Shown one piece after another: positions 1 through 33,705 of a DNA stretch of 33,705 bases (position 1 is its first letter; the number at the start of each line of letters is the position of its first letter). The DNA lies in the IMG/VR virus record IMGVR_UViG_3300046517_001225, positions 1 to 33,705 of that record; one strand, written 5' to 3'. The translations under genes and the position numbers were made by a program. This stretch comes from a virus. The notes beneath the pieces are model-generated. The model did not search any database. It worked only from the letters and a program-made list of their open reading frames with translations, and was not told the origin of the DNA.

Positions 1-132
1 GACATCAACCTGAAGGCTAGCATCGAAGTCGTGCAGAAGAACATGAAGACCATATCGACGCCGGATCTGGTCAAGCTGCTTGGTGCTGGCAACGTCATCG
101 ACGTCGAGTTCTACGATGTCGGACGTTCTTGA
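1..132 (+). CDS. 3' end of a gene upstream of TerL, possibly small terminase subunit (partial)
   Basis: An open frame runs from the first base of the window to a TGA at 130-132 and gives the last 43 residues of a protein, ending in ...VIDVEFYDVGRS. Its stop lies inside the next gene: the TerL ATG at 116 falls 17 bases before the end of this stop, which is the tight overlap seen throughout the + strand operon. A gene immediately before TerL and overlapping it is most often the small terminase subunit, which recognises the packaging site on phage DNA. The DNA-binding N-terminus would lie outside the window, so the assignment rests on position only. The visible segment is charged and probably helical and shows no diagnostic motif. 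Confidence 0.6.
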   Translation, partial: DINLKASIEVVQKNMKTISTPDLVKLLGAGNVIDVEFYDVGRS

Positions 133-1981
133 ATTCACATGCCGGGCCTGCGGTGAAGCGAGAACACTCGACCAGTTCCGTATCTTCGCTTCCAAGCCGA
201 AGCTGCTCTACATGGACTTCTGCAGTCTGTGCGAGCAGAGCGAAGGCACGCTTACGCTCTATCGGCGATTCCACGCTTATGCGACGCCGGAGATCGTTGC
301 CGCGGTCTACGCGGCTGAGCGCGCGCCGGTAGAGCGCCGCACGCAAGAGCAGGTTCGACTGCTGGTCGAGCCGAAGCAGGTCAAGCAGGTCAAGACGAGC
401 GCCGACGCGATTCAGGTCGAGCTGGCGCGGCGCGAGCTGGCGCGGCGCAGCTTGATCTACTTCACGACGCTGTTTTTCAAGGACTACAAGCCTGGCTGGG
501 TCCATCAGGACATCGCGCGTCGCCTCGAGAAATTCGTCAAGGATGTCGAAGAAGGCAAGTCGCCGCGCCTGATCATCTGCATGCCACCGCGACATGGCAA
601 GTCGTCGCTGACGTCGGACTCCTTCATTTCGTGGGCGATTGGCAAACATCCAGAATGGGGCGTTATCGGCGCTAGTTACAATATATCGCTGCCGGCTGAG
701 TTCTCCCGCAACATTCGTGATCGTATTCGCGACGAGGAATACACGGCGATCTTTGATGGCGTTCAGCTACGTCAGGATAGTCAGAGCGTCGAGTCGTGGA
801 AGACAACGAAGGGCGGCGGGTACATCGCAGCCGGTGTCGGCGTAGGTATTTCCGGTAAGGGCTACAACATCGGCGTTATCGACGACCCGATCAAGGACTA
901 CGAAGCGGCGCAGTCGGAAACGATTCGCGACGCGACGTACGCCTGGTACCAGTCCGTGTTTCGTCTCCGTGCCGCGCCTGGGGCTGGCATTTTGCTGATA
1001 CAAACTCGCTGGCACGACTTGGACCTGGCTGGTCGCATCCTTTCGAAAGAGGAAGAGCTGCGTAAGGCCGGCGTGCCGGAAGTCGAGCTGGATCGTTGGG
1101 ACGTCGTCAGCTATCCGGCGATCGCCGAGCACGACGAGCATCTGTTGGCTGACGGCTCGATCTTCACTGGCTCGTTGCCGGAAGAGGAAATGGAGACTGC
1201 GCGCCTGCTTCGTCGCGCCGGCGACGCGCTGCACTCCGAACGCTACTCGCTCAATGCGCTGACGACGCTGCGCAACACGACCGACCGCCAGATCTGGTCG
1301 GCGCTCTACCAGCAGAATCCGACGCCGGATGACGGCGATTTCTTTAAGCGCTCCGATTTCCGTTATCAGCATTTGCACAAGGATCGATGGGAAGGGTGCC
1401 GCATATTCACTTGTTGGGACTTCGCGATCAGCAAGCGTACGCGCCGCGACTGGACGGTCGGTGGTGTATTTGCATTGACCTGCGACGACGAGTTGTTTTT
1501 GCTTGAAGCGCGGCGCGGGCGGTGGTCGACCAACGAGATTGCGACCAACATCGTGTCGGTCGTTGAGACGTATCATCCAGAAGTGTTTGCTGGCGAGCGC
1601 GGTGCGATCTACGAGGCGATCTGGCCGGTTACCAAGGCGTTGCTCGACAAGAAGCGACTGTACGTCTCGGTGGACGAGACGTTGGTGCCGATCGAGGACA
1701 AGGAAACGCGCGCTCGGCCGCTACAGGCGCGCACCCAGCAGCACCGGCTGTATTTCAGCTACGACGGTGTCAAACCAGGCACTTATGACGACGTGGAGCG
1801 GGAGCTGCTACGCTTTCCCAATGGTACGCACGACGACTGCGTCGATATGCTCGCCTGGGGTGCTCGCCTTTCAATGAATCTGTCTCTACCGCGCAGGCCC
1901 GCGCAGGCCAAGAAAACAGAGAGCTGGAAAGATAAACTCAAGGTCAAGTCGGAAACTCACCCCTCACATATGGCGGCGTAG
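116..1981 (+). CDS. terL: Terminase large subunit (DNA-packaging ATPase and nuclease)
   Basis: This 621-residue protein is the motor that cuts concatemeric phage DNA and pumps it into the procapsid through the portal. The ATPase domain has a Walker A motif MPPRHGKSS at residues 156-164 and a Walker B-type segment GVIDDP with D256 and D257. The C-terminal RNase H-like nuclease shows CWDF with D435 and a late acidic motif HDDCVD at 572-577. The N-terminus carries two CxxC pairs, C9/C12 and C36/C39, that look like a small zinc finger; this is an added element compared with minimal TerL proteins. I chose the ATG at 116 over a TTG at 80, because the extra twelve residues are low-complexity Ser/Thr and the ATG overlaps the end of the preceding gene. 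Length suits the family. The portal gene follows after two bases. Confidence 0.95.
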   Translation: MSDVLEFTCRACGEARTLDQFRIFASKPKLLYMDFCSLCEQSEGTLTLYRRFHAYATPEIVAAVYAAERAPVERRTQEQVRLLVEPKQVKQVKTSADAIQVELARRELARRSLIYFTTLFFKDYKPGWVHQDIARRLEKFVKDVEEGKSPRLIICMPPRHGKSSLTSDSFISWAIGKHPEWGVIGASYNISLPAEFSRNIRDRIRDEEYTAIFDGVQLRQDSQSVESWKTTKGGGYIAAGVGVGISGKGYNIGVIDDPIKDYEAAQSETIRDATYAWYQSVFRLRAAPGAGILLIQTRWHDLDLAGRILSKEEELRKAGVPEVELDRWDVVSYPAIAEHDEHLLADGSIFTGSLPEEEMETARLLRRAGDALHSERYSLNALTTLRNTTDRQIWSALYQQNPTPDDGDFFKRSDFRYQHLHKDRWEGCRIFTCWDFAISKRTRRDWTVGGVFALTCDDELFLLEARRGRWSTNEIATNIVSVVETYHPEVFAGERGAIYEAIWPVTKALLDKKRLYVSVDETLVPIEDKETRARPLQARTQQHRLYFSYDGVKPGTYDDVERELLRFPNGTHDDCVDMLAWGARLSMNLSLPRRPAQAKKTESWKDKLKVKSETHPSHMAA

Positions 1982-1983
1982 AC

Positions 1984-4059
1984 ATGGCATTCGACAGCGA
2001 CACTGCGCGAAGCGAATACGAAAACTATCGGTTTTCGTACGACAACGGACATCACCAGTGGATCGAAACTGCGCGACGCTGTTTTGATTTCTGGCGCAAC
2101 CAGCAGTGGAAGGATGGCGACGTCGCCAAGTTGGACCTGGCGAACCGGCCGCACTTGTCGTTCAACACGATCGCCAGCCTGGTCCGGGTAATGAAGGGCA
2201 TCCAGCGCGCGCTGCGTAACGATGTGCGCTTCGCGCCGACGCACGACGCTGATGCGACAGCTGCTGAGATCCAAGACACGCTCTGGCTGTCGGTGCAAGG
2301 CGAAAACAACCTGGATTTCCTTGAGTCTGATATCTACCAGGCTGGCTTGATCACTGGCCGGGCGTACTACGACATTCGTATGGACTTCGATCACCAGATG
2401 CAGGGGCAGATCAAGATCATGCGCCCGCGCAGCCAGGACGTCATTCTTGACCCGACGATCGACTCCTACGATACGGAAACATGGCCGCAGCTGCACTACG
2501 CACGCTGGGTCAACATGCTTGATCTCGAGCACATGTTCGGCAAGGCCGCGGTGAAGGACTTGTCCTACTCCGACATGCCGCAGTGGTACGGCTACGAAGA
2601 TAAGTTCATGGCGCAGACTCTGTCGCAGCTGCCGTACTACTACTCGCACATCGGCGAGACGGATAAGAAATTGCAGCGCGCTTACCGCTTGATCGAGCGT
2701 CAGTACTTCGAGCTGGTGCGCCGGGAAGTGTTCATCGATATGAAAACAGGTGATACGTCCGAGATTCCGACGCAGTGGGACCGGAACAAGATCGCCGACG
2801 TGCTGAGCCGCACTGAAGGGCTCGGTACGATGCATCGCAAGGTCAAGACGCTGCGTGACCGGGTAACGTGCGATACGCTGTTGCTGCACGACGAAGAGCT
2901 GCCGTACAAGAACTACACCATCGTTCCATTCTTCCCCGAGTTCATTGACGGCGTGGCGCGCGGACTGGTCGAGGATTTGTTGGACCCGCAGGAGCTGTTC
3001 AACAAGGTGACGTCGCAAGAGCTGCATATTATCAACACGACGGCGAACAGCGGCATCAAGATCCGCGTTGGTGCGTTGAAGAACATGACGATCGAAGAGC
3101 TGGAAGCGTCCGGCTCCAAGACTGGAGCTGTGTTCGAGCTGGACGAAATTGCGAACATGGAGAAAATCCAGCCGAATCAGGTGCCGCAAGGGCACGATCG
3201 GCTGTCGTTCAAGGCCGACAAGATCATGCGCGACCTGGCTGGCGTGCCGCAGAGTGCGCGCGGCTTCGCGCGTGAGGACGTGGCTGGCGAGGCGATCGAG
3301 TCGAACCAGGCGGCGAGCGACGTCAATTTCGCCGGACCGCTGTCGAACCTGCACCGCTCCAAGCAGATGCTGGCGCTGCGAGCGCAGTCGCTGTGGCAGG
3401 AGTACTACACTGAGACGCGCGTGTTGATGGTGAACCGCGGTTCGGCCTACCGTCCAGACATCAAAACGACGACGGTCAACCAGACGACGCCGGAAGGCGA
3501 GGTCGTGAACGACGTGACTCGCGGCAAGTATTCGACCGTGCTGGTGCCGTCGCCGTCGCGCGCCACTATGAGCGAAGGCGAGTTCAAGCAGATGGTCGAG
3601 CTGCGCAAGCTCGGCATCAAGGTGCCGGACGACGTGATGATCGAGCTGAGTGGTGCGCCGAACTCCGTCGTGCAGCGCATGAAGGGCGATTCGGTGCAGG
3701 ACCAGGAGCGTCAGCAGCAGCTAGCTGAGCAGGAACAGGCAGACGCGGCGGCTTTGAACAAAGCCAAGATCGAGAAGGAGTCGGGCGCGGCGCGGCTCAA
3801 TGTAGCGCGTGCGGAAAAGGCCGAAAGCGAGGCTGGGCGAGATCCGGATGCTGCGTACGAGCGCGTCGAGACTACGCGCATCGCATCGGATCATGCGACC
3901 GAGCAGAAGCGCATCGCGCTCGATCGCGAGAAGCTCGATGTCCAGCGTGAGCAAGGCGACAAAAAGATCGCCGTGGATCTGACGAAAGTGAAGCACGAAG
4001 GTATGCGCCATCGGGAGACGCTCGATGCGCAGAAAAACAAACCCGCAGCCAGGAGATAG
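1984..4059 (+). CDS. Portal protein, P22-like
   Basis: This 691-residue protein is the likely portal: a dodecameric ring at one capsid vertex through which TerL pumps DNA and onto which the tail assembles. Evidence is its place directly after TerL, its length (close to the roughly 700 residues of P22 gp1-type portals), and a central region typical of that group. That region includes FFPEFIDGVARGLVEDLLDPQ followed by a segment rich in Asn and Thr. The N-terminus has LSFNTIASLVRVMKGIQRA, which resembles the start of P22-type portals. The last 120 residues or so are charged, Gln/Glu/Lys-rich and probably coiled coil, which could form the barrel that reaches into the capsid. There is no clear Shine-Dalgarno sequence before the ATG, and it starts two bases after the TerL stop, so translation may be coupled. 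Confidence 0.9.
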   Translation: MAFDSDTARSEYENYRFSYDNGHHQWIETARRCFDFWRNQQWKDGDVAKLDLANRPHLSFNTIASLVRVMKGIQRALRNDVRFAPTHDADATAAEIQDTLWLSVQGENNLDFLESDIYQAGLITGRAYYDIRMDFDHQMQGQIKIMRPRSQDVILDPTIDSYDTETWPQLHYARWVNMLDLEHMFGKAAVKDLSYSDMPQWYGYEDKFMAQTLSQLPYYYSHIGETDKKLQRAYRLIERQYFELVRREVFIDMKTGDTSEIPTQWDRNKIADVLSRTEGLGTMHRKVKTLRDRVTCDTLLLHDEELPYKNYTIVPFFPEFIDGVARGLVEDLLDPQELFNKVTSQELHIINTTANSGIKIRVGALKNMTIEELEASGSKTGAVFELDEIANMEKIQPNQVPQGHDRLSFKADKIMRDLAGVPQSARGFAREDVAGEAIESNQAASDVNFAGPLSNLHRSKQMLALRAQSLWQEYYTETRVLMVNRGSAYRPDIKTTTVNQTTPEGEVVNDVTRGKYSTVLVPSPSRATMSEGEFKQMVELRKLGIKVPDDVMIELSGAPNSVVQRMKGDSVQDQERQQQLAEQEQADAAALNKAKIEKESGAARLNVARAEKAESEAGRDPDAAYERVETTRIASDHATEQKRIALDREKLDVQREQGDKKIAVDLTKVKHEGMRHRETLDAQKNKPAARR

Positions 4060-4062
4060 CAC

Positions 4063-5100
4063 ATGGCCAAAGATGCAGAGTTCGAATTCGTAACCGACCC
4101 CGACCCGGATGCTGACACGTCCAAGGCCGACCGCGGCGACAAGGTGGAAAGCCCTGCCGCCGTCGAGAAGGATGATAAAGTCGATGACAAGGCTACCGAC
4201 AAAGGCGGCGCGCGCAAGCGCGGCCCTGACGGTAAGTTCTTGCCGGTAGACGGCGCCGAAACGGAAGAAGAGGAAGAGACGGAAGAAGAGGACGAGGAAG
4301 AATCCACTTCCGAAGTTTCCGACGACGCCGAGACGGAAGAGGAAACGGAAGAAGAGGAAGAAACTCCCGATCCTAAAGCTGCCAAACCGGAAAAGACCGT
4401 ACCGTACAGCCGCTTCAAGGAGGTCGTCGACCAGCGCAAGGAAATGGGCGTCAAGCTCGCGCAGACCGAAAGCGAGCTAGTGAAAGCGACGGCCAAGGAC
4501 AAAACCGAGATCGAGACGATCAACGCGTCGCTCGACAAGCTGTATGAAGACGTCGAGAAGGCGCGCGCTGACGGCGACGTTGCGCAGGCTGCGAAACTGC
4601 AGCGCGAGATCGACACCAATAACCGCAAGATCTCGCGCATCGAAACGCAGTTGATTTCGCGCCAGGAGGCGTTCGCGCTCAGCGAGAACAACACCTACAA
4701 CTTCATGCTGGAACAGATGGAGGGGCGTGTACCGCAGGTCAACCCGGAGTCGCCGGAGTTCGACAAAACGGTGGTGGCTGAGCTTGAGTTCCAGGTGGGT
4801 GCGTACGAGAAGGCCGGCCTGTCGCCAACGGCTGCGTTACGCCGTGCGTGTGCCTTGTTGTTTCAGCAGGACGTTTTCGGGCCGGTGCCTGCGGCGGCTG
4901 CTGCAAAGGGGCCTCAAAAGAAGCCGACTGACGTGAAGAAGAATCTCGAAGCGGCGAGAAAGTCACCGCCAGAGCCGGGCAGTAAAGGCCCGGCGAAAGA
5001 GCCGGCTGCCAAGTCGGTCGAGGATATGACCGACGAGGAATTCGAGGCGCTGCCGGAGTCGAAAAGACGCGAGCTGCGCGGCGATAACTTCGCTGGGTAA
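4063..5100 (+). CDS. Probable scaffolding protein
   Basis: This 345-residue protein lies between portal and major capsid protein, where podoviruses carry the scaffold that directs capsid shell assembly and later leaves. The N-terminal third is extremely acidic, with long runs of Glu and Asp at about residues 65-110. It is followed by a predicted coiled coil at about 125-205 (alternating Lys/Glu with heptad-like Leu and Ile). The C-terminus is Lys/Pro/Ala-rich and ends in an acidic ...DMTDEEFEALPESKRRELRGDN segment. This acidic and helical composition with low hydrophobic content is usual for scaffolds, which have little sequence conservation. The ATG follows the portal stop directly, with an AGGAG-like site inside the end of the portal gene. 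No protease motif is visible. The function is inferred from position and composition. Confidence 0.75.
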   Translation: MAKDAEFEFVTDPDPDADTSKADRGDKVESPAAVEKDDKVDDKATDKGGARKRGPDGKFLPVDGAETEEEEETEEEDEEESTSEVSDDAETEEETEEEEETPDPKAAKPEKTVPYSRFKEVVDQRKEMGVKLAQTESELVKATAKDKTEIETINASLDKLYEDVEKARADGDVAQAAKLQREIDTNNRKISRIETQLISRQEAFALSENNTYNFMLEQMEGRVPQVNPESPEFDKTVVAELEFQVGAYEKAGLSPTAALRRACALLFQQDVFGPVPAAAAAKGPQKKPTDVKKNLEAARKSPPEPGSKGPAKEPAAKSVEDMTDEEFEALPESKRRELRGDNFAG

Positions 5101-5110
5101 TCGACTAAAT

Positions 5111-5138
5111 CGAGGGGGCTTGCGCCTAAGCCCCCTCG
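5111..5138 (+). terminator. Strong GC-rich hairpin after the scaffold gene
   Basis: An 11-base-pair perfect inverted repeat (CGAGGGGGCTT and its complement) with a six-base loop GCGCCT lies just past the scaffold stop. There is no T-tract after it, so it may pause transcription, mark an RNA processing or stability boundary, or act as a weak terminator, rather than being a canonical rho-independent terminator. It sits between the packaging genes and the major capsid gene, where expression levels would need to differ. Confidence 0.55.
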
Positions 5139-5208
5139 GTGCTAGTGTCCGCGCCATCGACTATCCGGGTCGTTAAAACGGAAGCGCTAGCAGACCGCTC
5201 AATCTGCG

Positions 5209-5292
5209 TACTCCGCAAGGCCAGCGTTATCGGGCCACGAAAGAAAGAACCGCGAGCCTGGCTCGCACGTCTTTTTCTTCTTATGCGGAGTA
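5209..5292 (+). promoter_or_regulatory. Long-range inverted repeat that can mask the capsid-gene ribosome binding site
   Basis: The nine bases TACTCCGCA at 5209-5217 are perfectly complementary to TGCGGAGTA at 5284-5292. The second arm contains the GGAG Shine-Dalgarno core (5287-5290) of the major capsid gene that starts at 5300. A further hairpin lies between the arms. In RNA this would form a closed structure with the ribosome binding site in its stem. Whether it regulates capsid translation, or is an mRNA-stabilising structure, cannot be told from sequence. No sigma-70-like promoter was recognised in 5139-5299. Confidence 0.45.
5252..5282 (+). terminator. Hairpin plus T-rich tract inside the capsid leader
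   Basis: A six-base-pair stem GCGAGC/GCTCGC with a three-base loop is followed after four bases by a T/C-rich tract CTTTTTCTTCTT. A purine-rich A/G tract precedes it, so the flanks may extend the stem imperfectly. It resembles a rho-independent terminator but lies only 18 bases before the capsid ATG. It could act as a leaky terminator or as an inner stem of the leader structure. Confidence 0.4.
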
Positions 5293-5299
5293 GCCTCAA

Positions 5300-6424
5300 A
5301 TGGCACTGACCAATTTCGCGGCACTCACCAGCGAACAGCTGACCACCTGGTCACGCGACTTCTGGCGAGAAGGCCGCAACAAGTCGTTCCTCATGTCGTT
5401 CGCGGGCGACTCGTCGAATTCGATGGTGCAGCGTATTACCGAGCTGCGTCAGACGAAGGACGGCGCGCGAGCGGTCCTCACCCTGGTGTCCGATGCGCAG
5501 GGCGACGGCGTGGTTGGCGACAACACCCTCGAAGGCAACGAAGAGGCGCTGGCGTCGCACGACACCGTCATCCAGCTCGACCAGCTGCGCCACGCCCATC
5601 GCAACAAGGGTAAGCTGGCCCAGCAAAAGTCGGTCGTTCGGTTCCGCGGCGAAGCCAAGGACAAACTGACCTACTGGATCGCGGACCGTAGCGACCAGCT
5701 CGGTTTCCTGGCCCTCGCTGGCGTTTCCTTCGCGTACAAGAACAACGGCGCGCTTCGCGTCGGTTCGCAGCTCAACTCTCTGTCGTTCGCGGCCGATGTC
5801 AAGGCTCCGTCGACGAATCGCTACTTCCGTTGGGACGCAACGAGCGGCCTCGTGGCTGGCGACACCACAGCAGTCGATCCGGCTGACACGCCATCGTGGA
5901 AAATGCTGGTGCAGCTCAAGGCGGCAGCGGTCGACGCGTACATCCGGCCGATCCGCACCGAAGACGGCATCGAAATGTTCAACGTCTTCATGTGCCCGCA
6001 GGGCATTGCCAAGCTCAAGCAGGACAGTGACTTCCTGTTGGCGTGGCGTCACGCCCAGGAGCGCGGCGAAGGCAACCCGATCTTCAAGGGCACCCCGCAC
6101 GGCGGCAAGCGCGGTATCTACGTCGACGGCCTGAACATTCTCGAGTATCGCCATGTGTTCAACACCAAGGGCGCGACCTCGGGTGTTGGTAAGTGGGGTG
6201 CCGGCGAGGCGATCGACGGACAGCGCGTTTCGCTCTGCGGTGCGCAGGCGCTCGGCCTGGCCGACATCGGCATGGCAGAGTGGGACGAGAAGTACTTCGA
6301 CTACGGCAACTCACCCGGCATCGCAGTGGGCAAGATCTTCGGCCTGCTGAAGCCGCAGCTCTACAGTATCTACGCTCAAAGCGTCGAAGACTTCGGCGTC
6401 ATGAGCTGCGATACGGCAATCTGA
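5300..6424 (+). CDS. Major capsid protein (N4-gp56/DUF4043-like)
   Basis: This 374-residue protein forms the icosahedral shell. The family call rests on the opening MALTNFAALTSEQLTTWSRDFW, on FLMSFAGDSSNSMVQRITEL near residue 35, on the central HAHRNKGKLAQQKSVVRFR segment, and on an ending with repeated Gly-rich loops and KIFGLLKPQLYSI. These features recall the DUF4043/N4 gp56-type capsid proteins, which adopt the HK97 fold. The length matches that group (about 370-400 residues). It follows a scaffold gene and has its own good ribosome binding site GGAG nine bases before the ATG, preceded by a highly structured leader. No N-terminal delta-domain or prohead protease gene is evident, which agrees with a separate scaffold protein. 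Family membership is recalled, not searched. Confidence 0.88.
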   Translation: MALTNFAALTSEQLTTWSRDFWREGRNKSFLMSFAGDSSNSMVQRITELRQTKDGARAVLTLVSDAQGDGVVGDNTLEGNEEALASHDTVIQLDQLRHAHRNKGKLAQQKSVVRFRGEAKDKLTYWIADRSDQLGFLALAGVSFAYKNNGALRVGSQLNSLSFAADVKAPSTNRYFRWDATSGLVAGDTTAVDPADTPSWKMLVQLKAAAVDAYIRPIRTEDGIEMFNVFMCPQGIAKLKQDSDFLLAWRHAQERGEGNPIFKGTPHGGKRGIYVDGLNILEYRHVFNTKGATSGVGKWGAGEAIDGQRVSLCGAQALGLADIGMAEWDEKYFDYGNSPGIAVGKIFGLLKPQLYSIYAQSVEDFGVMSCDTAI

Positions 6425-6436
6425 CGGAGAACCAAT

Positions 6437-6820
6437 ATGAGCAGCACTCGGAAAATCGATACCCGTCAGTGGCCGGTCGTTGCGCTTGCTGACATCGTCA
6501 TCGGCGACATGGGCAACACGGTCACGATCGGCCTGCCGCCTGGTGCGTTGCTGCGCGAACTCACTGCGCAGACCATCACGGCATTCAACTCCGTGACGAC
6601 CGCCGTGATGTCGGTCAGTGACGGTACGACGACCTTCATCAACGGCGTCGACCTCAAGTCGACGGGCGCGGAGACGGTGTCGAACCTGCAGACGTACTAC
6701 CCGAGCGGCGGCACGCTCACGATCACTCCGACGCAGACTGGCGGCGACGCCACGGCCGGTGAAACCATCGTGTCGGCGGAATACGTCGTCGTCGGGCGGG
6801 CTAACGAATCCTTCGGTTGA
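6437..6820 (+). CDS. Small head protein, possible capsid decoration protein
   Basis: A 127-residue protein starts 12 bases after the capsid gene with a GGAG ribosome binding site. It is rich in Thr, Val, Gly and Ser, has almost no charged runs, and looks all-beta. Immediately downstream is a strong terminator, so it is likely co-transcribed with the major capsid protein at the same high level. That placement and composition suggest a capsid cement or decoration protein that stabilises the expanded shell. I do not recognise a named family. It could instead be a minor head or connector component. Confidence 0.7.
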   Translation: MSSTRKIDTRQWPVVALADIVIGDMGNTVTIGLPPGALLRELTAQTITAFNSVTTAVMSVSDGTTTFINGVDLKSTGAETVSNLQTYYPSGGTLTITPTQTGGDATAGETIVSAEYVVVGRANESFG

Positions 6821-6846
6821 TACGGCCAAGCGGGCGCACTACCATT

Positions 6847-6872
6847 GGGGCGGGGAATCCCGCCCCTTTTTT
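6847..6872 (+). terminator. Rho-independent terminator
   Basis: A perfect eight-base-pair stem GGGGCGGG/CCCGCCCC with a four-base loop GAAT is followed directly by six T residues (6867-6872). This is a textbook intrinsic terminator. It closes the capsid unit and lies 18 bases before the ATG of the next + strand gene, so downstream tail genes must rely on read-through, antitermination or a promoter I could not identify. Confidence 0.9.
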
Positions 6873-6890
6873 CAATATGGAGAGCGCGTT

Positions 6891-7466
6891 ATGTCAATCG
6901 AAATGATCTCGCTGAGAACCTTTCGGCTCGCAACAACGAAGGGACACATCATTCTGTTCAAGGCGAAGGAGCCGCGGCCGGTTCCAAACGACGCGGTGAC
7001 CGACGCAATGGCTGCCGGCTGCGTGCCGACCCATCCGGACGACGCGCCGTTGTTCGAGGATCTGGCCAAGGCTAAAGTCGAGTTCCAGGGCGACCTGCGC
7101 CGCTCCATCATCTTCCTCGCGATGGAAGTGATCGCGAAGGAAAACAACTCGAAACAGTTCACTGCTGGCGGGCGCCCCAAGACTGCTGTCATGGTCGACC
7201 GGCTCGGCTTCGAGCTGACAGACTCGGAAATTGGCGCTGCGTGGCAGGATTATATGACCGTCAAGGGCAGCGGCGACGACGTCCAGCTGCATCCGAACGC
7301 CATCGAAGTCATGAAGGTGCTTGGTGCGGACTCGCTCGAAGGGCTGCGCGCGATCGCGCGCCAGCAGAACATCAACAGCAAGGAACTCGAAGGCGTGTCC
7401 GTGCGCGATCTGCGCCGGGTGCTGCTGGTCAAATTGTCCGGCGTGGCGTTCGCACAGGCGGCGTAA
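6891..7466 (+). CDS. Conserved head-region protein, function unknown
   Basis: This 191-residue protein starts at an ATG with a GGAGAG ribosome binding site that lies directly behind the terminator hairpin. The N-terminal 60 residues look like a small beta domain (MISLRTFRLATTKGHIILFK) ending in a Pro/Asp-rich stretch. The remainder is helical with a moderately basic C-terminus (SVRDLRRVLLVKLSG). I recognise no catalytic motif, signal peptide or membrane segment. Its position between the capsid genes and the head-tail adaptor suggests a head-completion or minor virion role, but this is inference. An in-frame extension reaching back to about 6618 would run through the terminator and the end of the previous gene, so I reject it. 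Confidence 0.75.
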   Translation: MSIEMISLRTFRLATTKGHIILFKAKEPRPVPNDAVTDAMAAGCVPTHPDDAPLFEDLAKAKVEFQGDLRRSIIFLAMEVIAKENNSKQFTAGGRPKTAVMVDRLGFELTDSEIGAAWQDYMTVKGSGDDVQLHPNAIEVMKVLGADSLEGLRAIARQQNINSKELEGVSVRDLRRVLLVKLSGVAFAQAA

Positions 7467-7469
7467 TCG

Positions 7470-8174
7470 ATGCTCGCGACCACGACCGACGAGTTGAACG
7501 AAGTTTTTCGGGATGAAGTGTCCGATCCGCTGGAAGGTATCGACGCCGACAATCCCGACAGCGAGAATCTCTGGAAAGAACGCGAGGTCTACCGCTACAT
7601 GACGGAAGCGGTGGACGCAGTCGCGAAGCAGGTTCAAACGCTGTACCGTCTCATTCGACTCCCGGTCGTGGCCACGCAGCAGGTCGTTCGCCTGCCCAAG
7701 TCGGTGCTCGACATTCGCAGTGCGCGGATGGTGACTGCCGGCAACACGCTGCTGCCGCAGAACGCCAACCAAGCGCTGTACGCGCCGCGCGATGACTACG
7801 GCATGGTGGCAACGGTGACGCCCGGTTTCTTTACCGACACCGGCCTGCCACGCAACTACGTGCGCGACTACGACGCCCATGCGCTGCGCCTGGTCCCGAC
7901 CCCTACTGTTGACGACACGATCGAGATCCAGTGCGACATCGTGCCGGGCACGCCGATGGCTGCCGGCATCCCGCTGTTGATGACCGACACGGAAGATCAG
8001 CGGTTGCTGCTGACCAAGATGAAAGCATTGGCCTACTCCAAGCAGGATGCTGACTGCGTCGATATGGAGCGAGCTGAGTACTTCGAGAAGAAGTTCAAGC
8101 TCGATGTGGTCGAGCGCGCGGTATCGTTGCGTCGCATGCGTCGCGCGTCCGGCGTGATCGCGATGGAGTGGTGA
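7470..8174 (+). CDS. Probable head-tail adaptor (portal-binding connector)
   Basis: This 234-residue protein has a helical N-terminus with an acidic stretch (DEVSDPLEGIDADNPDSENLW), a central helix containing REVYRYMTEAVDAVAKQVQTLY, a beta-rich middle with VVRLPKSVLDIRSARMV, and a helical C-terminus ending in basic RRMRRASG. This helix, beta insertion and helix layout is common among podoviral connectors (P22 gp4, T7 gp11 type). Those proteins bind under the portal and receive the tail. It precedes a propeller-like tail protein, as gp4 precedes gp10-type proteins in P22. The ATG follows the preceding stop by three bases. The homology is by architecture and order, not by a recognised motif. 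Confidence 0.7.
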   Translation: MLATTTDELNEVFRDEVSDPLEGIDADNPDSENLWKEREVYRYMTEAVDAVAKQVQTLYRLIRLPVVATQQVVRLPKSVLDIRSARMVTAGNTLLPQNANQALYAPRDDYGMVATVTPGFFTDTGLPRNYVRDYDAHALRLVPTPTVDDTIEIQCDIVPGTPMAAGIPLLMTDTEDQRLLLTKMKALAYSKQDADCVDMERAEYFEKKFKLDVVERAVSLRRMRRASGVIAMEW

Positions 8175-8175
8175 C

Positions 8176-9492
8176 ATGGAACGGCCAAAGGACAGCGATC
8201 TCGTCCCACTTGGCCCCTGGCCGCGAGGCTCGCACAACGTAGCGCGAGAAGACTCCGTGCCGGGCGGCTCGATGCGCCGCGGCGTCAACGTCGATATCTA
8301 CCCTTCCGGTAAAGTGCGACGGCGTGCTGGGTCTACGCTGCAGATCGCGCTGGCTGCCGGTGCTTCGAATTTTTGGAGCAACGGGAGCTACGCGGTCTAC
8401 CGCACTGGCCCCAAGCTCTATCACTACACGCCAGGTGAAACTCCGGTGCAGTTGTATACCGGCTTCGCGATCGACAGCCGCATGGCGTACGCCGAAGTCA
8501 ATCAGTACCTGTATGCATCGGACGGTAACGTCGCGATCAAGGTCGACATGACCAACGACAGCATGCGGCGTTGGGGCGTCGAATGCCCTGCGGGGCAGCC
8601 GTCGATTTCGCAGTCTGCTAATGGCGGGCTCGATGCGGGCGCGTACCAGATCGCGATCACCTACGTCGATCAGTTCAGCGAAGAGTCCGGCACCGGGCTG
8701 GCTGTGAGCCTCGACGTGGCTGAAGGCGGCGGCATCCTGCTGAGCGGGATTCCACAGCCGCATGAAAGCAACGTGGCTGGTATCAACGTCTATGCGACGC
8801 GGCCGGGTGGGCTCGAACTGTTGTACGTCGCGACGCTGCCGGTCGGCACGACGAGCTGGACCTTACTGCGCGGAGCGTACGGCAAACCGCTCGGGTCGCA
8901 GTTCCTATCGCGCGTGCCGGCTGCCGACATCGCTGCGTTCGCCGCAGGTCGGCTGTTCTTCACGGTCGGCAACATGCTCGGCTGGTCCGAGTCGTTGTAC
9001 TTCGGTCAGACGGATGCTAGTGAAGACTACGTCCTGTTTTCCGACGTGATCGACCTGATGGTCCCTTCGATGAAGAAGGCGTCGATGACCGGCGTCTTCG
9101 TCGGCGCTGGCGACGCGACTTATTTCCTGGCTGGCGCAGATCCTGCGCTGGCGAACAGCGTCATTGCCTATCATGCCGGCGTCGTGCCTGGCTCGCTGGT
9201 GTACGTGCCCGGTTCGGCCTTCGACCCGAAGCTGCAGCTGCCAGCACAGCCGCTGCCGACGTGGATCTCGACCAACGGCGTACAGTGCATCGGTCGGCCT
9301 GACGGTTCGATCCTGCCAATCACCGAAGGGCGGTACGCGATGGACAGCGGCTCGCAGGCCGCGGCGTTCTATCGCGAAACGCGTGGCGTGCGTCAGGCGG
9401 TCTACGCGATGCAGCCGCCGACCGAGAAGTCTGCGCTGTCGTTCTCCGATACAGCTGCGGTAACGGTGGTGCGGAATGGAATACAGATCTAG
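8176..9492 (+). CDS. Probable tail nozzle/hub protein, beta-propeller-like (P22 gp10 type)
   Basis: This 438-residue protein is beta-rich with many short strands separated by Gly, Asp and Asn turns. Recurring blocks such as NFWSNGSYAVYRTGPKLYHY, QYLYASDGNVAIKVD and RLFFTVGNMLGWSESLYFGQ look like propeller blades. The opening VPGGSMRRGVNVDIYPSGKVRRRAGS is typical of phage nozzle or stabilisation proteins that plug the adaptor ring. A central domain (AGAYQIAITYVDQFSEESG, about residues 155-220) resembles a fibronectin-like insertion often found in this class. It begins two bases after the adaptor stop and overlaps the next small gene by 17 bases. Assignment is by fold impression and gene order. 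A different tail role is possible. Confidence 0.7.
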   Translation: MERPKDSDLVPLGPWPRGSHNVAREDSVPGGSMRRGVNVDIYPSGKVRRRAGSTLQIALAAGASNFWSNGSYAVYRTGPKLYHYTPGETPVQLYTGFAIDSRMAYAEVNQYLYASDGNVAIKVDMTNDSMRRWGVECPAGQPSISQSANGGLDAGAYQIAITYVDQFSEESGTGLAVSLDVAEGGGILLSGIPQPHESNVAGINVYATRPGGLELLYVATLPVGTTSWTLLRGAYGKPLGSQFLSRVPAADIAAFAAGRLFFTVGNMLGWSESLYFGQTDASEDYVLFSDVIDLMVPSMKKASMTGVFVGAGDATYFLAGADPALANSVIAYHAGVVPGSLVYVPGSAFDPKLQLPAQPLPTWISTNGVQCIGRPDGSILPITEGRYAMDSGSQAAAFYRETRGVRQAVYAMQPPTEKSALSFSDTAAVTVVRNGIQI

Positions 9493-9622
9493 GTTGGAGG
9501 TTTGCAAGTCGTGTGAGTTCTACAAAAAACTCCGGTGTTCTAGCCCGAAAGGGTGCCAATGCTGGGTCGGGTTCTTTGCAAGGCTACCGGGGAACAAGTG
9601 CCCCGAAGGAAAATGGACATGA
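9476..9622 (+). CDS. Cys-rich mini-protein, probable zinc-binding, paralogue of the 10201-10455 product
   Basis: A 48-residue gene starts at ATG 9476 inside the end of the preceding tail gene and ends at TGA 9620-9622, overlapping the next ATG as ATGA. Cysteines sit at 10, 13, 21, 27, 29 and 42, followed by the ending CPEGKW. The same layout, CxxCxFY...C...GC/KCxC...P...CPxGKW, recurs in the 84-residue protein at 10201-10455, so the two are paralogues. The spacing suits a rubredoxin-like or zinc-ribbon knuckle. I recall small proteins of this kind beside tail genes in many phages, with no established role that I know of. It may be a virion component or an assembly factor. Confidence 0.82.
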   Translation: MEYRSRLEVCKSCEFYKKLRCSSPKGCQCWVGFFARLPGNKCPEGKWT

Positions 9623-10197
9623 TCGCTCAACGTCACGCTTCAGAGTTCTTGCGGGCACTGCGAAACCGGCACTACGAATATACCGAGGCCGGCCTGCTGT
9701 TCCCCAAGCAGAAGTTCATCATCGGCGGCTGCGTCGAGCACACGCTGAACGGCAAGGACCGACAGGTCACGCCGAACCTCGTCACGCTCGAAGGTATCGA
9801 CTACCTGTTCGCTGGCGGACTGGCCAGCGGCGCGGTCGTCGCCAACCTGTACGTCGCCCCCTACGCAGCCAACGTCGCGCCGGTCAACACGCTGACGCAC
9901 GCGACCTGGGTGGCGGCGCAGACCGAGTTCACCAACTACACCGAGACGACTCGGCAGCAGTGGGTACAGGCCGGATCGAGCGGCGGCGTGATCAGCAACA
10001 CGGCCTCGCCAGCCAACATCACGGTGGGTACGCCTGGACAAACGACCGTCTACGGCCTGGCGATCGTGTCGGCCAGTGCGAAGAGCGCCGTAACTGGCGT
10101 GCTGGTGTCGGTAGCGGCGTTCAGTGCCGGCCGCACTGGCCTGCTCGCTGGCGACCTGCTCGGGTTCAAGTACACGCTGACCGGCACGAGCACGTAA
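9619..10197 (+). CDS. Tail-region protein of unknown function
   Basis: I chose ATG 9619 as start: it overlaps the preceding stop as ATGA and has GAAGGA eight bases upstream. ATG 9613 is too close to that site. The 192-residue product begins with a short basic helix (RHASEFLRALRNRHYEY), followed by a beta-rich body with GKDRQVTPNLVTLEGIDYLF. It ends in a Ser/Thr/Gly/Ala-rich C-terminal half with many short strands, which suggests a trimeric or beta-sandwich virion protein. It is flanked on both sides by the two Cys-rich mini-proteins. The phrase 'TPNxVTxxGIDYL' resembles a segment near residue 70 of the 900-residue product downstream (IVPNKNVLTTAL), so they may share a domain. I cannot name the family. 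Confidence 0.72.
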   Translation: MIAQRHASEFLRALRNRHYEYTEAGLLFPKQKFIIGGCVEHTLNGKDRQVTPNLVTLEGIDYLFAGGLASGAVVANLYVAPYAANVAPVNTLTHATWVAAQTEFTNYTETTRQQWVQAGSSGGVISNTASPANITVGTPGQTTVYGLAIVSASAKSAVTGVLVSVAAFSAGRTGLLAGDLLGFKYTLTGTST

Positions 10198-10200
10198 GAA

Positions 10201-10455
10201 GTGCGTCAGTTTGCGATATGGATTGCCCGCTTCATCCGCCAGCGACTGAATCGGTGGGCGGGCATCCTGTATCGCTTCCAACTTGGCCAGATCGACGCGC
10301 TTCGGTGGCGCGGCACAGTGCCAAAGCTGCGCCTTGCGGCGTGCGAAGTTTGTCCGTTCTACAACAAGAGCACGACGCGTTGCGGGAAATGCGGCTGCTT
10401 CATGTACTTCAAGACGCGCATTCCATGGGCTCGCTGTCCGGTAGGGAAATGGTGA
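10201..10455 (+). CDS. Cys-rich mini-protein with amphipathic N-terminus
   Basis: An 84-residue protein begins at GTG 10201, three bases after the preceding stop. The C-terminal half carries cysteines at 48, 51, 61, 64, 66 and 79 and ends in CPVGKW, aligning with the whole 48-residue protein at 9476-9622. The N-terminal 45 residues are absent from that paralogue. They contain FAIWIARFIRQRLNRWAGILYRF, which is strongly basic and aromatic and probably an amphipathic helix that could touch membrane or nucleic acid. A zinc-bound fold is likely from the Cys pattern; the function is unknown. Start choice is uncertain because no clear ribosome binding site precedes the GTG. Confidence 0.78.
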   Translation: MRQFAIWIARFIRQRLNRWAGILYRFQLGQIDALRWRGTVPKLRLAACEVCPFYNKSTTRCGKCGCFMYFKTRIPWARCPVGKW

Positions 10456-10459
10456 CGAC

Positions 10460-13162
10460 GTGCCGCGCTACAACGACCCCTATATCAAGCGCACGACCAG
10501 CGGTAGCGACGGCGAGCTACCTGCGACGCTGGTAGAACTCGGTCGGAAGCTGCTTGGATATTTGGCTGACATGATTCGGCTCGGTGCGCCGACGACGATG
10601 ACGCGCACTGCGATCCGCCCGGAAGGGCGCGTAACGGCGAGCATGAAAGACGGCCAGCCCATCGTCGACATCGTTCCAAACAAGAACGTACTGACGACCG
10701 CGTTGCAGTGTTCGCTGCAGCTGGTGAGTGGGCTGCTCGACATCAACACCGGCATTGTTTATTTCGGCGACACGACGAAGTGCAGTTTCGGCGCGCTCTA
10801 TACGCTCGAACTGAACGGTTCGCAGTTCATTGCCAAGGGCTGTATTCGCAACAAGCCAGGCAAGGATCAGCACGACGACGCTGCGAACGTGCTGACCGCG
10901 ATCGATACCGATCCTGTTCTTACCTGCACGATCACCGACAAGGCGAATGCACAGATCGAACTGCCGGCGTCGCTATGGTCGGGCCTGACGCGTCGTTGGA
11001 TGCAGGCGATGTACGGCACGCCGCTCGCGCGCTACAAATTGGCGGACATTGAGCCTGGTGCGGCCGACTTCCGTACGCGCCAACTGCTGTTGCCGTTCGC
11101 GGATGGCACGACGACAGACGACGTGTGGAAGTTCGGCTACATGGAGCGCAACTGGCTATTCGCTAGCGGCGACTTCGCGACGCGCCAGTGCGTGCTGGTC
11201 GACGTCGGGCGCTACAACTTCCGTTTTCTCGAGATCGACCGCGACCAGGTCAAGGTGCGCAAAGTGACGATGAACTCGTGCGCGAAGCGCATGGTGCAGG
11301 CGTTGAAGATGGCGTCGTTGTCCGAACAGAAGCGTCGGATGATCCTCAGTTTCATCCTTGCCGCGGTAGCTCCGCTGTCCGCTGTGGCGCAGACGATCAC
11401 GTTGTCCGACATCAGCGACATCCTGGCCGGCAACGCGACTGGCAGCGGCACGGACCCGTACTACAACAACTTCGTTGGATACGGCTGGCATCAGAACGAG
11501 AAAGGCGACTCGCTGAGTGGCGTATTGATCGATCGTCGTGACATCAACGTCGCCGGGCGCGCCAAGGGCCAGCTCTGCACGATGAAGTTCTCGCTCGACG
11601 TGTCCGGTGACGTGAAGGTAACGACGACGTTCGGCGATGCGAAAGAGTTCTTCAAGGTCGACGGGATGGTGCCTACGCTCATTCCGTACGAGCGCAACAA
11701 CAAGATGATCGGGACGAATATCTACGACACGATCGCTTCGCCGATCGACAAGTCGGATTTCGATGCGCCGATCTACTGTTGGTACGACTCGGACGATACG
11801 CTCGTCGTCGTCAATTACAAGCTGGTGTCGGACAGTACTGGCAGCGAGGCGTTTTTCGACTGCGCATCGAGTGGGTGGAACCTGTCGTCGAGCTGGGCCA
11901 ACGCCTATTGCGAGACTGAGACTGTCGGCAGCAGTTGCGAAGGCTGCAAGTCACACATCAACGGCTCGACGCGCTCCGTGACGTACGGCTTCTATCTGTC
12001 CTACTACTCCGGCGTCGCTGTCAGCGAGCGCTACATCGAGAACCATACGGGCGGCAACACGCTCGCGACGGTGCGAACTGCTGCGTCGGCAGATACGTCG
12101 ATTTTGAGCGATGACCAAACGGATGCGACTTATTCGTCGACCGTGGACGATACGAACTTCACAGGATTTCCTTCGGACGGCAGTCCGTCGAACTGCGATG
12201 GGTCGGTGTATGTACCGGGCGAGCTGCTGAGTCGGACTTGCGCTGCGCATGACGAGACGGACGGCGTCGCTCCGTCTTGCACGCCGACGCTCGTCTTCGA
12301 CGGCCCTTGTGACAACGGCGTAGGTCCGTACTCGTTTTCGCACACGACGACGGCTGCGGAGCACGCGCATCGGGTGAAGTATCTGCACAAGCGCGGTACT
12401 AACGACCGCGGCCGTCTTTGGGACAGCTCGCTCGTCATTCCGCACGGCTCGGTGACTGGTGCCTACTTTGGCGAAATGCGCGAGAACACCGACAGTGTCG
12501 GCTCGTCGGAACAGACGACATCGAACTGCTCCGACGCGGCGTGGGCCGCATGGGCGGGTGGGGCTGGCGGCGTGACGTGCGCCGTTAATGTGTCGCGTGA
12601 AGATTACGCAGTGTGGTGCTACCAGCAGGCTGCTTGTACTGGGCCGGACCCTGGCGACGTATACAAGGTCCAGGTCTACCGTATGGACTGTCCTGGCGCG
12701 CTGACCTGGCCGACTGATGACCCCAGCCTGTTCGGCTTCAATGGCTACGGCTCGGATCAGGTTCGGCTGGATACGACGGTCAGCGCGACAGCGTCGCGGC
12801 AGACCAAGGATATGAATTTCAGCCTGACGCTCAACGGCGTCGCGACTCAGGTCGCCGTCCTGAATGGGAAAGTGACTACGTCGAGTTCGAACGCCGGCAA
12901 CCTTGGTACGTACGTACCGGCGTGTCAGCCGTACTTTCCGTCGATCGACACGTCCGGCAACGATCCGTACACTGGGCAGTATCCGGTTGGCACCGACCAT
13001 ATCTGTCGACTCTTCGCTTCTGCTGGCGGCGTGGATGTCCACCAGGTTTCGATGCTGCCAGCTCCGACCGTGTTCGACTCGACCGACTTGAATTTCGGCA
13101 GCTACGATAACTCCGCTGCGCACAGTGGCAGCTTCATTCCTTCATTCGTGGGGTTCGCATGA
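10460..13162 (+). CDS. 900-residue tail protein with internal signal-peptide-like segment and Cys-rich C-terminal region
   Basis: The frame is open from GTG 10460 to a TGA that overlaps the next ATG. Residues 1-280 are a beta-rich phage-type domain. Residues 284-310 read as a complete Sec signal peptide: basic n-region SEQKRR, hydrophobic core MILSFILAAVAPL, and c-region SAVA followed by Q311. After it come about 590 residues rich in Ser, Thr, Asp, Gly and Tyr with 17 cysteines, including the cluster C-x7-C-x2-C around residue 490. This composition suits an exported disulfide-bonded protein, not a cytoplasmic tail part. Possible internal starts are ATG 11270, 11309 (AGG eight bases upstream) and 11339. 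It could be one long tail protein whose hydrophobic segment inserts into a membrane, or two products from one frame. Homology is unknown to me. Confidence 0.85.
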   Translation: MPRYNDPYIKRTTSGSDGELPATLVELGRKLLGYLADMIRLGAPTTMTRTAIRPEGRVTASMKDGQPIVDIVPNKNVLTTALQCSLQLVSGLLDINTGIVYFGDTTKCSFGALYTLELNGSQFIAKGCIRNKPGKDQHDDAANVLTAIDTDPVLTCTITDKANAQIELPASLWSGLTRRWMQAMYGTPLARYKLADIEPGAADFRTRQLLLPFADGTTTDDVWKFGYMERNWLFASGDFATRQCVLVDVGRYNFRFLEIDRDQVKVRKVTMNSCAKRMVQALKMASLSEQKRRMILSFILAAVAPLSAVAQTITLSDISDILAGNATGSGTDPYYNNFVGYGWHQNEKGDSLSGVLIDRRDINVAGRAKGQLCTMKFSLDVSGDVKVTTTFGDAKEFFKVDGMVPTLIPYERNNKMIGTNIYDTIASPIDKSDFDAPIYCWYDSDDTLVVVNYKLVSDSTGSEAFFDCASSGWNLSSSWANAYCETETVGSSCEGCKSHINGSTRSVTYGFYLSYYSGVAVSERYIENHTGGNTLATVRTAASADTSILSDDQTDATYSSTVDDTNFTGFPSDGSPSNCDGSVYVPGELLSRTCAAHDETDGVAPSCTPTLVFDGPCDNGVGPYSFSHTTTAAEHAHRVKYLHKRGTNDRGRLWDSSLVIPHGSVTGAYFGEMRENTDSVGSSEQTTSNCSDAAWAAWAGGAGGVTCAVNVSREDYAVWCYQQAACTGPDPGDVYKVQVYRMDCPGALTWPTDDPSLFGFNGYGSDQVRLDTTVSATASRQTKDMNFSLTLNGVATQVAVLNGKVTTSSSNAGNLGTYVPACQPYFPSIDTSGNDPYTGQYPVGTDHICRLFASAGGVDVHQVSMLPAPTVFDSTDLNFGSYDNSAAHSGSFIPSFVGFA
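11309..11389 (+). other. Internal signal-peptide-like coding segment
   Basis: Residues 284-310 of the 900-residue product show all three parts of a Sec signal: a basic KRR at 291-293, an uninterrupted hydrophobic core at 294-306, and an A308-x-A310 cleavage-type site. A methionine codon lies at its start (11309) and another at 11339, each usable as an internal initiation codon. It is the clearest such segment in the + strand module. Confidence 0.6.
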
Positions 13163-14496
13163 GCAGATATACGCTAGTTGACCGCGTCAAGTTCACTTGT
13201 ACGACGCTCGGCACCGGCACGCTTTCAGACACCGGCTCTTATCCTGCCTTTCAACGACTCAGCGCTGTCGGTACTGGCAACCGCGGCGTCTTCGTGACTG
13301 AGGGCGACGATGGGAACTGGGAGCTGTTCGAAGGCGTCGCAACGACTGGTTCACCTTGGACGCTGACGCGCGCCACTGTTCTCGCATCGAGCAACGCTAA
13401 TGCGCTTGTCAACTGGGCGACTGCTAACAAGACGACGTTCCTCGTCGTGCCGTCGAAGCATTTGAAGCTGGCCCGTATGCAGCACAACACGGACGCGACA
13501 ACTGACCCCGGTATTACCAGCGATGTAAGCAGCGACTACGACTTTGGCTCGTTCTGGCTTAATAAGTCTGCCGGGCGTTTGTTCATCTGCTTTGATCCTT
13601 CGGCTGGCGCTGCCGTGTGGCTGCAGCTTGAGTGCAATTTCAATTACGTTACTTCGGCTGATACCGACTACAGCGATCCAAGTGGTTCCGGAGCCTCTGC
13701 GTTCGGTGGCGGCTCCGCGACTGGAGCGCAGTCCACGGCTGGTGGTCACGCCGCGAGCGCGACGGGAGCAAGATCGACTGCGATTGGGCACAGCGCGACG
13801 GCGTCGGGCGACGACAGCACAGTAACTGGCGATTCGTCTACGGCTTCCGGTAATGGTTCGACCGTGGCTGGCGCCGGCGTAACAGCGAGCGGGCTCGGCG
13901 CTCTGCGTCTTGGCTGCGACATCGACCAGACCGGCTTCGGTGGTAACGACGCTGCCGGCGAATACTCCGTCGTCCTGGGTGGGCAGCGCTGCCAGGTAGA
14001 CGCAGGCGCGCACTTTGCGCGAGCGGGCGGCAAAGGCGCGGAGGCAGACCAGTCCTTCTCCGACGTGTTCGGCCTTGGCCTGCTTGAGACGACAAATAAC
14101 AGCGTAGGCTATCGGCGCGAAGTCGGCCTGCTCAAGCGCACGACTAACAACACGCCGGTCGAAATGGAGCTGGGTAACGACAAGGCGACCTACGGCTACA
14201 TGACGCTGTGGACGAACAGCGCCGCGACTTACCAGGGCACCGTAACCGGCTACGACACGGCTGGCAACGTGGTGGGTTGGGTGATCAACGGCACGATCAA
14301 GAACGTCGCTGGCACAGTCACGCTGCCAGTCCACAACGAAACCGCGATCGGCGCTGACGCTGGCCTGAGCGGCGCGGCGATCACCGTAGCGGCTGACAAC
14401 ACCAACAAGTGCCTCAAGATAACGGTCACCGGCGTCAACGGACACACGATCGACTGGGCCGCTGAGCTGCGCCAGAGCGAGATCCAAAGGTACTGA
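13159..14496 (+). CDS. Tail fibre/spike protein with YadA-like collagen-free repeat region
   Basis: This 445-residue protein starts at an ATG overlapping the previous stop (ATGA). The N-terminal 130 residues are a beta-rich attachment domain common in phage fibres (YTLVDRVKFTCTTLGTGTLSDTG). Residues 186-255 form about five 14-residue repeats of the type SATGxxSTAxGHxA and TASGxxSTVxG, matching the left-handed beta-roll repeats of YadA-type trimeric adhesins. The C-terminal 120 residues contain MTLWTNSAATYQGTVTGYD and end in a THDWAAELRQSEI-like segment, resembling domains of other tail fibres. The protein is likely a trimer that touches the cell surface and helps decide host range. Its coupling to the 900-residue gene upstream suggests they act in the same structure. 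Confidence 0.8.
   Translation: MSRYTLVDRVKFTCTTLGTGTLSDTGSYPAFQRLSAVGTGNRGVFVTEGDDGNWELFEGVATTGSPWTLTRATVLASSNANALVNWATANKTTFLVVPSKHLKLARMQHNTDATTDPGITSDVSSDYDFGSFWLNKSAGRLFICFDPSAGAAVWLQLECNFNYVTSADTDYSDPSGSGASAFGGGSATGAQSTAGGHAASATGARSTAIGHSATASGDDSTVTGDSSTASGNGSTVAGAGVTASGLGALRLGCDIDQTGFGGNDAAGEYSVVLGGQRCQVDAGAHFARAGGKGAEADQSFSDVFGLGLLETTNNSVGYRREVGLLKRTTNNTPVEMELGNDKATYGYMTLWTNSAATYQGTVTGYDTAGNVVGWVINGTIKNVAGTVTLPVHNETAIGADAGLSGAAITVAADNTNKCLKITVTGVNGHTIDWAAELRQSEIQRY
13714..13923 (+). repeat. YadA-head-type 14-residue repeats (five copies)
   Basis: Five consecutive 14-residue units, residues 186-255 of the fibre protein, repeat S/T-A-T/S-G-x-x-S-T-x-x-G. The copies differ at DNA level, so this is a protein repeat and not a DNA repeat array. 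It predicts a left-handed beta-roll stalk in a trimer. Confidence 0.75.
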
Positions 14497-15611
14497 TGCT
14501 CGGCACTTCTTCCATCGCTGGCGCACCGATCGCGGCATTAAGCGGGCCGTACGTCGATCCGTACGCGTTGTCCGATACGCTGCATCTGACTGACGCGATG
14601 GTCGTCAGCCAGGGCAAGTCGGTGAACGATGTCCTGGTGCTGGCCGATGCGCTGTCGTCGAAGCTGACGGGGCACAATGCGATCAGCGACGTGCTGAAGC
14701 TGCCCGACTCCGCGCAGGTCGTGGTCTACCTGGTCGCAACGGCTACGTTGTCCATGTCGGACAGCGCAGCCGGTTCGTTCAAGTTGCTGATGCTCGCGGC
14801 CGACGTGCTGCAGGCGGCAGACAGCACGCTGACGACGTTCCACGCGGCGTGCGTCATCAGCGACCTGCTGACGCTGTTCGATAGCGGACAGAAGATCGAG
14901 GTCAGCAAGATCGCCGACACGCTGGCGATGACCGACGTCTCTAGTTCGAAGCGAACGGCGTTTCCGGCGCTGTTTGATTCGCTGGTGTTGACCGACGTGT
15001 CTTCGGCTGGTGCTACGTTCCTGCTGTCTACGACATCGGAGCTGCACCTGGCCGACGCGATCTCGTCGCTGCTGCATGCGAAGAACAGCGTCATCGATAC
15101 GATCTTCTTCGGTGGACGCGTCACGCTCGATGGCGAGGACTACACGACCTACGCCGTGTCGGTCGAGAACGCCGCGGTGTCCGAGTACGCCGGGTGGAAA
15201 TTCAACTCGTTCGCCGTGATCGGCGGGCGCGCGTACGGCGCGGCGGAAGATGGCATCCATCTGCTCGAAGGCGACACCGACGACGGCGAGCAGATCGACG
15301 CGTCGGTACGCGTCGGTTTGAGCAACCTGGGTACGGCGCTCTACAAGGCAGTGCCGTACGGCTACATCGGTTACACGTCGACCGGCGCGCTGCTGCTCAA
15401 GGTGATTACGTCCGATCGCGGAGTGAAGAAAGAGAACTGGTACTCGCTCAGTGCTATCCCGCGCGGCAGCGACGCCAATGCGCGCTTCGCGCCGCGCAAG
15501 GGGCTGCAGTCCGTGTACTGGGACTTCGAAGTCGCTAATATCGCCGGCGCGGATTTCGAGCTTGATTTTGTCAAGGTCTACCGGATGGCCTTGACGCGGA
15601 GAAAGAAATGA
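14496..15611 (+). CDS. Tail protein with 18/20-residue DxLxLxD repeats
   Basis: This 371-residue protein begins at an ATG sharing its A with the preceding stop (TGATG). Residues 27-187 contain nine copies of a motif D-x-L-x-L-x-D, with starts at 27, 45, 65, 83, 103, 123, 141, 161 and 181, that is, steps of 18 or 20. The even spacing suggests a regular beta-solenoid or fibrous stalk with Asp pairs that could bind divalent cations. Residues 195-371 form a separate globular beta-rich domain (KFNSFAVIGGRAYGAAEDGIHLLEG) often seen in phage tail proteins, ending in a basic RMALTRRKK. It probably forms part of the tail fibre or hub with its two neighbours. The exact role is unknown. Confidence 0.75.
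   Translation: MLGTSSIAGAPIAALSGPYVDPYALSDTLHLTDAMVVSQGKSVNDVLVLADALSSKLTGHNAISDVLKLPDSAQVVVYLVATATLSMSDSAAGSFKLLMLAADVLQAADSTLTTFHAACVISDLLTLFDSGQKIEVSKIADTLAMTDVSSSKRTAFPALFDSLVLTDVSSAGATFLLSTTSELHLADAISSLLHAKNSVIDTIFFGGRVTLDGEDYTTYAVSVENAAVSEYAGWKFNSFAVIGGRAYGAAEDGIHLLEGDTDDGEQIDASVRVGLSNLGTALYKAVPYGYIGYTSTGALLLKVITSDRGVKKENWYSLSAIPRGSDANARFAPRKGLQSVYWDFEVANIAGADFELDFVKVYRMALTRRKK
14574..15056 (+). repeat. Nine DxLxLxD protein repeats
   Basis: Nine copies of the D-x-L-x-L-x-D unit recur every 18 or 20 residues with an alternating step pattern (18, 20, 18, 20, 20, 18, 20, 20). Copies 4 and 9 lack the first Asp. DNA identity between copies is low, so this is an old protein duplication. Confidence 0.7.
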
Positions 15612-17491
15612 CCTTTGCATGCGGTGCAGGCGACAACGGTTCGGCTGGCGCAGTCAAGTCGCAGTTCGCGCTGCTGAAGAAGTATGCGGACGAGACATTC
15701 AACTCCGCGGTAAAAGCGGCCGATCTGGTGCTGGCGATCAACATTCCGAATCTTGATTTCATCGTTGATCAGACGCCGCTCGACTATCTGAACATCCGCG
15801 ACCCTGGTTTGGCTCCGGTCTTGACTGCGGTCAATCTCGGCGAGTTGCCTGGTTTCCCCAATGCGCTGCCGGACCTGGTGCTGCCGACCAAGGCTTCGAC
15901 GTCGATCGCTACGCCGCCGCAGCCTGGGCTCGCGCCGCTGCCGGTGATCGAGGCTGCGCCGCTGCTTTACTCGCCGTCGTTCCAGCTGCCGCCGACGCTC
16001 AATTTCCCGGCCGTGCCGACTTACGGCGACCTGACCAGCGGCGTACCGTTTCCGAACTTGACGCTGATACAGCTGCCGCAGCCGCCGAGCGTGGATCTCA
16101 GCTCGATCCAGTTCCTCGGCATCAAGCCGACGTTCACTGCGATCGCGCCGGACGCGAAGGACTTCAAGTACGTCGACGATGGCTACAGCCCGCTGCTGGT
16201 CAATGAGATCAAGGCGCGCCTGACGCTCATGCTCAATGGACAGAGCGGGCTGCCGGTAGCGACCGAGCAGGCGATTTGGGCGCGGCAGTACGAGCGCGAG
16301 AGCGAGCAGGCGAATCGCGCGATCCAGGAGGCGAATGACGACTGGGCGACGCGCGGCTTCACGCTGCCGGGCGGACCGCTCGACGGCAAACTGATCAAGG
16401 TTCGACAGAACAGCCAGAACCAGCGCAACGACCTGGGTCGCGCGGTCATGATCCAGATCCAGACGTCGCTGCTCGAACAGATGAAGGACGCGATCGCCAA
16501 GGGCGTCGTGCTCGAAGAAGTCTGGACCAAGCTCTACACGTCGGTGCAGGACCGCAAACTGCAGGCGGCGCGCTTCGCGATCGACATCGCCATCGCGGTG
16601 TTCAACGCCAACGTCGGTTTGTTCCAGGCCGAAGCGGAAGTCTACAAAGTCGACATGGAGGTTTACCGCGGCCGGATCGAGGCCGAGCTGGCGAAGCTGC
16701 AGGTCTACCAGGCTGAGCTTGAAGCGCAGAAGCTAATTGGCGAACTCAACGCGCAGCAGATCCAGATCTACATCGCGCGGCTGTCGGCGATTGAAACGAA
16801 CGTCAAGATCTACGCTACTGAAGTGCAGGCGCGCGGCCAGGTGATCGACAGCGAGCGACTGCGGCTCGAAGCGTACAAGACCACGATCGAAGTCGAAATG
16901 GACAAGGTCGCGGTGGGCGATCAGCAGATCAAGGAGTGGGTCGGCAAGCTGCAAGGCCAGTCCTTGATCCAGGAGGCGTGGCGCAGCCGTACGGAGACAT
17001 ACACGGCGCAGGTCCAGGCGCGTAACACCGACTACATGGCCGACATCGAGCGCTACAAGGGCGAACTCATGGGGCTCGAAGCGGTGTCATCGCGCTTCAA
17101 GACGCTGGTCGACTCCTACGTTGGCCATGGTCAGTTCGAGAAGGCTCGCGCCGACGTGCTGCTCGCTGGTAACGAGCAGAAGGTGCAGTCGTACAGCGCC
17201 CAAGTGACGGGCGACTCGTCCTTCAACCAGGCGCTCGTTGCGCGCTTCAGCGCGATCTCCGCGGCGGTGCGCGACCAGAAGGATCTGGCGCTCAAGAACG
17301 CCGAGATCAATCGGCAGAATCAGCTCGAAGCGATTCGCTTGCTTGAGCAGGCGGAAACAGTCGGTGCGCAGGTATTGGCGCAGCTCGCAGCTGGCGCGCT
17401 ATCCAGCATGAGCGTGCATGCCGGTATCAACGATACGACTTCGGAGTCTGTCAGTTGTAGCTACAGCACGACACAGGACGTAAGCGCATGA
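15608..17491 (+). CDS. Long coiled-coil virion protein
   Basis: This 627-residue protein starts at an ATG overlapping the previous stop (ATGA). Residues 1-75 form a small domain with a probable helix (FALLKKYADETFNSAVKAADLV). Residues 75-185 are unusually Pro- and Leu-rich (repeating PxLPxL and PTLNFP units), which implies an extended arm. From about 195 to 590 the chain is almost wholly helical with heptad-like Leu, Ile and Ala and many Gln and Glu, giving long coiled coils. It resembles needle or rod components, or ejected internal proteins, of podoviruses. It shows no enzymatic motif. The C-terminus has a short Ser/Thr-rich tail with a single Cys. It is followed by three further virion-type genes. 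The specific function is unassigned. Confidence 0.75.
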   Translation: MTFACGAGDNGSAGAVKSQFALLKKYADETFNSAVKAADLVLAINIPNLDFIVDQTPLDYLNIRDPGLAPVLTAVNLGELPGFPNALPDLVLPTKASTSIATPPQPGLAPLPVIEAAPLLYSPSFQLPPTLNFPAVPTYGDLTSGVPFPNLTLIQLPQPPSVDLSSIQFLGIKPTFTAIAPDAKDFKYVDDGYSPLLVNEIKARLTLMLNGQSGLPVATEQAIWARQYERESEQANRAIQEANDDWATRGFTLPGGPLDGKLIKVRQNSQNQRNDLGRAVMIQIQTSLLEQMKDAIAKGVVLEEVWTKLYTSVQDRKLQAARFAIDIAIAVFNANVGLFQAEAEVYKVDMEVYRGRIEAELAKLQVYQAELEAQKLIGELNAQQIQIYIARLSAIETNVKIYATEVQARGQVIDSERLRLEAYKTTIEVEMDKVAVGDQQIKEWVGKLQGQSLIQEAWRSRTETYTAQVQARNTDYMADIERYKGELMGLEAVSSRFKTLVDSYVGHGQFEKARADVLLAGNEQKVQSYSAQVTGDSSFNQALVARFSAISAAVRDQKDLALKNAEINRQNQLEAIRLLEQAETVGAQVLAQLAAGALSSMSVHAGINDTTSESVSCSYSTTQDVSA

Positions 17492-17931
17492 GAGACGACC
17501 CTTTCTATCGCGGTGCGAGCAGCGCGACGCGTCAGTTCCTACAGCACCTTCGTGCACGCCAGATGCCGGATGACACGGTGCAGGATCGTAGCGTCGGGCT
17601 CAACGCTGGGCTGTCGTATCTCAAGCAGAGTTTCGATCCGCGCTGGCCAGGTTTGAGTGCTGACCGCGCGGCCGATTATGCGCGCTACTCAAAGGACGCT
17701 ACTAACGCGCTGGGTGCGTCTCCATATAGTATCGCCGGTAGCCAAGATCCTTTTAAGTATGGCTCAGTGGCTGGCGACGAGTTCAAGGACATGTTCGGCG
17801 ACTCAACCAGGCGCAACGCATTCGAAGACGCGAGCAGCACGCTCGATCGCGGCTTCGCCAGTCGCAACCAGCTGGGCATGGCGCGGCGCCAGTTGGGCAG
17901 TAGCTTTACGGGAGAAGACAATGAATATTGA
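17488..17931 (+). CDS. Small virion-region protein, function unknown
   Basis: A 147-residue protein starts at ATG 17488 overlapping the preceding stop (ATGA), and ends 11 bases inside the next gene. It is hydrophilic with many Arg, Asp, Ser and Ala. It has alternating short helices and turns (DPFYRGASSATRQFLQHLRARQ at the start) and no cysteine or membrane segment. The C-terminus RRQLGSSFTGEDNEY is basic then acidic. It resembles small internal virion or ejection proteins of podoviruses in its place before larger ones, but I recognise no family. Base use is similar to its neighbours. Confidence 0.72.
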   Translation: MRDDPFYRGASSATRQFLQHLRARQMPDDTVQDRSVGLNAGLSYLKQSFDPRWPGLSADRAADYARYSKDATNALGASPYSIAGSQDPFKYGSVAGDEFKDMFGDSTRRNAFEDASSTLDRGFASRNQLGMARRQLGSSFTGEDNEY

Positions 17932-19264
17932 TCCGACCGTTGCCCACGATATCGGCAAAGCGATGAAGCGGCGCAAGCGCATGGCGGATGGTGGCGAAGC
18001 CTTCGAGCCATTTCCTGTCCCTCCTTACAACCCTATGCAGGGGCCACTTGCGCGCCGCGTGGTTCCGAACGGTCCACTTGGATATCGCCACGATAGCGGG
18101 GCTGACGTTCCAGACGCTGTCGCTGCGCAATACACCAACACGGCTGACCAAACTGGTGCTGGTCCGCCGCGCGTGCGTGTTGAGGCCGACAATACGCCGG
18201 GCAATATGTCGACGCCGATGCCCGACAACGTGTCACAGTACGGGCCTGGCATCTACGCTTACGGCCAACCCGACACGCGTCATCCTGGCATGCGTCGTTT
18301 GCCGGACGGATCGCTCGGTTTCGGCGACAACCCTGGCGGCGCGCCGATCTACGATTCACCGAGCGGGCGCGGTCGCTTCCCTACTTATCTCGATCCGCAG
18401 ACTGGTGTTCGACAAGGCGGTGTTGACGCAGCGACTGCGAACAAACTTGACCCTTATTCGAAGGAAGGCGAAGCGGCGCTCAAGGCTGCCGCGATGTCCG
18501 ATGATCCGGCAACAGTCGATGCGAACAAGCGCATGCTCGCGGAAACGCGCGTGCGCCGGCGCGAAGGTTTCGATCCGACCGGCTACGTCATGTCGGGCGG
18601 GCGTACGGCCTACAACGTCACGCCCGAGTCTCGAGCTGGCGGCGCGGGTGGGCTGCCTGGCTACATGGGACCAATGAGCTTCGATGACCTGCTCAAGCAG
18701 CAGGACACGATCACGAAAGCGGCGACGGTTTCTGAGAACGCGCGAGCGCGACAGGAAGCGACGACTGCGCGCCAGCAGGAGGAAGAGCGCAAGGCTCAGA
18801 ACGACGCCAACGACTACGTCGAGAAGCACCCGGAAGAAGCAGGCGCGCACCCGAGCGAACTGGCTGCGATCATCGCGGCCGACAAGCTCAGCGACAACCA
18901 TCCTGGTAAGGCGCAAGCGATGGCCGCAGCCGCGGCGGCGTGGACCAACGTGCTGCGCGGCGAAGGCAACGCACCTGGGCTGATCAACAAGGCGTTGGAG
19001 CGCGTGCATCTGCGTGCGCCGATGCTGCCGCCCGTCGCGCCCGGCGACAACCCCGGCATGATGCGCCAGAACACGACGGCGTTCACTGGTAAGCAGAAAG
19101 TCAACATGGGGCAGCCAGGCTACTTGTTCAATCCGAGCGTCAAGCTGCAGGATCTGCCGATGTGGAAGAACGGCGCGGTGCAGCGCTTGCATGCGGCGAT
19201 GACGCGCGAGCAGCTGGCAGCTGAGAATCAGCATGCGAACGGCGGCATGATCCGGCGCTACTGA
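17921..19264 (+). CDS. Probable internal virion protein with GG-motifs
   Basis: I chose ATG 17921, which has GGAGA five bases upstream; longer versions of the frame run through the previous gene. The 447-residue product has a basic start with KAMKRRKRMADGGEAF and a long Pro/Gly/Asn-rich, poorly ordered middle (about 40-250). It has a helical, charged section at about 255-370 (Ala, Gln, Arg, Glu) and the ending QHANGGMIRRY. The A-[DN]-G-G motif at both ends recurs six-fold in the 211-residue protein at 25652-26287, so these proteins may share a partner or a processing signal. Disorder plus helix, and position before the giant protein, suggest a protein carried inside the capsid and ejected. 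This is inference. The next gene starts two bases after the stop. Confidence 0.7.
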   Translation: MNIDPTVAHDIGKAMKRRKRMADGGEAFEPFPVPPYNPMQGPLARRVVPNGPLGYRHDSGADVPDAVAAQYTNTADQTGAGPPRVRVEADNTPGNMSTPMPDNVSQYGPGIYAYGQPDTRHPGMRRLPDGSLGFGDNPGGAPIYDSPSGRGRFPTYLDPQTGVRQGGVDAATANKLDPYSKEGEAALKAAAMSDDPATVDANKRMLAETRVRRREGFDPTGYVMSGGRTAYNVTPESRAGGAGGLPGYMGPMSFDDLLKQQDTITKAATVSENARARQEATTARQQEEERKAQNDANDYVEKHPEEAGAHPSELAAIIAADKLSDNHPGKAQAMAAAAAAWTNVLRGEGNAPGLINKALERVHLRAPMLPPVAPGDNPGMMRQNTTAFTGKQKVNMGQPGYLFNPSVKLQDLPMWKNGAVQRLHAAMTREQLAAENQHANGGMIRRY

Positions 19265-19265
19265 C

Positions 19266-22200
19266 GTGTCCGATCCGCTCGTCGATTTCCAGGAGCAGCT
19301 CGCGCAGGTTCGCAACAGCGGCATGCAGCGACGCAATGTCGCGCCTGCTCCGGTGAACGTCTATGCGCAGCCGGAACCGCCGAACCCGTACGATGTCAAC
19401 ACACCGGAGAGCGAAGGCGGCGGGGCGAACCAGTTCGAGCGCGGCTTGAACGTCGGTGTGACCGACTTCACGTCGGGCATGCGCAACCTCTACGGTGTCG
19501 GTCAGGTCGCGCTAGGCAACGAGTCCGGCGCGCGCGAGACGTTCAAGCAGGCGCAGGCCGACATGGACCGCGCCAACGTGGCGGGCCCGCGCGTCGCGTC
19601 GTACAAGGACGTGCACGGCGTCGGCGACGCCGCCGACTACCTGGCTGGCCTGGCGGGCAGCAGCGTACCGATGCTGGCTACGACTTTGGTCGGGGGCGGG
19701 CTCGGCGGCGCAGTTGCCAAGGGGCTCGCGCGGCGTGGGGCGACCGCTGTGGCCGAGCGCCTGGGCGCTGCCGCCGCTGAGCGTGCCCTGGCGTCCGGGG
19801 CGACCGAAGAGGCCGCTGCCACGGCCGCTACAGCGGCCAAGGACGAGGCGCTGCCGGCCCTGGCCAAAGCTGCCGCCGATCGCCTGAAGACCGCAGGCAC
19901 GGTCGGGCACTTCGCTGGGGCTGCCGCCGCAGCCCTCCCAAGCACGGCAGCGGATGTCAGCGCGGGCGCGCTGGACGAAGGGTCACCCGACGCCCTCCCC
20001 ACAAGGGCTGCCAAGGCCCTTACTGGGGCTGCCGTCAACGCCGCCCTGATGTCCGCGCCGGCCGGCCGGCTGGTCGAGCGGATCGGGGCAGCGCCCGCCG
20101 TAGGCGAGTTGGCACAGAAGTTGCTTCCGCGCGTGGTCAAAGAGGGGCTGACCCAAGGCACGCTGATGGGTACGGTAGGGGCCGCTTCGACCGCCGTGAC
20201 CCTCGCGACGCACAAGGCGATCAACGACGCCGCGCCGAGCCTGTTGTCGAACCAGGCGTTCGACCAGTACATCAACTCGTTCGTCGGCGGCGCGATCCTG
20301 GGCGGCGTGACGGGCGGCGGCGTCGAAGGCTTGAAGGGCGTCGTAGACCCGCGCCCGCAGATCGCCGCGCGGCTGGCTCGGTTCAACGAACGCGCCGGCC
20401 AAGAACTGCCGGCCAAAGAGCCGGCGAAACCAACTGAGCCGGGCGACGACTTCAAGACGAACTTGAATGCCGCGAAGACGCACGCTGATCTCGATCTTGA
20501 CGCGCTGACGCAGCCGATCACAACGCCGCTGCGATATCCGCGCGACAACCCAGTGCAGTTCAAAGATCCGGTGCAGAATATCCTCGCCGCGCACATACCA
20601 ACTGACGCGCCGGTGTGGGAGCACCCGCAGCAGCTGCGCCCGCTGATCAAGTCAGCGGCGAAAATGTTCACCGTCGACCAGAACCTGTCGGCGCACGACT
20701 ACGTCAACGTCAACATCCTGCGCGAGTTCGTCGGCAGCCCGACGATCGACAAATGGGTCGGACTCGGACCGGAGTACGCCAAGCGCAGCGATCTGCTCAA
20801 GACGACCGACGTACCGGACGCGCCGATCGCGATGCGCCAGGTCGAAGGCGCGGCGACGGACGACACACCGAAGCGCCAGGCGCTGGTCAACGCCGTCACC
20901 GAGGCACAGCCCAACACGCGCGAGTACGGCGTAGCGAAGCGCGCGCTTCAAACCGACCTGCTTGGCGGTGCTGGCCGCTTCGTCGAGAACCGCAGCACGC
21001 CCGCGGCGCGTGATGCATTCAGTGCCAAGGCGAGCAGCCCGGAGTACGTCGAAACATCGTCTGTCGGCGTCAAGACCAAGGCCGGCGACGTGATCCAGCG
21101 GCGTCAGCTGCTGAGCTTGAGCAACCTAACCAACCGCTACATCGGTGAGCACCCCGGTGATCCGAAGGCTGCGCTCATGCACGCGCTCGCGGACCTGAAG
21201 ATCGCGCGTGTACCGATCAAGCCGGAGTCGATCACGCCGGGGAAGTTCTGGACGGCGCAGCCGGACGATCCGGTGCGGCTGACTCCCAACGACGTCAAGC
21301 AGCTGCGCGCGCAGCAGGCGACCGACTTCGCCGCGCGCAGGCCGGTGCGGCCGTCGCCGATCGAACAGCGTGCCGAAGCTGGCCTGGCGCAGCGTCAGGC
21401 TGCGGACGTCGCAGCGAAAGAGCCGCGCGGCGCCGCTGCGCCGTCCGCGTTCGCCTTCCCGCCCGAGCAGGGTACGAGCTTCGACACACTGCATTCGACC
21501 GGCGAACTCGGACGTGAACCACATGGCGTGGCGCGCGAGCTACCGCCGCAGACTGACCGCACCAGCACGCTCGGCGTGGTGCGCGACGTCAAGTTCAACC
21601 CGGACGGTACGGTCAAGGTGCGCGAGCACGATCCGCTCTCGACCAAGGCAACGGACGAGGACGTCAAAGGTACGGAGCGCGAAGTCGAAGCTCGCTACAA
21701 GAACATGATCGAAGCGCGTGGTGACAAAATTACTAAGGAGACTTCGGCTCGACTCACTAAGGACAAACTTAAACAGGAAGTTGCGAAGCTCACGCTCGAA
21801 CGCGACCAGGGTACACTCGACAAGGCACCGAACGATCGCAAGCTCAAGACGACCAAGGCGTTCTTGCGCGCCGTGGATCTCGCGCGCAGCACGCTGCCGG
21901 AAGATCATCCGTGGCGCGGTGCGATCGGCAGCGGACGCACGTCGACGACGGTAGAAAAACTGGCGCCGAAGCCTGTCTCCACGACTGAGCGTAAAGCGAC
22001 GACGCATCTATCGCGTCGCGTCAAGATGGCGTCCGAAGACAAGGCAGCGATGAAGCACGCTGCTGAGCTTGGCGTTGAGCGCAACCTAGTCAAGCCGGAG
22101 CCTGCTGTACCCGCCAAGGTCGAGCAGGCTAAGGCCGGCGCGATGGAAGAGGCCAAGGCCGGAGCCGTAGCGAAGACGGGCGGGCTGCCTGGTCGCGAAG

Positions 22201-25200
22201 GCGCGGAGACAGTCAAAGGTCAGGCCGCGATCGAAGGCAAGCGCACGACGCTCGCGCGCGGGGCAGCGACGCCTGGCGAGAAAGCTATGCCGGAAAAAGG
22301 CAAAGCTACGATCGAGCACTACGACAAGGATCTCGAAGTCGGCGTTAAGGCGATCGCCGAAGGCGAGCGCACCAGCGTGCGCACGCGCCAGCTCGACAAT
22401 GAAACACGCGTCGCGAACAAAGTGCTCGGTAAGCTGGGTGTCAAACAGTCGGTCACAGTGACGTCGGCCGCGCCGGGCGAGAGCAGCCACTACGACGCTG
22501 GCGTGATCAAGCTGGCGCCGTCGTTGAAGGGCGTAGAGCGCTTGAGCGTGCTCGCGCACGAGCTGGGTCACCACATCATCGAGCACGAGCTGGGCGAGAA
22601 CTTCGAGAAGGCCACGCCGAAGCTGCGGAGCGAACTGATCAAGGCGCACCAGGAGTGGGTCGAGAAGAACAACCGTCCCGGTCGCAACGTGTCTGATGTG
22701 CTGGCCTCGCGCAAACCGTTGGCGCGCGGCGAGGCGTTGAAAGAACGCAGCTCTGGCCAGAAAGTGCGCGACCTGTCGCCGGAGCACGCCGATTACCTGT
22801 TCAACGACATGCACGAGTTCGTCGCCGACCACATCGCGCGCGCGCTCGAAGCGCACGACACGTACCGCGGCGTCGTGGCCGAGTACTTCAAGGGGCTCGC
22901 TGCCAAGCTCAAGTTCATGTACGACTCGATCTTCGGCACCAAGGCCGGCAAACAGTACGCGGCACACCCGACCGTTGAGAAGTGGGTCAAGAGCCTATTC
23001 GATCGCAACACCAACGACGTGCGCAAGGCGTTGCGCCAGGGTGTGCCGGCCAGGCTCGCGCGTAGCATCACCAAGACGGCGGCGTTCGCCATGCAGTCGG
23101 GCAGCAAGGTGAGCGCGAAGGACTACAAGGCGTGGACGCAGTTCTACCGCTACGTGCTGACCTCGACCCAGCGCCGTATTCTCGAGCGTGCGATCACGCA
23201 GCGGCGTGTCGTGACCAACAAGTTCCGCGAGCTGTTCAGCAAGGACGCCGCGATCATGGAGCGGCTGAGCGACCCGAAGCGCGAAGGCGCGATGTCGACG
23301 TACCTGGGTTACAAGCTGTGGGCATCGGGCAAACTCAAGCTCGGGCCGCAGTCGACGGAACCAGCGCTCGCACTCAAGACGCTGCTGTTCCGCGTCGCTG
23401 GCATCGCTGGCAACAACGATGTGGCGCTCGGTATCCTGCGCGATGCGCAAACCGGCCGCGCTGCGCGCATCCGCGCGCGCGGCAACAAGTACGACCCGCT
23501 CAAGGGTAACCACCAGGTCGAAGATATCCGCAACCAGAAGGTGCAGCAGTCGTTCACCGCGGCGCAGAAGATCGCGCGCGACTACATCGTCAAGCCGCTG
23601 CGCAAGTTTGCCGGCGTGGGCGAAGCGGTGCATTACTCCGGCCTGCCGGCGATGCGCGACCTCGAACGCCGCTTCAAGCTGCATACGGGCGAAGTCGGGC
23701 GCGAGCGCGGCTACATACCCGACAAGATCGCCAACACGTCGCGCTACGTCACGCGCGGCAACGACGCGCTGGAAGGGCTGAGCGACCGCGACAAGATCGC
23801 CGTGCTCGGCCTGCTACAGACGGGTACGGTGCCGACGCCCAAGGCGAGCGGCATGAGCGCGCGCAACGTGCGAGTTCACGCCGCGGCCGAGAAACTGCGT
23901 ACGCTGTTCGACGATATGCACGACTACGCGCGGCGCAACGGCGTGCCGATCCCAAAGACGGCCAACTATTTCCCGATCGTGCCGAACTCGACGCGGGTAA
24001 AGGCGCGCAGCGCCGAGTTCAAGGCCATATTCAACCAGCCGAAGTTCGAAGCGGCGATGCGCGACAAGCTCAACGACAAGAAGTCGACGCTCGACCAGCT
24101 CGCGCAGAAGATGGTCGACGTCGCCGGCAAGGCAGCCGACTCGCGCAGGATCACCGAGTACGACCCGACCACGACGCCCGGCATGCGTGCGGCCAACCCG
24201 CGGGTGATGGACTTCATCTATAAGCTCGGCGACCAGGACGACATCGCGCGCTTCGCTCGTTTCCAGGTGAAGGACGCGCGCGACGTGATCACGCCGTACG
24301 TGCGCCAGATCGTCGCGCGCAGCGAGTACACCCGCTACTTCGGTGCGCCCAACAAGCCAGGCGAAGCGGGCTGGCGCATCAAGACGCTGATGCGCGAAGC
24401 GGAGCGCCAGGGCGCGACGCCGGCAGAACTGAAGTACATGCACGACATCGTCGCGTCGTCGCTCGGCACATACGGTATCAACGGCAGCCCGCTGCTCAAC
24501 AAGTACGCGCCGTGGCTCGGGGCCAAGCTCAACACTGAAGGCGGTAAGCTGGCGATGGACTGGGGGCTGGCGTACCAGAACGCGCGCCTGATGCCGCTGG
24601 TGCTGCTCAGCTCGGTTGGCGACCCGATGGGTATCTTCACACGCTCGGGTGGCGACTTCACTGGTATGTGGCGATCGCTGAAAGACGGCGTGAAGGCGGT
24701 CAGCGGCAAGGCAAGTGGCCAGGAGCTGCGCGATCTGTCGAAGCAGCTGGCGTTCGCTGAAGACTACATCGTCGACGACACCATGCGGACCGGCATGGCG
24801 TCAGGCGATCTGTCGCGCGGTGCGCGGAAATTCAACGACACGCTGTTCAAGCTCAACGGCATGACGTCGTTCACGCGCTACCTGCGCTACGTCGCGCTCG
24901 CCGCGGCCCAGCACCACATGCTCAAGCACGCCGATATTCTGCGCAAGACGCCGGGTAACGGCGAGTCGCTGCGCTACCTGCGCGAGCTGCACCCCGACCT
25001 CAAGCCGGCCGACGTGCGGCGTGACGCAGCCGGGCGGGTGAAGGTGCTGTCCGACGCTGAGCTGAAGAAGGCGACGCCGGCGCAGCGCGAGGCGGACGAG
25101 CGGGTGAAGGCCGGCATACTGCGTTTCGCCGATGAGTCGATCCTGCGTACCGATCCGACCCAGCACCCTATCTACCTCAACGATCCGGCGTTCGCGCTGG

Positions 25201-25655
25201 TGGGGCAGTACAAGCGCTTTGCCTACGCGTTCAACGACCAGATCCTCGATCGCATGGTGCATGAGTTCCATTATGGGAACGTGATGAAGCCGATCCTGCC
25301 AGCGGTCGGCTACGTTGGCCTGGCGGCGATGGGCGAAATGCTGCGTGGTTTCGCACAATATGGGCCTGCGGGCAACCCGACCGTGCAGGCGATGGACCCG
25401 TTGGAATACACCGAGTTCTTGACGCAGCGTGCCGGTATGCTCGGGCCGCGTGCGCAGCTCGGACTCGATACGATCGAAGGGCACAATTACGCCAGCATGG
25501 GGCACATGGACGACTTCGGCCCGACGTTCCAGCAGGCGCACGATATATTCAAGACGGCGGAAGGCGAGCGTACGCTGGGCTCGACCCTGAAAGAGTCGCT
25601 GCCAGCCGCCTCGTTGATTCGCCACACGCCATTCGGCATAGGAGCGACACCGTGA
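19266..25655 (+). CDS. Giant virion protein (2129 residues) with zincin metallopeptidase motif
   Basis: The gene starts at GTG 19266. Residues about 140-265 are Ala/Gly-rich, low-complexity and partly hydrophobic, followed by another Gly-rich hydrophobic stretch near 330-360; both could insert in a membrane during ejection. A gluzincin-type site is present: H1098-E-L-G-H1102 for zinc and catalysis, with E1184-F-V-A-D1188 as candidate third ligand and downstream Asp. This recalls metallopeptidases whose third ligand is a downstream Glu. Residues 1270-1960 are largely helical with many Arg and Lys. Residues about 1969-2030 (PIYLNDPAFALVGQYKRFAYAFND) resemble the C-terminal domain of phage large polyvalent proteins such as LPD38. 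The protein is probably packed in the capsid and ejected to open a path through, or protect DNA inside, the host envelope. Enzyme activity is unproven. An AT-rich patch at 21718-21800 interrupts otherwise GC-rich coding. Confidence 0.85.
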   Translation: MSDPLVDFQEQLAQVRNSGMQRRNVAPAPVNVYAQPEPPNPYDVNTPESEGGGANQFERGLNVGVTDFTSGMRNLYGVGQVALGNESGARETFKQAQADMDRANVAGPRVASYKDVHGVGDAADYLAGLAGSSVPMLATTLVGGGLGGAVAKGLARRGATAVAERLGAAAAERALASGATEEAAATAATAAKDEALPALAKAAADRLKTAGTVGHFAGAAAAALPSTAADVSAGALDEGSPDALPTRAAKALTGAAVNAALMSAPAGRLVERIGAAPAVGELAQKLLPRVVKEGLTQGTLMGTVGAASTAVTLATHKAINDAAPSLLSNQAFDQYINSFVGGAILGGVTGGGVEGLKGVVDPRPQIAARLARFNERAGQELPAKEPAKPTEPGDDFKTNLNAAKTHADLDLDALTQPITTPLRYPRDNPVQFKDPVQNILAAHIPTDAPVWEHPQQLRPLIKSAAKMFTVDQNLSAHDYVNVNILREFVGSPTIDKWVGLGPEYAKRSDLLKTTDVPDAPIAMRQVEGAATDDTPKRQALVNAVTEAQPNTREYGVAKRALQTDLLGGAGRFVENRSTPAARDAFSAKASSPEYVETSSVGVKTKAGDVIQRRQLLSLSNLTNRYIGEHPGDPKAALMHALADLKIARVPIKPESITPGKFWTAQPDDPVRLTPNDVKQLRAQQATDFAARRPVRPSPIEQRAEAGLAQRQAADVAAKEPRGAAAPSAFAFPPEQGTSFDTLHSTGELGREPHGVARELPPQTDRTSTLGVVRDVKFNPDGTVKVREHDPLSTKATDEDVKGTEREVEARYKNMIEARGDKITKETSARLTKDKLKQEVAKLTLERDQGTLDKAPNDRKLKTTKAFLRAVDLARSTLPEDHPWRGAIGSGRTSTTVEKLAPKPVSTTERKATTHLSRRVKMASEDKAAMKHAAELGVERNLVKPEPAVPAKVEQAKAGAMEEAKAGAVAKTGGLPGREGAETVKGQAAIEGKRTTLARGAATPGEKAMPEKGKATIEHYDKDLEVGVKAIAEGERTSVRTRQLDNETRVANKVLGKLGVKQSVTVTSAAPGESSHYDAGVIKLAPSLKGVERLSVLAHELGHHIIEHELGENFEKATPKLRSELIKAHQEWVEKNNRPGRNVSDVLASRKPLARGEALKERSSGQKVRDLSPEHADYLFNDMHEFVADHIARALEAHDTYRGVVAEYFKGLAAKLKFMYDSIFGTKAGKQYAAHPTVEKWVKSLFDRNTNDVRKALRQGVPARLARSITKTAAFAMQSGSKVSAKDYKAWTQFYRYVLTSTQRRILERAITQRRVVTNKFRELFSKDAAIMERLSDPKREGAMSTYLGYKLWASGKLKLGPQSTEPALALKTLLFRVAGIAGNNDVALGILRDAQTGRAARIRARGNKYDPLKGNHQVEDIRNQKVQQSFTAAQKIARDYIVKPLRKFAGVGEAVHYSGLPAMRDLERRFKLHTGEVGRERGYIPDKIANTSRYVTRGNDALEGLSDRDKIAVLGLLQTGTVPTPKASGMSARNVRVHAAAEKLRTLFDDMHDYARRNGVPIPKTANYFPIVPNSTRVKARSAEFKAIFNQPKFEAAMRDKLNDKKSTLDQLAQKMVDVAGKAADSRRITEYDPTTTPGMRAANPRVMDFIYKLGDQDDIARFARFQVKDARDVITPYVRQIVARSEYTRYFGAPNKPGEAGWRIKTLMREAERQGATPAELKYMHDIVASSLGTYGINGSPLLNKYAPWLGAKLNTEGGKLAMDWGLAYQNARLMPLVLLSSVGDPMGIFTRSGGDFTGMWRSLKDGVKAVSGKASGQELRDLSKQLAFAEDYIVDDTMRTGMASGDLSRGARKFNDTLFKLNGMTSFTRYLRYVALAAAQHHMLKHADILRKTPGNGESLRYLRELHPDLKPADVRRDAAGRVKVLSDAELKKATPAQREADERVKAGILRFADESILRTDPTQHPIYLNDPAFALVGQYKRFAYAFNDQILDRMVHEFHYGNVMKPILPAVGYVGLAAMGEMLRGFAQYGPAGNPTVQAMDPLEYTEFLTQRAGMLGPRAQLGLDTIEGHNYASMGHMDDFGPTFQQAHDIFKTAEGERTLGSTLKESLPAASLIRHTPFGIGATP

Positions 25656-26287
25656 TCAGAACTCGACGTAAGATGGTGAGTGGTGGGCGCGTACGTGGAC
25701 CAGGCGGTCCGACCGACGACAAGATCCCGGCGATGCTGTCGAACGGGGAGTATGTGCTGCCGGCTGACACCGTCGCCAAGGTCGGCAAAGAGAAGCTCGA
25801 CCGGCTACGTGCGGCGACGCACACGTTCGTCCACAAGGCGGATGGCGGGCCGGCTGAAGTCACGGCCTATCGACGTCCGCGGCAGGGTACGAACGGACCT
25901 GCGGCCTACAAGAATGGAGGGAAGGTGATGAAGCTGAAGATGCGCAAGGAGCAGGGGGAGCAGGCCGTGCCTTGCGCCAACGGCGGCATGATGCAGCGCC
26001 TGAAGAAGTGCGCCGATGGCGGCGGCATCATGCAGTACTCGACCATTCCCCTCGTGGCGCGTGCGGCCAACGCGATGCGGCCGTCGCCGCCGTTGGAGAC
26101 AGGCGGGCGTACGATCCCGACGATGTCGGTACAGCCAGGACCGTCGCTACAAGCTGCCCAGGCGCCGGTCCAGGCACAGTCCTACAAGTCGCGGATCGAC
26201 CAGGCGGAAGACGAGGCCGTGAATGGCTCGCCGAAGAAGATGCGGAGCGGCGGGCTGGTCAAGAAGACGGCGATGAAGCGTCGCTAA
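25652..26287 (+). CDS. Small virion protein with DxIPAxLSxGEYVLPA motif and repeated GG-motifs
   Basis: The gene begins at GTG 25652 overlapping the stop of the giant gene (GTGA). Residues 16-50 hold GPGGPTDDKIPAMLSNGEYVLPADTVAKVG, written here in parts: GPGGPTDDKIPA, then MLSNGEYVLPADTV. This motif recurs in many phage tail and virion proteins; its function is not clear to me. The remainder is basic and low complexity with six [DNS]-G-G motifs at 10-12, 64-66, 88-90, 110-112, 122-124 and 199-201, and cysteines at 108 and 120. It ends KKTAMKRR. Length is 211 residues. Being last in the operon and coupled to the giant protein, it may accompany it into the capsid. The + strand module ends here, 45 bases before a converging - strand gene. 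Confidence 0.75.
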   Translation: MIRTRRKMVSGGRVRGPGGPTDDKIPAMLSNGEYVLPADTVAKVGKEKLDRLRAATHTFVHKADGGPAEVTAYRRPRQGTNGPAAYKNGGKVMKLKMRKEQGEQAVPCANGGMMQRLKKCADGGGIMQYSTIPLVARAANAMRPSPPLETGGRTIPTMSVQPGPSLQAAQAPVQAQSYKSRIDQAEDEAVNGSPKKMRSGGLVKKTAMKRR

Positions 26288-26332
26288 GTTCCGTACTGCC
26301 GTCGAACCCAGGCATAGTGACTTCGTACACGT

Positions 26333-26683
26333 TCATCGCATCTGCTCTTTGAGTTTAGTAGCCCAACGTATCGTAGCTCTGGCTCTTCGAATCTTGTCTG
26401 TAGCTTCTTTTATGTAGTACTTAGTCAAGAAGTCGACGACGCCAGTTGCTGCGCTTTCCAACGTCGCATACGCACCGGCTGTGTCGAATGGCCCGCCACT
26501 AACCAACTTCCAGCCTGCAAAACCTTCCCCCGGCGTTCCGCCATAATTTTTCAGGCAGAACATCGTGCATTCAGTAGTGCGACCACGGCGTAAGTCCCAC
26601 ACTTCGCCGCCTCGATCTCCTGCGTAAATCCAAGTAAACGGTCCGCGCGTTATACGTGTCTTGCCAATTTGCTTGGTTTTCAT
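26333..26683 (-). CDS. Hypothetical protein, last gene of the leftward operon
   Basis: A 116-residue protein starts at ATG 26683, overlapping the stop of the gene before it (ATGA). It is basic, with KTKQIGKTRITRGPFTWIY at the N-terminus, a central YGGTPGEGFAGWKLVSGG section, and a helical C-terminal third (EATDKIRRARATIRWATKLKEQ). I see no known motif. Its DNA is less GC-rich than the virion genes, which fits a recently acquired or weakly constrained accessory gene. It ends 45 bases from the converging virion module. No intrinsic terminator is evident between the two stops. Confidence 0.6.
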   Translation of the reverse strand: MKTKQIGKTRITRGPFTWIYAGDRGGEVWDLRRGRTTECTMFCLKNYGGTPGEGFAGWKLVSGGPFDTAGAYATLESAATGVVDFLTKYYIKEATDKIRRARATIRWATKLKEQMR

Positions 26684-26946
26684 CGGCTATATCTCTCGTT
26701 CTGTTCCTCGTCGCTCGGCGGGCTGGTCGAGAATACGCACCACCGAGAACCCTTGCGGTGTGGGAATGCGTAGCCGCAGGCTGGGTCGCGGCAAGATGGT
26801 TTCGCGCGCTCGACGGTTGGCCTGTAGCGATCGCGATACCACTTTCTTGCTCCGCATACGCATTTTGGAATCCTCACGTAGTCGTCCATGCGCCACAGCT
26901 TGCGTCGTCGCTCGCACTTGGCGCAACGATGGTGATACCTAAACAA
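26680..26946 (-). CDS. Zinc-ribbon-type small protein
   Basis: An 88-residue protein has two Cys/His sites: C8-x2-C11 with C29-x-C31, and C52-x4-C57 with H63 and C70. The first resembles a zinc ribbon. I accept TTG 26946 as start because CGGAG lies seven bases upstream and because the next ATG (26889) would remove the C8/C11 pair. It overlaps the end of the HNH gene by eight bases and the following gene as ATGA. The segment AFPHRKGSRWC with the Cys pairs recalls small phage zinc proteins found beside HNH nucleases. Role is unknown; nucleic-acid or protein binding is likely. Arg and Lys are abundant, in line with nucleic acid contact. Confidence 0.65.
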   Translation of the reverse strand: MFRYHHRCAKCERRRKLWRMDDYVRIPKCVCGARKWYRDRYRPTVERAKPSCRDPACGYAFPHRKGSRWCVFSTSPPSDEEQNERYSR

Positions 26947-27292
26947 GCTCGAACTCCGGGAACAACTCGATCTGGTCCGGATGCCAGCGGTTACCGCGCG
27001 CCTGGTTGCTTCGCTCCGGCACGACGCGCAGGTTGTCCGGCACGGTCAGTCCGCACACGGCTGGGTGACAGACTGGTATGACGTGGTCGACGACGTGCTT
27101 CACGCCGGTTGTTTTGGTCCTGCGTTTCGCCTCGGCGTAGATCGAGCGCAGCGTATCGTGGTCTACCCACGGCGGCGTCGATAGAATCACGGTAACGACG
27201 CGACGCTGCCGCGGATGTCGCTGTAGCCAGCCAGGGTAATCGCCGACCTCGATCCTGCTGCGTAGCCGACGATTGAAGATTCCCCAGCTCAT
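26939..27292 (-). CDS. HNH endonuclease
   Basis: A 117-residue protein carries the HNH signature VVDHVIPVCHPAVCGLTVPDNLRVV and RSNQARGNRW, with D69-H70, N87 and N96 as probable catalytic and metal-binding residues (N101 is an alternative). The segment between two Cys (C75 and C80) may be structural. Length suits small phage HNH enzymes that cut DNA during packaging or recombination, or act as free-standing homing enzymes. The ATG at 27292 has AGGAG six bases upstream, and that site directly follows the T-tract of a hairpin (27304-27340), so synthesis may depend on read-through. It lies far from terL, so a packaging partner role is less obvious here. Downstream it overlaps the zinc-ribbon gene. 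Confidence 0.85.
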   Translation of the reverse strand: MSWGIFNRRLRSRIEVGDYPGWLQRHPRQRRVVTVILSTPPWVDHDTLRSIYAEAKRRTKTTGVKHVVDHVIPVCHPAVCGLTVPDNLRVVPERSNQARGNRWHPDQIELFPEFELV

Positions 27293-27303
27293 ACGCAGCT
27301 CCT

Positions 27304-27340
27304 AAAAAAGAAACGCCAGCCGATGCACGAAGTCGGCTGG
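27304..27340 (-). terminator. Intrinsic terminator or attenuator just before the HNH gene
   Basis: Reading the - strand, an eight-base-pair stem CCAGCCGA/TCGGCTGG with a nine-base loop is followed by CGTTTCTTTTTT, then AGGAG and the HNH ATG. On the + strand the same stem is followed by ACTTTTT, so it may terminate both ways. Between it and the preceding gene (27341-27467) I see one more small hairpin (stem GCCTA/TAGGC near 27359-27373) and no gene, tRNA or recognisable promoter. Confidence 0.75.
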
Positions 27341-27467
27341 ACTTTTTCGCGCGTCTCTTGCCTAAACGCTAGGCTCTACCGGGGACTCGCGCAGCACGCC
27401 CGGCTGTGGTGCATCCGTCGCGCCGCCAAGGCCACGTGCGCTCCGATGGCAGACGACGGCAACGCTG

Positions 27468-27929
27468 TTACGGAGCAGGAATCGGCGTCGGATCACCCGC
27501 AGTGAGCTTGACGATTGCCACGTCGTTGCCGACGCACTGGTAGTCGATCGAGCCCATGACGTCGGTGATCCCAGTCCCCTGCTGGCCGTCGCCCTTGAGC
27601 GTGACCGAGCCGGAGCCGAGTGCCTTGAAACGCAGGATGCGGTGATTGAAGTCGCCCGGAAACGCCGGGTCTTCGATCAGGTCCGCCGCATCGGTGTTGC
27701 TGTTGGTCCAGGTCGACACTTCCTCACTCGTATCGAACTGAGCCGGGGCACCACCGGAATCGAACAGCTCGGCAAGAATGCCGAGCTGCTCACCACTTTT
27801 GAGCAGACTCATGGCGTGTGTTACTCCTTCGAAGGTTGCCCCGCGGTACTTGAGGGTGAATGCGATGTGCGCCGGGGGCTTCGCACATCGAAACAGTTTG
27901 CACAGGAACGACTGAACGAAACTCTTCAT
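27468..27929 (-). CDS. Hypothetical protein with possible Ig-like domain and alternative internal start
   Basis: The 153-residue form starts at ATG 27929 with AGGA eight bases upstream. A shorter 114-residue form could start at ATG 27812, which has a strong AAGGAG eleven bases upstream. The short form begins MSLLKSGEQLGILAELFDSGG and continues as a beta-rich sequence (HRILRFKALGSGSVTLKGDG, then VAIVKLTAGDPTPIPAP), like an immunoglobulin-like or other beta-sandwich domain. The first 39 residues of the long form are basic with two Cys and an FVQSFLCKLF hydrophobic run. The gene is oddly placed: a beta-sandwich protein like a virion decoration lies alone at the end of the leftward operon, after a HerA-like ATPase and before a terminator. 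The product is unassigned. Confidence 0.65.
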   Translation of the reverse strand: MKSFVQSFLCKLFRCAKPPAHIAFTLKYRGATFEGVTHAMSLLKSGEQLGILAELFDSGGAPAQFDTSEEVSTWTNSNTDAADLIEDPAFPGDFNHRILRFKALGSGSVTLKGDGQQGTGITDVMGSIDYQCVGNDVAIVKLTAGDPTPIPAP

Positions 27930-27939
27930 AGCTATGGTC

Positions 27940-29574
27940 CTAGTCAAACAGGATCTTGGATGCCTTCACGCCTTCGCGCGTCGCCACGACCAGGCGTCGC
28001 GTGTTCAAGCGGGCGATGTACGCATCGCGAGTCGAACGCTTGAACCCGGTCGCATCCGTCACACGCTCGCGATCGAGCGTCTCCGGGTACTGTGCAACGA
28101 GCACGCGCAGCACGTCCGCTTCGCCTTTCGGCAGCTTCTGCAGCCAATGGTCGCGCAGCGCCGTGCCGGTTGGTAGCGGCTTGAAGTCCAGCCCCAACGT
28201 GGTCTTTCCAGCTTCGGTCACGACGATGTGCTCAGCCACGGCATCGACCAGCCTGCGCTCGCGCAAGCGACTGATGTAAGCATCGCGCGTCGAGCGTTTG
28301 TAGCCGGTTAACACTGTGATCTGCTCGCGCGTCACGCCGTCGACGTGCTGAGCGACGGCGATCAGCACGGCGCGCTCGCCCTGCGGCAGCGCTGCTACGC
28401 TGCGCGCCAATGGTTCCGTCGCTGGGTGCAGCTTGGTTCTCGATCGCCGTCCGATCATTTCCGCGCCACGATCTGCGATCGCCTTGCGCACTTTGGGACT
28501 CAAACCAGATCCGCCATTGAGTAACTGACGGATCTGAGCGAGCAGCGTATGAGCAACGACGTCTTGAATGGGCGGATCTAGAACGACCAGACGCGTCGCT
28601 TCAGCGATGCGTCGTTGCACTTCCGCTTCCGGTACGCCCGCTTGCTCGGCGCGCTTGTTCGCCAGCGTGATCTCGCGTCGCAGTTTGGCGTTGTCCGACT
28701 TCAGCTCGTCGATCGTTCGTGCTTCGTGCTCAGCGTCTTTCTGCAGGTCGCTGAGCTTGGCCAGGCTCTTCAATATGGCTTTCGACGCGGCTGGCGGCGC
28801 GGTCATCAGGCGCGCGCCTGGACGCGGGTGTGTCGTGACGACGCTACCGATCTTGATCGACCGCACCGTGTCGGACAACGCAGGCCCGAACACATAGAAC
28901 GAGCCGGGCTTGAGTTCGCGCAGCTGCTTGACCGCGTCGCGCGACGACATGCCCAGCTCGTCGGCGGCGCGCTTTACGTCGACATCGAGCCCGGTGCGGC
29001 CGATCATCTTGTTCAGCAGCTCCGCAGCGACGTCCTTGTGCAGCTTCGACAGCCGCTGCGTCGCACAGCAGAGTGCGAAGCCGCGCTTGCGCCCACGCGT
29101 TGCCAGGTCGATCACCGACTGGCTCGCTTCGGCGCTGCCCGACTGCGGGCAGAAAACGTGCGCTTCGTCCAGCACAACCAGGACTGGACGCCACAGCTCG
29201 CGCGGCGCATTGATCAGCGCTTCGAGGAACAGGCGAACGAAGGTCTGCCGCTCGTACGACTTTAGGTCGTAGATATTGAGGATCGCCGACACGCCCGCTT
29301 CGAGCAGCCGGCGTGCGAGCAGCGCAGCCGTCTTCGGCGTAGCCAACGCATCGCCGTCGTGCGGCGCGCAGATGACATAGTCAAACTTCTCGCGTAGCGT
29401 GGCGAACTCGCCTTCGGAGTCGATGACGAACTGCTGCACCATCGGCGCCGTCTGTTCGAGCAGGCGGCGCAGCGCGAACGACTTGCCGCCGCCAGAGTTG
29501 GCCTGCACCAGCAGCCGAGTCTCGAGCAGGATCGGCACATGGACGTCGAGCTTGCCGTCAAGGGTCGGCTTCAT
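27940..29574 (-). CDS. HerA/DUF87-like ATPase with tandem C-terminal winged-helix-like repeats
   Basis: This 544-residue protein has Walker A at residues 25-32 (ANSGGGKS) and Walker B with D136-E137 (LVVLDEAH). These are followed by a conserved TRGRKRGFALCCATQRL segment, the layout of HerA/FtsK-type or DUF87 ring ATPases that move along DNA. A charged coiled coil lies at about 270-320. The C-terminus has two homologous helix-turn-helix-like repeats centred on KRSTRDAYI at 426 and 512, followed by RLxxRRLV, 86 residues apart. In phages such ATPases are thought to act in DNA processing or to partner nucleases, but no NurA gene is seen beside it. The ATG at 29574 overlaps the upstream stop (ATGA). 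Gene order with nuclease and Cys-rich proteins suggests DNA metabolism. Substrate and polarity are unknown. Confidence 0.85.
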   Translation of the reverse strand: MKPTLDGKLDVHVPILLETRLLVQANSGGGKSFALRRLLEQTAPMVQQFVIDSEGEFATLREKFDYVICAPHDGDALATPKTAALLARRLLEAGVSAILNIYDLKSYERQTFVRLFLEALINAPRELWRPVLVVLDEAHVFCPQSGSAEASQSVIDLATRGRKRGFALCCATQRLSKLHKDVAAELLNKMIGRTGLDVDVKRAADELGMSSRDAVKQLRELKPGSFYVFGPALSDTVRSIKIGSVVTTHPRPGARLMTAPPAASKAILKSLAKLSDLQKDAEHEARTIDELKSDNAKLRREITLANKRAEQAGVPEAEVQRRIAEATRLVVLDPPIQDVVAHTLLAQIRQLLNGGSGLSPKVRKAIADRGAEMIGRRSRTKLHPATEPLARSVAALPQGERAVLIAVAQHVDGVTREQITVLTGYKRSTRDAYISRLRERRLVDAVAEHIVVTEAGKTTLGLDFKPLPTGTALRDHWLQKLPKGEADVLRVLVAQYPETLDRERVTDATGFKRSTRDAYIARLNTRRLVVATREGVKASKILFD

Positions 29575-29972
29575 GACAACTGATATCCTTCAATCATGAT
29601 CTGCGTTTCGGCGATAGTCACTCGCTCGATTGCTTCCTGCCGAGTCATCTTGGCGTGCGCGAGCTGCTCGTCCGACGCATTGAGATACCAATGCGCAGCG
29701 CGAGCATATGCCTGGAAGAGCTCCAAGATGCGGATCTGCTCTTCATTATTGGCTCTCCAACGCTCGTAGCGTTCGTCCGGTGACAATCTGGCGCGTAACT
29801 CAGCTTCAGCACGATCGAGCTTGCGACGCAGTCGGCGCGACCCCTTGTTCGCCGCATGCAGTTCGTGAAACCACTGACCTGCGTGTTCGAGCCGCTTGTG
29901 CAGGCCGGTGATGATGCCAACGTACTCGCCCAGCTTCGCTAAGTATTGTTCGGAAATCGACAGTTCGGTCAT
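29571..29972 (-). CDS. Helical hypothetical protein preceding the ATPase
   Basis: A 133-residue protein starts at ATG 29972 overlapping the previous stop (ATGA), and its own stop overlaps the ATPase start (ATGA). It is almost entirely helical and rich in Arg, Glu, Ala and Leu. Basic and acidic stretches alternate (SRRLRRKLDRAEAELRARLSPDERYERW) in a way typical of a coiled coil or helical bundle. No cysteine pair, membrane segment or catalytic motif is visible. Tight coupling to the ATPase suggests a partner or regulator of it, but the family is unknown to me. Confidence 0.7.
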   Translation of the reverse strand: MTELSISEQYLAKLGEYVGIITGLHKRLEHAGQWFHELHAANKGSRRLRRKLDRAEAELRARLSPDERYERWRANNEEQIRILELFQAYARAAHWYLNASDEQLAHAKMTRQEAIERVTIAETQIMIEGYQLS

Positions 29973-30403
29973 ACGAATTTTCCTGGTTCGATTTGGCCAA
30001 GTTCTACGAGGCGACGATGCGCAGCATCTTGCCGCCGATAGTCAGGACCGACGTTCGCCTGGCACATTTCCTTCCACGCTTCGCCGATCTCCTGTAGCTC
30101 CTGCAGCTCCGTTTCGTAGTCGAGCGCCGGCTGATGGGTATGCACGACAGGCGCGTTGTCTTTTACGTAAACCGTACGCGTCGCCCAATCTGCCCACTGG
30201 CTTACGACGCCGCTCTTCCAAGCCAGGCGCGCTCCCATGAACGCGGCGATCCGCGAGCGAGCGCGCTGGTACCACTCCAGCGCGCTCGCCTCGTGCTCAG
30301 CTGATGGATCGGCGCAAGCCCGCAGCGTGCGCTGTGCATAGCGCACCAGCGCCCACCCAGCCTGCTCAAGCTGCTTCGCCGCTTCGTAACGCAGAACGTC
30401 CAT
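29969..30403 (-). CDS. Helical hypothetical protein, function unknown
   Basis: I chose ATG 30403, which forms a TAATG overlap with the preceding stop; a longer frame starts at non-ATG codons inside the upstream gene. The 144-residue product is mainly helical and Ala/Glu/Arg-rich, with aromatic residues in the middle (AWKSGVVSQWADWATRTVYVK). No conserved motif is recognised. It is one of two helical proteins between the Acb2-like gene and the ATPase, and the three genes are coupled, so a shared role in early infection is possible. Confidence 0.65.
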   Translation of the reverse strand: MDVLRYEAAKQLEQAGWALVRYAQRTLRACADPSAEHEASALEWYQRARSRIAAFMGARLAWKSGVVSQWADWATRTVYVKDNAPVVHTHQPALDYETELQELQEIGEAWKEMCQANVGPDYRRQDAAHRRLVELGQIEPGKFV

Positions 30404-30630
30404 TACGTATGCAGCTCGGGCTCGTTGCACGCGATCGACAAGTTCGCCGCCATGACCGTATCGCGCAGCTTGCGAATCGCTACGGTCTGGTCAGGACAAC
30501 TCGGCGTGTTGTGCAGGATGATCAGGGCGAAATCGCGCGCCGCGTCGCGAATCGTCTTGTAGCGTTTAATCTGGTCCGGCGTCGGGCTGTGGTACTTGAA
30601 CCAGTTGTCGATGTCGTCGATGTCGATCAT
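30403..30630 (-). CDS. acb2: Acb2/Tad1-type cyclic-nucleotide sponge (anti-CBASS/anti-Thoeris protein)
   Basis: A 75-residue protein starts at ATG 30630, with GAGG seven bases upstream. It matches the Acb2/Tad1 hairpin family as I recall it. There is an N-terminal Y13-H14-S-P-T with Q20, then Y24..I27-R28 and a helical A-x-x-F-A segment. A Pro/Asp loop (TPSCPDQT) follows, then AIRKLR and the ending VMAANLSIACNE (residues 59-70). This spacing, and the ending AN..IA(C/R)NE, are distinctive of phage proteins such as T4 Vs.4 and Acb2 of Pseudomonas phages. Family members form multimers that bind and sequester CBASS cyclic di- and trinucleotides, and some also bind Thoeris gcADPR signals. Context is an early operon of small proteins, as expected for a counter-defence gene. 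Ligand is unproven. Confidence 0.82.
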   Translation of the reverse strand: MIDIDDIDNWFKYHSPTPDQIKRYKTIRDAARDFALIILHNTPSCPDQTVAIRKLRDTVMAANLSIACNEPELHT

Positions 30631-30914
30631 GGTAGAACCTCGCGAACGTGGATTACTGTTGGGATTGGACCGTCGCATTCGACAAACGCCCCTGCGCTCC
30701 ACGGACGAACGATTGCCTCGCGGCGATCGTCAAACATGAAGATGGCAAACTCGCGCGGCTCGCGGACGACCTGGTATTCGTAGTCAACGAAGTTCCAAGC
30801 CGCTTTGTTGTGGCGGTTCCACGACGTCCATTCCCTACCGCCTTTGTGTCGCCAAGCTACTTTCTCGCCACGCTCGAACGCCTGGATGATGCTGATGATC
30901 TCCTGGTTGTTCAT
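30627..30914 (-). CDS. Small conserved phage protein, function unknown
   Basis: A 95-residue protein starts at ATG 30914 (TAATG overlap with the preceding stop) and ends overlapping the Acb2-like start as ATGA. The order EIISIIQAFERGEKVAWRHKGG, then WNRHNKAAWNFVDYEYQV, then PREFAIFMFDDRREAI recalls a widespread family of small phage proteins. In that family IxAFxxGxxVxxR and WxF.xYxYRV..EPREF blocks recur. I cannot give a function. No metal site or membrane segment is present. Its coupling to the Acb2-like gene is worth noting because small phage proteins of unknown function often cluster with counter-defence genes. Confidence 0.72.
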   Translation of the reverse strand: MNNQEIISIIQAFERGEKVAWRHKGGREWTSWNRHNKAAWNFVDYEYQVVREPREFAIFMFDDRREAIVRPWSAGAFVECDGPIPTVIHVREVLP

Positions 30915-31120
30915 TAAGTCACCTTCTCGAAGCGTTGGGCCATTTCGTATACACCGATTCTTTGCACGATGACAACCTTGTCGCCATCGCTAAAACTGCC
31001 GTCGTCTAGCGCAGCTTGAAGCGCTTCCTCGGCGGTAGAAAACCCGCCAGTTTCGTCGAACTTGTTATACGAAAAATAAGCGAACAGCTTCTCGCTGGTG
31101 GAACCTTTCCGCGCGGCCAT
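30914..31120 (-). CDS. Small hypothetical protein
   Basis: A 68-residue protein with ATG at 31120, one base after the preceding stop, and a TAATG overlap at its end with the next gene. The N-terminal 10 residues are basic (MAARKGSTSEK). The body is mixed alpha/beta (FAYFSYNKFDETGGFSTAEEALQ), acidic in the middle (ALDDGSFSDGDKVVIVQ), and ends basic (YEMAQRFEKVT). No family recognised. Two coupled neighbours on each side make a real gene likely. Confidence 0.65.
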   Translation of the reverse strand: MAARKGSTSEKLFAYFSYNKFDETGGFSTAEEALQAALDDGSFSDGDKVVIVQRIGVYEMAQRFEKVT

Positions 31121-31121
31121 G

Positions 31122-31310
31122 TCAGGCGCAGTTCTTGTTGAGCCACGCCACTAGTTCGAGTTTCTTGGTCGGCACTTCGACCTGCTCAGTCGACGGCGCC
31201 AAGCCTTCCGAACGCATCGCCTTGCGCACCTTGCCGGCGCTCTCGCCGCTATGTGACCACTGTGCCGGCTCGGTCGGCTGCTTCGTCGACTTCGTACGAT
31301 AGAGCTTCAT
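31122..31310 (-). CDS. Small basic hypothetical protein
   Basis: A 62-residue protein with ATG 31310 and AGGAG nine bases upstream. It is basic and polar, with KLYRTKSTKQPTEPAQWSHSG at the start and VPTKKLELVAWLNKNC at the end, and a Cys two residues from the C-terminus. Its start overlaps the stop of a possible 18-residue mini-gene (ATGA). No family recognised. Confidence 0.65.
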   Translation of the reverse strand: MKLYRTKSTKQPTEPAQWSHSGESAGKVRKAMRSEGLAPSTEQVEVPTKKLELVAWLNKNCA

Positions 31311-31363
31311 CTGCGGGTTCTCCTGAAGAGTTTAATGACGAGGGCGCTGTGAAAGATCAGCAT
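31307..31363 (-). CDS. Possible 18-residue mini-protein (membrane-active type?)
   Basis: Between two real genes lies a short frame ATG 31363 to TGA 31307: MLIFHSALVIKLFRRTRR. The ATG follows the nuclease stop by two bases and its stop overlaps the next start (ATGA), the same arrangement as in the verified neighbours. It has a hydrophobic stretch (LIFHSALVIKLF) followed by a basic RRTRR tail. There is no good ribosome binding site (GTTAGGG is adjacent to the ATG), so it may be only a coupling spacer. The alternative is a chance frame. Confidence 0.25.
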   Translation of the reverse strand: MLIFHSALVIKLFRRTRR

Positions 31364-31365
31364 CC

Positions 31366-31800
31366 CTAACGATTGGAGCAGTCGCAACAGAATTCTCGAA
31401 TCCACTTTGCCGCTTCCGCGACTGAAGTTGCCTCGCATATCGCAGTGCCTCCAAGCCACTGCGCCGGCTCGATCTGGATAACGACCAGCGCGGTACGTTT
31501 GTGCGGTATACCCACCATGACCGCGGCGTTCCTGCCGTGCTCCCAGCGCCGCATAAGCCACTTTTCCTGCAGCACCGACAGTTCACCCTGCCGGCGTTCA
31601 CGCTTCTCCTGTGGAATGACGCGCACGACGCCGCTGCGCGGACGGTGTTCGAGCATCTTGTACTCGACCCACAGATCCGACTTCTCGCCGTCGTAGTACT
31701 GGTCGGGCGTGCCGTTGCTATACATGGCAGCTCCCGCCTGGTGATACAGCCCAGGCGGGAGCTTGCGATGCACGGCCTGCCTTAGCGCCGACTCGAGCAC
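31366..31800 (-). CDS. PD-(D/E)xK nuclease (VRR-NUC-like)
   Basis: A 144-residue protein starts at GTG 31800 immediately after the preceding stop (TAAGTG). The active-site order fits a restriction-like nuclease: HRKLP near residues 11-15, then G30-T-P32-D33, and E46-Y-K48 in a predicted strand (LWVEYKML). These supply the Asp, Glu and Lys of the PD-(D/E)xK core. The C-terminal half (AVMVGIPHKRTALVVIQIE) looks like the rest of the alpha/beta fold. Length is close to VRR-NUC-type phage enzymes, which cut structured or damaged DNA, but Holliday-junction-type or other roles are possible. It lies in the same operon as a HerA-like ATPase, which fits DNA processing. Catalysis is not shown. Confidence 0.78.
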   Translation of the reverse strand: MLESALRQAVHRKLPPGLYHQAGAAMYSNGTPDQYYDGEKSDLWVEYKMLEHRPRSGVVRVIPQEKRERRQGELSVLQEKWLMRRWEHGRNAAVMVGIPHKRTALVVIQIEPAQWLGGTAICEATSVAEAAKWIREFCCDCSNR

Positions 31801-32229
31801 TTACTTCTTCTTTGCTTCGACCTGAGCCTCGACCTTCGCTACCGCTTCGTCGGCCTTGATCAGCGCCTTGGCAGCCTTGTCCGCTTCCTTCAGCGCGCCG
31901 GAGTAGGCTGTGTTCGCGAGCTTCTCGTTGGCCTTTGCCAGCTTGAACATGTCGGTCGCGGACTTGATTGCGAGCTTCTGCTCTTCCTTGCTGCCCCACT
32001 TGGTGCGAGCTTTCAGAGCGTCCAGACGAACGCCGGTCTTGGTCGTCGCTTTCTGCGCCTTGGTCCTGGTCTTCTCACCGATCTTCTCGATCTTGCTCGC
32101 GACGCTGAGTGCTTTCTTCGCTGCCGACCGATTGGCCGCTGCTTCTTTCCTGGCCTCGGTCACGGTCTTGCCGCTCTTCAGCACGGTGGCCGGTCGACCG
32201 ATCTTCACTTTCTCGATTGCGCTTTTCAT
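31801..32229 (-). CDS. Lysine/alanine-rich basic helical protein
   Basis: A 142-residue protein starts at ATG 32229. Lys and Ala dominate, in long helical stretches (AAKKALSVASKIEKIGEKTRTKAQ and ALKEADKAAKALIKADEAVAKVEAQ), with a basic KKK end. A KIGRPATV segment near the start has a weak AT-hook look. The composition is like histone H1 tails or nucleoid-associated linker proteins, and would suit a DNA-coating or DNA-condensing protein. No defined family motif is visible. It is coupled to the nuclease (its stop directly precedes the GTG). DNA binding is inferred from charge only. Confidence 0.65.
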   Translation of the reverse strand: MKSAIEKVKIGRPATVLKSGKTVTEARKEAAANRSAAKKALSVASKIEKIGEKTRTKAQKATTKTGVRLDALKARTKWGSKEEQKLAIKSATDMFKLAKANEKLANTAYSGALKEADKAAKALIKADEAVAKVEAQVEAKKK

Positions 32230-32244
32230 GTCTGCTCCTGTTGG

Positions 32245-33006
32245 TTAACGCCGACCGCGGACGGGTGCCCGCGGAGCTTTCGGCGCTGGTGCGCGCTGCG
32301 TGAAGTCCGGCAAGCGGTTCAGCAGTTCGTTGGCTTCCACACGACGCCCGGCGTGCTGGGCATAGTTCGGATTCGGCACCGGATCGACGAACGAGATCGT
32401 CGCATACGTGCCGACGTTCTTACCGACCAGCGTGATCACGGCCTTGATCGGCGGACCGCCGAGTGAGCGCGCGATGCTGCCAGCCGCTCCGTCGAACGCC
32501 TTGATCGACGTCGGTGGGATCGAGAGCGTGTAGACCGAAGCCTTGTCGTCCGACAACGACTCTTCGTCGGCGAGCAGGAACGCGATCTCGCGCGTGTTCT
32601 TGCACGCCTTGCTCTTGCCATTCTGGCCGGAGCCAAAGACGTTGAGCGAACAGGTCTTGCAGTCCTTGTTCTGCTTGTGCGGGGACTGGTCGACCGGCGC
32701 CATCGCCTCGATGTCCTTGCCGACTGCGAAACAGTCGGGCGGCGTCGGCGAGTTCGGATCGAACGGGTGCGGGTAGAACATGTTCTTGCTGATGAAGTCG
32801 AGCACGACGACCTGGATTTCGGGACCGTAGTTGTTACCGTCCGGTCCGATGAAGTCGCCTGTCGGCTTGATCTTGAACGCTTTGCCGCCTGGCTGCCCGA
32901 TGCGGGCTTTGAGATCGGCGGCTTCCTTGGTCAGCTCGGAGTCGATCGTTGCGAGCGACTGGCCGGTGACCGACTTTGCGAGTGCTTTGCCTTTCGTACG
33001 TGCCAT
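32245..33006 (-). CDS. Phage protein with Cys cluster, function unknown (possible ssDNA-binding class)
   Basis: I chose ATG 33006, preceded by GAGG (GAGGAAGATCTGACT); upstream in-frame codons lie inside the previous gene. The 253-residue product has a helical first 40 residues, then a beta-rich domain (FIGPDGNNYGPEIQVVVLDF). A Cys cluster follows at C92, C116, C119 and C135, with SP..K..KDCKTCSLNVFGSGQNG.SKAC. It then has beta-rich segments ending in a Pro/Arg-rich C-terminus (APAPKAPRAPVRGRR). The Cys region of form CxxC...GS...GKxxACK is common in phage DNA-metabolism operons in my recollection, with no firm function. A single-stranded DNA binding or recombination role is plausible from neighbours, but not established. 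Confidence 0.72.
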   Translation of the reverse strand: MARTKGKALAKSVTGQSLATIDSELTKEAADLKARIGQPGGKAFKIKPTGDFIGPDGNNYGPEIQVVVLDFISKNMFYPHPFDPNSPTPPDCFAVGKDIEAMAPVDQSPHKQNKDCKTCSLNVFGSGQNGKSKACKNTREIAFLLADEESLSDDKASVYTLSIPPTSIKAFDGAAGSIARSLGGPPIKAVITLVGKNVGTYATISFVDPVPNPNYAQHAGRRVEANELLNRLPDFTQRAPAPKAPRAPVRGRR

Positions 33007-33008
33007 AG

Positions 33009-33398
33009 TCAGATCTTCCTCACGTTGAGACGCTGGTAGTTGTACTCGGTGACACCTGGGACATCCTTGCCATGCAGTGACTCCTTCATTTCCTTGTACG
33101 CATTCACTGCGATGCGTTTCTCGAACAGATGCAGCGCCTTCTTGCGCAGCACGAACTGTTCGAACTTGGCCCAATCCTGTAGCTGCGGACGCATCAGCTC
33201 TGACACCGACACCGTCGCGAGATCCCCGCGCACGATATCCGTCCCTGCCGTCGTCATCGCCGCCAGAAGCTGCGCTTCCAGCTCGCGCTTCTCGCCTTCC
33301 AGTACCTTGACCGCCTCGTTGGCGAGAGCGATCTGCTCGTTCTTCGCGTACAGCGCGTCGCCTAATTTGCCCAGGTTCATTTGCGTTGGCTTGCTCAT
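33009..33398 (-). CDS. Coiled-coil phage protein coupled to the Cys-cluster protein
   Basis: A 129-residue protein begins at ATG 33398 (AGGAG-like site GGAGCGAAGG upstream) and ends two bases before the Cys-cluster gene. The first 50 residues form a coiled coil (NEQIALANEAVKVLEGEKRELEAQLLAAM). The rest has DWAKFEQFVLRKKALHLFEKR and a conserved-looking KDVPGVTEYNYQRLNVRK ending. This order resembles a common phage family in which a helical N-terminus precedes a DW..F and vPGv motif, which I recall but cannot name. It is probably a partner of the protein made from the next gene. Function is unknown. Confidence 0.72.
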   Translation of the reverse strand: MSKPTQMNLGKLGDALYAKNEQIALANEAVKVLEGEKRELEAQLLAAMTTAGTDIVRGDLATVSVSELMRPQLQDWAKFEQFVLRKKALHLFEKRIAVNAYKEMKESLHGKDVPGVTEYNYQRLNVRKI

Positions 33399-33574
33399 TT
33401 CCTTCGCTCCTTTTCTAACATTGTTTTCAAAAGAAGTCGAGACTTTTTTCCTAAAATAAACTGCTCGACGTTCTTCGGCTTTCGTGCTACACTGTCGGCG
33501 AAGCCTAGGAGGTACGCCTTTTTGCTGACTTCGGCGATCAACTCACAGACTTGGCTGAACTCGATCGGGCTCAC
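33395..33574 (-). CDS. 59-residue hypothetical protein (short gene)
   Basis: This gene runs from GTG 33574 to TGA 33395 and reads SPIEFSQVCELIAEVS, then KKAYLLGFADSVARKPKN and VEQFILGKKSRLLLKTMLEKERRK. Both ends are coupled: the GTG overlaps the stop of the upstream gene (GTGA) and its own stop overlaps the next ATG (ATGA). It is mostly helical with a strongly basic end. Base composition is less GC-rich than the rest (AAA, TTA and TTT codons), so it may be newly acquired. The start has no clear ribosome binding site, which fits reinitiation. Family unknown. Confidence 0.7.
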   Translation of the reverse strand: MSPIEFSQVCELIAEVSKKAYLLGFADSVARKPKNVEQFILGKKSRLLLKTMLEKERRK

Positions 33575-33705
33575 GGCTGTATGTTCACAGTCAGAATCAC
33601 CCTACGAACTTGTGTGAATCGGCTATTCAGCCACCACTTCTTGACGTTCAGCGCAGCCTGAATAGTAAGAAACGGCTTAGCCGCTCTGGCAAATATGTGA
33701 CCTAC
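33571..33705 (-). CDS. C-terminal end of an unidentified gene (partial)
   Basis: An open frame runs from the window edge to TGA 33571-33573 on the - strand and gives 44 residues ending ...RRVILTVNIQP. It contains a basic stretch (LNVKKWWLNSRFTQVRR). The stop overlaps the start of the 59-residue gene (GTGA), so the leftward operon continues beyond the window. The product cannot be identified from this tail. Confidence 0.6.
   Translation of the reverse strand, partial: VGHIFARAAKPFLTIQAALNVKKWWLNSRFTQVRRVILTVNIQP

Follow-up and report, generated by a model that had tools for sequence, protein, structure and literature searches.

The window, that is, the whole stretch of 33,705 nucleotides analysed here, is a 33.7-kb virus fragment that carries on its minus strand a short open reading frame with a start codon ATG at 30630-30628 and a stop codon TAA at 30405-30403. 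The original prediction placed a 75-residue product at this position; the reading frame is real, and every motif quoted at the time is present in its translation, MIDIDDIDNWFKYHSPTPDQIKRYKTIRDAARDFALIILHNTPSCPDQTVAIRKLRDTVMAANLSIACNEPELHT. The start codon overlaps the stop codon of the preceding gene within ATGA (30630-30627), and the stop codon overlaps the start codon of the next gene within TAATG (30405-30401), both overlaps being read directly from the sequence. Because start and stop codons overlap on both sides, we consider this a real gene, translationally coupled to its two neighbours as had been proposed. A reading of 30403-30630 on the plus strand was also considered and rejected, the minus frame being backed by homologues. 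A scan for promoters and terminators gave signals no more than those obtained in shuffled sequences. The features of the region are collected in Table 1.

Table 1. Genes of the putative sponge locus and of its borders, in window coordinates.
Feature	Coordinates	Strand	Evidence and remarks
Nuclease-like conserved gene	31366-31800	minus	Motif NGTPDQYYDG...LWVEYK; PHROG 2165, E 1.2e-6; no Pfam match
62-aa gene of the small-gene run	31122..31310	minus	No family in Pfam or PHROG
68-aa gene of the small-gene run	30914..31120	minus	No family in Pfam or PHROG
95-aa gene immediately upstream, its stop overlapping the start of the putative sponge gene in ATGA	30627..30914	minus	Weak match to phrog_21668 (unknown function), E 1.1e-6
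Acb2-like putative sponge gene, 75 aa	30403..30630	minus	Pfam PF24729, AlphaFold2, alignment, tree
144-aa gene immediately downstream, its start overlapping the stop of the putative sponge gene in TAATG	29969..30403	minus	No family in Pfam or PHROG
133-aa gene, short overlaps on both sides	29571..29972	minus	No family in Pfam or PHROG
HerA/DUF87-like ATPase, 544 aa	27940-29574	minus	PADLOC mad8 and HerA models, best E 2.2e-13

The gene sits among overlapping small genes between the conserved nuclease-like gene, whose motif looks like a VRR-NUC-type nuclease core, and the HerA-like ATPase gene. These small genes are tightly packed between 31310 and 29571 and lead on into the ATPase gene. Among cultured phages, the terminase is closest to those of KPP25-like Pseudomonas phages, at about 40% identity, and a megablast search with the first 25 kb of the record returned no cultured relative. 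Related environmental phages were found via the capsid and via the ATPase. Four of them (G001, G002, G003, and G005) retain genes of the block 33398-31366. In none of the four do the genes beyond the nuclease-like gene resemble the window's small genes, so that the nuclease-like gene borders a variable cargo interval. In G005 this gene and the ATPase gene lie about 370 bases apart, and in the window the gap of about 1.8 kb holds six small genes. The sponge family was found in none of the 11 related records, which may be fragments. Since four related phages have other content in this interval and none of these 11 records yielded the family, the gene is probably accessory cargo of this phage. 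The interval is also a place where further counter-defence genes of this phage group may be looked for.

The original prediction had left the genes at 30627-31310 and 29571-30403 without a role, and searches of Pfam, PHROG, and PADLOC indeed gave no useful assignment for them. The products of the two genes that directly adjoin the putative sponge gene have no match in cultured phages. That these neighbours are counter-defence genes, as had been suggested, is only plausible and is favoured solely by their position in the variable interval. No partner gene was identified, because none of the window's neighbours recurs beside the relatives of the 75-residue protein and the neighbours that do recur do so only within small sets of related phages. 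Elsewhere in the record, a small HNH/endonuclease VII-like gene lies at 26939-27292 on the minus strand (PHROG 1035, E 7.2e-7; PHROG 26577, E 2.2e-22). The ATPase seems to end in two repeated winged-helix-like segments (GYKRSTRDAYISRL and GFKRSTRDAYIARL), and its relatives occur in two cultured-phage records only, but in 42 IMG/VR ones. On the plus strand, a very long open reading frame of 2129 aa (19266-25655) ends the virion gene block; its product contains a metallopeptidase-like HELGHH motif and is probably a large internal virion protein.

The 75-residue protein matches Pfam PF24729, the Acb2/Tad1 hairpin domain, over the full length of the profile (positions 1-58 of 58) with an E-value of 3.9e-11 and a score of 43.4 bits, for a curated cut-off of 27 bits. 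It also matches PHROG 1454 (E 3.8e-15). The family is present in a single copy across the whole 33.7-kb record, and a search of 14 control genomes found no match. A search of cultured phages at an E limit of 1 gave relatives in 101 records, mainly of Paenibacillus, Gordonia, and Mycobacterium phages, and all 51 aligned relatives match PF24729. The nearest cultured-phage relative is gp101 of Tunturiibacter phage Tunturi_1 (PP887698), annotated as hypothetical, with 52% identity over 63 residues; none of the window's neighbouring genes adjoins it. A scan of IMG/VR viral contigs with the window protein itself as query returned no relatives, and with the Tunturi_1 protein as query 64 loci encoding a relative were collected. 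Two scans of a bacterial and archaeal genome collection with narrow patterns found no member of the family, a result too limited to speak against its carriage by prophages.

The AlphaFold2 model, built from an alignment of 51 sequences, has a mean pLDDT of 90.2, with helices predicted at residues 4-10, 21-41, and 46-68. Acb2 consists of one short N-terminal helix followed by two long antiparallel helices (PMC10419184, PMC12043709), and the predicted helices of the window protein follow this layout. Searching the PDB with the single sequence gave chance matches only and no solved relative, so that a profile was required; a profile of nine relatives matched “Acb2 homolog 43” (9ptq) with an E-value of 9.9e-5 and, more weakly, T4 Vs.4 (7uq2) and several Tad1 chains. 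With Foldseek, T4 Vs.4 ranks first among PDB entries, but weakly (E 0.93), and VIA-align Z-scores of 5.9 (7uq2) and 5.2 (8h2x) lie within the range of unrelated helical hairpins. No solved Tad1 chain came up in the structure search, from which we draw no conclusion. Among predicted viral structures, the top matches are mostly “Acb2/Tad1 hairpin domain” proteins, with a probability of about 1.0. Hence, the fold search, based on a predicted model, agrees with Acb2 but gives no proof. Altogether, the PF24729 score, the profile match to 9ptq, and the confident three-helix model confirm the Acb2/Tad1 family membership put forward in the original prediction.

Within this family, the predicted layout of the protein points to Acb2. 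T4 Acb2 (Vs.4, 7uq2) and Pseudomonas phage Acb2 (8h2x; p26 entries, for example 8ixz) have the same helix layout and are likewise encoded by a small stand-alone phage gene. The sequence resemblance to characterised Acb2 proteins is remote, with 22% identity in the Foldseek alignment with T4 Acb2, and the loop between the long helices is shorter in the window protein than in T4 Acb2. Homolog 43, the best profile match among solved structures, is also a stand-alone hairpin, of 76 residues. Tad1 (7uav, 8kbb, and others) has the hairpin family in common with the window protein. However, in Tad1 the two long helices are preceded by a beta-sheet region, and loops of this N-terminal region contribute to the cADPR pocket (PMC12043709); no strand is found in the model of the 75-residue protein. 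Because this antiparallel beta-sheet region is absent, the protein is Acb2-like rather than Tad1-like.

Judging from the alignment, the pocket-type residues of the window protein are F11, Y13, H14, R28, and N63. The profile alignment pairs T4 Y8 with Y13 and T4 K23 with R28, a tyrosine and a basic residue 15 positions further on being therefore common to both proteins. The basic residue 15 positions after T4 Y8 presumably has a role in Acb2 binding, and the spacing of Y11 and K26, which we take to be pocket residues of Pseudomonas Acb2, agrees with that of Y13 and R28. F11, Y13, R28, and N63 are conserved in 58-59 of 59 distinct sequences. The Y8A mutant of T4 Acb2 is described as deficient in binding (PMC12657230). 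In homolog 43, the position aligned to Y13 does not carry a tyrosine. From the spacing of the long helices, we estimate that Y24, R28, N63, and the Y13 segment would sit at the hairpin's open end.

A maximum likelihood tree of the 59 distinct sequences, drawn from 65 columns only and with many open forks, separates the sampled family into two clades with a support of 100/98, and despite the short alignment this split is firm. The clades differ at positions 46, 47, 53, 56, 61, and 68 (window numbering). The 18 sequences of clade A read R-E-T-E-(mostly W)-R, apart from one that departs at 46 and 53, and the 41 sequences of clade B read A/P-D-R-R-T-(mostly L or C). Going from clade A to clade B, R46 is changed to A/P, T53 to R, E56 to R, W61 to T, and R68 to L/C. 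The window protein belongs to clade B, as does Tunturi_1 gp101. It branches beside a relative from locus L032 (97/91) on a long branch, carries P46, D47, R53, R56, A61, and C68, and has departures of its own at P46, A61, and L64. In contrast, the 9ptq protein, with its GREKS..TKLEEA helix-2 motif, and the matched stretch of Tad1 have a clade-A-like pattern, and no solved clade-B structure was found in the PDB profile search. Along helix 2, the switched positions recur at roughly heptad spacing, which would place them at a subunit interface or at the central site. We infer that these coordinated changes affect either the contact between subunits or the second (trinucleotide) site, and that ligand preference may shift as a result. 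Binding is thus not transferable with certainty to clade B, because six helix-2 positions differ from the clade that is nearer to the solved proteins.

By homology with Acb2, the best supported function is that of a stoichiometric sponge that would sequester CBASS-type cyclic oligonucleotides, and we hold this to be probable. The protein would be made during infection from the operon of small genes, if its expression time follows that of characterised relatives. It would most likely assemble as a hexamer and tightly bind the cyclic oligonucleotides produced by host CBASS enzymes; with the signal sequestered, CBASS effectors would stay off and the infected cell would not abort. In characterised Acb2, one hexamer binds three 3',3'-cGAMP and two cyclic trinucleotides at separate sites (for a review see PMC12043709). 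The original prediction had left the choice between cyclic-nucleotide and TIR-derived signals. The sponge family stands through PF24729; the TIR-derived part has become less likely and CBASS-type cyclic oligonucleotides are the likelier targets, since the Tad1 beta-sheet region is lacking. For the same reason, an anti-Thoeris sponge of the Tad1 type, directed at cADPR-type signals, appears improbable: Acb2 and Tad1 hairpins are indeed grouped in one Pfam family and short helix-2 profile matches to Tad1 chains are obtained, but the window protein has 75 residues, all helical, and the cADPR pocket of Tad1 uses loops of its beta-sheet region. Even more improbable would be a phage protein that resembles Acb2 in fold only and serves another purpose, such as a regulatory or structural one. 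Helical hairpins are widespread, and scores from structure comparison alone do not discriminate between them; this reading is nevertheless opposed by a curated sequence family matched well above its cut-off, by pocket-type residues that are nearly invariant, and by the scattered occurrence of the family in gene settings that are not linked.

A special case of the sponge reading, whose likelihood overlaps with that of the general one, is that clade B keeps the fold and binds another signal through the rebuilt strip of helix 2, with two added arginines per subunit. The signal could, for example, be cyclic trinucleotides only, larger cyclic oligoadenylates, or a cADPR isomer. A clade-bound switch at six positions, seen in 41 vs. 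18 distinct sequences with a support of 100/98, and a clade for which the PDB profile search found no solved structure speak for such a change; however, the residues aligned with the known dinucleotide pocket are unchanged in clade B and the switch may merely repack the subunit interface, so that we regard a changed specificity as a tentative option, rather unlikely at present. That clade B as a whole is a functionally distinct sponge type, in which the rewiring of helix 2 makes a different oligomer or a different site binding more anionic ligands, is doubtful. If it were true, environmental phages would gain a sponge for a signal outside the binding range of known Acb2 proteins.

Under the preferred reading, an Acb2-like sponge for CBASS-type signals, clade B adds dozens of environmental phage proteins to a counter-defence family with few characterised members, and cultured members exist in Tunturi_1, a phage of an acidobacterium, and in the mycobacteriophage ScoobyDoobyDoo. 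Clade B with its rebuilt helix 2 is the part of the finding worth testing, and the six clade-bound positions are ready targets for studying how sponge specificity evolves.

The acb2 gene is already annotated in cluster-EG Microbacterium phages (PMC13348362), so that naming genes of this kind is turning into routine. The label “phosphomannomutase” is given to relatives in Paenibacillus and Brevibacillus phages (records H3-H7, H14-H16, and H25; for example, L004 289-504), which is almost certainly a propagated misannotation. Finally, gp210 of Mycobacterium phage ScoobyDoobyDoo (L003 280-723) combines a clade-B sponge domain with a C-terminal extension of ~75 residues, and a related protein of Phabba has 142 residues.
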